This document shows positions 1-64,000 of a stretch of DNA of 64,000 nucleotides, piece after piece (within the stretch, counting starts at the first letter, position 1; each line of letters begins with the position of its first letter). A program made the position numbers and the translations under genes. A model generated the notes under the pieces. It did not search any database and was not told the DNA's origin. It saw nothing but the letters and a program-made list of their open reading frames with translations. Origin of the DNA: Candidatus Caldarchaeum subterraneum (GTDB taxonomy: Archaea; Thermoproteota; Nitrososphaeria_A; Caldarchaeales; Caldarchaeaceae); NCBI GenBank assembly GCA_937934305.1, contig CALHAG010000009.1:1-64000 (forward strand), read 5' to 3'.

Positions 1-519
1 TTTTCTGAATGGTGTTTTGAATCTTGGCAGTTTGCGTCCCAGCTGCTCCAGCTCTTGTCTTGCTGTTTCGGCGACGGTGTTTACCACGTGTGTGAGGAGG
101 CTTTCCGCTGTAGACATGGCCGCCTTGTAGTCCACATCAGCTTCCTCTATGTCTATTTGGACAAATTCTACAAGATGTCTGCCTGTTGTAGCTGACTCGA
201 GGGGCTCCAGTCTAATGTTGGGTGAGAAGAAGTAGATTTTGTCGAAGGCGGTTGCGAGCATCTGTTTGTATAGGATTGCGCTGCTCATCACCTTATACTC
301 TCGGCCATAGTAGTCGATGGTGACTTGTTTGGCTCCACGTATGCCGGGGTCGGTGACAGGGCCTATGATGGGTGGAAGAAGCTCGAGGAAACCGTGAGAG
401 TCCAGCCAGCTTCTAACAGCTCTGCTCGCCTCTGCTTGCACACGAAGTATCAGCCGCATTCGTGGTGTCCGCACCGTTTTGTAGTATTTTTCCAACTGTT
501 CTACCGGTGGCTTGAGCAT
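1..519 (-). CDS. AsnRS/AspRS-related class II aminoacyl-tRNA synthetase core protein (possible archaeal asparagine synthetase-like AsnRS paralog), 3' end outside window
   Basis: Own translation of the minus strand from ATG at 519: MLKPPVEQLEKYYKTVRTPRMRLILRVQAEASRAVRSWLDSHGFLELLPPIIGPVTDPGIRG... resembles the class II catalytic core entry of AsnRS/AspRS; starts without an N-terminal OB anticodon-binding domain; open to window edge. Confidence 0.7.
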   Translation of the reverse strand, partial: MLKPPVEQLEKYYKTVRTPRMRLILRVQAEASRAVRSWLDSHGFLELLPPIIGPVTDPGIRGAKQVTIDYYGREYKVMSSAILYKQMLATAFDKIYFFSPNIRLEPLESATTGRHLVEFVQIDIEEADVDYKAAMSTAESLLTHVVNTVAETARQELEQLGRKLPRFKTPFRK

Positions 520-604
520 GATTTTTAGAAATGAAGGATAGTATTTAGCGTTTATCCAACAATTTTATCGATTTTTTGACATAACGATGTATTTTGGAAA
601 TTTT

Positions 605-1087
605 TTAGGCATTTTGACGACTTGTATTAATCAAGGTGTTGAGCTCATTCTTTAGCTCCCGAGCCAGCCGAATAATGTCCTCAAGGTTCTCTGGCGAAGG
701 GTTTTCTCTTTCTTCGAGCTGTTGCACAGACTCTTGTTCTTGCGTGTTTTCGGCGCTGGGTGCTATGGTTTTAGCTGGTTCGGGGTTTTTTGCCGGCTGG
801 TTTTTTATCTTTTCCTCGAGCATTTTTAGTGTTTCGTCGAGTTTTTCCAGCCTCTTGAGATAGTCTTCCTGCGTTGGCTGGGTTTCAGGGGAAGTTGGCC
901 TGGGCCTGGGCAGCGGCTGGTGCATAGGTGTTGGTAAAACGGGTGCTGTGGATATTTGTGGTGAGATTCTTCTCGACCCAAGTATGATGGTGAGTATGTG
1001 TAGCGCCACGACTGCTATGAGGATTGTTATGAAGAGAATGTTTGCGGTGCCGTCGGATGGTGGGATGAGGGCCGTTTTAGCCACCAT
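605..1087 (-). CDS. Single N-terminal TM + Pro-rich linker + coiled-coil protein; candidate ArlX-like archaellum scaffold
   Basis: One hydrophobic helix (ILFITILIAVVALHILTIIL) followed by Pro-rich and coiled-coil regions; 4 nt downstream of arlJ-like gene on same strand. Confidence 0.45.
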   Translation of the reverse strand: MVAKTALIPPSDGTANILFITILIAVVALHILTIILGSRRISPQISTAPVLPTPMHQPLPRPRPTSPETQPTQEDYLKRLEKLDETLKMLEEKIKNQPAKNPEPAKTIAPSAENTQEQESVQQLEERENPSPENLEDIIRLARELKNELNTLINTSRQNA

Positions 1088-1091
1088 GTTT

Positions 1092-2582
1092 TCACCCCGC
1101 CGTGAGTGCTTTGAGGCTTTCCCCCAAGCCTATGAAGGTTGAGAGAAGCTGCATGCTCAGGTTTGTCATCACAAGGTAGCTGACGCCGCTTACCAGCAGC
1201 AGCAGTCCTAGGTAGTAGGTGAGGGTGAAAAACGAGTCGCCGTCGGCTAGGTAGATGTTCAGCCCGGTGATAATCGATGTGGCTGCGATGATTATGTAGA
1301 AGTAGCTGACCACGGTTGATGATGGTATGGGTTTTATTAGCATGAGATAGTTTTCGAGGAGGGCGCTTATTTTTGAGAGGATGGCGAGTAGTGTTGTGAG
1401 AAGTGCGTAGATGGCTGCGAGGGTTGCGTGAAGGGGTATGGATAATGTTTTAAGTGTGGAGGTTATTTGTTCGCGTCTCTTGTCGCTGAACAACACATTG
1501 GATATGTATTCGCTGAGGATGCCGCAGGCTGTCGCGGGCCTCGCACCGGCCTCAATAACTTCACCCAATATGGTGAAAACGTTGTCCCCCAGCCTACCCA
1601 CTGTTTCGCGACCCACCATAGCTATCGCCTCTTTCTGGGATATGCCCAGCCGGAGCCTTTGCTCAAATGCTTTGACAAGCCTGTTGAGGGGTCCGAGGTC
1701 GCTGAGTGTGAGCATGTGAGCAGATGATTTGACAGACCCTGTTGCAGACAGATAGTCTCCGAAGCTCTTCAAAACTATGGGCAGCATGGTCTCAGTTTGG
1801 TGGATTTTCTTATGCCATCTTCTGCCTAAGTAGCCGTGTATGAACAGGGCGGTTCCAACGGAGATGAGTATGGCTGACATGGTTTCCACAGTTATTGCTC
1901 CGACGGAGTTCGCGAGAGGCAGAGTGAGAAAGAGAATGGCCACCGACGCTGACAGGAGAGGTGTGGTAGTTTTTAGGAGAAGTTTGAGTTTTCCAGGTTT
2001 GTCGGGATATTTGGTGAAGATGGGTCTCTTGAGGTTGTTTGTTAGAAAGAGGAGGGTTGTGGAGCCGAGTGTTGCGACTATCGAGAGAAATGCTGTGTCG
2101 AGAAATGATGCGCCTCCTCCACCTATTATGGTTCCTATGAGGAGAAAGGAGACGCTGAGAAGGGAGACGACGCTTATCAAAGTGGTGTAGGCCTCCACTA
2201 GACGTCTAAGCTTCTCAAGACCTTTCTCCAGCTCGTTATCCTGTTCAGCCCTGTGCTTGACATACTCTATTCTCGCGAAATCTTCTATGGATACACCTGC
2301 CTTAATCGAGTGCATAAGCCTGATCACAAGTCCTTTTAGCTTAGGATGTTTTAGAGCGGATTCGAGATATTCAAGCGTCTCCGAGACACCGTAGTTCCAT
2401 CTCTCTAGAAGGTTGCGGCTTTTTCTGAATGTTTTCCTGAGGTGCTCAGGCACCGATTCTGACAGAGACAGCTGTTTAATCATCTGCCTAACAGAGAGCT
2501 TTGAAGAGCCGTAGATGACGAACAGCAGCATCAGCTTGTCCACATCCTCCCGATTCAGACCAGCTCCGCTAGAGAGTCTCAA
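1092..2582 (-). CDS. arlJ: Archaellum assembly membrane protein ArlJ/FlaJ (TadC/GspF family)
   Basis: Multi-TM ~500 aa protein overlapping the ArlI-type ATPase gene by 4 nt; repeated GspF-like cytosolic domains. Confidence 0.8.
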   Translation of the reverse strand: MRLSSGAGLNREDVDKLMLLFVIYGSSKLSVRQMIKQLSLSESVPEHLRKTFRKSRNLLERWNYGVSETLEYLESALKHPKLKGLVIRLMHSIKAGVSIEDFARIEYVKHRAEQDNELEKGLEKLRRLVEAYTTLISVVSLLSVSFLLIGTIIGGGGASFLDTAFLSIVATLGSTTLLFLTNNLKRPIFTKYPDKPGKLKLLLKTTTPLLSASVAILFLTLPLANSVGAITVETMSAILISVGTALFIHGYLGRRWHKKIHQTETMLPIVLKSFGDYLSATGSVKSSAHMLTLSDLGPLNRLVKAFEQRLRLGISQKEAIAMVGRETVGRLGDNVFTILGEVIEAGARPATACGILSEYISNVLFSDKRREQITSTLKTLSIPLHATLAAIYALLTTLLAILSKISALLENYLMLIKPIPSSTVVSYFYIIIAATSIITGLNIYLADGDSFFTLTYYLGLLLLVSGVSYLVMTNLSMQLLSTFIGLGESLKALTAG

Positions 2583-4240
2583 ATCCTCTGCACACTCTCC
2601 AGCTTCTCCAAAACATTTTGCGTGCCAATGTGGTAAACCTCTTTTACGATTCGCCAGACTGTTTCGAATTCTGTGTTTTTGCGACGGACAAGTAACTCGA
2701 GTATCTGGGCTCTGTCGAAGAGTTCTTGATAGATTCTATGTACTTCTCGCGGCGATACGCCGAGCATGGTTCTTATCTTGTTTTCGAGTAGGTAGCTGTT
2801 GCCCTCGCCTCGGAACTCGTGCTTGTCTGTGGAAGAGTCCCAGTTGAATAGCTCGATGTAGTCAAACCTCTGCGTCGTCGGGTCATAGCCAACTATTTCG
2901 TTGATGCTTAGGACCCGTCTCTCAACCTTCCCCGTGCTCGGGAGCCTCACAGCGCTCTGTATTAAAACGCAGTTTAGTATGTCGATGTATGTTTTCGGGA
3001 TGTTTATGGGGTCGCCTGTAAGCCTCTGGATAAGCTTCTCGACGCTGCCGGCGTGGAAGGTGGCGAGAACCGGGTGCCCGGTCTGCATGGCTTGGAAAGC
3101 GACGGATGCTTCAGCGCCTCTTATCTCGCCTACTATGATGTAGTTGGGCCTCTGCCGGAGAGCGGCTTTAAGGAGGTCGAACAACGTGATGTCGCCCTCT
3201 CCCTGCTCCCCTTGACGCGTAACCTCTCTAACCCAGTTTTCATGAGGCACGACTATTTCGGGCGTGTCCTCGATGCTGACGATTTTCGCGGAGGGGTTGA
3301 TGAAGACGCTTGCGGCTCTCAGGGCCGTGGTTTTACCCGAAGCCGTCTCTCCGCAGAACCATATACTCATGCCATGTTCAAGCATTATCCATAGATAGGC
3401 TGCTTCAAGGCTGCTCATGGTTCCCCAGCTTATCAAGTCGGCAATGCTCACAGGTTTCTCGGAGAATTTTCTTATGGTGAAGTTACTGCCGTGTCTGCTG
3501 ACATCGCTGCCGAAAACTATGTTTATTCTGCTGCCGTCTGGAAGAGATGCATCCACTATTGGTTTTCGAAAGTTGACGGCTCTACCTATTCTTTCAGAGA
3601 GTTTGACTACGAAGGTGTCAAGCTCCTCCTGGTCTGAGAAGGTTATGTTGGTCTCGCAGCTTCCGAAGATTTTGTGCTCCACGAATATGGGGCCGACGCC
3701 GTTGCATGAAACATCCTCGATATACTGGTCGCGGATGAATGGCTCAAGTGTTCCGAGGTAGACTTTGTCGAGGATTACGCTGTTCCGGATTATGTCAGCG
3801 GTTGTCTGATTGGCGGCGAGCTTCTCCACAATCCCTTTTCTGTAAATGGGCCTATAGTCAAAATCCTCGAGTGTATCATCTATTTCGAGAAACATGTCGA
3901 GAAGCTCGTTGAGTAGTTTTTCATGTTCTTCACGTGTGGTGTAGTCCATTTCGGGTGTGATGAGCCTTGCCAAGCCTTTCTCAACTATTTTGTTTATTTC
4001 GACGGGGGCCATCGTGAATGGGCTTATGACGTTGTAGGACGACCTTTCGCTTGGCCTCGACTCGACGTGTATGAATAATGGGTCTCCGACTGGGTAGATG
4101 AAGCTATAGCTGCGGAGGTTACGCATTTCTCGGCTTAGTTGCTCGACGTATGTCGCTGTTTTCCCCTGGAGCCTCAGCTCCTCGATATACATCCTGAGAT
4201 GAGGGTTTTCCATCAGCACTCTCGAGGGCACATTGCTCAT
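2579..4240 (-). CDS. arlI: Archaellum motor ATPase ArlI/FlaI (VirB11/PilT superfamily)
   Basis: Walker A FCGETASGKTTALRA; Asp box SIEDTPEIVVPHENWV; Walker B-like YIIVGEIRGAEA; HPVLATFHAGS His box. Confidence 0.92.
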   Translation of the reverse strand: MSNVPSRVLMENPHLRMYIEELRLQGKTATYVEQLSREMRNLRSYSFIYPVGDPLFIHVESRPSERSSYNVISPFTMAPVEINKIVEKGLARLITPEMDYTTREEHEKLLNELLDMFLEIDDTLEDFDYRPIYRKGIVEKLAANQTTADIIRNSVILDKVYLGTLEPFIRDQYIEDVSCNGVGPIFVEHKIFGSCETNITFSDQEELDTFVVKLSERIGRAVNFRKPIVDASLPDGSRINIVFGSDVSRHGSNFTIRKFSEKPVSIADLISWGTMSSLEAAYLWIMLEHGMSIWFCGETASGKTTALRAASVFINPSAKIVSIEDTPEIVVPHENWVREVTRQGEQGEGDITLFDLLKAALRQRPNYIIVGEIRGAEASVAFQAMQTGHPVLATFHAGSVEKLIQRLTGDPINIPKTYIDILNCVLIQSAVRLPSTGKVERRVLSINEIVGYDPTTQRFDYIELFNWDSSTDKHEFRGEGNSYLLENKIRTMLGVSPREVHRIYQELFDRAQILELLVRRKNTEFETVWRIVKEVYHIGTQNVLEKLESVQRI

Positions 4241-4245
4241 GGTGT

Positions 4246-4947
4246 CTACGCCTTGGCCTGCGAGAAAGGCAGCACCCTGATGCCGAAGACCTGGTCAACC
4301 TCGAACGCTATCGTTAACCCGCTTTTCTCAGCTCCCTTGAGCTTCATCACCTGCAGAACCCTGACTATTCTCTCCCCCATCTCCTTGACGCTGAGCACGA
4401 AGTGTACGTCGGAGATAGAGCGTAATCTGAGGAAGAGGTCTGTGTCAAGCGCATGTGTGTGAATGGTTAGGAATATGGTTTTCTCCTGTTCGTCTACGAT
4501 GTTTCGCAGGACTGTGAAGAAGTTGAGGATGTCTGTTGTAGAGGCGTTGGTGAGAAGGTAGGTCATCGAGTCTATGAAGAAGACGTTTTCTTTTGAGCGG
4601 CTTTGGATAAAGGATGTGACGAGACGGAGTAGCTTGGTGTATTGTTGTGGGGACCAGGTAAAGTTTTTGACATGCATTTCGCCGATTTTCAGCCTGCCTG
4701 TGATGATGAAGTAGGACGGGTTCCAGGAGAGGGATGCCATGCTCTCCCTAACCGCCTTCATGCTCCCCTCAGTGCTAAGCAGGTAGCAGTTGAAACCCGA
4801 TAGAAGAGCGCCATAGCAGTATTGTAGAGTGAGGACCGATTTTCCGCTGTCGTTCGGGCCTTCGACAAGGCATAAGGCAGGGGTCTTTATGTGGCCGATT
4901 TTACGGTCCAGTTCACTGTTAAACGCTCTTATGTATCCTTCCGTCAA
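4246..4947 (-). CDS. arlH: Archaellum accessory ATPase ArlH/FlaH (RecA/KaiC-like)
   Basis: Walker A-like EGPNDSGKSVLTLQY; FFIDSMTYLLT; adjacent to arlI. Confidence 0.85.
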   Translation of the reverse strand: MTEGYIRAFNSELDRKIGHIKTPALCLVEGPNDSGKSVLTLQYCYGALLSGFNCYLLSTEGSMKAVRESMASLSWNPSYFIITGRLKIGEMHVKNFTWSPQQYTKLLRLVTSFIQSRSKENVFFIDSMTYLLTNASTTDILNFFTVLRNIVDEQEKTIFLTIHTHALDTDLFLRLRSISDVHFVLSVKEMGERIVRVLQVMKLKGAEKSGLTIAFEVDQVFGIRVLPFSQAKA

Positions 4948-5441
4948 TTACCGGTCACCACCCAGAATTTCGCGACAACGGGTAGAGAGGAGTTGACATC
5001 CTCGTCCAGTGTGACCGTGACGTAGATTGTTTCACCAACGTTCCAGACGCCTTCGAGCTCGGGGCTGAGCCGCATCGGGTCAAGCACCTCAGCCGACTCC
5101 CCCAACTTCACGTCCACAATTTGCCATCCAGGTGTCTCGCCGAAGCCCAGCCGACGCATTTTACGTGTCCCTTCTCCGTTGAAGTAGATTAGGAACAGGT
5201 CTGCTGCCTTGATTTGTTTGGAGGAGATGTCGACAGGCCCCTCGTTTCGAATCCTCAGATACACCATGTTTCCCGATGCGTTTACGTATGAGGGGTCCAG
5301 CTTCTTTATTGATGTAGTATGTGCTTGGCTCAGCACAGCTAGCGACGAAGCCATATCGTAGACGTTTAGAAAGTATCCCAGAAACTGTAGAATAATGAGG
5401 GTGGTTATGCCGAATGAGGCTACCAATCCGTAGGCGGACAT
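4944..5441 (-). CDS. ArlF/ArlG family archaellum protein
   Basis: N-terminal TM then beta-rich domain (VYLRIRNEGPVDISSKQIKAADLFLIY), typical of FlaF/FlaG; operon position upstream of arlH. Confidence 0.7.
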   Translation of the reverse strand: MSAYGLVASFGITTLIILQFLGYFLNVYDMASSLAVLSQAHTTSIKKLDPSYVNASGNMVYLRIRNEGPVDISSKQIKAADLFLIYFNGEGTRKMRRLGFGETPGWQIVDVKLGESAEVLDPMRLSPELEGVWNVGETIYVTVTLDEDVNSSLPVVAKFWVVTGN

Positions 5442-5444
5442 TTT

Positions 5445-5936
5445 TCATTCACCCAACGAAAAAACATGGGTCGCGGAGAAATATGGACCGGCTACCTTCA
5501 CGGTGTATTCACCTGGGTTAAGCGGGGCCTCGAGCCGCAGAGTAATCTCAAGAGTTTCTCCCCATGACCAGCCGTTGTCCGGCAGGTTTTCTTTCAAGAC
5601 GTTGTATGTCCAGCGAGAAGCCCCCTGCCCATACTTCATATACGAAAATGTTTCCCGGCCGATGAGGAATATGTCGGATGCCTCGATTTCGGCGTAGGAA
5701 ATTCTCTCGGTCCCAACGTTCTTCAACCATAGATGAACAATGCTGCGGTTATCGCTTACATAACTCATCAAAGGCTCCACACTGGTCAATGCCTCTCTCT
5801 TCATCCTAGCTATCTTGGCTTGGTTGGCTTGCTTCAAGTCATCTACGAAGTTGAACATAGTGGAAGCATATGCCGAAGCCGTTATGATGAGTGAGATGAC
5901 GAAAATGGCTTCGGCCACTATGTATGCACCTGTCAA
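5445..5936 (-). CDS. ArlF/ArlG family archaellum protein
   Basis: N-terminal TM then HLWLKNVGTERISYAEIEASDIFLIG beta domain; operon position. Confidence 0.7.
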   Translation of the reverse strand: MTGAYIVAEAIFVISLIITASAYASTMFNFVDDLKQANQAKIARMKREALTSVEPLMSYVSDNRSIVHLWLKNVGTERISYAEIEASDIFLIGRETFSYMKYGQGASRWTYNVLKENLPDNGWSWGETLEITLRLEAPLNPGEYTVKVAGPYFSATHVFSLGE

Positions 5937-6580
5937 ACCTGGCGACCACCCCAGCTTTTGCTGAGAAACTTTAGGCTGCCCGCTGAAGAGAGAAGCAGGA
6001 AGGTGATAGGGTTTTCACGGTCTTTAACCAGCAGCGAAAGCATGTAAAGAACTATGAGGAGGTCGTTGAAACTGGGAGGATGTGGCGGTGTCTGCTCAAT
6101 CCTCGTCTCTCTTTCAAGGGTAGAAATGAATTCAAGAGCCTCCTTAATACCCTCCAGCATAGTCTTCGGGATCAGGTTACGCCAAGCCAGCATGTTGACC
6201 AGGTTGATTAGATTTTCTCGGCCAATTATCACAACCATCAAGTCGACAGCGGCCAGGGTTGTGATGAAGGAGTCGAGCCCGTTGAAACCCTGACGCAAAC
6301 TATACGATTCCATGGCGACTGTTCTCTCTTGGTTGGCTATGGGCTGTTCAGGTGCAGGCTTTTCAACAGGCTGTTTTGGCCGAGTTTCCTCGGAAGAAAC
6401 ATCGCCCAGCTCTCCTTTGAGGTAGATAAACGGGTTCTCAGCCATGTTCATCATCTCCCTGATTTCCAGCAAAGTTTTCTCCAAAGGCTCCCTGATGCGG
6501 CGAATCTCCTCCTCAAGCTTTTTTATCCGCTTATCTGCCACGCTGTCCTCGGCCAATTTTACCACCTCCACCAATGACAT
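5933..6580 (-). CDS. ArlC/D/E (FlaD/E)-like archaellum protein
   Basis: Coiled-coil N-terminus followed by helical domain (GLDSFITTLAAVDLMVVIIGRENLINLVNMLAWRNLIPKTML) reminiscent of FlaD/E; first gene of arl operon. Confidence 0.6.
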   Translation of the reverse strand: MSLVEVVKLAEDSVADKRIKKLEEEIRRIREPLEKTLLEIREMMNMAENPFIYLKGELGDVSSEETRPKQPVEKPAPEQPIANQERTVAMESYSLRQGFNGLDSFITTLAAVDLMVVIIGRENLINLVNMLAWRNLIPKTMLEGIKEALEFISTLERETRIEQTPPHPPSFNDLLIVLYMLSLLVKDRENPITFLLLSSAGSLKFLSKSWGGRQV

Positions 6581-6708
6581 GTTTCATTCGCCGACTCGGA
6601 GGCAAATTAAAAAATAAGCTTTACTAGAATTAGACAAAAATAATACAAAAATCCAAAATTAGTCTAGAAAACTTTAAACGATACCCTTACACCTTATGTG
6701 TCGTTGAA

Positions 6709-7287
6709 ATGAAAAATAAAACAAAAAGAATGAAAAAACAAAACAAGGGTCTGACGGGGCTGGAGACAGCGATAATACTGATAGCCTTCGTCATCGTGGC
6801 CAGCGCCTTCAGCTTCGCCGTCCTCAACCTTGGCCTCTTCACCACCCAGAAAACAGGCGAGGTCATGCAGGCGGGTCTTGAGGAGACTTTGTCATCTATC
6901 GAGACAGCTGGAGCGGTTGTGGCAAAGAGCTCCAACGGAAGCATAACCGAAATCGTCATCTACATCAAGTCTTCGGTGGGCAAGGGCGAGGTTGACGTGC
7001 GTTCGGGCAAGCTAGTCATAACCTACAGAGACAAGGCGATCTTTAGGGAGAACATCTACCCCAACAACTCAACCATAACAACGGTTTACCAGGTGACAGG
7101 CGACGGCGACACTGTCCTCGAATACGGTGAAGTCTTCGCGGTAAAAATCGATGTAACCGCGATTTCTGGAGCTAGCTTGGCTCCCAACGATGTCTTCAGT
7201 ATCGAGATCAAGCCGCCGCAGGGTTCGCTGCTCAAGGTTGAGAGGAGGCTTCCGCCGTCTTTCGACCCCGTCATGGACCTGACTTAA
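6709..7287 (+). CDS. arlB: Archaellin (flagellin, FlaB/ArlB type)
   Basis: Class III signal peptide KKQNKG|LTGLETAIILIAFVIVASAFSFAVLN followed by beta-rich domain; divergent from arl operon. Confidence 0.88.
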   Translation: MKNKTKRMKKQNKGLTGLETAIILIAFVIVASAFSFAVLNLGLFTTQKTGEVMQAGLEETLSSIETAGAVVAKSSNGSITEIVIYIKSSVGKGEVDVRSGKLVITYRDKAIFRENIYPNNSTITTVYQVTGDGDTVLEYGEVFAVKIDVTAISGASLAPNDVFSIEIKPPQGSLLKVERRLPPSFDPVMDLT

Positions 7288-7394
7288 ACTCCCCCACCCC
7301 TCCCCCTATTTTTTTATACCACTTTTTTCCATTCTTTATGCAGCTCTCATGGATACCGTTCTTTACTGGTCGGTGATTTTTCGGAGGTGGTTTC

Positions 7395-8060
7395 TTGCCT
7401 GGAGATGAAGTTTTGCTAGGTGCTTCGCCGTCGATGTATGCGGAGTGGGTTGCGAGAGATTTTCAAAAGCTGAGGTCGGCTAACCACAGCGCTGTTATGA
7501 AAAAATGTGACGTGGTTTTTCTCCGCGGCGACGGTGACAAGCCAAGCCGATACATAGTCAATGTGTTGAACAAAACTTTCACGGTTGAGCTTGAAGAGGG
7601 TAAGGTGGTTGACCTCATGACAGGAAAAGATGCAGACGAAAAACTCGGCTACGTGATTCTGGAGTATTTGCTGGGTGAGGGAGCGGCTGGGCAGGACAGT
7701 TGGCAGCCACTTGACACACTCTTGAAGACAACGGCCCATCTATCCTATTATCAGAAAACGGTTCTTAACCCGCTTTTGAAAACCTTTGGAAATCAGGGCG
7801 GATTGTTTGAGGAGGCTTCGCGGATGCTCGGGGGCAAAAGAGAGAAACTTGGTGGAACAGCCTATTCCTTCACGTTTCTACCCAAGGTCAGGCTGCTGAT
7901 ACAGGTTTGGTTTGGTGACGAAACCGAGATGCGTAAAACATCGATAAACGCGTCCTACAACACGTCTGCGGCCAAGTTTCTGAAACCCACTCCTCTTCTC
8001 CTAGCCTTTGAAATTTTGACAACCCTCTTGACCAAGACGGTTAAGAAGAAGAAAACCTAA
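7395..8060 (+). CDS. DUF3786-like putative metal/corrinoid-associated protein
   Basis: Family-like motifs: VILEYLLG..., SWQPLDTLL, LPKVRLLIQVWFGDETEM, NTSAAKFL; TTG start. Confidence 0.5.
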   Translation: MPGDEVLLGASPSMYAEWVARDFQKLRSANHSAVMKKCDVVFLRGDGDKPSRYIVNVLNKTFTVELEEGKVVDLMTGKDADEKLGYVILEYLLGEGAAGQDSWQPLDTLLKTTAHLSYYQKTVLNPLLKTFGNQGGLFEEASRMLGGKREKLGGTAYSFTFLPKVRLLIQVWFGDETEMRKTSINASYNTSAAKFLKPTPLLLAFEILTTLLTKTVKKKKT

Positions 8061-8569
8061 CGCCACTCCTCATCAGCAACTCCTGACAAATGGTTTACGT
8101 AACGGGCTGCTGTGAAGAAAAACTTTGATAGAAAGTTGAGGAAAGAAATGGTGAGAGGGTCGACCTCCATCGTGTCGCCGAGTCTGACAAGTGTTCTCTC
8201 AGCTCTGCGAGCCACAGCTCTACATACATGCAGATATGCCGCAGCCTCAGCTCCGCCGGGATAAATAAACCGTGTCAAGTGAGGGAGCTTGGTTTCCATA
8301 ACTTCCTCAAACAGTTTAAGCTCATCCATGCAAAGCTTGACGCGGTCGAGGGGATGACTTGGAACCGCCAGATATGAACCGATGTTGAACAATGCCTCCT
8401 GAATTTTTTTCAGAGCTTTTCTCAGCTCTTCGTCTCCGGTGAGAGAACGGGCGACGCCGACGAATGCGGATAACTCGTCAACCGAGCCCAAAGCCTCTAA
8501 AAGCGGATGATTTTTCCTAACCTTCCCCCTGCCTGGTAGAAAGGTTTCATCCTCTCTTTTTCCGCTCAA
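8057..8569 (-). CDS. ATP:cob(I)alamin adenosyltransferase (PduO type)
   Basis: LPGRGKVRKNHPLLEALGSVDELSAFVGVAR..., IYPGGAEAAAYLHVCRAVARRAER motifs. Confidence 0.9.
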   Translation of the reverse strand: MSGKREDETFLPGRGKVRKNHPLLEALGSVDELSAFVGVARSLTGDEELRKALKKIQEALFNIGSYLAVPSHPLDRVKLCMDELKLFEEVMETKLPHLTRFIYPGGAEAAAYLHVCRAVARRAERTLVRLGDTMEVDPLTISFLNFLSKFFFTAARYVNHLSGVADEEWR

Positions 8570-9693
8570 CTTTTCTGAACCATCTTCCGTATTTTCTCAA
8601 AGCTTATGGCTGGCGTTGGCTTCTCGGGAACGATTCCCTGCGGCCTTATGATTAAAACGATTATCAACGCGATGCCGAATAGCAGCCTGTCGAGCCAAAC
8701 GATGCTGAATGGGATAAACGGCTCGAGCAAATAGTTGTATGTGAGTATTGCCTGGCGTAGAATGACGAAGACAAGTGTTCCAAGCAGTACTCCTCTGTTG
8801 TTTCCCGCTCCCCCTATAATCACCATAACCCAGGGCCAGAAAGTCCATGTGAAGCGGTCGTAGGTGTTGGCGATAACCGCCACCGAGTTAAAGGCCCAGA
8901 GAGCGCCGGCAACAGCCGCCATCATAGACGAGACCACCAGAACCTTCTGCTTAACCCGTACAACATCTATGCCCAGCACCTCGGCCGCCATCTCACTGTC
9001 CCTAACAGCTCTCAGAACTCGGCCCGCCGGAGAATAGGTCACGGCTCTAACATAGAGGAAGAAAAGCACGGCCACGGTGAGCATGATTAAGGTGGATGCA
9101 TAGGGACGGAAGACGCCCAGCCATCCGTATGGGTCGGGGACAGCTACACCCAACGTGCCTCCAACCAATGTTCTGTCAAGATAGCCTACTTGGCGGAGAA
9201 ACTCGCCCATAGCCAGCAGCGTCATCGCCAGATAATCCTCCCTCAGCCTAATGCTGGGGTAAGACGCTATGAAGCCGAGGCCTGCGCCGACGAGGGCCGC
9301 CAACCCAACCGATGCGACCAGCAGGGATATCGAGAGCAAAGGGTCGTTCACGAGAACACGTCTCACACAGTCCACCACGACAGCGTTGTCCTCGATGTAG
9401 TCAATACTCTCCATGAGCTTTGGCTTGACTTGTACAAGTGTGCTGAGACACTCAGCCAGCACAGGGTTGTCCTGCACAGCTCTGTAGCCCGCGAAGAGGT
9501 TGAGCTGACTCGCCAGTATTCGTCCCGGAACCGCGCCCACGACAAATGCTCCTCCCGCCACCGCCAAAACTTTTCCGAAGTTAGGTATACCTGTGAAGCC
9601 ATACTCGAAGTTGAGGCTGACGTTGACCATCAAGTAGATAGCGACATAGGCGAGGACGTTCGACAGGAAGATGATAAGCTGCTCATCTATCAC
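8566..9693 (-). CDS. livM: Branched-chain amino acid ABC transporter permease LivM
   Basis: Multi-TM; RVLRAVRDSEMAAEVLGIDVVRVKQKVLVVSSMMAAVAGALWA and IIGGAGNNRGVLLGTLVFVILRQ signatures. Confidence 0.92.
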   Translation of the reverse strand: MIDEQLIIFLSNVLAYVAIYLMVNVSLNFEYGFTGIPNFGKVLAVAGGAFVVGAVPGRILASQLNLFAGYRAVQDNPVLAECLSTLVQVKPKLMESIDYIEDNAVVVDCVRRVLVNDPLLSISLLVASVGLAALVGAGLGFIASYPSIRLREDYLAMTLLAMGEFLRQVGYLDRTLVGGTLGVAVPDPYGWLGVFRPYASTLIMLTVAVLFFLYVRAVTYSPAGRVLRAVRDSEMAAEVLGIDVVRVKQKVLVVSSMMAAVAGALWAFNSVAVIANTYDRFTWTFWPWVMVIIGGAGNNRGVLLGTLVFVILRQAILTYNYLLEPFIPFSIVWLDRLLFGIALIIVLIIRPQGIVPEKPTPAISFEKIRKMVQKS

Positions 9694-10649
9694 TCCGAGC
9701 CACCTCTCTGAACTTGTTTAAAGACACCCCGTAACCTGAGGGAAACCAAACCCTGCGGCAACAGTAGAAGCGTTATCGCCATGGCCAATATAGGTATAAG
9801 GGGTCTGTAAACTGTTATCCAAGGCCCGAAAGTAAGACCCAGCTGACGTGTACCAAGGACCTCCACCAAGCCCAGCAGATAACCTCCTGCAACAGCTCCA
9901 TAGATGTTCTGCAGCCCGCCCACTATGGCTGCCGCGAAAATGCTGATGAGTAATTCGCTGCCGTAGTTGGGGCTTCCCTGAAACCAGAGAGCAAGCAACG
10001 AGCCGGCTACCCCGCCCAATCCGCCGGCGAGAAACCATGAAAACGTGTATGCTCTTTTCACGTTTATCCCGAGTGTCCCTGCTAGGGATGGGTTTTCTAT
10101 CGCGGCCCTCAGCCCTATGCCGAAACGTGTTTTGTTCAGAAGAAGATAGAGTAGAAAAACGGTTGAGACGGCGAGAGCTGGCGCGATAATAAATACTCCC
10201 GGCTCTCCTAAAATTCTCACATCAAATCTTCTAATGAGAAATCCTCTGCTCTGGACCTTGAATGTCTGGGTGAAGTAATCGGCGTAGATGTTGAGCACCG
10301 CTATGAGTATGAGCTCGAAAGCAATAGTGGCAATCATCTGAGACACAAGACTAGCGTCACGGGAAATCAGAGGCCGCAAAACCAGAAGATAGAGCGCGAG
10401 CGCCGCGAAGCCACCTAAAAGAAAAGCTGGAAGAAGAGAAAGGTAAGCAGGCTGGTTAAATGCAGCAGTCATCGTAAGCATCGTCATCATACCGATTGAC
10501 GCGAAGCTGCCGTGGCTGAAGTTTGGAACCTTTGTCGTGAGATAATTAAGCGTGAGCCCAAGGGTTAAGAGGCTGAGCATGCTGGCGAAAATCACCGCAT
10601 CCCTTATCACAGGGTCAATGAACACCATGAATTGCCTCTTCCTTTTCAC
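9690..10649 (-). CDS. livH: Branched-chain amino acid ABC transporter permease LivH
   Basis: TLGLTLNYLTTKVPNFSHGSFASIG; GIGLRAAIENPSLAGTLGINVKRAYTFSWFLAGGLGGVAG; AAIVGGLQNIYGAVAGGYLLG. Confidence 0.92.
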   Translation of the reverse strand: MKRKRQFMVFIDPVIRDAVIFASMLSLLTLGLTLNYLTTKVPNFSHGSFASIGMMTMLTMTAAFNQPAYLSLLPAFLLGGFAALALYLLVLRPLISRDASLVSQMIATIAFELILIAVLNIYADYFTQTFKVQSRGFLIRRFDVRILGEPGVFIIAPALAVSTVFLLYLLLNKTRFGIGLRAAIENPSLAGTLGINVKRAYTFSWFLAGGLGGVAGSLLALWFQGSPNYGSELLISIFAAAIVGGLQNIYGAVAGGYLLGLVEVLGTRQLGLTFGPWITVYRPLIPILAMAITLLLLPQGLVSLRLRGVFKQVQRGGSE

Positions 10650-10709
10650 AACAAACCCCTTGTATAAATAATTTATAATGGAAAGGGTCTAATGACTGAT
10701 TTTTGAAAA

Positions 10710-10720
10710 CGTTTATAAAG
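10710..10720 (+). promoter_or_regulatory. Putative TATA box of livK
   Basis: gaaaacgtttataaagg, about 26 nt upstream of ATG 10743. Confidence 0.5.
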
Positions 10721-10742
10721 GTCTGACATCTTTTTAAAAAAC

Positions 10743-12125
10743 ATGAGTAGAAAAAGCTCAGCAGGGGTTTCATCCTCTGTAGCAGGTGCTGCTGCTGTCG
10801 TTGCACTGATTGTTGGCTTGTTGATAGGCGGCATCGGTCTCGGCCCCATACTCTCCCCCGCCCAAACCATAACACAGACAAGAACAGTAGCCACAACGGT
10901 CACAGCGGGAGGGGCGACGGTAACTCAGACAGTTCAGCAAACCGTAACCACGACAGTCACTGCGGCCGGTGGATTAAGCGGCGAAGTCACTATTGGGACA
11001 TTGCTGTGTCTCAGCGCTGTGCTGTCATCATACGCTGAGAACGAACGTGTGGCTATGGACCTCGCCGCGAGGGAGGTAAACGATTTTCTCCAACGTGCAG
11101 GAGCAGGATTTAGAATTCGCATGATTCATGAGGACACAGCCTGCAACCCGGCGACAGCGGAGGAGAAAGTCCGGAGCTTTAACGCCAGAGGCGTCAAGCT
11201 GATTGTTGGGCCCATGACCTCCGCTGAAATTAGGCAGATAAAGAGCTACGTCGACGCAAACAAAATCCTGATAATCTCCCAGTCATCGACCGCTCCCGAC
11301 CTAAAGATACCCAACGACTTCGTCTACAGGTTCACCACAGCCGACGACATACAGGGACCGATAGGCCCGCGACTAGCCAAGCTACTTGGCATAACACACT
11401 TCCTATATGTCTGGAGAGGAGACGCATGGGGTGATGGCCTGCACACGGTATCCACAGCTGAGGCAAACAGGCTTGGATTAAACCTCGTATTCGAGCTCAG
11501 ATACGCCCCAGATAAAACCGAGTTCTCTGCAGAGGTCTCCCAGCTCAACGCCAAGGTTACGGAACTCATCAACCAAGGAGTTTCCCCTGACAAAATAATG
11601 GTCGAAATAGTCGGCTTCGACGAGGTCGTAGCATTCCTCTCAGCCGCGAACGATTATCCGAACCTCAAGCGCATCAAGTGGTTTGGAAGCGACGGAACCG
11701 CTGTAACAGCAGCCATTTTCCAAGACCCTGCTGCTACGAGCTTCGCTGAACAGGTTAAGTGGATTAATCCGCTGTTCTTCGCAACCACGCCAGACAGAAA
11801 GGCCCGCGTCGATGCCGAGGTTCTCCGTGTACTCGGCAGGTCTCCGCCCGACGCCTACAGCTACGCTGCCTACAGCGCAGTCTGGGCCTATGCCCTCGCT
11901 TTGATGGCCACCCAGAAGTATGACGCAGAGGCTGTGAGAGCAGTCTTGCCCACCATTGCGTCCGATTTCCTCAACCTTAAACTCGATGACGCAGGAGACC
12001 TTCCCTACTCTGACTACATACTCTGGGTAGTAAAAACCGTTAATGGCCAGCCGAGATGGGTGGAGGCAGGGCGGTACGTCTACGCGACAGGCACTTTCGA
12101 GTGGGCTGAAGGCTTCACACCATAA
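10743..12125 (+). CDS. livK: Branched-chain amino acid ABC transporter substrate-binding protein
   Basis: N-terminal TM anchor, Thr/Val-rich linker, then periplasmic-binding type 1 domain (IGTLLCLSAVLSSYAENERVAMDLAAREVN...LIVGPMTSAEIRQIKSYVD); next to liv permeases/ATPases. Confidence 0.9.
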   Translation: MSRKSSAGVSSSVAGAAAVVALIVGLLIGGIGLGPILSPAQTITQTRTVATTVTAGGATVTQTVQQTVTTTVTAAGGLSGEVTIGTLLCLSAVLSSYAENERVAMDLAAREVNDFLQRAGAGFRIRMIHEDTACNPATAEEKVRSFNARGVKLIVGPMTSAEIRQIKSYVDANKILIISQSSTAPDLKIPNDFVYRFTTADDIQGPIGPRLAKLLGITHFLYVWRGDAWGDGLHTVSTAEANRLGLNLVFELRYAPDKTEFSAEVSQLNAKVTELINQGVSPDKIMVEIVGFDEVVAFLSAANDYPNLKRIKWFGSDGTAVTAAIFQDPAATSFAEQVKWINPLFFATTPDRKARVDAEVLRVLGRSPPDAYSYAAYSAVWAYALALMATQKYDAEAVRAVLPTIASDFLNLKLDDAGDLPYSDYILWVVKTVNGQPRWVEAGRYVYATGTFEWAEGFTP

Positions 12126-12157
12126 AATTTTTCTTAAATATATCCCACATCATTTTT

Positions 12158-12925
12158 TTGGTGATGGAAAATATCATGCTTGATGTCAGAGATGTTTACA
12201 AAAGCTTCGGCGGACTATATGCGTTGAACGGAGCATCTCTACGTGTAAAGAAAGGCTCTCTATCACTCTTGATAGGCCCTAACGGAAGTGGTAAAACAAC
12301 ACTCATCAACACCGTTACAGGCGTCTATAAGCCCGAGGCCGGAAAGATAATCTTCGAGGGTAGGGACATTACGGGTCTGAAGCCGCATGTTATCTACAAG
12401 CTCGGACTTGTGAGAACATGGCAAATACCTCAGCCCTTCTACTCCATGACCGTGCTCGAGAACCTCCTAGTATCGGAGAAGAGCAAAAAAGGAGATGGGT
12501 TGTTGTCTGCGCTTCTTAGGTCACGTTGGATAGATAGGGAGATGGAGCTGACGCAGAAAGCTTTTGATATTTTGAAGCTGCTTAAGCTTGACCATCTCTG
12601 GGACCGTAGGGCAAGCGAGCTCAGCGGAGGACAGATGAAGCTTCTCGAAACAGGACGAGCCCTGATGAGCGGAGCAAAAATGATACTAATGGATGAGCCT
12701 GCCGCGGGTCTCAACCCTGTCCTCGCCCATGAAGTCTTCTCCCACCTAAGAAACGTCTGCAAAAGCATCGGAATAACCCTCATGATAGTGGAACACAGGC
12801 TTGACATAGCGATACCATATGTCGACCATGTCTACGCCATGCATCTCGGCAAAGTCATAGCCGAGGGAGAGCCTCAGGAGGTTTTGACCAACAGCTTGGT
12901 TGTGGAGAGCTACTTGGGTGGCTGA
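12158..12925 (+). CDS. livG: ABC transporter ATPase LivG
   Basis: Walker A IGPNGSGKTTLIN; LSGGQMKLLETGRALM; Walker B KMILMDEPAAGLNP. Confidence 0.92.
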   Translation: MVMENIMLDVRDVYKSFGGLYALNGASLRVKKGSLSLLIGPNGSGKTTLINTVTGVYKPEAGKIIFEGRDITGLKPHVIYKLGLVRTWQIPQPFYSMTVLENLLVSEKSKKGDGLLSALLRSRWIDREMELTQKAFDILKLLKLDHLWDRRASELSGGQMKLLETGRALMSGAKMILMDEPAAGLNPVLAHEVFSHLRNVCKSIGITLMIVEHRLDIAIPYVDHVYAMHLGKVIAEGEPQEVLTNSLVVESYLGG

Positions 12926-12927
12926 CC

Positions 12928-13629
12928 ATGCTGATGACACAGGGCCTTGGAGCAGGATACAAAAAGCTTCAAGTCTTGTTCGACGTCTCGGTTACGGTGC
13001 CCGAGAAACAGCTAACCGTGGTCGTGGGCCCAAACGGAAGCGGCAAAAGCACATTCCTCAAAACCATATTTGGCCTGACGAAAATCTATTCGGGCAAAAT
13101 CATGCTCGACGGAGTCGACATAACTGGTCTCCAGCCCCATCAAATCGCATACCACGGCATATCCTACGTTCCCCAAGTGGACAACATTTTCAGCAACTTA
13201 ACAGTATACGAAAACCTACTTATCGCCACCCATGGACTAAACATCGACGAGTCATCGATAGACGATGTCATGGAGATGTTCCCACATCTAAAAACCTACC
13301 GCAACAAGAAAGCGGCTTTGATGAGCGGGGGCGAGAGACAGATGCTCGCCATAGCCATGTCTCTTCTCAGAAAACCCAAGATAATGCTCTTCGACGAGCC
13401 GACAGGCAACCTCTCACCGAAAATGGCCATCACAATCTTCAACATAATCAAAGAACTCCGAGAAAACCACGGAAAAACAATCCTTCTAGCTGAGCAGAAC
13501 GCGAAAAAAGCCCTCGAGATAGGTGATAAGGCAATACTCCTAGTAAGCGGTAAAACAGTTTACCAAGGCGACGCGAACGCGTTGCTTACGCATGAGGAGC
13601 TGGGAAAGCTTTACCTCGGCATCAAATGA
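12928..13629 (+). CDS. livF: ABC transporter ATPase LivF
   Basis: Walker A VGPNGSGKSTFLKT; MSGGERQMLAIAMSLL; IMLFDEPTGNLSP. Confidence 0.92.
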   Translation: MLMTQGLGAGYKKLQVLFDVSVTVPEKQLTVVVGPNGSGKSTFLKTIFGLTKIYSGKIMLDGVDITGLQPHQIAYHGISYVPQVDNIFSNLTVYENLLIATHGLNIDESSIDDVMEMFPHLKTYRNKKAALMSGGERQMLAIAMSLLRKPKIMLFDEPTGNLSPKMAITIFNIIKELRENHGKTILLAEQNAKKALEIGDKAILLVSGKTVYQGDANALLTHEELGKLYLGIK

Positions 13630-14242
13630 TACTCAATAGTTCTTGTAAGCTGTTTAGATGAATGTCTGCGTAGGGGCAGCCGCTGGTGTGTATTTCGGCT
13701 GTCCGCATTCCCAGCCGCTTGGCAGGCTCCAGCTCAACTTCGCATCTGTCACCCACGTACAGAGCCTCCTCGGGGGATACGCCAGCCATCGACAACAGTA
13801 GACGAAACCCTTCAAGGCTGGGCTTAGGCTCCGCATCATCACTCGTCACAAGAGCATCATAGCATCCGTCATCAACGCCCAAGCAGCCCAAAACCTTCAA
13901 CGCAAGCTTTTTCCCCGAATTCGTGTGCAGCCCCACGAAAAGCCTCCTATCCCGGACTTCGGCGAAGAATCGCTTGAGAGAAGGGTCAGGCGAAAGATAC
14001 CTGCATGGCTGAACATTCTCCGCCAGCAAAGAGTAGAATTTTCGCCGATCTATTCCAAGAACTTCCACAGATTTGCTCACTGTCTTGTGAATCTTCTTTG
14101 TTTCATAGAGTTTTTTGAAGGCCTCTGCCCTATCAATTCCAAGGCATTCCGCTATGACCATCACTGACGAGGTTAGTAGATGCTGCTCATAGTCGCTGCT
14201 TCTGTATAGTGTGCCGTCGATGTCGAGGAAGATTGCTTTCAA
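13622..14242 (-). CDS. HAD-superfamily hydrolase
   Basis: MKAIFLDIDGTLYRS (motif I), LHTNSGKKLAL, YVGDRCEVELEPAKRLGM. Confidence 0.88.
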   Translation of the reverse strand: MKAIFLDIDGTLYRSSDYEQHLLTSSVMVIAECLGIDRAEAFKKLYETKKIHKTVSKSVEVLGIDRRKFYSLLAENVQPCRYLSPDPSLKRFFAEVRDRRLFVGLHTNSGKKLALKVLGCLGVDDGCYDALVTSDDAEPKPSLEGFRLLLSMAGVSPEEALYVGDRCEVELEPAKRLGMRTAEIHTSGCPYADIHLNSLQELLSII

Positions 14243-15249
14243 ACTATTCCGAGGGATTGGTTTGTGGCTTTTATGCTCTGCTCGGCCGAGGCTTCTCCCA
14301 TGAGGGCCCTGATGGCGTCTATGTTTTCGGGGACGACTATCGCTTCCTGATGTACACCAAGGTATAGAAAGACCTCGTTATCCTTGACGGTCACCGAGTC
14401 TCCGATAACACACGCCTCGTAAATGTCTCCACGAGGTCTTCCAAGCTCGCGACCGTATTCGTAGAGGTTGGCTGTTCCTTTGAAGCCTTCGGATCTCCAG
14501 AAAAGCTTTACACGGGTCGTCTCAGAAAGGGCTTTCAACATGTCTTCACGTGTTGGTTTTTGTCGCAGAGACAGGATGAGGCTGTGGAGATGCATGTGTG
14601 TTGTCGGGACTTTGAGCGCCATGGTCACGATGTCAATGTGTGGAAGAACTGTGTTGACGTCTTCAGCATGGTGGGAGGGTATTTCGACTGGGTCGAGCAC
14701 GACAGCGTCAATCAAACCCTTAGACGTTTCCTCGGGGTCTACAGCCCGTCTCGCTATAACCACACGCGCTCTCTCCAAACCAAAGGCGGTGTCAAAAGCA
14801 TTCAACACTCTACACAGACCCGTCGTGTTGCAGGAAACAACCCTGACACTTCTTCTTCCAACAGCTCTCTCGTAGTTACACTGGGCCACGAAACTTGTCT
14901 CAGCCACGTCAGCTTCCTCGCCTCCTTGGAAAACAGCTCTCACACCCGCGCCGAAGTATCTCTCACGATAGGTTTTCCCCACGTCGCCTGGCGTGCAGTC
15001 CACAATCACGTCAACCTCCTTGAGAAGGTCGTCCAAAACACCTGATACATCGAACCCAGCCTTCCTAAACTTGGAAACACCCGAGTCATCAACACAATAC
15101 AACGGAATATTTTTCGCAACTGCCAGACGTGCCTTATAGTCCGGTGTATTCTTGACCACTCCAACGAGCTTCATATCATTTTGCTTCATGACAGCTTCAG
15201 CGACTCTGCGGCCTATGGTTCCATACCCGTTTATCCCAACTCTTATCAT
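14239..15249 (-). CDS. gap: Type II glyceraldehyde-3-phosphate dehydrogenase
   Basis: IRVGINGYGTIGRRVAEAV; catalytic VVSCNTTGLCRVLNA; overlaps pgk. Confidence 0.93.
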   Translation of the reverse strand: MIRVGINGYGTIGRRVAEAVMKQNDMKLVGVVKNTPDYKARLAVAKNIPLYCVDDSGVSKFRKAGFDVSGVLDDLLKEVDVIVDCTPGDVGKTYRERYFGAGVRAVFQGGEEADVAETSFVAQCNYERAVGRRSVRVVSCNTTGLCRVLNAFDTAFGLERARVVIARRAVDPEETSKGLIDAVVLDPVEIPSHHAEDVNTVLPHIDIVTMALKVPTTHMHLHSLILSLRQKPTREDMLKALSETTRVKLFWRSEGFKGTANLYEYGRELGRPRGDIYEACVIGDSVTVKDNEVFLYLGVHQEAIVVPENIDAIRALMGEASAEQSIKATNQSLGIV

Positions 15250-16466
15250 GCCGAACCACCTCTATGCCTTTTCGCGCTTCTCATCAAAGCCTCTATGAGT
15301 GGGAGACGCTGCCCGGCCAGGAACATCACGAGAGCGCCTCCCGCTGTGCTGACATGGTCGACCCAATCCTTTACACCCAGCCTCTCCAAAGCAGCTGAGA
15401 GATGCCCCCCACTAACAATTGATGTGCCGAGAGACCCGGCCGCCGCCAGCAAAAGCTCATCAGTACCCCTCTCAAAACCCTTCTTCTCAAACATGCCAGG
15501 CGGGCCGCTGATGAAAATGGTGCCAGAGCTTTTGATTATCTTCGAGTATTTCCTGATTGTTTGCTCACCGATGTCAAGAACTTTTCCAGGGTCCTCTATG
15601 CTTGAGACAGGAATCTCCACACGCTCGCCGTCTTTTTCGATAGCCACATCCTCTGGTAGGCTGAATTTGCCACGATACTCATGAAGGATTGACTGGGCTT
15701 TTGGAACATATTTCTCGAGGTCTCCTAGAAGCGGTTTTTTTAAGGCGCCCGCCGCCCTTAAAAAGACCAGACCTATCAACCCAGTTAACAACACGTTGTC
15801 GGCCCTGCCGTTCTGTATCAAAGCGGTGATGGCTTCAAGCCTGTCGGAGACCTTTGAGCCGCCCAGCACAGCTGTGTAGGGCGCCTTAGAAGTCATCATC
15901 ACTCGGTTAAGTGACTTGAGCTCCCGCGCCACAAGATATCCGGCGCAGGTGGGCAAAACCTCCGCAAACCCCACGATAGAGGGATGAGCTCTATGAGCCG
16001 TTGGGAAAGCATCCAACACGCAGATGTCAAAGAGAGGCGCAAGTCTCCTGACGATATGTGTTTTCGCCGCCTCCTGCGGACTATATTCAAAGTTTTCCTC
16101 GGCAGCAAACCTCAGGTTCTCGAGGAGAAGAACCTCGCCTGGTTCGAGGCTTCTTATGGCGGCCCGCGAAGCCTCGCCAAAAACATCCTCCACAAACTTC
16201 ACACGCTTGCCCAAAACCTCGGAAAGAGCCTCAGCATGCATACTGAGCGAAACATAGTCATAGCGGCCAACCCTGCCTTGATGAGAGCCGAGAACAATCC
16301 TAGCCCCGTTCAAATGCCTAACAGTGAACGAGGACTCTCGGATACGGTGCAGCTCGAGAAGACGCCCAGTCTCCGGGTCAATAGGAGTGTTGAGATCAGC
16401 ACGCACAAAAACAGTTTTTCCCGAGACATCAAAATCATCAATCGTCAGAAAATCAACTATGCTCAC
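15246..16466 (-). CDS. pgk: Phosphoglycerate kinase
   Basis: KTVFVRADLNTPID; LGSHQGR; LLENLRFAAEE; AVLGGSKVSDRLEAI; IFISGPPGMFE. Confidence 0.93.
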   Translation of the reverse strand: MSIVDFLTIDDFDVSGKTVFVRADLNTPIDPETGRLLELHRIRESSFTVRHLNGARIVLGSHQGRVGRYDYVSLSMHAEALSEVLGKRVKFVEDVFGEASRAAIRSLEPGEVLLLENLRFAAEENFEYSPQEAAKTHIVRRLAPLFDICVLDAFPTAHRAHPSIVGFAEVLPTCAGYLVARELKSLNRVMMTSKAPYTAVLGGSKVSDRLEAITALIQNGRADNVLLTGLIGLVFLRAAGALKKPLLGDLEKYVPKAQSILHEYRGKFSLPEDVAIEKDGERVEIPVSSIEDPGKVLDIGEQTIRKYSKIIKSSGTIFISGPPGMFEKKGFERGTDELLLAAAGSLGTSIVSGGHLSAALERLGVKDWVDHVSTAGGALVMFLAGQRLPLIEALMRSAKRHRGGSA

Positions 16467-16543
16467 ACACCTCCAGCTTAACGAGAGGATAAAAATGTTT
16501 TAACAAAAAACTTTATAGAAACATTTAGAGCTATTCTCAGAAC

Positions 16544-16617
16544 GGGCCGGTAGATCAGTCTGGAAGATCGCCCGCTTGGCGTGCGGGAGGTCCTGGGTTC
16601 AAATCCCAGCCGGTCCA
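16544..16617 (+). tRNA. tRNA-Ala (GGC anticodon)
   Basis: Cloverleaf: acceptor GGGCCGG/CCGGTCC with G3:U70 wobble (Ala identity), anticodon stem CCCGC-TTGGCGT-GCGGG (anticodon GGC), T arm CTGGG-TTCAAAT-CCCAG; 3' CCA not encoded. Confidence 0.95.
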
Positions 16618-16647
16618 CTTGTTTATGGGTAAGGTTTAACAGCGATA

Positions 16648-17772
16648 TTGATGGTTGGTTGGGTTGTGAGAAGAAGAGTTTTTCTCGCTGTGCTCGGTTT
16701 CGCGTCAGCCTTGGGGGCAGCGGCCTTGGCCTCTTCCTTTTTTAGGAGTGGGGAAAAGTCTTATTCAAGTTTCACGGTAGTTGCTGAAAAGTTGTCTGTG
16801 CCATGGTCGATTTCATTCATCTCCAGCGACGAGGCTTTGTTTACCGAGAGAAACGGTGCGGTGAAACTTCTCACCCTTTCAACGGGCAGGGTTGAGGAAG
16901 TCGGGCGATTTGAGGTGGCAGCCGTTGGTGAAGGCGGTCTCCTCGGAATAGAAACACGTAGAGCAGGTGGAAAAACAATTGTCTATCTCTATCATAGCTA
17001 TAGAGAAGGCGGAAAAATCTTCAACAAAGTCGTCAAAACCATCTACAACGGTGGTCTTCAGGACCCAGTTGACATAATCTCAGGCATACCGGGTGGAACC
17101 GTTCACAACGGCGGAAGGTTGAAAATAGGTCCCGACAACATGCTCTACATAGCGACGGGCGAGGGAGGAGTGCCAGACCTTTCGCAGGACACGGGCTCAC
17201 TTGGTGGAAAAATTCTCAGACTAACACCGGATGGAGAAGTACCTCAAGACAACCCCTTCAAAACCCCCGTCTATGCACTGGGGCTGAGGAACCCGCAGGG
17301 ACTTGCATGGCATCCGGTGACACAGGAGCTCTACTGCACAGACCACGGCCCCAGCGGTGAAGGCCTCAGAATAGCCCATGACGAGGTGAACCTTATCAAG
17401 CCAGGCGCCAACTATGGATGGCCCATCGTAATTGGAGACGATGGCGATGAAAAGTTCGTGAAACCGGTTGTCCACAGCGGGTTGGAGACATGGGCGCCCT
17501 CTGGATGCTGTTTCTACACGGGCCGAGGAAACCCGGAGTTTAGTAACTCCCTATTCTTCGCAGCCCTGCGAGGAAGACACCTTCACAGGCTTGTCTTCGA
17601 TGAAGACGGCCACAGAGTTGTCTTGTCTGAGAAGCTCTTTGACGGCCAGTTCGGCAGGCTAAGAGATGTAGTGGAGGGGCCAGACGGAAACCTCTACATT
17701 TTAACAAGCAACCGTGATGGAAGAGGCTCCCCCACCCCAAATGATGATAGAATAATTCGCGTCACTTTTTAG
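16648..17772 (+). CDS. PQQ-dependent sugar (glucose/sorbosone) dehydrogenase-like protein, membrane-anchored or secreted
   Basis: Signal/TM N-terminus; LSVPWSISFI..., GGTVHNGGRLKIGPDNMLYIATGE, ALGLRNPQGLAWHPVTQELYCTDHGPSG, NLIKPGANYGWP. Confidence 0.88.
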   Translation: MMVGWVVRRRVFLAVLGFASALGAAALASSFFRSGEKSYSSFTVVAEKLSVPWSISFISSDEALFTERNGAVKLLTLSTGRVEEVGRFEVAAVGEGGLLGIETRRAGGKTIVYLYHSYREGGKIFNKVVKTIYNGGLQDPVDIISGIPGGTVHNGGRLKIGPDNMLYIATGEGGVPDLSQDTGSLGGKILRLTPDGEVPQDNPFKTPVYALGLRNPQGLAWHPVTQELYCTDHGPSGEGLRIAHDEVNLIKPGANYGWPIVIGDDGDEKFVKPVVHSGLETWAPSGCCFYTGRGNPEFSNSLFFAALRGRHLHRLVFDEDGHRVVLSEKLFDGQFGRLRDVVEGPDGNLYILTSNRDGRGSPTPNDDRIIRVTF

Positions 17773-18076
17773 AAAGTTTATCCTTGATGTAGAGGGTCCA
17801 GTAAGTCAACGGGTCCGTATCACCATGTGTGGATGCGCCTGAGATGTAGTATTCGTCAAGCTCGTCCGCAAGCTTCTCCACCTCATCTTCTGAAAGCAAG
17901 AGAGAGGTTCGCAGCTTCTCCATCTCCAATGAGAGAGATGACACTTCGTTGTCCATTTTGAGGTCGCGGAAAAACCTTATCCTGTTCACCAAAGAATAGA
18001 GTCTCTCCACCTTGTCCATCAACTCAGCCTCGAAATCTCCAGCATCGCTACCTGAGACCAAACGCCTCAACAGCAT
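17762..18076 (-). CDS. Hypothetical small helical protein
   Basis: Intact ORF between annotated genes, no recognised motif. Confidence 0.45.
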   Translation of the reverse strand: MLLRRLVSGSDAGDFEAELMDKVERLYSLVNRIRFFRDLKMDNEVSSLSLEMEKLRTSLLLSEDEVEKLADELDEYYISGASTHGDTDPLTYWTLYIKDKLSKK

Positions 18077-18299
18077 ATGTTTTGGAGTTGATTAAAAAGG
18101 TAAACCGCCTAAACATCCGTTCCCCCTTCCTCCTAAACACTCCAGCCACCTCATACACCTCCCCCCTATCAAAAGTTCTCACAACCTCGAACTCCACCTC
18201 ACCATACTTACTCTCCAGATAGACTCTAACAGCATCCACCACTCTCTCAAGCTCCACATCGCCCTCAACACGATTCCCGCTAAAATTTTTTACCAACAT
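18048..18299 (-). CDS. Hypothetical protein
   Basis: ORF track start 18395 overlaps the + strand aminopeptidase; internal ATG at 18299 (MLVKNFSGNRVEGD...) avoids the conflict. Confidence 0.4.
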   Translation of the reverse strand: MLVKNFSGNRVEGDVELERVVDAVRVYLESKYGEVEFEVVRTFDRGEVYEVAGVFRRKGERMFRRFTFLINSKTYAVEAFGLR

Positions 18300-18316
18300 C
18301 TCTCGCCCTTCTACCC

Positions 18317-20785
18317 ATGACAACACAGCCTTACCTAAAGGCTGGAAGAGACTTCGCTTTTCCCGATTACAGGCCAAGATACCCGCGTCAAACAAGCTTC
18401 AAGATAAACCACTACCGTCTCGAACTCAAAGTCGACATAGAGGACAGGAGAGTGGATGGTTATGCGGAGCTTAGGCTGACCAGTAACGAGTCGGTGGTGG
18501 AGCTCGACGCCGTCGATTTCCAGATTCTCGAGGTTACTGGTGTCAAAGAGAAAAACTATGACGGAAAAGTACTAACTCTCTGTTTCGATGGAGCTGGTGA
18601 AAAAGTTGTTGGAATAAGGTACAGGGCTTGGCCGAGGACGGGTGTCCATTTTGTGGAGAAGGAGAGAGGTTATGGTTTCCCATTCGTATGGAGCCATGGC
18701 GAACCCGAGTATCACAGAAACTGGATACCAATCTACGACTATCCCAACATGAAGTTCACCACAGAGCTTTTGGTAACTGTTCCCCAGCCGCTTGAAGTCG
18801 TCTCCAACGGCGAGCTGTTGAGGAAGATGGACAACGGAGACGGCACATCCACTTTCCACTGGTTAATGGATAAGCCTCATCCGGCATACCTCATCAGCTT
18901 CGTGGCGGGAGTGTTTGACAAAGCTGAGGAGACTGTTGACGGCGTCCGCCTCGAATACTATGTTCCGAGAGGCTTTGGAAAACTGATGAAAAACTCTTTC
19001 ACCAAAACCGCTGACATAATCAGGTTTTTCAGCAATTACCTGAATTATCCCTACCCCTTCAAAGTCTATCGGCAGGTCTGTGTGCCAGAGTTTGTTGTAG
19101 GCGGCATGGAGAACACAACAGCCACAACCCTGACAGACCTCACCCTCCACGACGACCATGCGCACATGGATTTCAGCAGCGACCCGCTCGTCGCCCATGA
19201 GGCAGCGCACCAGTGGTTCGGAGACCTTGTCACCTGCCGAGACTGGTCACACATCTGGCTCAACGAATCCTTCGCAACATACCTCGAAAACCTCTACCTC
19301 AGGCATGACAAAGGAAACGACGAGTTTCTATACGAGCTCTACAACGACCTCAAATCCTATCTCGACGAATACAAACGCCGATACTCCAGGCCCGTAGTCT
19401 TTCGAGTATACAAGTACCCGGAGGAGCTTTTCGACAGACATGCATACCCAAAAGGGGGGCTGGTGCTTCACACCATCAAAAACATAGTGGGTGAGGAAAG
19501 TTTCCGCAAAGCATTGAACCTGTTTCTGACGCGTCACCAATACTCAAACGCAGACACAGAGGATTTGCGGAAGGCCCTCGAGGAATCATCGGGCATGATG
19601 CTGGAGAAGGTGTTTGAGCAGCTTGTGTATTCGGCGGGGCATCCAGTGGTCAAGGTAAGCTATCGATGGGAGCCTGAAACAAACCTGTTCAAGATAAGCT
19701 TTAAGCAGGTCCAGGGAGAGGATTCTCCCGAAACCTATGGACTCAGCCTGGATGTTGTAATTCACTCCAGTGGAGAAAAGATCGAGAGAAAAATATCTCT
19801 TGAGGAGCGTGAAACAACGCTTTTCCTATCCATGAAAAACAGACCAGACCATGTCTGTGTAGACCCTGAGCTCAAGGTTTTACGTGTCCTCGAGGTGGAG
19901 AGGCCGCTTGAAGAGGCTCTCACAATGGTTGAGAAATGTGAAAGCGTTGTCTGCCGGATAGAGATGATTGACTCGCTGGCAAAACATGGTGGACGTAGGG
20001 TTGTCGAGGTGTTGGAGAGAGTTGTCTCATGTGACCCGTTTTGGGGAGTTTCATACAAAGCCGCTAAGGCTCTCGGGGAGATTAAGACTGAGGAAGCGAA
20101 GGCAGCTCTCCTCCGTGTCCTCGAAAAAGTCAAGCATCCGAAAATCCGCAGGGGAATAGTGGAAGCTCTCGGCTCCTTCGAAAAAGACACAGAGGTGATG
20201 AGGATGTTGGCAAAAGTGGTTGAAGATTCGAGCGAGTCATATTATGTTAGACAGGCTGCGTCAATTTCACTCGGGCGGCTTAAGCTCGAGGACGCGGTTC
20301 CGGTTCTCATCAAGGCCCTTGACTACCCATCACACGCACATGTTATCCCATCCGGCGCAGTCCAGGGATTGGCTGAAACAGGCTTGGATAAAGTCTATGA
20401 ACATGTTTCTAAGAGAACTGAAAAAAGCTATCCGACGCCAGTTCGAGTATCAGCGACCGTGGCTCTCGCAAAATTCCCAGAAAAACGCGAAACATACACC
20501 TTGCTCGAAAAGTTGTCAGAAGACAGTAACGAGCGTGTTCGCCACGCGGTCGTCGCCGCCGCTCGGGAGATGATGGACCCAAGGCTTCTCCCCATGCTCG
20601 ACAAAATGGCTGAGAAGGATTTGAATGAGAGGGTGAGACGGAGCGCAAGGGAAGTCTCTAAAAAGATTAGAGACCATCTCGAGAAAGGCGTCGAATACAA
20701 GTCGCTGCGAGAGGAGCTTGAGAAAATAAGGGAGGAGAATAGGCGGCTGGCTGAGAGGCTTTACAGAGTTGAGGGCAAGGTTTAA
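18317..20785 (+). CDS. M1-family aminopeptidase with C-terminal HEAT repeats and coiled coil
   Basis: GGMENTTATTL; HExxH zinc motif VAHEAAHQWFGDLVTCRDWSHIWLNESFATYLE; C-terminal HEAT-like repeats (AAKALGEIKTEEAKAALLRVL, AASISLGRLKLEDAVPVLIKAL). Confidence 0.93.
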   Translation: MTTQPYLKAGRDFAFPDYRPRYPRQTSFKINHYRLELKVDIEDRRVDGYAELRLTSNESVVELDAVDFQILEVTGVKEKNYDGKVLTLCFDGAGEKVVGIRYRAWPRTGVHFVEKERGYGFPFVWSHGEPEYHRNWIPIYDYPNMKFTTELLVTVPQPLEVVSNGELLRKMDNGDGTSTFHWLMDKPHPAYLISFVAGVFDKAEETVDGVRLEYYVPRGFGKLMKNSFTKTADIIRFFSNYLNYPYPFKVYRQVCVPEFVVGGMENTTATTLTDLTLHDDHAHMDFSSDPLVAHEAAHQWFGDLVTCRDWSHIWLNESFATYLENLYLRHDKGNDEFLYELYNDLKSYLDEYKRRYSRPVVFRVYKYPEELFDRHAYPKGGLVLHTIKNIVGEESFRKALNLFLTRHQYSNADTEDLRKALEESSGMMLEKVFEQLVYSAGHPVVKVSYRWEPETNLFKISFKQVQGEDSPETYGLSLDVVIHSSGEKIERKISLEERETTLFLSMKNRPDHVCVDPELKVLRVLEVERPLEEALTMVEKCESVVCRIEMIDSLAKHGGRRVVEVLERVVSCDPFWGVSYKAAKALGEIKTEEAKAALLRVLEKVKHPKIRRGIVEALGSFEKDTEVMRMLAKVVEDSSESYYVRQAASISLGRLKLEDAVPVLIKALDYPSHAHVIPSGAVQGLAETGLDKVYEHVSKRTEKSYPTPVRVSATVALAKFPEKRETYTLLEKLSEDSNERVRHAVVAAAREMMDPRLLPMLDKMAEKDLNERVRRSAREVSKKIRDHLEKGVEYKSLREELEKIREENRRLAERLYRVEGKV

Positions 20786-20812
20786 CAGCTTCATCCAAGT
20801 TTCATGGCTCGG

Positions 20813-20868
20813 CGGCGATGATGAACAGAAACGCTTGAAAAGTGATAGCCTCTGGGGTATCTGAGCCG
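20813..20868 (+). ncRNA. Candidate C/D box sRNA
   Basis: C box ATGATGA (20818-20824), D box CTGA (20861-20864), degenerate D'/C' (TTGA ~20835-20838, GTGATA ~20842-20847), terminal stem cggc/gccg; lies in the gap between two genes. Confidence 0.5.
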
Positions 20869-21252
20869 CTAAACCAGCGTCTCCACAGACTCGACAATAT
20901 CCCTGACTGTTATCATGCCCACAAGGTTGTTGTCCCTGTCGACTACGGGGAGATGTCTAATGTTGTTAGAAACCATTATGTTTTTTGCCTCGTTCAGAGA
21001 AGCATCCTCCCTAACAACGATAACATCACGCGTCATGTATTCGCTGATTTTCGAGTCATAGTCGACACGTAGCGCAAAGAACTTCACGAAATCTTTCTCG
21101 GTAACTATGCCCACGACTTTTCCATCAGAGACAACCACGACGCTGCTCACCTTATACTGAATCATTTTCTCCGCAATATCGGAAAGCTTTTCCTCACCTT
21201 TTGCCGTGACGAGCCGACGGGACATTATTTCTGAAACCTTTACCCCAAGCAA
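20869..21252 (-). CDS. Tandem CBS-domain protein
   Basis: VSEIMSRRLVTAKGEEKLSDIAEKMIQYKVSSVVVVSDGKVVGIVTEKDFVK... and second CBS repeat ISEYMTRDVIVV... Confidence 0.9.
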   Translation of the reverse strand: MLGVKVSEIMSRRLVTAKGEEKLSDIAEKMIQYKVSSVVVVSDGKVVGIVTEKDFVKFFALRVDYDSKISEYMTRDVIVVREDASLNEAKNIMVSNNIRHLPVVDRDNNLVGMITVRDIVESVETLV

Positions 21253-21286
21253 CCCAACATATTACACTTTTTGGCCAATAAATCAT

Positions 21287-22081
21287 TTACTCCAGTGTAA
21301 GGAGGCTAGGTAGTTCAGCAAGGCTGTCTACAACCATGTCTGCCATGGATGTCTTGTCTTTGAAGAGCTCAAAGGCACCGGTTTTCACAAGTATGCATCG
21401 AGCCCCCACAGCCCTTGCCGCCGCGACGTCGGTGTCGACACGGTCACCTACAAAAACCACCTCCGAAGCCTGTAGACCAAGAGTCTCCAAAGCCATCCGA
21501 GAGGAGATGACCGATGGCTTTCCCACTGAAACCGGTGTCACTCCAGTGGCGGCTGAAAGCATGGCTATGATCGAGCCCGCGCCCGGCATAAACCCTTCCT
21601 CTGTGGGATAGATGTTGTCGAGGTTTGTTGCTATGAATTTTGCACCATTCCTTATAGCTTGTGAGGCGTCGGCGGCTTTCTGATAAGTGAATTGTCTGTC
21701 CAGACCTGCTATCACGTAATCGGCCAACTTCCATTGGCTGTGCTCTATGACCTGCAGCCCCAGTTGCAGAGCCTCTCCAGATATGCCCTCTTCCCCCACC
21801 ACAAGCACATTGGCCCTTGGATGCTCTGTTGCCACATACTTGGACGCGAGATAACCAGATGTCAAAATCTCTGAGACAGAGGCATGGATGCCCATGCGGC
21901 TTAGCTTCTCAATGTACTGGGTTCTTGTCATGGTGGAGTTGTTTGTCATGAAAACCAGCTTCAGCTTTTTTCGGAGTTTGTTGACGGCTTCGGGTGCGCC
22001 TGGAAGCGGCTTGGAGCCGATGTAGATTGTGCCGTCCATGTCGAGGACGAGGCCTTTCACTTTTTCCAGCGTTATCTTCAC
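21287..22081 (-). CDS. HAD-superfamily sugar/nucleotide phosphatase (NagD-like)
   Basis: VKGLVLDMDGTIYIGSKPLPGAPEAVNKLRK, FMTNNSTMTRTQYIEKL, FVGDRVDTDVAAARAVGARCILVKTG. Confidence 0.9.
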   Translation of the reverse strand: MKITLEKVKGLVLDMDGTIYIGSKPLPGAPEAVNKLRKKLKLVFMTNNSTMTRTQYIEKLSRMGIHASVSEILTSGYLASKYVATEHPRANVLVVGEEGISGEALQLGLQVIEHSQWKLADYVIAGLDRQFTYQKAADASQAIRNGAKFIATNLDNIYPTEEGFMPGAGSIIAMLSAATGVTPVSVGKPSVISSRMALETLGLQASEVVFVGDRVDTDVAAARAVGARCILVKTGAFELFKDKTSMADMVVDSLAELPSLLTLE

Positions 22082-22088
22082 CCCTCTG

Positions 22089-22538
22089 TTAGACGCTTTC
22101 TTTAACGGCCGCGAGGGAAACGCATGTAACCGTTTTCCCTACCCCCGACATGTTTCTTATTTTGTCGACGACGAGGGAGCCTATGGACTGCATAGACTCG
22201 GACCTCACTTTCACTATGATATCCCATTCACCTGTTATGACATGTGCCTCCACCACCTCCGGAAGCTTCGCGATGTCTTCAGCCAGTTTCTTCTGCGATG
22301 TTGTTCCCTGCTGAAATGATACGAGGACAAAGGCTGTGGCGGGTTTGCCCAGCTTAGAATGGTCAAGCTGAACTGTGAACTTCTTAATCACGCCCAGCTG
22401 CTTAAGTCGCTTAATTCTCTCCTGAACAGTTGTGCGCGGCATCTTAACCTTCGCCGCTATGGCTGAAACCGTCTGTTCAGCATCTTCCACAAGCTCCTGA
22501 AGTATTTTGAGGTCCTTTTCATCAAGTTCTGTTGACAT
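22089..22538 (-). CDS. Lrp/AsnC-family transcriptional regulator
   Basis: LDEKDLKILQELVEDAEQTVSAIAAKVKMPRTTVQERIKRLKQLGVIKKF HTH; C-terminal RAM domain. Confidence 0.9.
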   Translation of the reverse strand: MSTELDEKDLKILQELVEDAEQTVSAIAAKVKMPRTTVQERIKRLKQLGVIKKFTVQLDHSKLGKPATAFVLVSFQQGTTSQKKLAEDIAKLPEVVEAHVITGEWDIIVKVRSESMQSIGSLVVDKIRNMSGVGKTVTCVSLAAVKESV

Positions 22539-22649
22539 AATGACGATTAATCGTTAGGAGGGCTCTGTATTATTTTTGCTGTTGTTCGCTGTTTGTCGAA
22601 ACCTTTGTCTGCAAAAGCCTTTTAATAGGGCTGGGAGAACCAATTCAAC

Positions 22650-23696
22650 ATGCCGAAGATAAGAGACGCAGCTATTCACGGTTATGGTTGCTATCTTCCA
22701 AGGTATAGAATATCCGGCGAGGAGATAGCAAGGGTATGGGGTAAATCCTCCGCCGAGCTGCCTGTCAAGGAGAAGGCGGTGGCGGGGTTGGATGAGGACA
22801 CTATCACTATGGCTGCGGAGGCCGCGCGAATGGCTCTGGTTCGGGCCGGTGTAGAGCCTTCCAGGGTTCAGGCGGTTCACGTCGGAACTGAGTCCAAGCC
22901 CTACGCCGTTAAGCCATCTGGTACGCTGGTCGCAGAAATCTTGGGAGTATCCCGCCATGTAACCACCGCCGATTTCGAGTTCGCCTGCAAAGCAGGGACA
23001 GAGGCTATGCAGATGGTTACTGCTCTTGTCGAGACAGGTCGGATTGAGTTCGGGCTTGCCATAGGGGCTGATACGGCGCAGGGAAGACCTGGTGACGCCC
23101 TTGAATACACCGCGGCAAGCGGGGCCGCCGCTTACCTCATAGGCCGCAACGGCTCAGACTGTGTGGCGAAATTCGAATACTCAACATCATACGTGTCTGA
23201 CACTCCAGACTTCTGGAGAAGAAGCTATGAACGGTATCCTATGCATGGGTCCCGATTCACCGGCGAGCCAGCCTACTTCCACCACACATTATCCGCTTTA
23301 AAGACCGTGCTCGAGGAAAACGGTTTCACCATCAACGACATAGACTATTTTGTTTTCCACCAGCCGAACGTAAAATTCCCCTTTGCGGTGTCAAAGATAC
23401 TCTCCATTCCTATGGAGAAGGTAAAGCCCGGGATTGTTGCAGACGTGGTGGGTAACACTTACGCCGCTTGTTCTATGATTGGGCTTGCAAAGGTCTTAGA
23501 CATAGCTAAGCCGGGGCAGCGTATAGTTATGACCTCTTATGGCTCGGGAGCTGGAAGCGACTCATTCGTGTTAACCGTGTGTGACGGGGTTGAGGAGAAA
23601 CGTGGCAGAGGACCGAGTTTCAGCCAACTTCTCAGCCGCAGAAGGCCGATAGATTACTCGACCTATCTCAAGTTCAGGGATAAGCTAAGGGTGTAG
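22650..23696 (+). CDS. Hydroxymethylglutaryl-CoA synthase
   Basis: IHGYGCYLPRYRISGEEIARVWGK; EFACKAGTEAMQM (catalytic Cys); FHQPNVKFPFAVSKIL; first gene of archaeal HMGS-thiolase-DUF35 operon. Confidence 0.92.
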   Translation: MPKIRDAAIHGYGCYLPRYRISGEEIARVWGKSSAELPVKEKAVAGLDEDTITMAAEAARMALVRAGVEPSRVQAVHVGTESKPYAVKPSGTLVAEILGVSRHVTTADFEFACKAGTEAMQMVTALVETGRIEFGLAIGADTAQGRPGDALEYTAASGAAAYLIGRNGSDCVAKFEYSTSYVSDTPDFWRRSYERYPMHGSRFTGEPAYFHHTLSALKTVLEENGFTINDIDYFVFHQPNVKFPFAVSKILSIPMEKVKPGIVADVVGNTYAACSMIGLAKVLDIAKPGQRIVMTSYGSGAGSDSFVLTVCDGVEEKRGRGPSFSQLLSRRRPIDYSTYLKFRDKLRV

Positions 23697-23700
23697 CGGG

Positions 23701-24855
23701 TTGCGGGCTGTACTGGTCGGAGCGGGGTTGACGAAGGTGGATGAGCACTGGGACAAAGGCTTGACAGAGCTTATGGCGGAGGCCTCTCTTCAAGCACTCG
23801 ACTCAGCGGGCGTTTCAACAGTCGACGCGGTATATGTGTCAAACGCTTTCGGGCAAATCCTGCAGGAGCAGTCCAACATAGGAGCATATGTAGCGGAGGA
23901 GCTTGGTATGAGAGGTGTCGCTGCCTCAAGGTTTGAGGCAGGCGGGGCCTCTGGCTTGGTCGCTGTGATAGCCGCTGTCGCGGCGGTTTCATCCGGTCTA
24001 TACAAATCTGTTCTCGTCGTCGGCGGCGAGAAAATGTCTGAGGCAACCTCGGAGGATTATGTGTCGCTGCTCACAACGGAGGAGCCGGCCGAAACAGTTG
24101 CATCACTTGGGGTGACGCAACTGGCCGAGGCCGCTCTTCTTTACAAAGAGTATCTAAAACGCAACCGGCTGGAGCATGAAGATGTTGCATACTTCTCAGT
24201 TCTTAGTCATGAGCATTCTCAAACAGCTCCGCATGCTCAGTATCAGTTTAAAATCACCCTCGACAACGTGGTAAACTCGCCCATAGTGGCCGACCCCATT
24301 AGACGACTCGAGACAACCGCTCCAGCAGACGGAGCGGCAGCGGTTATAATCACTTCAAGGGAAACGGCCCTAAAAACCGACGGCTACAAGGCCGTCGTTT
24401 CAGGGATTGGCGCCGCCACCGACTATCCCTCGGCACTCGACCGCGAGGACCCTCTGTGGCTTAGTAGCTTGTCTCTGGCTTCTCAGAGAGCTTTGGAGAT
24501 GGCGGGGAGAAAGGTGTCCGAACTAGATTTTCTTGAGGTTCATGACAGCTATAGCTTATTGTCGCCGCTTTCGCTTGAGGCTATTGGGTTAGCTGAGGCC
24601 GGTGAACCCTGTCATCTTGCCCGCAAAGGTTGGTGGACGTTATCCGGTGAAGTGCCTGTCAACACCTTCGGTGGCTTGAAGGGCCGCGGAAACCCGGTTG
24701 GGGCCTCCGGTCTATACGCCTTGGTCGAAAGCTATCTTCAACTAACTGGACGCGCTGGAAAAAATCAGGTCGACCATGCGAAGGTAGGGATGGTGACCTC
24801 GATGGCGGGTCTTGGCTCACTTTCGGCGGCGGCCGTCGTGGAGGAGTGGGTGTAG
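23701..24855 (+). CDS. Acetyl-CoA acetyltransferase (thiolase)
   Basis: Thiolase fold; EVHDSYSLLSPLSLEAIGL; VNTFGGLKGRGNPVGASGLYALVE; downstream of HMGS. Confidence 0.9.
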   Translation: MRAVLVGAGLTKVDEHWDKGLTELMAEASLQALDSAGVSTVDAVYVSNAFGQILQEQSNIGAYVAEELGMRGVAASRFEAGGASGLVAVIAAVAAVSSGLYKSVLVVGGEKMSEATSEDYVSLLTTEEPAETVASLGVTQLAEAALLYKEYLKRNRLEHEDVAYFSVLSHEHSQTAPHAQYQFKITLDNVVNSPIVADPIRRLETTAPADGAAAVIITSRETALKTDGYKAVVSGIGAATDYPSALDREDPLWLSSLSLASQRALEMAGRKVSELDFLEVHDSYSLLSPLSLEAIGLAEAGEPCHLARKGWWTLSGEVPVNTFGGLKGRGNPVGASGLYALVESYLQLTGRAGKNQVDHAKVGMVTSMAGLGSLSAAAVVEEWV

Positions 24856-24856
24856 T

Positions 24857-25255
24857 ATGTCGACGAGACCATCCTCCTACTGGCGTCTCCGCCCCTATCT
24901 CTACAGGCTTGAGGGAAACCGTTGCACACAATGCGGCCACTTTAACCCTCTCGCCCGAAAGATATGTAGAAAATGCGGCTCACGACGTCTCGAGCGAGAC
25001 AGGCTCGCCCACCGAGGTAAACTAAGACAATTTACTGTAATCTATCAGCCGCAGACAGGTTTTGAGAAAACTGTTCCATACGCGGTGGGATGGGTTGAGA
25101 TGTCTGATGGAACCCAGATAATGGGCCAGATTACAGACTGTGAACCATCGGAACTTTCAGTTGGCATGGATGTCGAAACGGTTGTCAGAAAAATACGTGT
25201 GGAAGGCGAGTCTAAGTTGATAGTTTACGGAGTAAAGTTTAGACCGGTGCTTTAG
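24857..25255 (+). CDS. DUF35 OB-fold acyl-CoA-associated zinc protein
   Basis: ATG at 24857 (track start 24812 overlaps thiolase); zinc ribbon CTQCGHFNPLARKICRKCGS; OB-fold YAVGWVEMSDGTQIMGQI. Confidence 0.88.
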   Translation: MSTRPSSYWRLRPYLYRLEGNRCTQCGHFNPLARKICRKCGSRRLERDRLAHRGKLRQFTVIYQPQTGFEKTVPYAVGWVEMSDGTQIMGQITDCEPSELSVGMDVETVVRKIRVEGESKLIVYGVKFRPVL

Positions 25256-26046
25256 CGGTTGGCGAGGCTTTTCCAGAGGAGAATCACGGCATACTCCCTT
25301 GGTATCGACTCTTGATGAGCTATTTTCTCAATCTCCGCCCTGGCCACTGCCTCGGCCCTCTGCCCATGTGAAAGAATGTATTTTTTCTTGATTTCTTCAA
25401 AGAGCTTGGCGGGCTCCTCTTTGTTAGTGGTTATGTCGGCTATGTTGCGTGGAAGGTCTGAAAGCTGTTTAACCATTTCCTCCACCATCTTCAGCCTGTT
25501 TCGTAGGCTTGCGAGCTTTTTCCGTAGCTCAGGTATCTTGGCCTCCAGCTCCTCTCTGATGCCCACGCCCTTATCAGAGCCCGAGTCCTTCTCCAGCTGC
25601 ATCGTGTTAAGCTCTATGCTTGACCAGATTAGCTCCTCCTCGACCTGCGCAAACTCCGAGCCTAAAGCCTCCTTCGCAGCTCTCAGCCTCTCCAAAACCT
25701 CTCCGCTTTTCTCCAGCAATGCGTTCCTTTTTTCAGCAAGCCTGCTCAATATGTTTCTCACCAACTGAGGCCTTAGTTCCTCCATCTTAATGCAGTAAAG
25801 CATGAAGTTACGGTCTAAACCGCGTAGGCGCTCGATTTCCCGCATCAGTTCGTCATACATCTTCAGGGCCTCGTCAAGCTCGTCGCCGACCGGCTGCTGT
25901 TGTACAGGCTCCTCGACAGGCTTCAAACTCACCTCTTTGACAGGTTGCTCCTCCTGTTGGGGTGTAGGGGGAACCACCTCTATGTCTGGAGAGGTTTCAG
26001 GCTTCTGCGGCGACGGCTTGATGCGGAGTACAATTTTCTTCGGCAA
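25252..26046 (-). CDS. Coiled-coil protein of unknown function, downstream of JAMM protease gene
   Basis: Pro/Gln-rich N-terminus, long coiled coil, C-terminal helical segment; same strand and 31 nt after the JAMM gene. Confidence 0.6.
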   Translation of the reverse strand: MPKKIVLRIKPSPQKPETSPDIEVVPPTPQQEEQPVKEVSLKPVEEPVQQQPVGDELDEALKMYDELMREIERLRGLDRNFMLYCIKMEELRPQLVRNILSRLAEKRNALLEKSGEVLERLRAAKEALGSEFAQVEEELIWSSIELNTMQLEKDSGSDKGVGIREELEAKIPELRKKLASLRNRLKMVEEMVKQLSDLPRNIADITTNKEEPAKLFEEIKKKYILSHGQRAEAVARAEIEKIAHQESIPREYAVILLWKSLANR

Positions 26047-26077
26047 CCTTCAGCGACCCCGTTTCGGCTGTTTTCCA

Positions 26078-26686
26078 TCATGCTCCAAATAGCTTTTTAG
26101 CTTTTCCCAGCAGCCCCTCCTGCTCATCTAACAAAGGCTTGTCCCTCGTCTTACCAGTGGACTCGCCGAAGATATGCATAAAGTCGAAGGTGCCTAATGC
26201 ATGGAGAGTGCTTTCAAGAAGTTTGGCCCGATGCACACCTATGCTCACAGGAAGGGAAACAACCTTCCCCTCTTTCGATATCTGGAAAACCTTGAACTTG
26301 AGAGACGAGATTCTACGTGTCTTAGCATACTCAACCGGGTCCACCACAAGCGCCACAGCCTTGCTAAACATGGCTTGGTATCTCTTCTGAGTGTCGATGT
26401 CAGTCGGCGAAAGAAAAACATCAAGCCCAGGATGCGAATGATACCATCCCACTATGTAGAGGTTCTTATCTGATTTGGAGAGTTCTTCTGCAACCCTTGC
26501 CATAACCATCTCGTCAAGCTGCACGTAAGCAGGTGTACCATACTGCTCACCCGTGACAGCGTCCCATATCTCGAGAACCTTCCCGGCCGATTTGCCGACC
26601 AGCAAGCCCGCCACCTCACGCTGAAGACTTGATGCAGCGTGTTTAACCACCTTCGCCAAGGCCAGCGGATAGATTCTTACACGCAT
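26078..26686 (-). CDS. JAMM/MPN+ metalloprotease, Rpn11-like deubiquitinase
   Basis: EVAGLLVGK...; JAMM motif WYHSHPGLDVFLSPTDIDTQ; divergent from Ubl-E2-E1 operon. Confidence 0.93.
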   Translation of the reverse strand: MRVRIYPLALAKVVKHAASSLQREVAGLLVGKSAGKVLEIWDAVTGEQYGTPAYVQLDEMVMARVAEELSKSDKNLYIVGWYHSHPGLDVFLSPTDIDTQKRYQAMFSKAVALVVDPVEYAKTRRISSLKFKVFQISKEGKVVSLPVSIGVHRAKLLESTLHALGTFDFMHIFGESTGKTRDKPLLDEQEGLLGKAKKLFGA

Positions 26687-26710
26687 TAGCAGACCATCGT
26701 CTTGGACGGT

Positions 26711-26718
26711 AATAAAAG
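26711..26718 (-). promoter_or_regulatory. Putative TATA box for JAMM gene
   Basis: aataaaag on + (cttttatt on -), ~25-32 nt upstream of start 26686. Confidence 0.4.
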
Positions 26719-26794
26719 TGACGCTGTGAGAAACATTGTTGAATATTACCGAGGTATTTTGTTTAATGGCTCGAGGTTTGACTTCTGGTTAATC

Positions 26795-26803
26795 CTTATA
26801 TAT
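26795..26803 (+). promoter_or_regulatory. Putative TATA box for Ubl operon
   Basis: ccttatatatg ~24-32 nt upstream of ATG 26827. Confidence 0.5.
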
Positions 26804-26826
26804 GCTGTGGTTGTGAGGAGTCCAGA

Positions 26827-27090
26827 ATGAAGATTAAGATTGTTCCCGCTGTCGGAGGAGGTTCACCCTTGGAGCTTGAGGTTGCTCCAAACGCCACCGT
26901 CGGAGCGGTTCGGACGAAGGTTTGCGCAATGAAAAAACTTCCACCCGACACCACCAGACTAACCTACAAGGGAAGAGCTCTCAAAGACACTGAAACTCTT
27001 GAGAGTCTCGGAGTTGCCGACGGAGACAAATTCGTACTCATCACTAGGACGGTGGGCGGATATGGAGAGCCAATACGTAGAGCTGCCTGA
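26827..27090 (+). CDS. Ubiquitin-like modifier precursor
   Basis: Beta-grasp pattern LELEVAPNATVGAVRTKVCAMKKLPPDTTRLTYKGRALKDTETLESLGVADGDKFVLITRTVGG then 9-residue tail YGEPIRRAA after diglycine. Confidence 0.95.
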   Translation: MKIKIVPAVGGGSPLELEVAPNATVGAVRTKVCAMKKLPPDTTRLTYKGRALKDTETLESLGVADGDKFVLITRTVGGYGEPIRRAA

Positions 27091-27568
27091 AAACGCGTGG
27101 TACAGGCGGCTGGCTCTCGAGTATGCTTTGATTCAGGAGAATGAGCCCACCTTCACACCTGTCGAGAACGACCTAACCCATTACGAAGGCGTCATAATCG
27201 GCTCAGGCGAATATGAGGGAGGCTTCTTCAGAGTAGAAATAATCATTCCAAGGTCTTATCCATATTTCCCTCCCGACGTTATCTGGCACACTCGGATATG
27301 GCATCCAAACTTCTCAGACAGCGTCCCCGCAAGAGTCTGTGAATCGATTTTCAAAGACCACTGGTCCCCCTCTCTCCGCATCGTGGCAGTTATAGAGTCT
27401 TTGAGAAACCTTTTGACAAACCCCAACCCCGAGGACCCGCTCAACCCCGTCGCGGCATTTGAGTACAAGAACAGGCCCGACCTATTCTACGCCCGTGTTA
27501 GACAATTTGTCGAAACATATGCTACGCCTGAGCAGGCTTTTGGAAAAAAACGTTGGAAGGGTTTGTAG
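27062..27568 (+). CDS. E2-like ubiquitin-conjugating enzyme
   Basis: ATG 27062, in frame with track ORF 26999; PRSYPYFPPDVIWHTRIWHPNFSDSVPARVCESIFKDHWSPSLRI with HPN motif and single Cys. Confidence 0.93.
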   Translation: MESQYVELPENAWYRRLALEYALIQENEPTFTPVENDLTHYEGVIIGSGEYEGGFFRVEIIIPRSYPYFPPDVIWHTRIWHPNFSDSVPARVCESIFKDHWSPSLRIVAVIESLRNLLTNPNPEDPLNPVAAFEYKNRPDLFYARVRQFVETYATPEQAFGKKRWKGL

Positions 27569-28752
27569 TCTTGGGTGAGGCTGACGCCCTGGCGCGGTAC
27601 GACCGTCAGCTACGGCTCGAGGGATGGGACCAGAACAGACTGCTGTCGGGACGGGTGATTATCGCAGGAGTTGGAGCGCTTGGATGCGAGGTTGCGAAAA
27701 ACCTTTCTCTAATGGGTGTTGGCGAGCTCCTCCTTATAGACAACGATTATGTCGAGCTTTCTAACCTCAGCCGACAGATGCTATACACCGACCAGGACAT
27801 AGGCAGGCCAAAAGCGTCAACTGCAGAGAAAAAAATATCCATGATGAACCCTCTTGTGAAAGTGAAGGGCCTACAAACAGATGTGCGGAAAATCCCGGAA
27901 GAAACCTTTGCTGAGGCAGATGTCATAGTCTCAGCTGTCGACAATTGGCCAACAAGAAGATGGATAAACTCGATGGCGGTGCATGTTGGAACACCGCTTG
28001 TCGACGTAGCTACCGACGGCTACTATGGAAATGTTCAAACCGTGATACCCAGGGTTACCAGCTGTCTGGAATGCCATGCAGAGGTCCTCATTCCCTCGGA
28101 CATACAGGCTTCGGAGTGCTCTCTACGCCGCCGCACCCCAAACGACCTCGTCAAAGACCTTAGTGAACGAGGCATATCAATAAACTTCTCCGACGCCGAG
28201 GCCCTCTTCCAACACAACATCAAAACAGTCTACGACATCAAGTTCGCTCCGCAGACAGTGTTGGAGCAGATGGACAAGACGCTTAGAGAACAGGTCATTC
28301 AGCTCCGTTCACTGCTTAACCCAAAGATGCCCGCTCTGCAGAGCATATCGGCAACAGTTTCAGGCCTTGCCGCGTTCGAAGTGGTTCGGATACTTCATAG
28401 GGGTTCTCTGGGCAGGACGTTGAACGGCATGATGGTTTTCGATGGACTGAAGGGAAGGCTTACGCGTGTAAAGCTGGAGAGAAACGTGAACTGCCACGTG
28501 TGCGGCTACAGCGAGGAAAAACCTATGCAGATAAATGTTGCACCAAACGAAACCGTAGCCGACCTGAGAGAGAGAATATCCAACCTACTAATGTTCCCCG
28601 ACACCCGTTTACAACACGGCTCCAAACTATTGGAAGACCAAACGGAGATTGCATCAGCAGGTATAGCTGACGGGGACATACTTTATATCCATTCAAGCAG
28701 AAGAGCAACACCGGTGGCTGTGAAGGTGAAGCTGGTTGAGGCTGGTGATTAG
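27553..28752 (+). CDS. E1-like ubiquitin-activating enzyme with C-terminal beta-grasp domain
   Basis: RYDRQLRLEGWDQNRLLSGRVIIAGVGALGCEVAKNLSLMGVGELLLIDNDYVELSNLSRQML; zinc CxxC pairs CLEC and CHVC; candidate catalytic Cys in ASECSLRRRTPN; C-terminal MQINVAPNETVADLRERISNLLM... Start may be TTG 27553 or TTG 27571. Confidence 0.95.
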   Translation: MEGFVVLGEADALARYDRQLRLEGWDQNRLLSGRVIIAGVGALGCEVAKNLSLMGVGELLLIDNDYVELSNLSRQMLYTDQDIGRPKASTAEKKISMMNPLVKVKGLQTDVRKIPEETFAEADVIVSAVDNWPTRRWINSMAVHVGTPLVDVATDGYYGNVQTVIPRVTSCLECHAEVLIPSDIQASECSLRRRTPNDLVKDLSERGISINFSDAEALFQHNIKTVYDIKFAPQTVLEQMDKTLREQVIQLRSLLNPKMPALQSISATVSGLAAFEVVRILHRGSLGRTLNGMMVFDGLKGRLTRVKLERNVNCHVCGYSEEKPMQINVAPNETVADLRERISNLLMFPDTRLQHGSKLLEDQTEIASAGIADGDILYIHSSRRATPVAVKVKLVEAGD

Positions 28753-28963
28753 AGAGGTTAACGCAGGGTTTTGGAACCCTTTCGAGGAGCCGAAGCCAAA
28801 GCCTAAGCAGGAGAACTGTGTAATATGTGGACTGGAGATGGGGAATGAAAAAACATATTCATGCCCTCACTGTGGAGCGGTAGGTCATATGTCGTGTTTT
28901 GATGACTGGCTGGTGGTGAAGCAGACGTGCCCGCTTTGCCGAAGGCCGCTGGTAGAGATGTGA
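28736..28963 (+). CDS. Small RING-like zinc finger protein (candidate E3)
   Basis: CVICGLEMGNEKTYSCPHCGAVGHMSCFDDWLVVKQTCPLC; overlaps E1 3' end. Confidence 0.9.
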   Translation: MRLVIREVNAGFWNPFEEPKPKPKQENCVICGLEMGNEKTYSCPHCGAVGHMSCFDDWLVVKQTCPLCRRPLVEM

Positions 28964-28964
28964 A

Positions 28965-29276
28965 ATGAGCGGAGAAGAAAACGAGAAAGTTATCGAGCTG
29001 GATTACTTGGAGACGCCGAAAGGCGCGGTAGCAAGGTTCGAGGGTGTCCGACAGCTGGCTGAGGTACTTGCGGAAGTCATTGAGGAAATAGACAAGATGA
29101 AAGAACGGCTGCAAACACTGCCTGAAACCAGTCAGACTCCAGAGAACCTCGAGCGCAGGCTGAAATACATAGAAGACCAGTTGATTGTGCTTAGCGATGA
29201 CGTGAGAGAGATATTAAACGCCCTCGGAGAACTGTCTGCGACGGTTGCGCAGATAAAAAAGGCTTTGAAGCTATGA
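28965..29276 (+). CDS. Small coiled-coil protein, last gene of Ubl operon
   Basis: ATG one nt after RING stop; heptad-like regions in both halves. Confidence 0.65.
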   Translation: MSGEENEKVIELDYLETPKGAVARFEGVRQLAEVLAEVIEEIDKMKERLQTLPETSQTPENLERRLKYIEDQLIVLSDDVREILNALGELSATVAQIKKALKL

Positions 29277-30179
29277 TGTAAGGAAGGCTCGTCTCATCTC
29301 TGTGATTAACTCGTTAAGTTCAGTCCTTCGTCTCTCCATCTCAGCTATCTCTCTTGCCAGCGCCTCTTTGTAGGCCTCCAGCTTCTTAACCTCCTCCTTC
29401 AACTTGTTCGATGTCTCTATCAAAGTCTCCGCCTCGGCCCTGCTTTTCTCTAGAGCGGCGAGACGCTCCTCAAGCTCCTTCTCCCTACGTATCATCCTCT
29501 CCATTCTTATCTCCCGCAGCTTGAACATCTTATCCATCTCTCTTCCAAAGTTCTCCAGCTTTTTCTGAGCCTCTTCAAAGGATGCGAAGTAGCGTTCCGA
29601 CAAGATGTGTATCTCTGTCTCGAGTGCTTCCTTCTTGGTGATAAGCTGTTTCAGCGTCTCCTGAGCTTCGGCTATCTGCTTCTCCTTGGACTCAAGCTCC
29701 TCACGCCACTTCAGAACCTCCTCACGAAGCCTCGACAAACTCTCCTTCTCCTGCATAATCCTCTGAACCTCTTTAACCAGCTCAGCCCTCTGACTAGACA
29801 AAAGGTCAGCTGTCTCATGCAAACTCTCACTAAGCGACTTAACCTCCTCTGTTAAAGCCCTGTAAGAGTCCAAAGCCTGGTCCAGAAGATAGGCTTTCTC
29901 GATGATAGATTGCAGAGATGAGAGTGTTCTCTGAGGAGATGAAACCTGCTCAAGAACTTGGCGAACATCCTCCTTTAGCTTGGCCAAGGCTTCTTCGAGC
30001 AGGCTTATTCTCTCCTCAAGCTTCTCTATGACCTGAACCCTTATGGCCGCGACCTCTTTACGGAGGTCTGAAATGCTGTCTGACTTTCTCGGGAGCAGAC
30101 CCATGGCTTGATGGTGGCTTTGCATGATTATAAACCCTACTCGGTCCCAGAAGATAGAGAATGGCCAAGTATTTTTCAA
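29271..30179 (-). CDS. Long coiled-coil protein of unknown function
   Basis: Continuous Glu/Lys/Leu heptad pattern; convergent with the previous gene. Confidence 0.65.
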   Translation of the reverse strand: MKNTWPFSIFWDRVGFIIMQSHHQAMGLLPRKSDSISDLRKEVAAIRVQVIEKLEERISLLEEALAKLKEDVRQVLEQVSSPQRTLSSLQSIIEKAYLLDQALDSYRALTEEVKSLSESLHETADLLSSQRAELVKEVQRIMQEKESLSRLREEVLKWREELESKEKQIAEAQETLKQLITKKEALETEIHILSERYFASFEEAQKKLENFGREMDKMFKLREIRMERMIRREKELEERLAALEKSRAEAETLIETSNKLKEEVKKLEAYKEALAREIAEMERRRTELNELITEMRRAFLTS

Positions 30180-30231
30180 AGGTTTTCGTGGAGCATGTTT
30201 TTATAAGGTGGAGCATCTGGTTTTAATCGGC

Positions 30232-30924
30232 ATGGTTGTGTCTGAGAGACGCTTGCTTGTTCGGTTTTTTCAGATAGGCTCGGTGCTGGCTTTGGCGGGG
30301 AGCATACATGTGCTGACCCTCCTACTTCCATGGTACACCGTCAGGGCTGACAATGTCTCAACCTCTGTTTTGAGCGGCTACCTGCTGCCGGAGACATTAT
30401 CACTCTCGGTTGCTGGAGGGGTTTTAGCAGGTTTGTCGCTGTTGGCGACATCTTTTAGCCAGCGCCCCATGTCTGTGAGAACCGTGCTAGTTGTTTTCTC
30501 GCTTATAGGAGGAGTACTGGCTATGGTTTCTCCGCTCTATCTAGGGTTTGTCAGGGTTCCTGCTCTGAACGTGTCTGGTGAGCCGGGTATAGGGTTCTTC
30601 GTCGCTCTTTTCTCTGCCATAGTCATCCTCGCTCTAGGAGGAGTGGCTCTTCTGACACGGCCGCGTGTGGTCGAGATTCCGTATCAGAGCTATGGTGGAG
30701 TGAGCGGGGCCACAGTCTCGTCAACACAGCCTATGGAGACGACATCTTTCGAAGTTGTTGGAGAAGTTGAGGAAGGAGTTGTCTGCCCCATCTGCTATAC
30801 TTCCGTGGAGGCTGAAAACGCTGTGAGATGCTCCTCATGCGGTGTCATTTTTCACTCGGGATGCCTTGACGCATATGTAAACATAAACGGTACTTGTCCA
30901 AACTGTGGAAGAGCCGTTGTCTAG
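30232..30924 (+). CDS. Four-TM membrane protein with C-terminal RING-like zinc domain
   Basis: ATG 30232 supported by TATA-like ttttataagg ~24-33 nt upstream; four hydrophobic helices; CPICYTSVEAENAVRCSSCGVIFHSGCLDAYVNINGTCPNC. Confidence 0.8.
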   Translation: MVVSERRLLVRFFQIGSVLALAGSIHVLTLLLPWYTVRADNVSTSVLSGYLLPETLSLSVAGGVLAGLSLLATSFSQRPMSVRTVLVVFSLIGGVLAMVSPLYLGFVRVPALNVSGEPGIGFFVALFSAIVILALGGVALLTRPRVVEIPYQSYGGVSGATVSSTQPMETTSFEVVGEVEEGVVCPICYTSVEAENAVRCSSCGVIFHSGCLDAYVNINGTCPNCGRAVV

Positions 30925-30935
30925 CGTGAGCCTTC

Positions 30936-32384
30936 ATGGGTCTCGAGGAAATCGTTAAACTCGGTCTTGAAAGGGGTTTTTTCTTTCCGTCGGCCGAGAT
31001 TTACTCCGGCTCTCCGGCGGGTTTCTGGGAGTATGGACATCTCGGAGCACTACTCAAACGCAAGTTCATAGACGCTTGGCATCGCCTAATGGTGCGAAGA
31101 GATGAGATGCTTCTCGTCGACGGGTCGCAGATTCTCCCCAAACCCGTTTTCATCGCATCTGGTCATCTAGCCACATTCGCAGACCCCATAACACGCTGCA
31201 AATCATGCAAGTCGGTGTACAGAATCGATAGATTGCTGGAGGAGAAGCTTGGTATAAAGGTTCCAGAAAGAACTCCGCCCGAGCAGATTGACGCGATTAT
31301 TGCTGAGCATGGTTTCCGCTGCCCTGCCTGCGGGGGAGAGCTGGACAAGGTATCCCTGTTCAACATGATGTTCGGTGTTTCTCTGGGAGCGTCCGGCGAC
31401 GAAGGATATCTCAGGCCCGAGACATGTCAAAACATCTTCATAGATTTTCCACGTGTTTACAAGATTTCGCGAAGAAAGCTGCCGCTCCCACTCGCACAGG
31501 TGGGGAAAAGCTTCCGTAACGAGATATCTCCTCGCCAATCTCTTATCAGGCTTCGGGAGTTTACACAGGCAGAGATAGAGGTTTTCTTCAACCCACGCAC
31601 AGCCAACGAATTCGAGAAGGCCAAAACAGTTGCTGACAAAGAGTTAAACATGTGGATGGGAGACAGGGTTGAAAAAATCACATGCGAAAGAGCTTTTGAG
31701 AAAGGTCTGGTTTCGAGCTGGCTCGTCGCATATTATCTCTGGCTTGTGCAGGACTTCTACTTCCGCCTAGGCATAAACCCGGACAAGCTAAGGTTTAGGA
31801 GGCTCGGTGATGATGAGAAGGCTTTCTACGCCGCCGAGGCCTGGGACTTGGAGGTCCTTACTTCGACTGGGTGGATGGAGCTTGTAGCCTGTAACAACCG
31901 AACCGACTATGACCTCGGTGGACATCAGAGGATTAGCGGAGTCGACCTCAGGATAACGGAGGATGGCGAGACGTTTCTGCCGCATGTTTTCGAGCTTTCG
32001 ATGGGCGTTGACAGAAGCCTTCTAGCTCTTCTCGAACACGGCTATGTCCAAGAAAATGGTAGAAGTGTTCTCCGTCTCCACCCAGCCCTCGCTCCGTACA
32101 CACTCGCGGTTTTCCCCCTGCTTGACAGGCCTGAGCTAACTCAGGTCGCCCAACGGCTTTACAGTATGCTTCAGCTTGATTTTGACACATTCTATGACGA
32201 GAAGGGAAGCATAGGCAGAAGATACAGGAGACAGGATGAGATAGGCACACCCTTCTGCATAACAGTAGATTATCAAACCTTGGAGGATAACACGGTGACC
32301 GTAAGAGACCGAGACACCATGAAACAGGAACGTGTAAGCATAGATGTGCTCAAGAGCTTCATATCGGATAAGCTCGTGATATAA
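30936..32384 (+). CDS. glyS: Glycyl-tRNA synthetase (class II, archaeal/eukaryotic type)
   Basis: GFFFPSAEIYSGSPAGFWEYGHLGALLKRK; RPETCQNIFIDF; QVGKSFRNEISPRQSLIRLREFTQAEIE; ELSMGVDRSLLALL. Confidence 0.95.
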   Translation: MGLEEIVKLGLERGFFFPSAEIYSGSPAGFWEYGHLGALLKRKFIDAWHRLMVRRDEMLLVDGSQILPKPVFIASGHLATFADPITRCKSCKSVYRIDRLLEEKLGIKVPERTPPEQIDAIIAEHGFRCPACGGELDKVSLFNMMFGVSLGASGDEGYLRPETCQNIFIDFPRVYKISRRKLPLPLAQVGKSFRNEISPRQSLIRLREFTQAEIEVFFNPRTANEFEKAKTVADKELNMWMGDRVEKITCERAFEKGLVSSWLVAYYLWLVQDFYFRLGINPDKLRFRRLGDDEKAFYAAEAWDLEVLTSTGWMELVACNNRTDYDLGGHQRISGVDLRITEDGETFLPHVFELSMGVDRSLLALLEHGYVQENGRSVLRLHPALAPYTLAVFPLLDRPELTQVAQRLYSMLQLDFDTFYDEKGSIGRRYRRQDEIGTPFCITVDYQTLEDNTVTVRDRDTMKQERVSIDVLKSFISDKLVI

Positions 32385-32405
32385 CCGCGCATGTTTAAAT
32401 AATCG

Positions 32406-32780
32406 ATGGACGCCGATACATCGATGGCGGACACTACTTCGCTTATCATATACATAGTTGTCTCGGCTCTGCTGCCTGTCCTTCTAATCATTGGTTCTAA
32501 GCTCCTCTCACCCAAAAAGCCGGCGAGACGGAAGAAACTCTCTTTCGAGAGTGGACAGGTTCCGTTTGGCTGGACAGAGTCGTCTTTTCCCGTCGAGTAT
32601 TTTCCTTACGCTATTATCTACATAGCCTACGCGGTCATCGCCCTAGCTGTCTTCCTCTCCGTTGTAGCTGTCATCGACAACCCAGGGGCAGCCCTCAACG
32701 TGGTTGTTTTGCTAGCTGTTCTCAGCGCTTCATCGATATACGCAGCAGCTACTCTCAAGAATTTGCCGCAGAGGCTGTAG
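32406..32780 (+). CDS. nuoA: NADH-quinone oxidoreductase subunit A
   Basis: FESGQVPFGWTESSFPVEYFPYAIIYIAYAV; TATA-like tttaaata suggests alternative start ATG 32424. Confidence 0.85.
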   Translation: MDADTSMADTTSLIIYIVVSALLPVLLIIGSKLLSPKKPARRKKLSFESGQVPFGWTESSFPVEYFPYAIIYIAYAVIALAVFLSVVAVIDNPGAALNVVVLLAVLSASSIYAAATLKNLPQRL

Positions 32781-32784
32781 AGCG

Positions 32785-33816
32785 ATGGTTGTAGCTTTGC
32801 CACCTCCATTACAAGAGCTGATCAGGTTTCTGGCGAGCGAGAGCTTCGTAAAGGCGGCTGTTTTCCCGGGAGCAGCCTTCGTGGCGGTATTGGGCATACT
32901 GTCCGTCTGGTATGAGAGAAAGCTTCTAGCACGCATTATGCTCCGCCCCGGGCCTCTTCACGTGGGCAAGTACGGCGGATGGCTGCAGGTAATCGCTGAC
33001 GCCGTCAAGTTTCTCTCAAAAGAGTTCATCATCCCGACACGGGCCAAGAAAAAGCTGTTTGTCACCATGCCTCTCACAGCACTTTTCCTTTCAGCACTCC
33101 TCTTCGCCTTCCTCCCCTTCAGTGAGTACTGGGTGATTTATAGAAGCGAGATAGGTGTCCTACTCGTCTTTGTGCTGATAGCTCTCACACCCATTCCTTT
33201 GATCATAGCGGGATGGGCCTCCGGCAGCAAATACAGCTTCGTCGGCATGCTGAGGTTCGCTTTCCAAATATTTGCATACGAGGTCCCCCTTTTCATAGCG
33301 TTGGCAGGTGTTATTCTCGCGGCAAAATCCTTCGACATAGTCGAGATTGTGAACGCACAGTATGCTCTACCGTTTATCGTCACACAGTTCATAGGCTTTC
33401 TCGTCTTCTTCATAGCCGCGGTCAGTGAGGCGGAGCGGATACCTTTTGACCTTCCAACGGCGGAGCAGGAGCTTGTTGAGGGATGGATGGTTGAGTATGG
33501 TGGCGTGGGATTTCTCGGAATTCAGCTGGCCATGTACACGAAGCTTGACGCCCTCTTGTTCCTCACCGTCAACCTATACCTAGGCGGGTGGCATGGACCG
33601 GCTATACCCGGTGTGCCTGAGACAATTCTACATCCGTTCTGGGTCTTCGTAAAGTTCCTTATACTTTTGACAATCGTGTTCATGTTTAGAGGTGTCTACA
33701 CCCGCATAACCATAAGAAAAATCCTCGACCTGGGCTGGAGATACCTTATACCTCTCGGCTTCATCAACCTGTTTCTCGTCAGCCTCACAATCTATCTGCC
33801 GACTCTACTTGCCTAG
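32785..33816 (+). CDS. nuoH: NADH-quinone oxidoreductase subunit H
   Basis: ERKLLARIMLRPGPLHVGKYGGWLQVIADAVKFLSKE; AAVSEAERIPFDLPTAEQELVEGWMVEYGG. Confidence 0.95.
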   Translation: MVVALPPPLQELIRFLASESFVKAAVFPGAAFVAVLGILSVWYERKLLARIMLRPGPLHVGKYGGWLQVIADAVKFLSKEFIIPTRAKKKLFVTMPLTALFLSALLFAFLPFSEYWVIYRSEIGVLLVFVLIALTPIPLIIAGWASGSKYSFVGMLRFAFQIFAYEVPLFIALAGVILAAKSFDIVEIVNAQYALPFIVTQFIGFLVFFIAAVSEAERIPFDLPTAEQELVEGWMVEYGGVGFLGIQLAMYTKLDALLFLTVNLYLGGWHGPAIPGVPETILHPFWVFVKFLILLTIVFMFRGVYTRITIRKILDLGWRYLIPLGFINLFLVSLTIYLPTLLA

Positions 33817-34169
33817 CCTTTTCTCATCCTTTTCAATTTAAACTCCAAGCCTGTGGAGACGATGTTTGCTCTTACGATAGTGTAGACGACTTGGTCAAGC
33901 ATGCGTCCAAAAGCATTGTCATCCATATTGGCTCCTCCGGTTTCATAAATTTTTTGAAGCTGCTCCATGTTGTTGTCGAGGTCCAGATGCCCTGACAAGT
34001 GTTGGTAAATAGAGCTGCTTTTGATTTCCTGATGAATCTTCACGGATTCAGTAAAGTATGTAAAGTCCTCTGTGTCAAGGAATGTTCTCAATGTTTTTGC
34101 TAGGAGACGCAACTTTTTCAGTAACTCATGGGCCTCGGGTCTCTCTTTTGGAGTTAGCTCTGTCGCCAT
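33813..34169 (-). CDS. Hypothetical helical protein between nuoH and nuoI-like genes
   Basis: Intact ORF; no recognised motif. Confidence 0.5.
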   Translation of the reverse strand: MATELTPKERPEAHELLKKLRLLAKTLRTFLDTEDFTYFTESVKIHQEIKSSSIYQHLSGHLDLDNNMEQLQKIYETGGANMDDNAFGRMLDQVVYTIVRANIVSTGLEFKLKRMRKG

Positions 34170-34171
34170 GG

Positions 34172-35080
34172 CTATCCTCTCAAAGCTGTGACAAGTTTGT
34201 CGAACCAGCCGAGCTCGGCCGGCGGCCCTCTGACACCAGGTTTGGCGAGCTTTTTGGGGCTGTAGAAAAGGGAGCGTCTATCGGTGTCCGAGAGCTCGAT
34301 CTCGTTCGTCATCTCGAGGGCGTAGAAGGGACATGCATCTACACATAAGCCGCAGAAGACGCAGCGGCCATAGTCAACCGCTGGGAAGTATGACTTCTTG
34401 TTGTGAGCGAGTTTTTCATCAATTTTCGTTATTGCTAAAATAGCTTCATACATGCCGTTGCTAAGCTTGTGGTATTCGTCTTCTTTGTCCGCGCCCTGTA
34501 CTTCGATGACTTGGTCGCTCCATCCGTTTCCGCGGGCCCATGTGAGGAAGCTGTCGAAATATGATTCGAGAACAGCCTCGGACCTGTAAGAGTAAATGGG
34601 CTCTGCGTTCAGCTTCCACTCATAGCCCTCGCCAGCTTGTTGCAGCGCCCTCAAATCATTCCAGACGACGTCAACCACTGGATGCGAATTCGGGCCAACA
34701 CCGTTTTCATTTACACCCAGTCGGGTGACGAGGTTCTCGACAAAGTCTACAGCGGCTTTCTCACCCTTTCTATAGTCCTCTACAAACTTTTTGTCGAGCT
34801 TGAGGGATGCATTGAACCCATACACCATCATAATGGCTTCGGCCACGTTTTGGCAGGCTATGTCACATAGGCTGCAGCCTGTGCATTTGTCGAGATAGAG
34901 GATGTGCCTGCCTTTGAAGCCGGGGTAGGCTATGCTTGCTTTGGGGTCGTAGCGATAGTTTTCACCTGTAGTGTTTATGATTTTCTCGTAGGGATACTTT
35001 ATCGTGACTGTGGGCATAAATACGTGTTTCAATGCGACTATCATCGGCTTAATTATCCTGGCGATGGTCTCGAAAGCCAA
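34172..35080 (-). CDS. nuoI: NuoI-like 2x[4Fe-4S] ferredoxin with long insertion
   Basis: CTGCSLCDIACQ (C66-C76) and CVFCGLCVDACP (C240-C250) motifs in a 302 aa protein; next to nuoA/nuoH. Confidence 0.75.
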   Translation of the reverse strand: MAFETIARIIKPMIVALKHVFMPTVTIKYPYEKIINTTGENYRYDPKASIAYPGFKGRHILYLDKCTGCSLCDIACQNVAEAIMMVYGFNASLKLDKKFVEDYRKGEKAAVDFVENLVTRLGVNENGVGPNSHPVVDVVWNDLRALQQAGEGYEWKLNAEPIYSYRSEAVLESYFDSFLTWARGNGWSDQVIEVQGADKEDEYHKLSNGMYEAILAITKIDEKLAHNKKSYFPAVDYGRCVFCGLCVDACPFYALEMTNEIELSDTDRRSLFYSPKKLAKPGVRGPPAELGWFDKLVTALRG

Positions 35081-35123
35081 CGTGGTTCACCTAGCGAAGA
35101 GCCATTCCAAGATAAATAGGTAA

Positions 35124-35348
35124 TCAGTTGACAATCACACGGTTCGTCCGCTTGGCTAGGAGATATTTCCGGTACAGCCTGTGGCCGAAAAGAGCGTTAA
35201 AAATTGTCAACAGCTGGAGAGTTACATGGGTGGCGATAAAAACCGGTAGGGGTTGTTTCAGAACCACTATCACTACTATAGCTGTTATGAATATGAAGAA
35301 GTGTACGAGAATGGCTGCTACGACGGATGTTGTCTGGTATTTCTTCAC
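35124..35348 (-). CDS. Small two-TM membrane protein, possible cytochrome oxidase accessory subunit
   Basis: Two hydrophobic helices; downstream of coxA on same strand. Confidence 0.5.
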   Translation of the reverse strand: MKKYQTTSVVAAILVHFFIFITAIVVIVVLKQPLPVFIATHVTLQLLTIFNALFGHRLYRKYLLAKRTNRVIVN

Positions 35349-35370
35349 AGCCTCCTCGATTCTTGTCGAT

Positions 35371-36948
35371 TCATTTGGCTTCAGTCTTGACCACCGCCTG
35401 TTGACGAGTTTTATCCAACTGGTTGAGGTATTCTCCTGGGAAGTCTGGCATGTTGTTTTTGATGGCTTGCCAAGGGTCGGGGTCAGCCTTGGGCCCGAAC
35501 TTCCAGCTTAGCAGCATGTTTAACAAGAAGATTGCTGTGCCTATGCCTATCAGAAAAGCTCCAACCGAGGCAACTACATGCCAAGGCTGGTACTCGGGGA
35601 CATAGCCGTAGTATCGCCGCGGCATACCCATCAGGCCTAGGACCATCATAGACATGAAGACAAGATACTGACCAATGTTGGCGGTTATTGCATGGATTTT
35701 GCCGAGGGATTCGCTGTACATTCTCTTTGTCAAGTATGGGAAATAGTAGTATGTTGCGGCGAAAGCGGCTTGTGATATGGCTCCGAAGAGGATGAAGTGC
35801 ATGTGGCCTACAACCCAGTAGGTATCATGAAGGTGCCAGTCGACAGGTATCGCTGGATGGAAAACACCTGTTATACCTCCGACAATGAAGGTGCCTATGA
35901 ACGAGAGAGTGAATATTGTTGGAGTGTTGTAACGTATTTTTCCTCCCCATAATGTTGCCTCCCAGTTAACCACTTTAACTCCGGATGGGATGGCGACAAG
36001 CATCGTCATTATCATGAACGGGGCGAGGGTGAGTGGTGATAGCCCGGTGGTGAACATGTGGTGGGCCCATACACCGAAGCTTAGCACGGCTATGAGTACC
36101 GTTGATAGAGCTATCATACGGTAGCCAACTATGGGTTTCTTGACGAGACGGGGCAGTATTTCAGATATTATTCCCATTGCGGGGAGAACAAGTATGTAGA
36201 CCTCCGGGTGTCCGAAGAACCAGAAGAGATGCTGCCAGAGTATTGGGTCGCCTCCCTGTGCGGGGAGGTAGAAACCTGTGCCAAGGTTTCTGTCGAGCAG
36301 TAGCATGGTTAGGCCAAAAGCGAGTGGGGGGACGGCGAAAACTATGATGAACGCTGTTACAACCCATGACCAGACGAAGAGAGGAAGTTTCCACCATCCC
36401 ATGTCAGCTCGTCTAAGCCGCCAAGTAGTGACTATGAAGTTCAAGGCCCCGACCATTGATGAAGTGCCTGCAACGTGTAGGCTCAGTATCCAAAGGTCGA
36501 CTCCGAGGCTCGGCTCAATCACTGATAGGGTTGCATAACCAGTCCATCCTATGTTAGCCCAGCTCGAGATAAGCAGGACACCGGCGGCCAGAAACAGCCA
36601 GAAGCTCAGGGCGTTGAGCTTGGGATAATACATGTCCGGAGCACCTATCATCTTGGGGATTAGATAGTTTCCGAGACCCGCGAAAACAGGCATGGCCCAG
36701 AAGAAGATCATCAACGTACCATGTATTGTGAAGAGCGAGGAGTAGGTGTTCGAGTCTACCAGGTTGCCTTGAGGTGTGGCGAGCTCGAAACGCATCAGCA
36801 GCGCCAGCAGCCCTCCTATGACGAGGAAGATGTAGGAGGCGGCTATGTAGAGCATCCCTATGTGGGCGTGGTTGGTCGTCGATAAAATTTGGTAAACGCT
36901 CTTATACCATGGCTTGGGCTCTGCTTTTTCAACGGTCACCGTGGTCAT
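35371..36948 (-). CDS. coxA: Cytochrome c/quinol oxidase subunit I
   Basis: IHGTLMIFFWAMPV; HLFWFFGHPEVYILVLPAMG; VWAHHMFTTGL; HDTYWVVGHMHFILFG. Confidence 0.95.
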   Translation of the reverse strand: MTTVTVEKAEPKPWYKSVYQILSTTNHAHIGMLYIAASYIFLVIGGLLALLMRFELATPQGNLVDSNTYSSLFTIHGTLMIFFWAMPVFAGLGNYLIPKMIGAPDMYYPKLNALSFWLFLAAGVLLISSWANIGWTGYATLSVIEPSLGVDLWILSLHVAGTSSMVGALNFIVTTWRLRRADMGWWKLPLFVWSWVVTAFIIVFAVPPLAFGLTMLLLDRNLGTGFYLPAQGGDPILWQHLFWFFGHPEVYILVLPAMGIISEILPRLVKKPIVGYRMIALSTVLIAVLSFGVWAHHMFTTGLSPLTLAPFMIMTMLVAIPSGVKVVNWEATLWGGKIRYNTPTIFTLSFIGTFIVGGITGVFHPAIPVDWHLHDTYWVVGHMHFILFGAISQAAFAATYYYFPYLTKRMYSESLGKIHAITANIGQYLVFMSMMVLGLMGMPRRYYGYVPEYQPWHVVASVGAFLIGIGTAIFLLNMLLSWKFGPKADPDPWQAIKNNMPDFPGEYLNQLDKTRQQAVVKTEAK

Positions 36949-37373
36949 GGCTCAACCACCATGTTCGCTATCATACTGTAGTGACCTTGTCCACAGAATT
37001 CGGCGCATTGTATTAAATATGTCCCTGGCTCCAACGGAGTTACATAGAGCACGTTTGTGCGGCCTGGGACGACATCTTTCTTCAGCCCGAAGTCTCGGAG
37101 GTAGAAGCTGTGGATTACGTCTTCAGAGTTTAGCTCTAGCTTCACGGTTTGGCCCGCTTTGACACGAAGCTCGCCGCTGACGGTTCCATCGGGGTAGACA
37201 AACTGCCAAGCAAACTGACGTGCGACAACCTTGACCGTCAAATCCGCCGGCTTATCGGCTTCAAGGTCGTTCAAAACATTCCACGACCAGAAACCGATTA
37301 CAGCGAACAATATCAATGCGCCGACGATTGTGGCGTTCTCCACAAGCTTAACCCTCTCCATGGCATTACTCAC
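36945..37373 (-). CDS. coxB: Cytochrome oxidase subunit II, C-terminal part (TM2 + CuA domain)
   Basis: One TM then cupredoxin with CuA ligands: DVIHSFYLRDF, IQCAEFCGQGHYSM; GTG start 37373 or ATG 37361. Confidence 0.85.
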   Translation of the reverse strand: MSNAMERVKLVENATIVGALILFAVIGFWSWNVLNDLEADKPADLTVKVVARQFAWQFVYPDGTVSGELRVKAGQTVKLELNSEDVIHSFYLRDFGLKKDVVPGRTNVLYVTPLEPGTYLIQCAEFCGQGHYSMIANMVVEP

Positions 37374-37599
37374 CTTTTTCTCTGAATTTATACATCATGA
37401 AGAAGAGTGCACCTATAAATATGGAGCCCACCGCGGAGCCAGCGATGTAGACAAATTGGTAGAGCCTGTTAATTTCTATGGTTTGAGGGGACACCGGTCT
37501 AAAGAGCTGCCCAAAATTTCCCAGGACAAGGAGAGTTGAGAAAATGGCGAAGATGATTAGAGCGAGTATTAGGTAGTCTGTTGTTCTTACCTCAGACAT
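37366..37599 (-). CDS. Cytochrome oxidase subunit II, N-terminal TM part (split coxB)
   Basis: MSEVRTTDYLILALIIF...YIAGSAVGSIFIGALFFMMYKFREKGE: end resembles the end of CoxII TM1; 8-nt overlap with the CuA ORF. Confidence 0.6.
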   Translation of the reverse strand: MSEVRTTDYLILALIIFAIFSTLLVLGNFGQLFRPVSPQTIEINRLYQFVYIAGSAVGSIFIGALFFMMYKFREKGE

Positions 37600-38050
37600 G
37601 GGGAACCACCTCTTGGGCTGTATTTTTGTGTTTTTCCTGTGCGCGTATGACAAAGGAAGCTGTGGCTAATGAGGAGTGGAGGGCTAGAACGGTTGCCGCA
37701 ACCGCTTGATGCACGGCAATCACTATAGGCGGTATTGCTGTGTAGATTACCACTGCGCCTACCACGAAAACCTGCAGCAAAAGCGCTGCGAAAGCATATA
37801 CAGCCAAAGGACGGAGCATGGTTCTCCAGCCGAGGTAAAAGGTGTAAATTCCTGAGAGGAAAGTGGTGAAGGCGACGATTCGGTGTCCGAATTCGAGGAG
37901 AATAAATGGGTCGTTTTCGAGCGGGCAGAGCGGCCAGTCGGGACAAGCCATCCCCGCGCCAACTTTACTGACATAGCTGCCTAAGGACATCGTCAATATC
38001 GCCAGTAGCGATGTTCCAAGGGCGGAGTAGAAAACCCGCCTGAGATTCAT
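37592..38050 (-). CDS. ctaA: Heme A synthase CtaA, short four-helix form
   Basis: LGSYVSKVGAGMACPDWPLCP; FGHRIVAFTTFLSGIY; AVHQAVAATVLALHSSL; 152 aa. Confidence 0.85.
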   Translation of the reverse strand: MNLRRVFYSALGTSLLAILTMSLGSYVSKVGAGMACPDWPLCPLENDPFILLEFGHRIVAFTTFLSGIYTFYLGWRTMLRPLAVYAFAALLLQVFVVGAVVIYTAIPPIVIAVHQAVAATVLALHSSLATASFVIRAQEKHKNTAQEVVPHV

Positions 38051-38077
38051 TTGGTAAAAAAGTTCTTATGCGGTTAT

Positions 38078-38965
38078 TTATATGTAGCCTGGCATCACTT
38101 CTTTGGAAAACTTCTCCATGTCTTTAACGTAGTCTTCGGCAGGTTTGTCTCCGAAGTAAAGAGCAAAATGTGTAACCTTAAGGTTGACGTACTGTTCTAT
38201 GGTATCCATTATTTTGGTTGGTGAGCCTGTGAGGATTGCTCTGTTCTCGCCGGCTCTGACCTTTACGACTTGGGGGGTTTTTCCCGAGAAGTCCACTGTG
38301 AAACGTCCCGATATTTTGAAGCCATTGGTCTGATTTAGGTTGGAAACCCGCTCTCTGAGCGTCTCAAGCGTTATGCCTGTGAAGTGCCATGCCTGACCAT
38401 ATTTCACGGCTCTTCTTAAGGCGTGTTCGCTGTTTCCGCCAATCCAGATAGGTGGCCCATCTTTCTGTGCAGGAGCGGGTTCGAAGATGCCGGCATCCAC
38501 CTTGTAGTAGCGGCCGTTGAAGGAAACTTCTCCCCCTTGCCACAGCTGTTTAATGAGTCGAAGAGCTTCGTCAAACCTGCGCCCACGGTTTCTAAAATTC
38601 GCACCAAGGTTTTGGAACTCTTCTTCACACCATCCAGCTCCAAACCCTGCCACCACCCGGCCACCGCTGAGCACATCGATGGCTGCCAGAGCTTTTGCGA
38701 CTTGGACAGGCTCTCTCATCGGAAGAATCAATACAGAGGAGCCGACCCTCACCTCTTCCGTGACCGATGCAACGTGGGCCATGGTGGTGAGAGCCTCGAG
38801 GATGCTTCCGTAAGGATGTCTCTGCGTTGGAGGCAGTAGCAAATGGTCGGTTATCCAAACGGACTCGTATCCAAGCTCCTCAGCTTCGGACGCGACAACA
38901 TCTATGGCCTTGGGTGAAAGATGTTTTCCGAAGTTGGGGATGCAGACGCCGAACTCGATTCTCAT
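38078..38965 (-). CDS. LLM-class (luciferase-like, F420/FMN) oxidoreductase
   Basis: FGVCIPNFGKHLSPKAIDVVASEAEELGYESVWITDHLLLP; VRVGSSVLILPMREPVQVAKALAAIDVLSGGRVVAGFGAGW. Confidence 0.9.
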   Translation of the reverse strand: MRIEFGVCIPNFGKHLSPKAIDVVASEAEELGYESVWITDHLLLPPTQRHPYGSILEALTTMAHVASVTEEVRVGSSVLILPMREPVQVAKALAAIDVLSGGRVVAGFGAGWCEEEFQNLGANFRNRGRRFDEALRLIKQLWQGGEVSFNGRYYKVDAGIFEPAPAQKDGPPIWIGGNSEHALRRAVKYGQAWHFTGITLETLRERVSNLNQTNGFKISGRFTVDFSGKTPQVVKVRAGENRAILTGSPTKIMDTIEQYVNLKVTHFALYFGDKPAEDYVKDMEKFSKEVMPGYI

Positions 38966-40317
38966 GTCTCAACACCTGCAAGCCTGCGGCTGAGACGTAT
39001 CAGCTTTCTCGCCACATCGTATGCATCGGTGCCGAACACAACCGCCATAGGCTCCTTCCCAACGTCTCCACGGTGGTAAACAACGTCAACCACTCCTCCT
39101 GCTTTTCTAATAGCCTCCTCTATCCCCCATGGGATGGTTCGCCCCTCTTCTTTCTTAACCTCCTCAGGCTCGGCGGCCCTGTCATATGATGAGACGCTTA
39201 AGCCTAGGGTCTCTAACGTGGAAAGTATTTCATCATCGAGCCGGATGTTGGCGGCGCTTCTTACGGATGGGTCATGTTTCATGGCTGTTAAAACAGCGTT
39301 GGCGACGTGTCGGGATGCGCCGAACCATGGCTCCGAGGCAAAGGTGAACCCGTCAGGTGTTTTCACTATGCGGCCGGGCACTCCTACAACATCTTCGGGA
39401 GAGGACGCGTACTCAGCTGCAACCACGATGTTTGACCCGCTCTCGGGAATCAACCGCTGGAAAGACTCTTCACGCTCAATCATTTTCAACGCCTCTCTCA
39501 GCTGACGGAGCGCCGTCAGTTTTTCGGAGTTTGCGTAGACAGCCCCTGTCGGGTGGACGGGGCCATAGCCGCGTCCGATGTCCAATCCTCTTTTTATGGC
39601 TTCGTTGACGAATCTCTGGGCCGCTTGGACTGCTTGGGGGATTTTCCAGCCCTTTGCGAGGTAGGCCGCGGTGGCTGACGCGAACACACATCCTGTTCCA
39701 TGGGTGTTGCGTGTGTGGATTTTCTCGGCGGAGAACCTGTATATATTGTCTGCGTATAGGAGGATGTCCGTGGTTGTTTCACCGGGCAGGTGTCCTCCCT
39801 TAACCACCACAGCTTGGGGCCCCATTTCAGCTATCCTTTGAGCGGCTTCAACCATTTCCTCGACAGAGCCTATCTCAATACCTGTCAACAGCTTGGCCTC
39901 GTTTATGTTGGGGGTTACAACGGTTGCAAGCGGAAGCATTTTTCTCACAAGGGCGTCCACGGCGTTGGGCTTTAGCAATGGCGCACCACTTTTAGCGACC
40001 GCCACAGGGTCAACAACCAATGGAGCCTTTATCTCAGATAACTCGTCTGCAACAGACTCGATAATCTCCTCACTGAACAACATGCCGGTTTTGACGGCGT
40101 CAACACCAATATCATTGGCGACGACGCGTATCTGCTCTCGGATTATTTCGGCGGGAACTTGGTGAATAGCCGTTACAGCTTCTGTGTTCTGGGCTGTGAT
40201 GCAGGTGATGGCTGACATGCCGTGAACTCCGAGTGCGGCAAATGTTTTGAGGTCTGCCTGAATACCGGCGCCGCCGCCTGAGTCTGAGCCTGCGACGGTC
40301 AGGACGCGTTTAACCAT
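38962..40317 (-). CDS. thiDN: ThiD-ThiN fusion: HMP-P kinase / thiamine-phosphate synthase
   Basis: MVKRVLTVAGSDSGGGAGIQADLKTFAALGVHGMSAITCITAQNT (ThiD); C-terminal ThiN-like VVAAEYASSPEDVVGVPGRIVK. Start at internal ATG 40317. Confidence 0.88.
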   Translation of the reverse strand: MVKRVLTVAGSDSGGGAGIQADLKTFAALGVHGMSAITCITAQNTEAVTAIHQVPAEIIREQIRVVANDIGVDAVKTGMLFSEEIIESVADELSEIKAPLVVDPVAVAKSGAPLLKPNAVDALVRKMLPLATVVTPNINEAKLLTGIEIGSVEEMVEAAQRIAEMGPQAVVVKGGHLPGETTTDILLYADNIYRFSAEKIHTRNTHGTGCVFASATAAYLAKGWKIPQAVQAAQRFVNEAIKRGLDIGRGYGPVHPTGAVYANSEKLTALRQLREALKMIEREESFQRLIPESGSNIVVAAEYASSPEDVVGVPGRIVKTPDGFTFASEPWFGASRHVANAVLTAMKHDPSVRSAANIRLDDEILSTLETLGLSVSSYDRAAEPEEVKKEEGRTIPWGIEEAIRKAGGVVDVVYHRGDVGKEPMAVVFGTDAYDVARKLIRLSRRLAGVET

Positions 40318-40321
40318 GGCC

Positions 40322-41590
40322 TTAACTACCTGCGGTGTTATAAAAGCTGAACCTTCTCTTAACAACCCCGGCAGCTCTTCTCTCTTCCGCCGTCATGTTA
40401 AAGACATCTCGTAGCATGTCGAGATAGTTTTTAGAAGGCTCTATCCCTCTCCGCGACATCATTCTTTTGGCTGTTTCGATGGCCTGCTCGATGTCAAGTT
40501 CAATTTTCTCGGTGGGTGTGTATATTGTGAAGGATGGGATGTCTGTGTGAGCTTCTCTGTAAACGTGGCTTGCTACTCCGATTTTTATGCCACCTGAAAC
40601 CATGGTGCCTATTCCTGTCTTGACGTGGTCCGCGAAGAATGAGCCGAGGAACTGCCTCCCTGTTTCGACTCTTCTGCCCTCAACGATTATCCTAAAGTTG
40701 CCGTATGTGTTTTTCATGTTGGAGACCGTTGTTCCAGCGGCTATGTTCACCCACTCGCCTACAACGCTGTGTCCCAAAAACCCGTAATGTCTCTTGTTAG
40801 AATATCCCATAAAAACAGATGACTCAGTCTCTCCTCCAACCCTGCACACGGGCCCGATGCAGCAGCTCGCGACATAGGAGTTGGGGAAAATGCGGGATGA
40901 TTTACCAACATAGCATGGGCCCACAATTTTCGTGAACGCCTCAACAAAAACACCCTCGTCAAGCACGATTGGGCCTTTCCTATCATCCAAGACAACGTTA
41001 TTCTCTACCTCTATCTCCCCGCGGGCAAACACACGGCCCCTTTGACCGTAACCTGTTTTTTCTCCAACAATCTCATCCACAATTAGCGTGGGTGCGAGTT
41101 CAACTAAGTCCCACAGGTTGTTGACTAAGTTGGCTTCAAGCTTCCTCTTCGATAAATGGTTCACCGGGATTTCGAACATTTTTCCAGGCGTTGTCAGGCT
41201 TTGCAGGAAATTTTCGGGAAGGTCTGGCTCAGCTAGCTTAACGGCCGCAACCTCTTCGCCAACATAGAAAACATGGCCGGCCTCGGCTTTTCTAAGCGTC
41301 TCAGCCACCAGCTTGTTTACCACGAGTCTGCCGTTGATGAGTAATGTTACACCCGTTGTCGGCGGCGTGTTAACCACGGCTTCTGGGTATTTTTCCTTCA
41401 AAACCCGTGTGAGGTGATGTCTTGTATAGAGATGGATTTTCTCAACGTCGGTGAAATGGTGTATTATTTTCTCGAGGATGGTGCTGGTTCCTATGAATAT
41501 GTCGTAGACGGGTCTTGTGGTTGTCAATGGCCAGAACCGGAGTAGGCCGGGGTCCTCGTAGACACAGATGTTCATGAACCCTTGTGTCAA
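40322..41590 (-). CDS. Sugar-phosphate nucleotidylyltransferase/acetyltransferase-like (GlmU-related, left-handed beta-helix)
   Basis: Hexapeptide-repeat region (CYVGKSSRIFPNSYVASCCIGPVCRVGGETESSVFMGYSNKRHYGFLGHSVVGEWVNIAAGTTVSN). Confidence 0.8.
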   Translation of the reverse strand: MTQGFMNICVYEDPGLLRFWPLTTTRPVYDIFIGTSTILEKIIHHFTDVEKIHLYTRHHLTRVLKEKYPEAVVNTPPTTGVTLLINGRLVVNKLVAETLRKAEAGHVFYVGEEVAAVKLAEPDLPENFLQSLTTPGKMFEIPVNHLSKRKLEANLVNNLWDLVELAPTLIVDEIVGEKTGYGQRGRVFARGEIEVENNVVLDDRKGPIVLDEGVFVEAFTKIVGPCYVGKSSRIFPNSYVASCCIGPVCRVGGETESSVFMGYSNKRHYGFLGHSVVGEWVNIAAGTTVSNMKNTYGNFRIIVEGRRVETGRQFLGSFFADHVKTGIGTMVSGGIKIGVASHVYREAHTDIPSFTIYTPTEKIELDIEQAIETAKRMMSRRGIEPSKNYLDMLRDVFNMTAEERRAAGVVKRRFSFYNTAGS

Positions 41591-42141
41591 CGGCTGGAAT
41601 TAAGGTTGATAACTATGTCGACATGTTTTGTTAGCTCCTCTACTTTCCGTCTCTCAGATGCCGAGAGACCTGTTCCAAAGTCCTCGGACAGCTTTGCTCC
41701 ATAGTAGGCCGTCGCGATGAAGGTGGAGGCTTTCTCGACATATGCAAGCAGTTCAGCTGCGTCGGCTCCGTGGAGAAATATGGTGACGTCGTTGACTGCG
41801 AGGACAGGTGTCGGATTCTGAATAAATTCATTGAATAGTCTCTTGGCGGGCTCGAGATTTGAGTGGACGTATTTTTTGAGTTCTTCCGCGTTGCATGCCA
41901 TGAGCCTAGGTGCGTAGACGTTGGGTGGTCGCTTGTAGTGGAGGCCGTCGACTTTCATGTGGTCTGTTAGTGGGCCGCCTACGTCCATTATCCGTGGGGG
42001 AGCGAGGTCTATGACGGTTATGCTGCATGGCCCCAGCTTGGTGAGAAGGCTGTGGAGTATTTGGGCGAGGAGGCTTGTTTTTCCCGAGCCTGCCTCTCCG
42101 ATGATGAGGGTTCTTTTGCCCAGCAGCTCCTCGGTGTTCAA
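41587..42141 (-). CDS. P-loop ATPase of unknown function
   Basis: Walker A RTLIIGEAGSGKTSLLAQIL; overlaps both neighbours by 4 nt. Confidence 0.65.
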   Translation of the reverse strand: MNTEELLGKRTLIIGEAGSGKTSLLAQILHSLLTKLGPCSITVIDLAPPRIMDVGGPLTDHMKVDGLHYKRPPNVYAPRLMACNAEELKKYVHSNLEPAKRLFNEFIQNPTPVLAVNDVTIFLHGADAAELLAYVEKASTFIATAYYGAKLSEDFGTGLSASERRKVEELTKHVDIVINLNSSR

Positions 42142-42719
42142 CGCTGTCTGCGTATTGTGGCGGTGATGGCTCGAGATATAACTCCATATCTCTCTGCCGC
42201 GAGTAGGAAGAGGAATCCCGCGACAGCGCCTGTGATGGAGCTGATGGCCCAGCCTCCCCAGAGAAGCAGCAAGGCAGGCCAGAACCCGAGTGTCTCAAGG
42301 TTACGGAGCATGACTGCCGCGGGCCCAACCGCAGGCCCGATACTCGGAGCCACCACAGCGAGCGCTATTGTTCCACCAATCAATACAGTGCCTATTGGCT
42401 CTGCGAAAGCGGCCAGATACCTTAGCCGAGGGTTAGGCAATCTTCTAAGCAGGATGTAGAACAGGCCGACCAAGACCGCTCCGGGAATGCCGCCCGGGTA
42501 TGCGAACACCGTCCCCGTTCCCAGCGCAATCCGCACCGTTCCAACTATGATTGCGACGAGAGCTCCCCAGAGCGGGCCCAGCAGAACCCCGGAGAGTACG
42601 TTGATGAAATGCTGGCCCGGAAAAGCTCTTGACCCGAGCCATTCAAACATCATGGGCGATATTACTATACCGAGAGCGCTCAAGGCCGATGCCAGAGCTA
42701 CTTTTTTGGAGAGGTTCAT
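42138..42719 (-). CDS. thiW: ThiW-family ECF S component (putative thiamine-precursor transporter)
   Basis: FPGQHFINVLSGVLLGPLWGALVAIIVGTVRIALGTGTVFAYPGGIPGAVLVGL; same strand as thiDN. Confidence 0.85.
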   Translation of the reverse strand: MNLSKKVALASALSALGIVISPMMFEWLGSRAFPGQHFINVLSGVLLGPLWGALVAIIVGTVRIALGTGTVFAYPGGIPGAVLVGLFYILLRRLPNPRLRYLAAFAEPIGTVLIGGTIALAVVAPSIGPAVGPAAVMLRNLETLGFWPALLLLWGGWAISSITGAVAGFLFLLAAERYGVISRAITATIRRQR

Positions 42720-42764
42720 GCAACCATGGTTTTTCCAGAGAATATAAGGATATGAATAAGTGGC

Positions 42765-43181
42765 TTATTTCCAGACCCAGTAGTTGCTGGTCAAGTAGTT
42801 GACAGCCATGCCAGCCAACACACCCACGATGTTGGAAACCAGATAAAATATCCCCAGGAAATCGGTTAGAAGATAGAGGATGCTTAGCGAGGTTATGGTT
42901 CCCGCTATTCTTGAGCCGTGGAACCTGAGGAGGCGTCCGAGTATGCCGCTGGGCCCTGCTCTGTCTCGGAAGGTCCAGTATTCGTTGAGGAAAAAGTTGT
43001 TGAGAATCGAGATTTCAAGGCTTATCGCGGCGGCTATTAGATAAAGCCTCTCGCCAAAGACATAGTTTGTGAGCAGGAAAAGCGCTACCGTGTTGACGAC
43101 GAGGCCGACGCCGCCCACCACACTAAACTTGATGAGCCTCGGGATATCTAAGCTCCTCAGAAAACTTCTCATTCCTTTCAC
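42765..43181 (-). CDS. GtrA-family membrane protein
   Basis: RLIKFSVVGGVGLVVNTVALFLLTNYVFG; NNFFLNEYWTFRDR; NYLTSNYWVWK; four TMs. Confidence 0.88.
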   Translation of the reverse strand: MKGMRSFLRSLDIPRLIKFSVVGGVGLVVNTVALFLLTNYVFGERLYLIAAAISLEISILNNFFLNEYWTFRDRAGPSGILGRLLRFHGSRIAGTITSLSILYLLTDFLGIFYLVSNIVGVLAGMAVNYLTSNYWVWK

Positions 43182-44269
43182 CCTTCCGAGAAGATGTTGA
43201 GGCTTGTCTGGCCTGAGACAGGTTTAAGCCCTGAGAACCTCACTCCAACACGTCTGAGCATCATTTTCTCATCTGTTTCGAGAAGCTTTGTTAAGAGAAG
43301 GCGGAGGCTTCTCAACACTTCGTCGAGAGTTGCTCCCAAACGTATGTCAGCCTGTCGAGTGATTGTTTCAAGGCGCGTGGTTATCGCTATCAACCCTATC
43401 TTTGAGGCGAAAAACTTCGACGACGCAAGCCTCGAGTAAGCTTCTGAAGTAGCTGCTGCAAGCGTCTCCATGACCTCTTCGACTTCGCGGGTGTTCCGTT
43501 TAAGGGTGACTATTTTGCTCAACTGCTTAGGCGGAGGCCTCTCCTCTATAACCTCGTCATAAATTCCTCTTGAAGCTAGGTAGAGGTATTGGGCTTTCTT
43601 TGGCCCGAAAAGTTCCTCAAGTTTCTCCAGACTTTGGCGGGAGAGGTCGCCGATTGTTTTGATTTGGTGTTCGGCGAGGAGTGTCTCTGTTTTGGCTCCT
43701 ATGCCGGGGAGGTTTTTGACAGGCAGGTCTCGTAGAAATTCTTCCACATTTTCGGGTTTCACGACTGTGAGGCCGTCGGGCTTCGAGTAATCCGCCGCCA
43801 TCTTCGCTATGACGCGGTTGGGGCCCACTCCGATGCTGCATGTTAAACCAAAGTTTGCTCGGATAATTTCCTTGACTTTTTTCGCGAATTTCTCGGCCTC
43901 GATGTAGTCTCCTCCCACGGCTTGTGTAATGTCCATCACGGCCTCGTCAATGCTCTCGACTCGGAGTGGTGTGTTGAATTTTTTGAGGTTGGCCATGATT
44001 TGACGCGAAACAGTTGCGTAGTGTTCAAGCCGCACTGGAAGGATTACGGATTCTTCTGGTAGAAGTTTCTTGGCAGCTTTGATTGGCATTCCTGCTTTTA
44101 CGCCGAATCTTCTCGCGACATAGTTTGCTGAACTCACTACCCCGCTGTCAGAGGTTCTTCCTGAAAAGACGCATACACAGAGCGGCTTTCCCCTCAGCTC
44201 AGGGTTCTCAACCTCCTCAACCTGAGCGAAAAAATAGTCAAGGTCCAGGAAAAGCACAATCCGCGGCAA
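43178..44269 (-). CDS. dinB: Y-family DNA polymerase IV (DinB/Dpo4)
   Basis: MPRIVLFLDLDYFFAQVEEVENPELRGKPLCV; SANYVARRFGVKAGMPI; ESIDEAVMDIT; start reassigned to TTG 44269. Confidence 0.9.
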   Translation of the reverse strand: MPRIVLFLDLDYFFAQVEEVENPELRGKPLCVCVFSGRTSDSGVVSSANYVARRFGVKAGMPIKAAKKLLPEESVILPVRLEHYATVSRQIMANLKKFNTPLRVESIDEAVMDITQAVGGDYIEAEKFAKKVKEIIRANFGLTCSIGVGPNRVIAKMAADYSKPDGLTVVKPENVEEFLRDLPVKNLPGIGAKTETLLAEHQIKTIGDLSRQSLEKLEELFGPKKAQYLYLASRGIYDEVIEERPPPKQLSKIVTLKRNTREVEEVMETLAAATSEAYSRLASSKFFASKIGLIAITTRLETITRQADIRLGATLDEVLRSLRLLLTKLLETDEKMMLRRVGVRFSGLKPVSGQTSLNIFSEG

Positions 44270-44325
44270 TTCCGGAAACTCTTCTTCGGAACGGTATAAA
44301 AGCCTCCACGCAATACATAGAGGTG

Positions 44326-45276
44326 ATGCGTAGGATAGGGCTTGCTCGGGGACCTGAGCTTTTTCTATATAGTTTTCCCGAGCCGCATCCCTTGAACAGG
44401 ATAAGGCTTGAGGCTTTCTACCAGAAGATTGACAGTGAAGGAAAAGAATTGCAGGGCTTATTATTTGTCGAGCCTGAAAAAGCGGGGAAAGGTGATGTAA
44501 CGCTTTTCCACACACCTTCCTATGTGGAGTTTGTTGAAGAAAGATGCAGGGTGGGAAGAGGTTACCTCGACTACGGTGACACACCCGCTTTCCCAGGATG
44601 TTTCGAAGCTGCTTCATACGTCGTTGGAACTACGCTTAAGCTATTACGCATGATTCTCTCCGGCGAGATTTCAGCAGGATTCAACCCCATGGGCGGCCTG
44701 CATCACGCGAGACGGGACAGAGCGGGCGGGTTCTGCATATTTAACGACGCCGGCGTAGCCATCGAATATCTCCTCAGACGCGAAAACATACGGAACGTTG
44801 CCTATGTAGACATCGACGCGCATCATGGAGACGGTGTCTGCTACGACTTCTACAGCGAAAAGCGTGTGATATTCGCCGACATTCATCAAGATGGGCGTAC
44901 ACTTTACCCCGGGACAGGGTTTAGAAACGAGACAGGCGAAGGTGAGGCGCGTGGAACTAAGCTCAACATTCCGCTGATGCCCTACTCGGGTGATGAAGAG
45001 TTTTTCCAAGCATTTCAGGAGGTTGAACAGTTTCTCGAGAAACATGAATTCGACTTTCTGCTGCTTCAGTGTGGTGCTGATGGGTTGATGGGAGACCCGC
45101 TTACAAACCTTCAATACTCCGCTAAAGCCCATAGCTACGCGGCTTCGAGGCTTCTCAAAATCGCTGAGAAAAAGTGTGGAGGCAGGATTCTTGCGATGGG
45201 TGGCGGAGGATATGACCCTGTGAATGTGGCGCATGCGTGGACGGCCGTTGTGAAGGCGTTTGCCGAGCAGGGTTAG
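44326..45276 (+). CDS. Histone deacetylase/AcuC-family deacetylase
   Basis: FNPMGGLHHARRDRAGGFCIFNDAGVAIEYLL; YVDIDAHHGDGVCYDFY; LLLQCGADGLMGDPL; MGGGGYDP; start reassigned to ATG 44326. Confidence 0.92.
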   Translation: MRRIGLARGPELFLYSFPEPHPLNRIRLEAFYQKIDSEGKELQGLLFVEPEKAGKGDVTLFHTPSYVEFVEERCRVGRGYLDYGDTPAFPGCFEAASYVVGTTLKLLRMILSGEISAGFNPMGGLHHARRDRAGGFCIFNDAGVAIEYLLRRENIRNVAYVDIDAHHGDGVCYDFYSEKRVIFADIHQDGRTLYPGTGFRNETGEGEARGTKLNIPLMPYSGDEEFFQAFQEVEQFLEKHEFDFLLLQCGADGLMGDPLTNLQYSAKAHSYAASRLLKIAEKKCGGRILAMGGGGYDPVNVAHAWTAVVKAFAEQG

Positions 45277-45892
45277 GGTTGGGAAGAAGGGTATAAGGGC
45301 ACTCGGTGTCGCCGAGAGCTTTAGAAAGAGACTGGGTTCACGGGCTGTTCTGGCGGGTGTAGTGATGAGGTCGGATATGTTGGTGGACGGGTTTGTCTTC
45401 GGCGCCTGCACCGTCGGTGGAATGGACTCCACCGAGGGGGTTATCGAGATGTGGCGGCGTCTCGGCCGCATGGATATAAACGTGGTCCTGTTGAGCGGAA
45501 GCGTCATCAGCTGGTTCAACGTCGTCGACCTCAACAAGCTTCATCAAGCAATCAACATTCCATTGATATGCATCAGCTACCGCGACTCCCATGGCCTCGA
45601 TGAGGTTTTTAGGAAAAGGTTTCCGAGTGACTGGGAGCAGCGTCTCAGTGTTCACCGTAGCAACGGTGAGAGAAGCGACATTGTTCTGAGGACAGGCTAC
45701 AAAGTCTATGTGAGATGCTTTGGTCTACTGCCCGCCGATGCAAAAAACGTTCTCGACAAGTTCACGGTCGACGGCCGCTATCCCGAGCCCGTCAGACTGG
45801 CTAAGCTTCTCGCAAGAAGCGCGTTAAACTATCTTGAGCCTTTTCTCGGCCCTGAAGCCGGGTTCGCTGACGTAGGCGGGGAAACTACTTGA
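45260..45892 (+). CDS. DUF99 family protein
   Basis: IRALGVAESF..., AGVVMRSDMLVDGFVFGACTVGGMDST; VVLLSGSVISWFNVVDL. Confidence 0.85.
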   Translation: MPSRVRVGKKGIRALGVAESFRKRLGSRAVLAGVVMRSDMLVDGFVFGACTVGGMDSTEGVIEMWRRLGRMDINVVLLSGSVISWFNVVDLNKLHQAINIPLICISYRDSHGLDEVFRKRFPSDWEQRLSVHRSNGERSDIVLRTGYKVYVRCFGLLPADAKNVLDKFTVDGRYPEPVRLAKLLARSALNYLEPFLGPEAGFADVGGETT

Positions 45893-46873
45893 CAAAACCT
45901 CCACACCCTCGCTGAAAACAGACCCCTCTCCCAAGACAGAGTTCTCCAAATATGAGTCTGGACCGAGAAAACACTTCTCCAGGACAACAGAACCCCTTAC
46001 CCTGCTTCCGCTGCCGATGAATGAGCCTCTGCAGACGTAGCAGGGCCCCTCCAAAACCGAGCCCGATTCTATCACGCATCCTTCCTCAACCATGACCGGG
46101 CCCTTTATCTCAACGGCCTCCCCCAACAAGGCCCCCTCATCTATGGAGAATGCTTCACCGAGCAAGTTGCTCAGGTAAACATGGTTAACTTTGAGGTAGT
46201 CGGCGGGCAGTCCGACATCAAACCACCAACCTCTATCAAACACCTTCACACCTACAACGTGTCCCTGGGCAGCCATCTGGTTGACTGCGTCGGTCAGCTC
46301 TATCTCGCCGCGTTCAGAGAAACCCACCTGCTCGAGGGCTTTGAAGATGTGTTTGCTGAAGATGTATATGCCTGCATTGACTATTTTTCCCGCGCCCGTC
46401 TTCTCCTCTATCTTGACCAGCCGTTCTCCCTCAAGCTTGATGGAGCCAAATCTCCTGCTCTCCTCCATCTCAACAGCCGCCAAAACGCTGTCGAACCCGC
46501 CCCTACGCCAAAAACCCAGCAACCGTCGCAGAACCTCATCGTTTACTGTGACGTCGCCATAAACCACGAGAAAAACATCCTCATCCTCCAAAAACTCTCT
46601 ACACTCTTTCAAAGCCTGGCCCGTGCCGAGAAGCTTCTTCTGCTCGATGAAAGTTAGCCGGGGTCTATGTAGTCTCTTGAGGGCCTCCACCGCATCTTGT
46701 CCATGGTATCCGACAAGAACGCCGACATCATCTATTCCAGCCGCGAAAAGGGCCTCGACAACCCATCTAATCAACGGCTTACCCGCGACGGGCAAAACAT
46801 GCTTAGGCCTGTTGACAGTCAGAGGCCTCAGCCTCTTACCGTAGCCAGCCGCGAAAACCACCGCTTTCAACAA
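45824..46873 (-). CDS. Nucleoside-diphosphate-sugar pyrophosphorylase (glucose-1-phosphate thymidylyltransferase-like)
   Basis: MLKAVVFAAGYGKRLRPLTVNRPKHVLPVAGKPLIRWVVEAL; VYGDVTVNDEVL; C-terminal hexapeptide repeats. Confidence 0.9.
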   Translation of the reverse strand: MLKAVVFAAGYGKRLRPLTVNRPKHVLPVAGKPLIRWVVEALFAAGIDDVGVLVGYHGQDAVEALKRLHRPRLTFIEQKKLLGTGQALKECREFLEDEDVFLVVYGDVTVNDEVLRRLLGFWRRGGFDSVLAAVEMEESRRFGSIKLEGERLVKIEEKTGAGKIVNAGIYIFSKHIFKALEQVGFSERGEIELTDAVNQMAAQGHVVGVKVFDRGWWFDVGLPADYLKVNHVYLSNLLGEAFSIDEGALLGEAVEIKGPVMVEEGCVIESGSVLEGPCYVCRGSFIGSGSRVRGSVVLEKCFLGPDSYLENSVLGEGSVFSEGVEVLSSSFPAYVSEPGFRAEKRLKIV

Positions 46874-46914
46874 ATTATTACTTTAAAAACGCCTTATCAA
46901 GATACTTTCGCGGA

Positions 46915-47922
46915 ATGGCTCTCACTTTTGTCGGCGGTGGATTGGGCAGGTTTGAGCATCTGACCCTCGAGGCACTAGAAACCATAAAGAGTGTGGAGAA
47001 AATCTATGTGGACACTTATACGAGCTTCTGGGCAGATGACTTCCTCGACAAGCTGAGAGAGACCGCGGGCCATGTTGTTGTAGCCGACCGGAAAATGCTC
47101 GAGGACAACGTTCACAAGCTTGTCTCAGAGGCCGTGGAAAATGAGATAGCTTTGCTGACGCCAGGAGACCCGTTCATAGCCACAACCCACCTCTCCATAA
47201 GAACAATCGCACACAGGAAAAACGTTGCAGTAAAAGTTGTTCACGGCGTTTCAGCGGTCTCCGCCGCAGTAAGCTCCTCGGGCCTCCACGTCTACAAGTT
47301 CGGCAAAACAGCCACCATCCCGAAAACAACCGACTCCAACATGCTACACGAAGTATTCAAAACAATCGAGACAAACCTCTCAAACAACCTCCACACCCTA
47401 CTCCTCCTAGACACATCAGACCAAGGCCTAACAGTACCAGAAGCAGTAAAACAGCTGCTGGACTACTCAAAACAACACGGCAAATCCTTTATAAACCAAA
47501 ACACGCTCATGGTTGCTCTAGCGAGGCTCGGATTCCCCGACAACGTAACCCTGGCCGCCCCCGCCGAGAAACTCATCTCACACAATTTTCCACCGCCACC
47601 GCACTCAATCATCATACCATCAAGCCTCCACTTCACAGAGGAAGAAATACTACAAACTTTCCACAAGGGTCCTTTAAACACCGCGGAAAACCCGTTAAAA
47701 AGTAGAGTAATGAACTATGTCTCAAAATGCCGGAGAATAATTGCCGAGCTAAGCCGCGTCCATGAGCAGACAGACTATCTTGGATACGTTTCAAGATATG
47801 TGGAGGATGCTGAGCGCTTCATCAGGGATGGTAAAATGGCTGACGCTCTTCTGGCGATAGGTTATGCGGAGGGCTTGCTTGACGCTTTGAGACTCAGGGG
47901 AGAGGTGAGGTTTACTTGGTGA
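46915..47922 (+). CDS. dphB: Diphthine synthase (SAM-dependent tetrapyrrole methylase family) with C-terminal extension
   Basis: MALTFVGGGLGRFEHLTLEALETIKSVEKIYVDTYTSFW; LTPGDPFIATTHLSIRTIA; HGVSAVSAAVSSSGLHVYKFGKTATIP. Confidence 0.92.
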   Translation: MALTFVGGGLGRFEHLTLEALETIKSVEKIYVDTYTSFWADDFLDKLRETAGHVVVADRKMLEDNVHKLVSEAVENEIALLTPGDPFIATTHLSIRTIAHRKNVAVKVVHGVSAVSAAVSSSGLHVYKFGKTATIPKTTDSNMLHEVFKTIETNLSNNLHTLLLLDTSDQGLTVPEAVKQLLDYSKQHGKSFINQNTLMVALARLGFPDNVTLAAPAEKLISHNFPPPPHSIIIPSSLHFTEEEILQTFHKGPLNTAENPLKSRVMNYVSKCRRIIAELSRVHEQTDYLGYVSRYVEDAERFIRDGKMADALLAIGYAEGLLDALRLRGEVRFTW

Positions 47923-48365
47923 AGAGCAGAACTGTTCTAACGACGGGGGCTTTCGACATCCTTCATCTCGGACACATGCTCATGTTAAAGGATGCCAAAA
48001 AACTCGCAGGCCCACGTGGGAAACTAGTAGTGGTGGTGGCATCAGATAAAACAGTGAGACGTAACAAAGGACGTTCACCCATCTTTGGTGCACGTGAAAG
48101 GAGAAGAATGCTCCAATTCCTCAAGCCGGTTGACGAAGTGTTAATCGGCTACGACCCGGTTTCTTTTGAAAAAATTTTGAAGAAAGTTAGGCCGGACATC
48201 GTCGCGTTTGGCTATGACCAGCGGAGAATTCGCGACCAGTTTATGAGATTCTGCCGAGAGAGAAAGATTAAGGTTAGGGTTGTGACGCTTAGGAAGCATA
48301 GCGTGAATCCTGTGAGCAGCAGCGACGTCGTTAAACGGGTTCTACGCCTCGGAAAGCGCGTATGA
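47916..48365 (+). CDS. ribL: Archaeal FAD synthetase RibL-like cytidylyltransferase
   Basis: VLTTGAFDILHLGHMLMLKDAKKLAG; KGRSPIFGARERRRML; next to ribK. Confidence 0.85.
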   Translation: MVKSRTVLTTGAFDILHLGHMLMLKDAKKLAGPRGKLVVVVASDKTVRRNKGRSPIFGARERRRMLQFLKPVDEVLIGYDPVSFEKILKKVRPDIVAFGYDQRRIRDQFMRFCRERKIKVRVVTLRKHSVNPVSSSDVVKRVLRLGKRV

Positions 48366-49082
48366 TGTCTTCAACCCTTCATAGAATATTTTTGGCTGGA
48401 GTGTTGCCGAGATTTTGACGAGTGAGCCGTCGACTAGGCCCAGTTTCTCGCGGAGGTTGTGTTGGGCTATGAGTTCTGCGACTGAGTTGTCGTAGAGGGT
48501 GCGTTCGGGGAAAATCATGAACGCGGGCTCTGTGTCGTTTACGGTTACCCTTACTGCTTTGACGTCTCCGTATGTTCTTTTCTCGTCTCTGAAGCCGTGT
48601 ATCTTTATGTCGGCGTACTTCTGGAGAAGCATCTTGTTTTCTATCGAGTCTTTCGAGAGCAAGGTGATGTTCAAGGTTCCGGGGTAGGGGATGAACCCGA
48701 GTTTCTCCTGCATCTGCTTGACATAGTTGGGAAGAGACATGTAGTAGACGCCTTCACCGTAGCCCGTGAAAACTCTTCCCTCGAGAACGACCTTGACAGG
48801 CCTCTCGAAAATCATTTTCAATGTAAGGTATAGGTCAAGCAGCCTTGCAACACCTTTCTGCGTTAACTTGACGTAGCTTGTTCGGCCAACAACCCGCCGC
48901 TCAATCAACCCCTCCTTCTCAAGAAGTATCAGAAGCCTCGATGCCGACTGCTGACTAGTTGAGAACTGCCTAGAAAGTATGGGGGTGGTGATTTTCAGGC
49001 TTGAGGTTATAGCCCCTGCCTCTGCAAGGTATATCAACACTCTTTCTCGGAGAGAGAGGTTTGCCACGTCACCATTTTCCAA
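48342..49082 (-). CDS. ribK: CTP-dependent riboflavin kinase (DUF120) with N-terminal HTH
   Basis: wHTH RQFSTSQQSASRLLILLEKEGLIERR; GRVFTGYGEGVYYMSLPNYVKQMQEKLGFIPYPGTLNI. Confidence 0.92.
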   Translation of the reverse strand: MENGDVANLSLRERVLIYLAEAGAITSSLKITTPILSRQFSTSQQSASRLLILLEKEGLIERRVVGRTSYVKLTQKGVARLLDLYLTLKMIFERPVKVVLEGRVFTGYGEGVYYMSLPNYVKQMQEKLGFIPYPGTLNITLLSKDSIENKMLLQKYADIKIHGFRDEKRTYGDVKAVRVTVNDTEPAFMIFPERTLYDNSVAELIAQHNLREKLGLVDGSLVKISATLQPKIFYEGLKTSYALSEA

Positions 49083-49150
49083 TCCTTCAGCTTGATTTAA
49101 ACATAAGAACCGGTTTAAACGGGGTGAAAAATCGGCGTAACGACGAGAAA

Positions 49151-49780
49151 TTAAACCGTTATTGATTCTTCTGCCTCGAGACCTTTCTGGGTGTAAAGTA
49201 GTAGGTCTATCCCGTTTCCGCTGCCGGCGTCTCTAGCTATAGAAGCTTTGATGGCTTTGGCAGCGAGGTCTCTTATCTCAGTAGCTGACATATCTTTCCG
49301 GTACAGGTTCTCGATTACTCCGACAGCAACCTCCGCACCCGTGCCGACCACCGCGTAATCGTCCTCTATCATCGAGCCAAGAGGGTCGAGGACAATTACA
49401 TGCGGGCCCTGAGAATCGATGCCGCCAACAATCGTCTCCATAAAGTAGGGGAAGTATCTGTTTCCGAATAGGTTCCATGAGAGTATCTTGGCCACGGTTT
49501 TTACACTGGGTTCGACGCCTTGCTCGAGCCTGTAGAGGTTGACGACCGCTGTAACCTCTTTAATCATGTTCTGCATGTCGGCGACGACTCCTGCGCATGC
49601 CGCTCCAACGTTGTTGCTTATTTTGAAGACTTTTCTCGCCTGTTTTGACATCACGAAGTAGCCATAGGCAAATCTTTTCTCAGCAGCTATCACGACGCTG
49701 TCTTTACCCCTTATCCCCAGGGTTGTGGCGCCGGGGTAGTAGAGTGGGGCAGCCATGTCAGTATCCCGTGGCATCATCAT
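49151..49780 (-). CDS. Proteasome beta-type subunit, Thr1 position replaced by Ala
   Basis: YYPGATTLGIRGKDSVVIAAEKRFAYGYFVMSKQARKVFKI; IVGGIDSQGPHVIVLDPLGSMIEDDYAVVGTGAEVA; IARDAGSGNGID. Confidence 0.92.
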   Translation of the reverse strand: MMMPRDTDMAAPLYYPGATTLGIRGKDSVVIAAEKRFAYGYFVMSKQARKVFKISNNVGAACAGVVADMQNMIKEVTAVVNLYRLEQGVEPSVKTVAKILSWNLFGNRYFPYFMETIVGGIDSQGPHVIVLDPLGSMIEDDYAVVGTGAEVAVGVIENLYRKDMSATEIRDLAAKAIKASIARDAGSGNGIDLLLYTQKGLEAEESITV

Positions 49781-49838
49781 CTCGAGTAACTAATATAGGT
49801 TCGCGTCAACCATAAATCAAGTCAACACCGACATAGCC

Positions 49839-50924
49839 TTGATGGAGCGTTTTCTCGAACTCGATGGTTCAATAGGTGAGGGAGGTGGTCAGGTTCTTAG
49901 AGTAGCCTTAGCCATCTCGGCAATAATTAGAAGACCTCTCCATGTTTACAACATCAGGAAGAAGAGAAGCAACCCGGGGCTTCGTAACCAGCATCTGACC
50001 GCTGTAAGGGCTGTTCAGCTAGCCTGCGGAGGAGAGGTGAGAAACGCCCACATCGGCTCGACTGAGATATTTTTCATCCCCGGAAAAGACACCATAGAAA
50101 AACTGTTTCTAGACACAGGCACGGCGGGAAGCACATCACTAGTCCTCCAGTCACTTATCCCCGTCCTCTGCTTTGGGAAAACTAGGACACTGTTCCGGAT
50201 ACGCGGTGGAACAAACAACCCAAACGCGCCCACCTTCGAATATTTTCAGCAGATTTTCTTCCATTTTCTGCATAGGATTGGAGTCGAATGTGGGCTGAGG
50301 CTTTTGAGACGCGGTTTTTACCCTAGAGGAGGCGGCGAGGTGGAGGGATACATCGTCCCTGTAAAGAGAATCTCGGCTTTCAGCTTGACCGAGAGGCCTC
50401 AGCTCACAAAAGTATCCATCCACGCATACACCTCTAGACTTCCGCCGCATGTAGCTAAGCGAATGGCCGAGTCATGTCGACAGCGGCTGCAAGCCGACGG
50501 CATAACAGTGGTAGAGACACGTGAAGAGGTGTTAACCGAGTCTATGCACGGCTGCGCAGTCGACCCGGGAGCTGGAATATTTGTCGCGGGGGAGTTTGAC
50601 ACAATCCGCATGGGTGTTGACAGGCTTGGAGAGAAGGGGGTTCCGGCTGAGAAGGTGGGCCAGGAAGCCGCGGAAGATTTTCTCAAGGAGTATCGAAGCG
50701 GTGCCCCGGTTGACACTCATCTCGGAGACATGCTGGTGATTTACGCCGCTTTGGCCGAAGGTGTCTCAACATACCGTGTCTCAACACTCACCATGCATAC
50801 GCTAACCAGCATAGATGTCTGCAAAGCTCTTCTCGAAATCACTGCTTCCGTGGATGGTGAGCTGGGAGGCCCTGCCACAATCACCATACGTGGAACGGGG
50901 ATACTGAACAAAAATATATCATAG
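49839..50924 (+). CDS. rtcA: RNA 3'-terminal phosphate cyclase
   Basis: LDGSIGEGGGQVLRVALAISAI; KKRSNPGLRNQHLTAVRAV; RGGTNNPNAPTFEYF; GFYPRGGGEV; MLVIYAALAEG. Confidence 0.95.
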   Translation: MMERFLELDGSIGEGGGQVLRVALAISAIIRRPLHVYNIRKKRSNPGLRNQHLTAVRAVQLACGGEVRNAHIGSTEIFFIPGKDTIEKLFLDTGTAGSTSLVLQSLIPVLCFGKTRTLFRIRGGTNNPNAPTFEYFQQIFFHFLHRIGVECGLRLLRRGFYPRGGGEVEGYIVPVKRISAFSLTERPQLTKVSIHAYTSRLPPHVAKRMAESCRQRLQADGITVVETREEVLTESMHGCAVDPGAGIFVAGEFDTIRMGVDRLGEKGVPAEKVGQEAAEDFLKEYRSGAPVDTHLGDMLVIYAALAEGVSTYRVSTLTMHTLTSIDVCKALLEITASVDGELGGPATITIRGTGILNKNIS

Positions 50925-50942
50925 CGAGAGAAAGGATGCCGA

Positions 50943-51458
50943 ATGAAACGTGGACTCTTCATTGGCCGTTTCCAGCCTTTTCACCTCGGGCACCTCCGCG
51001 CCGTTGAACACATTCTGAGAAAAGAGGATGAACTCATTATCGGCATCGGCTCCGCCCAATACAGTCACACAGCAGATAATCCTTTCACAGCAGGAGAACG
51101 TATAGAGATAATCATGAAAAGCCTCAGGCAAACAGTTGATACACGCCGTGTCTACCTGATACCAATACCGGACGTCGGAGAACACAGGCTTTGGGTCAGC
51201 CAAGTCATCTCCTACTGCCCCAGTTTCCAAACTGTTTACAGCAACAACGGCTTGGTCAAGGTGTTGTTTGAAGAGGCTGGATACAGGGTTGAGCCTGTTC
51301 CCTTCTTTGACCGTGAGCTGATGATGGGCCGTGAAATCAGGCGACTCATATCGTCTGGCGGAGACTGGAGAAGCAGGCTTCACCCCGACGCCGCAAAGTA
51401 TCTCGCCGAGATAGGTGCGGAGAAGAGGCTGGCGACCATTCTCAAGCCCGACTTTTGA
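50943..51458 (+). CDS. nadM: Nicotinamide-nucleotide adenylyltransferase
   Basis: MKRGLFIGRFQPFHLGHLRAVEHIL; GIGSAQYSHTADNPFTAGERIEII; VYLIPIPD. Confidence 0.93.
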   Translation: MKRGLFIGRFQPFHLGHLRAVEHILRKEDELIIGIGSAQYSHTADNPFTAGERIEIIMKSLRQTVDTRRVYLIPIPDVGEHRLWVSQVISYCPSFQTVYSNNGLVKVLFEEAGYRVEPVPFFDRELMMGREIRRLISSGGDWRSRLHPDAAKYLAEIGAEKRLATILKPDF

Positions 51459-52233
51459 CGAATGATATTCTGTCGCCGGGTTTTATGCCGAATGTCTTTG
51501 ACGCGTTTCCCCTGTTGACGGAAAGCTCCAAGTAGCCTGTTCCCCCCACCAGCAGAATAGGCTCACCCATCCCTACCTCAGCGTAAAATCTGCCAACCTT
51601 GGCAACCGTCTTCCATTCATCGTTAACATAAACCTCCGCTATTAACCAATCACTAGGTAAGCCACCCTCGATACAGGTAATCGCGTTACCAAACCTGTCA
51701 ACATGGAGAACAACCGAATCCACCCAACCATCTCCCCAAACAGGCTTCGGTAACTGTAGCTGAACCGTTAATACATACGGCTCAGTTAGATGGGAGATGT
51801 CTTTTCCAGCGGCGACAAGACCCGCCACGTACGCGAAAACATCTCTTCCATGAAAGGTGTTGGAAACATTTGGAATAAGCTCCGACTTTATTCTGAACAC
51901 TTGTCTAATCTTTTCACGTGATGCAGCTGGATAGAGGAGGCCGTTGTCAGGCCCTATGAAGGTTTTCCCCGACATGGTTTCGATGATGAGGGCTGCGCGT
52001 TCGCTGCCGACGCCGGGGTCGATGACTGCAACGAAGATTGTGTTGCTTGGGAATGTTTTTGCGGCGAGCGCCAGGAGGAAGGCTCCCTGCAGTATGTTTT
52101 GGGGATAGACCTGATGTGTGATGTCGACAAGCACCGCGTCACGAGTTTCCTTGAGAATAGTGGCTTTGACCTCTGCGACGTAGGTGTCCACGTCGCCGAA
52201 GTCGGTTAAGAGAGCGACGATTGGTTTATTCAT
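51442..52233 (-). CDS. SAM hydroxide adenosyltransferase (DUF62)
   Basis: [64 protein letters not shown]. Start at ATG 52233. Confidence 0.9.
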
Positions 52234-52266
52234 CCTTTTATCCACCGCTTGGAAACGTTCAGGGTA

Positions 52267-52623
52267 ATGGCTGGATTTAAGCAGGTGATTGTTGTGCGGT
52301 CTGATTTGAGGATGAGTGTGGGCAAGACCGCTGCTCAGGCTGGGCATGCGGCTGTGCTTGCTCTGGAGAGGACACGTAGAATGAGGCCCGAATGGGTTAG
52401 AAACTGGTTTGAGACAGGGCAGAAGAAAGTTGTTCTCCGTGTTTCATCCGAGGAGGAGCTTCGCAGAATAGCCATGGAGTGCAGTCGACGCGGTTTGCCG
52501 TGGGAAATTGTTGAAGACGCCGGGTTGACAGAGCTTCCTCCAGGAACCGCAACAGCCCTCGGCATAGGCCCAGCGCCTGAAGAGGAAGTGGACAAGGTAA
52601 CGGGAAGCTTACCCCTTCTCTGA
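52267..52623 (+). CDS. pth2: Peptidyl-tRNA hydrolase Pth2
   Basis: [66 protein letters not shown]. Confidence 0.93.
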
Positions 52624-52634
52624 GGCGAAACAAA

Positions 52635-53318
52635 ATGTTTGAAGAATACTCCCCACACAGGCCACGCCTAGTCTACGTCATTATAGTCGCCAACATCGCT
52701 GTCTGGCTTTTCATCAACATCGTTTTCACCAACCAGGCAGCGCTAAGCAGGTTTCTTCTCAGCTTCGGGGCTGTGCCATTTTTCATTCTGAATGGGCAGA
52801 ACCTCATCAGCCTCATCAGCTACATGTTTATCCACGTCGATTTCTTCCACATTTTCCTCAACATGTATGCTCTCTTTCTCTTCGGCAGGGATGTTGAGGA
52901 GCGGCTGGGGTCAGCCTTGTTCCTCGGCGTATATTTTCTAAGCGGGGTTGTCGCCGCGGTTTTTCACATGATTTATTACGCTGTTTTCATGTCTCTGGAA
53001 TGTAGTCCATTTGTTCGCCCTCTTCCGGCTGTTTGCGTGGTTCCGGCTATAGGAGCGTCGGGAGCTATATTCGGCATCATGGGAAGCTATCTCGTCTTCT
53101 TTCCACGGAGACCTCTCGCAGCCTTTCTCTACCTCATACCAATCATCGCACCAGCATACATCGTCATAGCCTTCATCATCCTAATCCAGACCTTCTTCAT
53201 GCTGACCATGCCATTTAGCACCATCGCATACACGGCACATGTTGGAGGATTCATCGCAGGACTTCTTGCATCACTACCGTTAAGAAACCGTGGACCCAGC
53301 TGGACCGTTTATGGTTAG
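52635..53318 (+). CDS. Rhomboid-family intramembrane serine protease
   Basis: FMFIHVDFFHIFLNMYALFLFG-like loop; catalytic GASGAIFGIMGSYL; HVGGFIAGLL. Confidence 0.9.
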   Translation: MFEEYSPHRPRLVYVIIVANIAVWLFINIVFTNQAALSRFLLSFGAVPFFILNGQNLISLISYMFIHVDFFHIFLNMYALFLFGRDVEERLGSALFLGVYFLSGVVAAVFHMIYYAVFMSLECSPFVRPLPAVCVVPAIGASGAIFGIMGSYLVFFPRRPLAAFLYLIPIIAPAYIVIAFIILIQTFFMLTMPFSTIAYTAHVGGFIAGLLASLPLRNRGPSWTVYG

Positions 53319-53358
53319 CAACCTATAATAATAAGCCGCCGCTTTTCTGCTTAAAGAC

Positions 53359-54015
53359 ATGTACCCGCAGACAAGAACCTTCTTCCCAGGATACATAAAA
53401 ACAGGAATATTCGGCTACAGGTTTGCGGACTCGAAAAACATAGTGTCGATGGTCGAGGAGAATGAGGTTCCGCCGCGTAAGGTTGACGAGACAATCGCTC
53501 GTTATGGTGTGGAGAAGGTTCACAGAGTGGAGACGCCCCGTGGTGTTGAGTATTTTCTCTACAGGTTTCGCAACTTTAGGCTGATAAGGTATCTGCTCAA
53601 CTGGGGTAGGATGGCTTCTCTCTTTCCCGCTCACATAACCACGGCATGCTGCTCGGTCGAGTTTGCTGCAACACACTCACCCAGATACGACCCTGAGCGC
53701 TTTGGCTGGCTTCCTGCCACGGGAAGCCTTCGCCAGAGCGATGTGTTGGTTGTGGAGGGAACTGTTACTTCAAAGATGGCTCAGAGGCTTCGACTGGTCT
53801 ATGACCAGATGCCTGAGCCGAAGTGGGTGATGGCCATGGGCGCATGCGCCATAAGCGGCGGACTATACGCCAAAGATAGCTACAACGTCATACAGGGCAT
53901 AGACGATATTCTCCCGGTTGATGTCTATGTTCCTGGATGTCCTCCAAACCCCTCAACGTTTTTCCAAGCCATTCTGCTGCTTAGAGAGAAAATCCTGTAT
54001 GGGAGGGTTGCATAA
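53359..54015 (+). CDS. nuoB: NADH-quinone oxidoreductase subunit B
   Basis: TTACCSVEFAATHSPRYDPERFG; MGACAISGGLYA; PVDVYVPGCPPNPSTFFQAILLL. Confidence 0.93.
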   Translation: MYPQTRTFFPGYIKTGIFGYRFADSKNIVSMVEENEVPPRKVDETIARYGVEKVHRVETPRGVEYFLYRFRNFRLIRYLLNWGRMASLFPAHITTACCSVEFAATHSPRYDPERFGWLPATGSLRQSDVLVVEGTVTSKMAQRLRLVYDQMPEPKWVMAMGACAISGGLYAKDSYNVIQGIDDILPVDVYVPGCPPNPSTFFQAILLLREKILYGRVA

Positions 54016-54500
54016 TGTCTGAAAACGTGTTGACCGTTGTCACAGAGCTTGAGAACAAGTTTGGAAAAGCGTTGCTGGAGAAGGCTGTGGACACACGTAA
54101 GCTTGTGAAAATTGTTGTGGAGGTCGATTCGCTGGTCGCTGTGGCACGTTTTCTAAGAGACAACTATGGGCTCGACCATGTGAAAGCGGTTACCGGCGTG
54201 GATTTGAGCAGGCTTTTGAAGAAAGAGGACAAGATAGAGGTCATTTATCATCTCGGCTCCTACACGAGGCCTGAGCTGGCAACGGCTGACATAGCGCTGT
54301 CGACGAAGCTGGATAGAAAGTCGCCGCGTATGCCGAGCCTGATGGATGTTTGGCCCAGTGTGGAGTTTCATGAACGAGAGGTGTATGAAATGTTCGGAGT
54401 AGTTTTCGAAGGTCATCCAGACTTGAGGAGGCTACTATTGCCAGAGTATTGGAACGACATTCCGCCCATGTTGAAGGATTATGAGCCGCCGGGGCGGTGA
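54015..54500 (+). CDS. nuoC: NADH-quinone oxidoreductase subunit C
   Basis: SLMDVWPSVEFHEREVYEMFGVVFEGHPDLRRLLLPEYW. Confidence 0.93.
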   Translation: MSENVLTVVTELENKFGKALLEKAVDTRKLVKIVVEVDSLVAVARFLRDNYGLDHVKAVTGVDLSRLLKKEDKIEVIYHLGSYTRPELATADIALSTKLDRKSPRMPSLMDVWPSVEFHEREVYEMFGVVFEGHPDLRRLLLPEYWNDIPPMLKDYEPPGR

Positions 54501-54506
54501 AACAAG

Positions 54507-55730
54507 TTGACAGTAACGGAGCGTAAGGAGATAAGAAAAATCGAAGTGTATGATGTCGGTGAAGGAGCACTCAAGATCAGCTACGGCCCCCAGCACCCCG
54601 GCACTGGACACTTCAGGCTAATCATCACCGTTCTCGGCGACACAGTTCTTGAAGCAGAACCAGACCCGGGTTTCGTCCACAGGGGAGAGGAGAAACTCGC
54701 AGAATACAAGACATGGATTACAAACATACCGCATCTCGAGAGGCCGGTCATCCTCGATTCCGCTGGCATACAGTATCCATATGTCTTGGCTGTGGAGAAG
54801 CTGATGGGTATAGAGCCCCCCGAGAGGGCTAAATACCTCCGCGTCATCATGGCTGAGCTGCAGCGTATCGCCAGCCACCTCTACTGGTTCGCCCTATACG
54901 GTGTCTTCCTTGGAAACTCGACCATGTTTCTATGGTGCTTTGGCGACCGCGAATACCTTGTCGACCTCACCTCGCTGATAGGAGGCCAACGCATAACCCA
55001 TAGCTACTTCGAGCCCGGCGGTGTCCGCAACGACATGCCTTCTAAGGTTCCGCAACCACTCTTGAAAGAGTTTAACCGCTACTATAGGATGGTGATGGGC
55101 AACGATTTGCCCGCCGACGCTGAGCAGCTCCGCAAATACATCACATATGTCTGCGAATGTTTCGACAAGCGGCTTGATGACTACTGGGACCTCTTCTTCA
55201 ACAACGAGCTCTTCATCTCAAGGACAAGAAACGTGGGCATTCTCAAGCCGGAGGATGCAATTAAGCTGGGAGTGGTTGGAACAACTCTCAGAGCATCTGG
55301 GATAAAGTTTGACAACAGGCTAAACAACCCATACGACGTCTACAGCCAGCTCAAGTTCGAGATACCGGTGGGAGAGCGTGGCGACTGCTACGACCGAGCC
55401 ATCGTAGGCTTCAAGGAGATGAGGGAAAGCTGCAAAATCATTTCACAAGCGGCTGAGATGATGCCCGATGGCCCCGTAAAGGTTAAGCAGCATCCCATAA
55501 ACATAAGGGTTCCTGCGGGTGAGGCTGTGGCGAGGACAGAGGCTGCGCGAGGCGAGATGATGTACTATGTCAGGAGCGAGGGAGGTGATAAGCCCTACCG
55601 TGTAAAAATAAGCACACCCTCTTTCCGCCTAATACCCGCCATAAAGTATCTGCTTAGAGGAGAGGAGATAGCCAACATACCGCCGATATACTGGTCTCTC
55701 AACTACTGGCCAGTCGAGGCTGACCGCTGA
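54507..55730 (+). CDS. nuoD: NADH-quinone oxidoreductase subunit D
   Basis: SYGPQHPGTGHFRLI; DPGFVHRGEEKLAEYKTW; RVIMAELQRIASHLYWFALYG; VGERGDCYDRAIVGFKEMRESCKII. Confidence 0.95.
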   Translation: MTVTERKEIRKIEVYDVGEGALKISYGPQHPGTGHFRLIITVLGDTVLEAEPDPGFVHRGEEKLAEYKTWITNIPHLERPVILDSAGIQYPYVLAVEKLMGIEPPERAKYLRVIMAELQRIASHLYWFALYGVFLGNSTMFLWCFGDREYLVDLTSLIGGQRITHSYFEPGGVRNDMPSKVPQPLLKEFNRYYRMVMGNDLPADAEQLRKYITYVCECFDKRLDDYWDLFFNNELFISRTRNVGILKPEDAIKLGVVGTTLRASGIKFDNRLNNPYDVYSQLKFEIPVGERGDCYDRAIVGFKEMRESCKIISQAAEMMPDGPVKVKQHPINIRVPAGEAVARTEAARGEMMYYVRSEGGDKPYRVKISTPSFRLIPAIKYLLRGEEIANIPPIYWSLNYWPVEADR

Positions 55731-55732
55731 AG

Positions 55733-58216
55733 CTACATAAAGCTCTCAAGGCTCGTTAACCCGATGATACTGTCGAAATCAATCTCGAGCGGGTCGAGAA
55801 CCTGCTCAAAAGTCGACCTCATGTACTCGATGTATTTATCGACATCTATGTTTTCTCTTTTGGCCAGCTGGAGCGGCGTGACACCGTCTTTGTCCTTTGT
55901 CTTGACATAGCTGATGATGTCGCCGGGCCCGACCTTGATGCCGAGGCTTTGAAGCTTCTTCGCAGCCTTTACGTGCTGAGGCGTTGTCTTCTCATATCGC
56001 TCGATGGTCTTCGACATCATTACACGGAAGGCGAGCTGGTCAATTTCAAAGGTCCTGTTCTTTAGCCTCGAGTACCATGTCGCGATAACCTGTCGAATGT
56101 TCTTCTTCACCGTCTCCAGCTCCTCAGCAGACTTGACCTCCGCAAGCTGCTTTAACATATCGTCAAAAGCCTCCTTGATGAAGACTGGGATGTTTCTCTT
56201 CTTACCCGTCAGGCCCTTTACGTCAACAACACCCCTGTCCGTTACCCCTAAATAGTTTTTCTTCCTTTTGCTGAAGACGACGTAGCGGTAGACTTTGTCG
56301 AACTCTAGGTCAAGCCTGAATTTTTCACGGGCCCATCTAATCAGTTCATGGACAAGCTCCTGCTTCTCAGCCTTGAGGAATATCGAGTCAGTGTCGCCGT
56401 ACACCACGGTGACGCCAAGGGATTTCGCCTTCTCTACGGCGGAGGAGAAGACGTATCTTCCGATAGCTGTGGTGCTCTCAGCCAGCGGAGGACAGTAGAG
56501 TGGAAATTCTTCAAACCCCAGCACACCGTAGCTGGCGTTTAGAAAAACCTTCAAAGCCCTCTGTACAACCTCGTACCAGCTTCTCGTCACGGGGTCGAGA
56601 GACTTGTTCGAAGCCATCGGCTTATACCATCTGACACGGATGTCTCTAATCACTCCGATAATGCTGCTCTGAATTCCTCTCCTCTCCCTGCATACCCAGT
56701 GTGTTGTCTCTGGGATGGTGTTTGTTCTGCAGCTTTCATGTCCACAGTTTATCGTCTCGAAGCTTAGGTTGTATTCCTTCAGTATGCTTGGGTATAGGGA
56801 TGCGAAGTCGAGGACGGTTACGTTGAAGTGGACGCCAGGTACGGGTTCGACGACGAGAGCTCCGCGGTATTTCTTGCCCTCGATGATTGCTTTAGTTGTG
56901 GTGCCGCCCTTCGCGTTTATCAGCTCCTCCTTACGCGGGATAAGCCAGTTGCGGCCTCGGAGCTCCCAGTAGAGAAGATTCTTAATCCATCCGCTTACGC
57001 CGTGTCTGCACACATCCTCGATAGGCATCTTGCTTATCCGTGAAATTACGGCCATCAGCCTGAGTATGAGACGGTCGCCGGCCTCAACCATGTCGCGTAG
57101 AAGACGCGAGTCGCGGTAGCTGTAATCCGCGAGCTCTTGCAATGATAGCTCGTTGAGTGTTTTGGAGAGCTCGACTTTTCCTACACCTATCAACGCCTTG
57201 GCAACGCCGTCAAGTGTGTGTTCGCGATACCTGTTGTCAAAGGCGTAGACCTGTACCGATTTGTTGTTGAAGAATCTGTAGAGGTCTAGGTGTATTCCCC
57301 GCCGTAGAGAGGCTCCTTCTCTGCCGAGGGTGATGGGTATTCTGCTCTTCGGTATGCCGAGTTTCTCAGCTCTGTTGCGGAGATATGGGAGGTCGAAGTC
57401 GTCGCCGTTGAAGGTCACCACTATAGGGTAGGAGTCAATTATCTCGAAGCATCTGCTCAGGAGCGCTGTTTCATCGTCAAACACCTCGACGCTGTATTCG
57501 CCGCCGTTGAAAGTCATGTCGACACCGTCCCGCCTCAGGACAAGCACCTTACCCATACCTCTAGTGCCTGAGAAAGAGACAGCCACGACTCTGTCCACGG
57601 GGTTGCTGGGGCTGGGGACCTTGGTGGGCGAGTCGCTCAAAATCTCGATGTCAAGGCCGGTGAAATCGACCATGGGATGCTCAGACTCCAGCATCCGCAG
57701 CCAATTCTCCATCTCATCCCGCTCCTCACCCGAGAGGTCAGAGAAAAACTGTTGAAGAATGTTTTCCACCTTGGATTTCTCTCCATACACAGGGATGAGC
57801 TCATCATTCTTTTTCTCGTAAATCATGCTTGGTGTGAGCCGCATGTCGTAAACATAGTTCAGGTGATAGGGTATGTCAGCTTCCCACGCAGGGATAAGTT
57901 CTCGGATAGATTTTTTGCTTCCCCCGACAGCAAGGGGGTCAGTTGCCTGAATAAGCGTCATCTCCCGCATCTTATCAGCTATGCTGTCATACTTCGTGAC
58001 CTTGATAAAAGCCGTGGCACCTGCTTCACGCAGAGCCTGGTTCTTCTCAAGCTCTTGGACCGGCTGGTCGGTTAAGCAGTATGGCTTGTGACCAGTTGGG
58101 TCCATGTATATCTCCACGGTGTTTGTGGAGAGGTTGAGAAGCTTAAGGAATGCTTTCCTCTCCTGGCCATCGTATCCAACGCCGAGTAGAAAATATCGCT
58201 CCACCATGAAAACCAA
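55733..58216 (-). CDS. polB: Family B DNA polymerase
   Basis: Exo motifs DFTGLDIEIL, VVTFNGDDFDLPYL, YSYRDSRLLRDMV; Pol motifs DFASLYPSILKEYNLS, KVFLNASYGVLGF, VVYGDTDSIF. Confidence 0.95.
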   Translation of the reverse strand: MVFMVERYFLLGVGYDGQERKAFLKLLNLSTNTVEIYMDPTGHKPYCLTDQPVQELEKNQALREAGATAFIKVTKYDSIADKMREMTLIQATDPLAVGGSKKSIRELIPAWEADIPYHLNYVYDMRLTPSMIYEKKNDELIPVYGEKSKVENILQQFFSDLSGEERDEMENWLRMLESEHPMVDFTGLDIEILSDSPTKVPSPSNPVDRVVAVSFSGTRGMGKVLVLRRDGVDMTFNGGEYSVEVFDDETALLSRCFEIIDSYPIVVTFNGDDFDLPYLRNRAEKLGIPKSRIPITLGREGASLRRGIHLDLYRFFNNKSVQVYAFDNRYREHTLDGVAKALIGVGKVELSKTLNELSLQELADYSYRDSRLLRDMVEAGDRLILRLMAVISRISKMPIEDVCRHGVSGWIKNLLYWELRGRNWLIPRKEELINAKGGTTTKAIIEGKKYRGALVVEPVPGVHFNVTVLDFASLYPSILKEYNLSFETINCGHESCRTNTIPETTHWVCRERRGIQSSIIGVIRDIRVRWYKPMASNKSLDPVTRSWYEVVQRALKVFLNASYGVLGFEEFPLYCPPLAESTTAIGRYVFSSAVEKAKSLGVTVVYGDTDSIFLKAEKQELVHELIRWAREKFRLDLEFDKVYRYVVFSKRKKNYLGVTDRGVVDVKGLTGKKRNIPVFIKEAFDDMLKQLAEVKSAEELETVKKNIRQVIATWYSRLKNRTFEIDQLAFRVMMSKTIERYEKTTPQHVKAAKKLQSLGIKVGPGDIISYVKTKDKDGVTPLQLAKRENIDVDKYIEYMRSTFEQVLDPLEIDFDSIIGLTSLESFM

Positions 58217-58240
58217 GATAACATTGGTTCCGATGGATAT

Positions 58241-59128
58241 TTAGGTTTCCTCCGCAGAGGCGAGTGTTTCAAAAATTATTCGGGCAGCGAGCGCGGCAGT
58301 TGCACCGTTGTCGAAGAGCGGGTTAACCTCAACTACATCCAAACCAGATGGTCTAAAGGCTCCTAGCGTTGAGACAAGGTCAATAACCTGTGTCGGGGTG
58401 AGGCCCTCGGGTTCAGGGTTTCCCACACCGGGGCAGAATCCCGGGTCCACCACGTCGATATCAACCGATACGTATGGACGGCCGTCTCCCACGACTTCTT
58501 CAAGAATCTTCAACACTCTCCGCCTATCATCCATCTCACTTGCCTTAACGAACATGATTCCATGGTTTTTTGCGAACATCTCCTCTGCGGGGTCGAAGCC
58601 CCTAACACCTATGACTGCCACTGGTTTGTTGGGAAATTTTTCCACGAGACGACGTAAATAAGATGCGTGATTGAACCGTAGACCAAGATACTCGTCACGC
58701 AAGTCAAAATGTGCGTCGAGAACTACGATACTTGACGATTCCTTTGCAAGAGATTTGAAGCAAGAATATGTGAAGCTGTGCTCCCCGCCAATCATAACAG
58801 GAGTTTTTCCCGAAGCCGATATCATCTCAACAACCTTTGCCACTTTTCTAAGCATTTTCGGCAGCTTGTACTCGAAGATGATGTCGCCGAGGTCGGCTAT
58901 TTTGGCTGCGGATATGTCGAAGTTTTTCCGATAGCTGTTGGCCTCGATGTTTGCGCTGAACCTGCGGACGGCTTCGGGGCCATATCTACAACCAGGCCGA
59001 AAGCTGCTGGTCAAGTCATAAGGGACGCCGAAAACACAGTATCGTGCATCCTCATACCCAACCTCCACGCCGGAGAAAACAATCCCCTTCTGCAGATAGA
59101 ATGAAAGCTCGCTCGTCTCCATGCTCAT
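58241..59128 (-). CDS. speB: Agmatinase/arginase-family ureohydrolase
   Basis: MIGGEHSFTY; VVLDAHFDLRDEYLGLRFNHASYLRRL; VSVDIDVVDPGFCPGVGNPEPEGLTP; start at internal ATG 59128 or 59122. Confidence 0.92.
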   Translation of the reverse strand: MSMETSELSFYLQKGIVFSGVEVGYEDARYCVFGVPYDLTSSFRPGCRYGPEAVRRFSANIEANSYRKNFDISAAKIADLGDIIFEYKLPKMLRKVAKVVEMISASGKTPVMIGGEHSFTYSCFKSLAKESSSIVVLDAHFDLRDEYLGLRFNHASYLRRLVEKFPNKPVAVIGVRGFDPAEEMFAKNHGIMFVKASEMDDRRRVLKILEEVVGDGRPYVSVDIDVVDPGFCPGVGNPEPEGLTPTQVIDLVSTLGAFRPSGLDVVEVNPLFDNGATAALAARIIFETLASAEET

Positions 59129-59175
59129 ACTGTGTTGAAATCGTTTAAATAGAGTTTTGCCTCCTCGGTGGATAG

Positions 59176-61380
59176 ATGTGGAACTGGAGGACACTCGCCG
59201 TCTTCGGCGCGGCTTTTCTCATCAGGGCTGTTTTGGCGCCCTTCTTCGGTCATTCATGGGATATGTATGTCTGGGTTAAGAGCGGTGAGATGTTCTCCAG
59301 CGGCGTCGACATCTACTCTGTCAAAAATTTGACCGATTTTCCGTGGGGTTTCTACGCTTATCCGCCCATATGGCTCTACTGGCTCGGGTTCGCCCACGCT
59401 GTCTCCGGTTTCTTCCCCAGTCTTAGTTTTCAAGTGTTCGTCATCAAGCTCCCTATTATTTTGTCTGACCTGGCTGTGGCTGTTCTGATTTCTAGGCTGG
59501 CGGCTGAGTTGGGTGGGTTGAGGTATGCTGGATTGGCTTCGCTTCTCTGGCTCTTCAACCCTCTGGTCATCGCCATTTCGGCTGTATGGGGAATGTTCGA
59601 CTCGATTGCGGTGGCGTTAACGCTTCTCGGGGTCTTGCTCGCATATCGGAGAAAATATGCGGCCTCTGCGTTTGTGTTAGGGGTTGGTGGAGCTGTCAAG
59701 TTATACCCCCTGTTCCTGATGCTTCCCCTCCTAGTCTACATGAAGCCAATATCTCTGAAGAAATTCCTCTCAACCATCATAGCCTGCGTCTCTGGGCTAA
59801 TCATACCAGCCGCACCATACATCACCAACCCAGTTCCTCTAGTCGAGAAGCTGTTCTACCACTTTGGAAACATCGGCAGCTTCACCTACTGGACAGCCCT
59901 CAGCCTCATATCGCCTCCAGCGGCCATACCAGCGTTATCCTACGGCTTCTTCGCTGCAATACTCTACATCATCTACCGAAGAACCCTCAGAAACGATAGC
60001 CCCAGCCTCTTCGACCTCTCACAATTAACCTTGGTGGCTTTCTTAGCCACTTCCGCAAAGGTGAACGTCCAATATGTTTTATGGGTTCTCCCATTTCTTA
60101 CAATCTCGTCTCTGCGCAGCGCAAGCCGAGAGCTGCGTATGAACACTGTGCTTCTCGTGGCCGCTGGCCTTCTGTTTATCGCCGCTTCACAGGTAGCGCT
60201 CGCCATATTTGACCTGCGAAACCTTGGGAGGATAGTTGTTTCCCGGGAGGTTGAGTCGATGACCATCGGCGGCGTGGCGTTGGCTCTTTCAGCTATTTTC
60301 GGAGGCTCTAGGTTTATTGTTTTGCTTACATCGCTGATAGGGGTCCGTAGAAATGTTTGGAATGTTCAGAGAATTACCATTGCTTCGCTGTTGGTTGTTT
60401 TCGTTCTTGTTATAGCGGTATTCCCCGTCGGCAGGGGCGTGGTTATGCCAAGGGCCTCGGTTGTCGTCGGCGTCACAGAAGGTGTTGAAGCCCTCTTCAC
60501 GAAGACAGAAAGCTTCGGCCTGGAAGCGGTTGCAGACAGGTTTTTCATGACTCATCTAGTGATTCCCTTCGGACCCGAGCCCTACATCTATGGGGGAAAC
60601 TTTGGCGAATCCTCGAGGTTTAAGCTCACCAACGACATGTGGCTGGAAAATGATTTGACAAACCTGGCATCCAAGCTGAAAACCATGGGTGTAAAACCTG
60701 TTCTCGGCCTCTATCTCAAAACAAGCTATGTCTCCGTACATTTTGGATACCATGGCTATAATTCTTCCAGACTTTTATCAGAGTTCGGTAGATGTGTGTC
60801 TCCCGGCGGGGATATTGTTTTTTCCTGTGTGACTGACTCGGGCGAGGTTTTCGCAGATTTTTTGGCTGAAAAAGTTGTTGCAACCGTTACCCGAATGGGG
60901 TATGTAGGTGTTTATGTTATGGGGTTTGACTGGATTAGTCCCAACTCAGACGTCGATGGCTTCGCACAGTTTATCTCAAGCTTGACGAGCAAGGCGAAGA
61001 ACCGAGGACTTCTAGTGTTTGTTGAGGTCGACCCCGTTATAGCGAGAAACGGGTTCTCTCCAGCAGTTGAAAATATTATGACTCATGCTGATTACATCGT
61101 TTTGCTCACAAACCCCTTCGTCAAAAATTTGGAGAACCCATTGCAGGGAAACTATACTATAGCTGAATACAAGAGGCTGATAGGCATGTTTGCTGAGAAG
61201 GCTTCAGGCGTCGCCAAGGTGCTATACTCTCTTCACGTCATGGACATTGCCAAGGGTTGGATGACGCCTGCTTTGCAGATTCAGCTCGAGGTTAACGAGT
61301 TTTCCTCGGTTAAGAATGTCTATGGATATGCTGTCTACCATGTCAGCCGTTATTTACCGATGAAGCTCTCGGTCAGCTAG
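59176..61380 (+). CDS. GT-C-like multi-TM glycosyltransferase fused to C-terminal soluble TIM-barrel-like domain
   Basis: N-terminal ~400 aa: GHSWDMYVWVKSGEMFSSGVDIYSVKN..., FYAYPPIWLYWLGFA, many TMs; C-terminal ~300 aa without TMs, with TIM-barrel-like pattern (MGVKPVLGLYLKT..., MGYVGVYVMGFDWIS..., RGLLVFVEVDPVIA). Confidence 0.75.
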   Translation: MWNWRTLAVFGAAFLIRAVLAPFFGHSWDMYVWVKSGEMFSSGVDIYSVKNLTDFPWGFYAYPPIWLYWLGFAHAVSGFFPSLSFQVFVIKLPIILSDLAVAVLISRLAAELGGLRYAGLASLLWLFNPLVIAISAVWGMFDSIAVALTLLGVLLAYRRKYAASAFVLGVGGAVKLYPLFLMLPLLVYMKPISLKKFLSTIIACVSGLIIPAAPYITNPVPLVEKLFYHFGNIGSFTYWTALSLISPPAAIPALSYGFFAAILYIIYRRTLRNDSPSLFDLSQLTLVAFLATSAKVNVQYVLWVLPFLTISSLRSASRELRMNTVLLVAAGLLFIAASQVALAIFDLRNLGRIVVSREVESMTIGGVALALSAIFGGSRFIVLLTSLIGVRRNVWNVQRITIASLLVVFVLVIAVFPVGRGVVMPRASVVVGVTEGVEALFTKTESFGLEAVADRFFMTHLVIPFGPEPYIYGGNFGESSRFKLTNDMWLENDLTNLASKLKTMGVKPVLGLYLKTSYVSVHFGYHGYNSSRLLSEFGRCVSPGGDIVFSCVTDSGEVFADFLAEKVVATVTRMGYVGVYVMGFDWISPNSDVDGFAQFISSLTSKAKNRGLLVFVEVDPVIARNGFSPAVENIMTHADYIVLLTNPFVKNLENPLQGNYTIAEYKRLIGMFAEKASGVAKVLYSLHVMDIAKGWMTPALQIQLEVNEFSSVKNVYGYAVYHVSRYLPMKLSVS

Positions 61381-61834
61381 TTTCTGGGGGTAGTCGTCGC
61401 CATTTCGGCACCTGCGGGTAAGCAACGCCGTTGATATCCACCAAAGCTGTTCCGAGGAGATGCCCCCTGTAGCGGCCTATCACTGTTTTATGGTTTTGTT
61501 TCCCAACTTTTACAGGGTCTCCTCTCATCCACTTGACAGCATCCTCTTTCGTAAGCTCCACCACATGCGCCTCTGGAAGCAGTGAGACAAACTTGCATCC
61601 CTCAATAGTTAATGTGACAAAGTTTTTCCTCTGCTTGGCCACGTAGATACCTGCGTTCATAACTCCTCGGAAAAGTGCGGCGGCTCGGTAAGCCTCCTCT
61701 GACAAGACCCTTATCTTACCCTCGCCCGTTTTCACGAACACATAACCTTCCGTCTGCAGTCTAGCCCCGAAACTCCGCATCACCTCGTCAGAGAGATTTT
61801 GCAGCTCATGCTTCTCCATTTTCTTCAAGCCCAA
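61373..61834 (-). CDS. PUA-domain RNA-binding protein
   Basis: RFFRGVMNAGIYVAK-like and VVELTKEDAVKWMRGDPVKVGKQNHKTVIGRYRGHLLGTALVDINGVAYPQVPKWRR. Confidence 0.8.
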   Translation of the reverse strand: MGLKKMEKHELQNLSDEVMRSFGARLQTEGYVFVKTGEGKIRVLSEEAYRAAALFRGVMNAGIYVAKQRKNFVTLTIEGCKFVSLLPEAHVVELTKEDAVKWMRGDPVKVGKQNHKTVIGRYRGHLLGTALVDINGVAYPQVPKWRRLPPETS

Positions 61835-61837
61835 TGA

Positions 61838-62800
61838 TCACCCTGGCTTCCTTATCTTAGCTATGTAAAAGCCTTCGGCACCGCTCTGGAAAGGCCATAT
61901 CCTCACCGTCTTACGAACCTCTGGTGAAAAAATTCGGCCACCCCATTCATCAAAACCCGAATCATATTCAAGACCGTTTAGGGTGATTGGAAGAACTTCA
62001 GCCTCTTCAAATTTCTCCAGCAAATTGTTCACAACAGCCTCGTTTTCGATTGGATGGAATGTGCAGGTGGAGTATATCAGAACACCTCCGGGCTTGAGGG
62101 CCATGTAGCCCGAGAACAAGAGGCTTGTCTGAAGCCTTGAAAGCCTTATCGAGGAATGCGTTGTCCAGTTTCGCAAAACGCTCCAATCTTTGGAGCCTAT
62201 TCCGAGAGATGTACAGGGCGCATCTATCATGACTCTGTCAAACATCTCCCTATGCCTGTAGCCGAACCTTCTCCCATCCGCGAGAGTCAACACACCGTTA
62301 ACAACCCCGCATCTCTGCATGTTAGATGAAAGGGCTTTGATACGTGTCCTTGAGACATCGTTTGCCACAATCACGCCTTCACCGCATAACTTGGCCGCTA
62401 TGTGCGTTGTTTTGCTCCCGGGGGCGGCGCAGAGGTCGAGAACCCAGTGACCAGGCTCAACGTCCAAAAGCTCGGTGACAAGGATTGAGACAGGGCCCTG
62501 TGCATAAACATAGCCCAACATGTGCCAGAGAGAAACAGTCAACAACCCCTCTGGCTCCGCGTAGAAACCATCGACCGTGAAAGGAATTTTTCTAACAGTC
62601 AACCCCTCCTCTTGGAGCAGCTTCAGACAATTTTCAGGGTCTATCTTGAGAGTGTTAACGCGAAACGAGTCAGGCAGCGGCTTGGAATATGCCTCGAGAA
62701 GCATGTCCATTGTATCAGGGATAATTGCCTCGAGAAAACTTCGCAGGTCTTGGGACAGCTGGACACTCATTTCACCACTCGACCCGTTGCAGATGCCCAA
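61838..62800 (-). CDS. NOL1/NOP2/Sun-family RNA m5C methyltransferase
   Basis: VLDLCAAPGSKTTHIAAKL; RVMIDAPCTSLGIGSK; GGVLIYSTCTFHPIENEAVV. Confidence 0.93.
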   Translation of the reverse strand: MGICNGSSGEMSVQLSQDLRSFLEAIIPDTMDMLLEAYSKPLPDSFRVNTLKIDPENCLKLLQEEGLTVRKIPFTVDGFYAEPEGLLTVSLWHMLGYVYAQGPVSILVTELLDVEPGHWVLDLCAAPGSKTTHIAAKLCGEGVIVANDVSRTRIKALSSNMQRCGVVNGVLTLADGRRFGYRHREMFDRVMIDAPCTSLGIGSKDWSVLRNWTTHSSIRLSRLQTSLLFSGYMALKPGGVLIYSTCTFHPIENEAVVNNLLEKFEEAEVLPITLNGLEYDSGFDEWGGRIFSPEVRKTVRIWPFQSGAEGFYIAKIRKPG

Positions 62801-63390
62801 ATCAATAGGTCAAGCTCCGCAGGCGTCAAACCAATTTTCTCCGCGTGGTTGACAAATTTTCTCTCGTAATCAAGATAACGGCCATATGAATAGGGATACT
62901 CTATTTTGTTGATGATTCCGTTAGCAGCCATATATCTTAGTATGTGTCGGTCGAGAATCGCGAGACCATCGAATCCTATGTTACGGAGAAAATGGCTCGC
63001 CTCCTTCATCCCCATACCCAGCACATCATTCACCAGAAATCTCCTTATCTCCTCATGTGACCTACCACTTCTAACAACAGCAAGAACATCATCAAACCCC
63101 TTCAAGGCCTCCACAATATGCCGGGCTTTTGTCCTATGAAACCTAACACCCGAGCTTCTCAAAACAGACTCTATCATAGATACTTCTCCTCGCCACAGAA
63201 CTCTATCCCCGAAAAGTTTCTCAACCGCGTTTAAGGCGCTGAGTGCTTTGGTCTGGGGAGTGCATAGGCAGTAAACAAGCTCCTCTAAAATCTTGTCATC
63301 ATCGAAAAAATTTCGCCTAAACTGTTGGACAACAACTCCGATTTCATCCTGGTAGAGAGGAAGCTTCGACAATATTGCCGACGTTTTCAT
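62767..63390 (-). CDS. ogg: N-glycosylase/DNA lyase (archaeal Ogg2-type HhH-GPD)
   Basis: YCLCTPQTKALSALNAVEKL; VRFHRTKARHIVEAL; NDVLGMGMKEASHFLRNIGFDGLAILDRHILRYM. Confidence 0.9.
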   Translation of the reverse strand: MKTSAILSKLPLYQDEIGVVVQQFRRNFFDDDKILEELVYCLCTPQTKALSALNAVEKLFGDRVLWRGEVSMIESVLRSSGVRFHRTKARHIVEALKGFDDVLAVVRSGRSHEEIRRFLVNDVLGMGMKEASHFLRNIGFDGLAILDRHILRYMAANGIINKIEYPYSYGRYLDYERKFVNHAEKIGLTPAELDLLIWASATGRVVK

Positions 63391-63998
63391 CTAAGGTCTT
63401 TGGCTGCCGAGCTCCTTTTAAAGAAAAGTTTGGTCTGCCCCATAGTCATGAGGCTGCTGGTTCTCACCTTCAGCATCAGCGGAATGTCTGAGACTATTTT
63501 GCCGAGGACGAGGCAGCGTCTTGGCGGCATCTTTTTCACGAGTAGCTTAACGGTTTCTGAGTCGATTTTCGATATTTTTGAGATTTTCTCGAGGTCTGTG
63601 TCGTTTGTGAAGTTGAAGAGGAAGATGTTGTCAGCTTGTCTGTAGACGAGTTCGGGTATGGTGTCTGGCTGGTTTGTCACGAAGATGGGGAACATTCCTA
63701 TGTGTCTCATTCTAGTTACGAGGTCCTCCCAATAGGTTTCGCGGAGGTAGAGATGCGCTTCCTCAGCTAATAGGAAAAGGGGCTCTATCTTGTTAGATGA
63801 GAGCAGCATCGATAGGTGGCTGAGCAGGTATTCGACAACTAGTCTTCTTGTGCTAGGGAGTAGTTTGGAGAGGTTGACAACGGTGACGTTGCCGCCGGGT
63901 CTAGGGTTGAGTAGCTCTGCGAGGTCTGTGGGCTCATCGTCAGAAATGAAGCCTGAAGAGTTGATGCTCTCCAGCCTCGAGAGCAGGGCCTCGCGCAC
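63387..63998 (-). CDS. HerA/FtsK-like ATPase, C-terminal portion (5' end outside window)
   Basis: VTVVNLSKLLPSTRRLVVEYLLSHL; PLFLLAEEAHLYLRE; FPIFVTNQPDTIPELVYRQADNIFLFNF; Walker A lies outside the window. Confidence 0.75.
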   Translation of the reverse strand: MREALLSRLESINSSGFISDDEPTDLAELLNPRPGGNVTVVNLSKLLPSTRRLVVEYLLSHLSMLLSSNKIEPLFLLAEEAHLYLRETYWEDLVTRMRHIGMFPIFVTNQPDTIPELVYRQADNIFLFNFTNDTDLEKISKISKIDSETVKLLVKKMPPRRCLVLGKIVSDIPLMLKVRTSSLMTMGQTKLFFKRSSAAKDLR

Positions 63999-64000
63999 AG

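Follow-up and report, generated by a model that had tools for sequence, protein, structure and literature searches.

A membrane-anchored RING protein beside the ubiquitin operon of the Caldarchaeales, probably an E3 ligase or the E2-docking half of one

Membrane-anchored E3 ligases underlie membrane protein quality control and sorting in eukaryotic cells. Among them, HRD1/synoviolin and gp78/AMFR join an N-terminal multi-transmembrane (TM) region to a cytosolic C-terminal RING, and both have more TM helices than the four of the archaeal protein described here. A well-known ubiquitin operon of archaea is that of Caldiarchaeum, which comprises Rpn11 on the minus strand, a ubiquitin-like modifier (Ubl), E2, E1, and a small soluble RING finger protein, the operon RING E3 (sRFP). 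The reconstitution of the cascade in 2017 used sRFP as its only RING protein; in this system the sRFP mutation I30Q abolishes activity, while W58A and R69A impair it (PMC5654768). A 2018 paper, Fuchs et al., mentions a "second E3 protein" beside the operon, citing Nunoura 2011 (PMC6043591). As C. subterraneum has just two RING proteins by that paper's count, both called "small E3 RING finger proteins," the second E3 is almost certainly the gene analyzed here, which we term mRING. Nowhere does that paper use the word "membrane," and no conservation or residue analysis was found. The membrane anchor of mRING, its conservation across the order, and the complementarity of its residues with those of sRFP in one family (f2) appear to be unreported in the literature covered, outside of which Nunoura 2011 falls.

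The window, that is, the entire 64 kb stretch of DNA that was analyzed, carries this well-known operon together with mRING (Table 1). The published residue numbers for sRFP (I30, W58, R69) and for E2 (P67, Y68, P103, S104) match the window proteins exactly, which points to C. subterraneum itself or a very near relative as the source. The mRING gene starts 1.27 kb beyond the sRFP stop codon, in agreement with the distance of about 1.3 kb given in the initial annotation, and lies outside the operon proper, with two coiled-coil genes, the first on the plus and the second on the minus strand, separating it from sRFP. On its other side, GlyRS begins only 11 bases downstream, a gap so short that mRING and GlyRS perhaps form one transcript in this genome.

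Table 1. Coordinates of mRING, its domains, and the neighboring genes in the window
Feature	Position	Strand	Details or basis
mRING, four-TM protein with C-terminal RING, 230 aa	30232..30924	+	ATG at 30232, stop at 30922-30924; ORF, Pfam, hydropathy, AlphaFold
Four-TM domain of mRING, residues about 14-141	30271..30654	+	hydropathy, AF2 model
RING of mRING	30784..30906	+	ligands C185 C188 C200 C203 H208 C211 C222 C225
sRFP, operon RING E3, 75 aa	28736..28963	+
Predicted coiled-coil protein, 103 aa	28965..29276	+	adjoins sRFP in most of the order
Predicted coiled-coil protein, 283 aa	29271..30122	-	divergent from mRING; beside mRING in most genomes
Ubiquitin-like modifier precursor (Ubl)	26827..27090	+
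E2	27053..27568	+	RING-facing residues: loop 4 P67-Y68 and loop 7 P103-S104
E1 with C-terminal ubiquitin-like domain	27553..28752	+
Rpn11/JAMM deubiquitinase	26078..26686	-
Glycyl-tRNA synthetase (GlyRS)	30936..32384	+	by inspection of sequence

The finger of mRING can be assigned to the RING class on solid grounds of sequence comparison. Its best Pfam match is zf-RING_2 (E=1.7e-9, 38.2 bits against a cut-off of 27.3), which all 28 mRING orthologs also match, whereas PHD (6e-4) and zinc ribbons score far below. A profile of the orthologs run against the PDB retrieves E3 ligases, namely, Arkadia (8e-12), ZNRF3, RNF38, RNF13, gp78/AMFR, and HRD1. The eight zinc ligands are invariant in the 28 aligned rows, and their order is C4HC3, with C-x2-C-x4-H-x2-C in every row as in sRFP, rather than that of a textbook RING-H2 or RING-HC; none of the rows has the C3H2C3 order that defines the RING-H2 subclass. 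The C4HC3 order is shared with RINGv and PHD fingers, from which mRING is set apart by its RING-type helix Trp position, CPxC, and linchpin position, in addition to its much higher zf-RING_2 score. As reported, the window proteins mRING and sRFP both exhibit the spacing C-x2-C-x11-C-x2-C-x4-H-x2-C-x10-C-x2-C exactly, and the corresponding DNA pattern occurs only at these two places in the 64 kb, against 0.00 expected from 100 shuffles. This identity is nevertheless confined to the Caldiarchaeum lineage: over the order as a whole, 27 of 28 mRING rows have a spacing of 11/10, whereas 12/10 prevails in sRFP (22 of 28 distinct motifs). Since the two families differ over most of the order, the shared spacing constitutes no evidence of special pairing, and a recent duplication, which it might suggest, was rejected on the same ground. 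The RING domain is in any event too short for phylogeny (PMC4327156). While the two proteins share the RING class and C4HC3 layout, sRFP is soluble and bears an N-terminal G-x-W motif, and mRING has four TM helices.

The four TM helices predicted earlier are recovered both as hydrophobic peaks (KD19 means of 1.89, 1.66, 2.24, and 2.73 at residues 24, 64, 93, and 132) and as AlphaFold helices (residues 5-29, 53-75, 79-111, and 120-141). The model (mean pLDDT 81, pTM 0.55) further places strands on the extracellular side, a disordered linker at residues 150-167, and a confident RING at the C-terminus. Lysine and arginine are abundant in loop 2 (mean 2.7) and scarce in loop 1 (mean 0.5), a positive-inside pattern that supports an N-in/C-in topology with a cytosolic RING. 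The TM domain contains the invariant residues H26, W34, G49, S59, G67, S100, and G121, with R11 just before it, and its best conserved segment is TM1 (H26, W34), whose conservation goes beyond the need of a bare anchor. Judged by a dN/dS of 0.06 against the closest relative, and a dN of 0.009 in the RING, mRING is under strong purifying selection. In a Foldseek search with the modeled TM part, every one of the top 50 PDB matches is a chain of a claudin or an AMPA-receptor TARP, at a probability of 0.99-1.00, a best E of 1.7e-3, and a TM-score of about 0.4 across the full query; besides the four-TM fold, the likeness takes in beta strands on the extracellular side and an invariant Trp following TM1. 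Neither mRING nor its orthologs yield a Pfam claudin match. The model thus suggests a claudin-like fold, a match that falls short of demonstrating homology, in a protein that differs from the claudin/TARP superfamily in being archaeal and in carrying a RING. The comparison with eukaryotic ER-membrane RING ligases, drawn in the initial annotation, therefore holds for the overall layout of an N-terminal TM bundle and a cytosolic C-terminal RING, but not for the TM fold. No HRD1 match occurs in the Foldseek top 50, and mRING lacks CUE or other accessory domains. A kinship with ERAD ligases of the HRD1/gp78 type, which would call for a homologous TM domain and ERAD partners, was rejected on the TM domain.

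The distribution of mRING was surveyed in 398 genomes of the phylum, 44 of them in the order Caldarchaeales and 354 outside it. Full-length mRING is present in 41 of the 44 and E2 in all 44, in line with the co-occurrence with the Ubl system that the initial annotation had proposed to check; far from being common in archaea that lack Ubl and E2, full-length mRING was found in 0 of the 354 genomes outside the order. The three order genomes lacking mRING involve contig ends or incomplete assemblies: a contig edge lies 240 bases from the start of GlyRS in G029, where the 745 bases beside the coiled-coil gene hold no mRING, GlyRS is cut by the contig start in G042, and it was not found in G003, so that loss of mRING cannot be concluded for any of them. 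E2 also occurs in seven genomes outside the order, none of which has mRING, and no RING motif lies near E2 in the five of these neighborhoods that were inspected. Each order genome normally has exactly two zf-RING_2 matches, sRFP and mRING; outside the order such matches are found in 7 of 353 phylum genomes, none of them E2 carriers, and in none of 14 control genomes. A scan of the contigs of 84,980 species yielded 14 mRING loci, all full-length-type matches, whose titles name Geocrenenecus, Calditenuaceae, HR02, and unresolved archaeal MAGs. The order thus retains mRING alongside E1, E2, Ubl, Rpn11, and sRFP, although this co-occurrence is weak evidence by itself because it reflects the ancestry of one clade and not many independent events.

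Gene order within the Caldarchaeales is similarly conserved. Families f1, f3, and f4 keep the arrangement Rpn11, Ubl-E2-E1-sRFP-coiled coil, coiled coil (minus strand), mRING-GlyRS. In most of f2, Ubl-E2-E1 (and Rpn11) are found elsewhere, and mRING is still grouped with sRFP and both coiled-coil genes; genus g8 of this family has a third, separate locus, made up of sRFP and the coiled-coil genes. The most constant neighbor of mRING is GlyRS, which adjoins it in essentially all contigs reaching that point, more constantly than the Ubl genes do.

The published sRFP mutants provide a guide to the residues with which mRING might engage E2. By alignment, its E2-docking positions are I187 and Y215, the latter a Trp in other genera, and its linchpin position is G226, just after the RING stretch with an Arg adjacent. 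Among 40 mRING orthologs scored, the loop-1 position is Ile in 39 and Leu in one, the helix position is Trp in 37 and Tyr in three (all of the Caldiarchaeum genus), and the linchpin is Lys or Arg in 22, Gly in 14, and Gln or Asn in four. All mRINGs of f4 (20/20) and those of genus g2 hold the basic linchpin, which is absent in the Caldiarchaeum genus, f2, and f3. In the window protein, two of the three residues important in sRFP are accordingly replaced (W58 by Tyr, linchpin R69 by Gly). The sRFPs of f1, f3, and f4 have Ile or Val and Trp throughout, and Lys or Arg at the linchpin except in genus g13. A reciprocal pattern is seen in f2, where sRFP has Leu for Trp at the W58 equivalent in 10 of 10 genomes (genes L048-L057, L080, L081, and L091) and replaces the I30 equivalent by Ala, Ser, or, in one case, Val, yet retains the linchpin Arg or Lys, while mRING keeps both Ile and Trp. 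The f2 E2 retains its RING-facing loop-4 aromatic (FPF/FPY) and, except in one genome (G022, WYA), its loop-7 Pro. By these residues, sRFP, the archaeal RING E3 of the textbooks, may not dock E2 in f2, and mRING is the RING equipped to dock E2 there, if f2 still uses a RING. The pattern gains weight from the I30Q, W58A, and R69A phenotypes; it represents one evolutionary event, subsequently seen in four genera. Separately, family f12, which has no E2 at E<=1, encodes a 242-aa membrane, PH-like-looking protein ending in a RING (L079:7808-8536, minus strand) that carries Ile and Trp, so these two residues alone are no proof of E2 use.

Considering these data together, we regard it as likely that mRING serves the ubiquitin system of the Caldarchaeales as a plasma-membrane RING E3, or else as the half that docks E2 in a two-RING E3 formed with sRFP. 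Its RING would capture E2~Ubl from the operon cascade by means of I187 and the aromatic residue of the helix, and the tether, a linker of about 35 residues that carries the RING, would restrict transfer to substrates that are membrane proteins or are bound to the membrane. With a basic linchpin, as in f4 and g2, mRING could activate E2~Ubl alone; in the Caldiarchaeum genus, f2, and f3 it would have to be assisted, in the simplest case by sRFP, whose linchpin is kept. The membrane-localised E3-like partner originally proposed is thus upheld in part, by restriction to the order and by the docking residues conserved in orthologs, but with its Tyr and Gly the window mRING may be weak or inactive alone. 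That the Caldarchaeales possess a split two-RING E3, in which mRING docks E2 and sRFP supplies the activating linchpin, can be put forward only tentatively; the arrangement would be forced in f2, where the docking residues are gone from sRFP and mRING is without a linchpin. If true, it would represent a heteromeric archaeal membrane E3, together with the two coiled-coil proteins, analogous to RING1B-BMI1 or BRCA1-BARD1.

Two further explanations were weighed. That mRING functions outside ubiquitylation, as a four-TM protein with a C4HC3 treble clef engaging a different partner in the manner of PHD, C1, or prokaryotic RING-like fingers, possibly linked to GlyRS, would account for the ligand order, the linchpin missing from 18 of 40 mRINGs, the constant GlyRS adjacency, and the membrane-type RING of the E2-less f12 genomes. 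We consider it unlikely, however, given a sequence closest to E3 RINGs, conserved Ile, Trp, and CPxC that are features of RING and not PHD fingers, and confinement to an order in which every genome carries the E1/E2/Ubl cascade, with hardly any RINGs otherwise. Quite improbable is a role for mRING as a tether at the membrane, or as a regulatory pseudo-E3, in which it docks E2 (or sRFP) without activating transfer and limits or positions the soluble E3: the mRINGs of f4 (20/20) and g2, linchpin included, have a complete E3 set, even though such a role would suit the Caldiarchaeum genus, f2, and f3, where docking residues are kept and the linchpin is not, as well as the basic linchpin held by the f2 sRFP.

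On the preferred reading of mRING as a membrane E3, or a docking half of one, the Caldarchaeales probably tag proteins at the membrane much as eukaryotic cells do. An archaeal membrane RING acting with the minimal reconstituted E1/E2/Ub cascade would, if true, mean that spatially confined ubiquitylation did not have to originate together with eukaryotic endomembranes. In combination, mRING and that cascade offer a concrete in vitro system, for which f2 predicts the RING that must dock E2.

Several other elements merit mention in their own right. The two coiled-coil proteins (Table 1) stay with sRFP and mRING where Ubl-E2-E1 has moved, and are candidate subunits or substrate adaptors. The G-x-W motif of sRFP (window 28736-28810), which precedes its RING and is invariant in every family aligned, is a candidate partner-binding site. 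At a second locus in genus g8, Ubl-like (..VPRPVGGAM..) and E2-like domains are fused in one ORF (L078:5232-6050, plus strand; L116 about 3597-4322), which adjoins a JAB protease in both L078 and L116, and also E1 in L116. Finally, a further coiled-coil protein, predicted at window 25252-26046 on the minus strand, adjoins Rpn11 and is kept beside it in several families.
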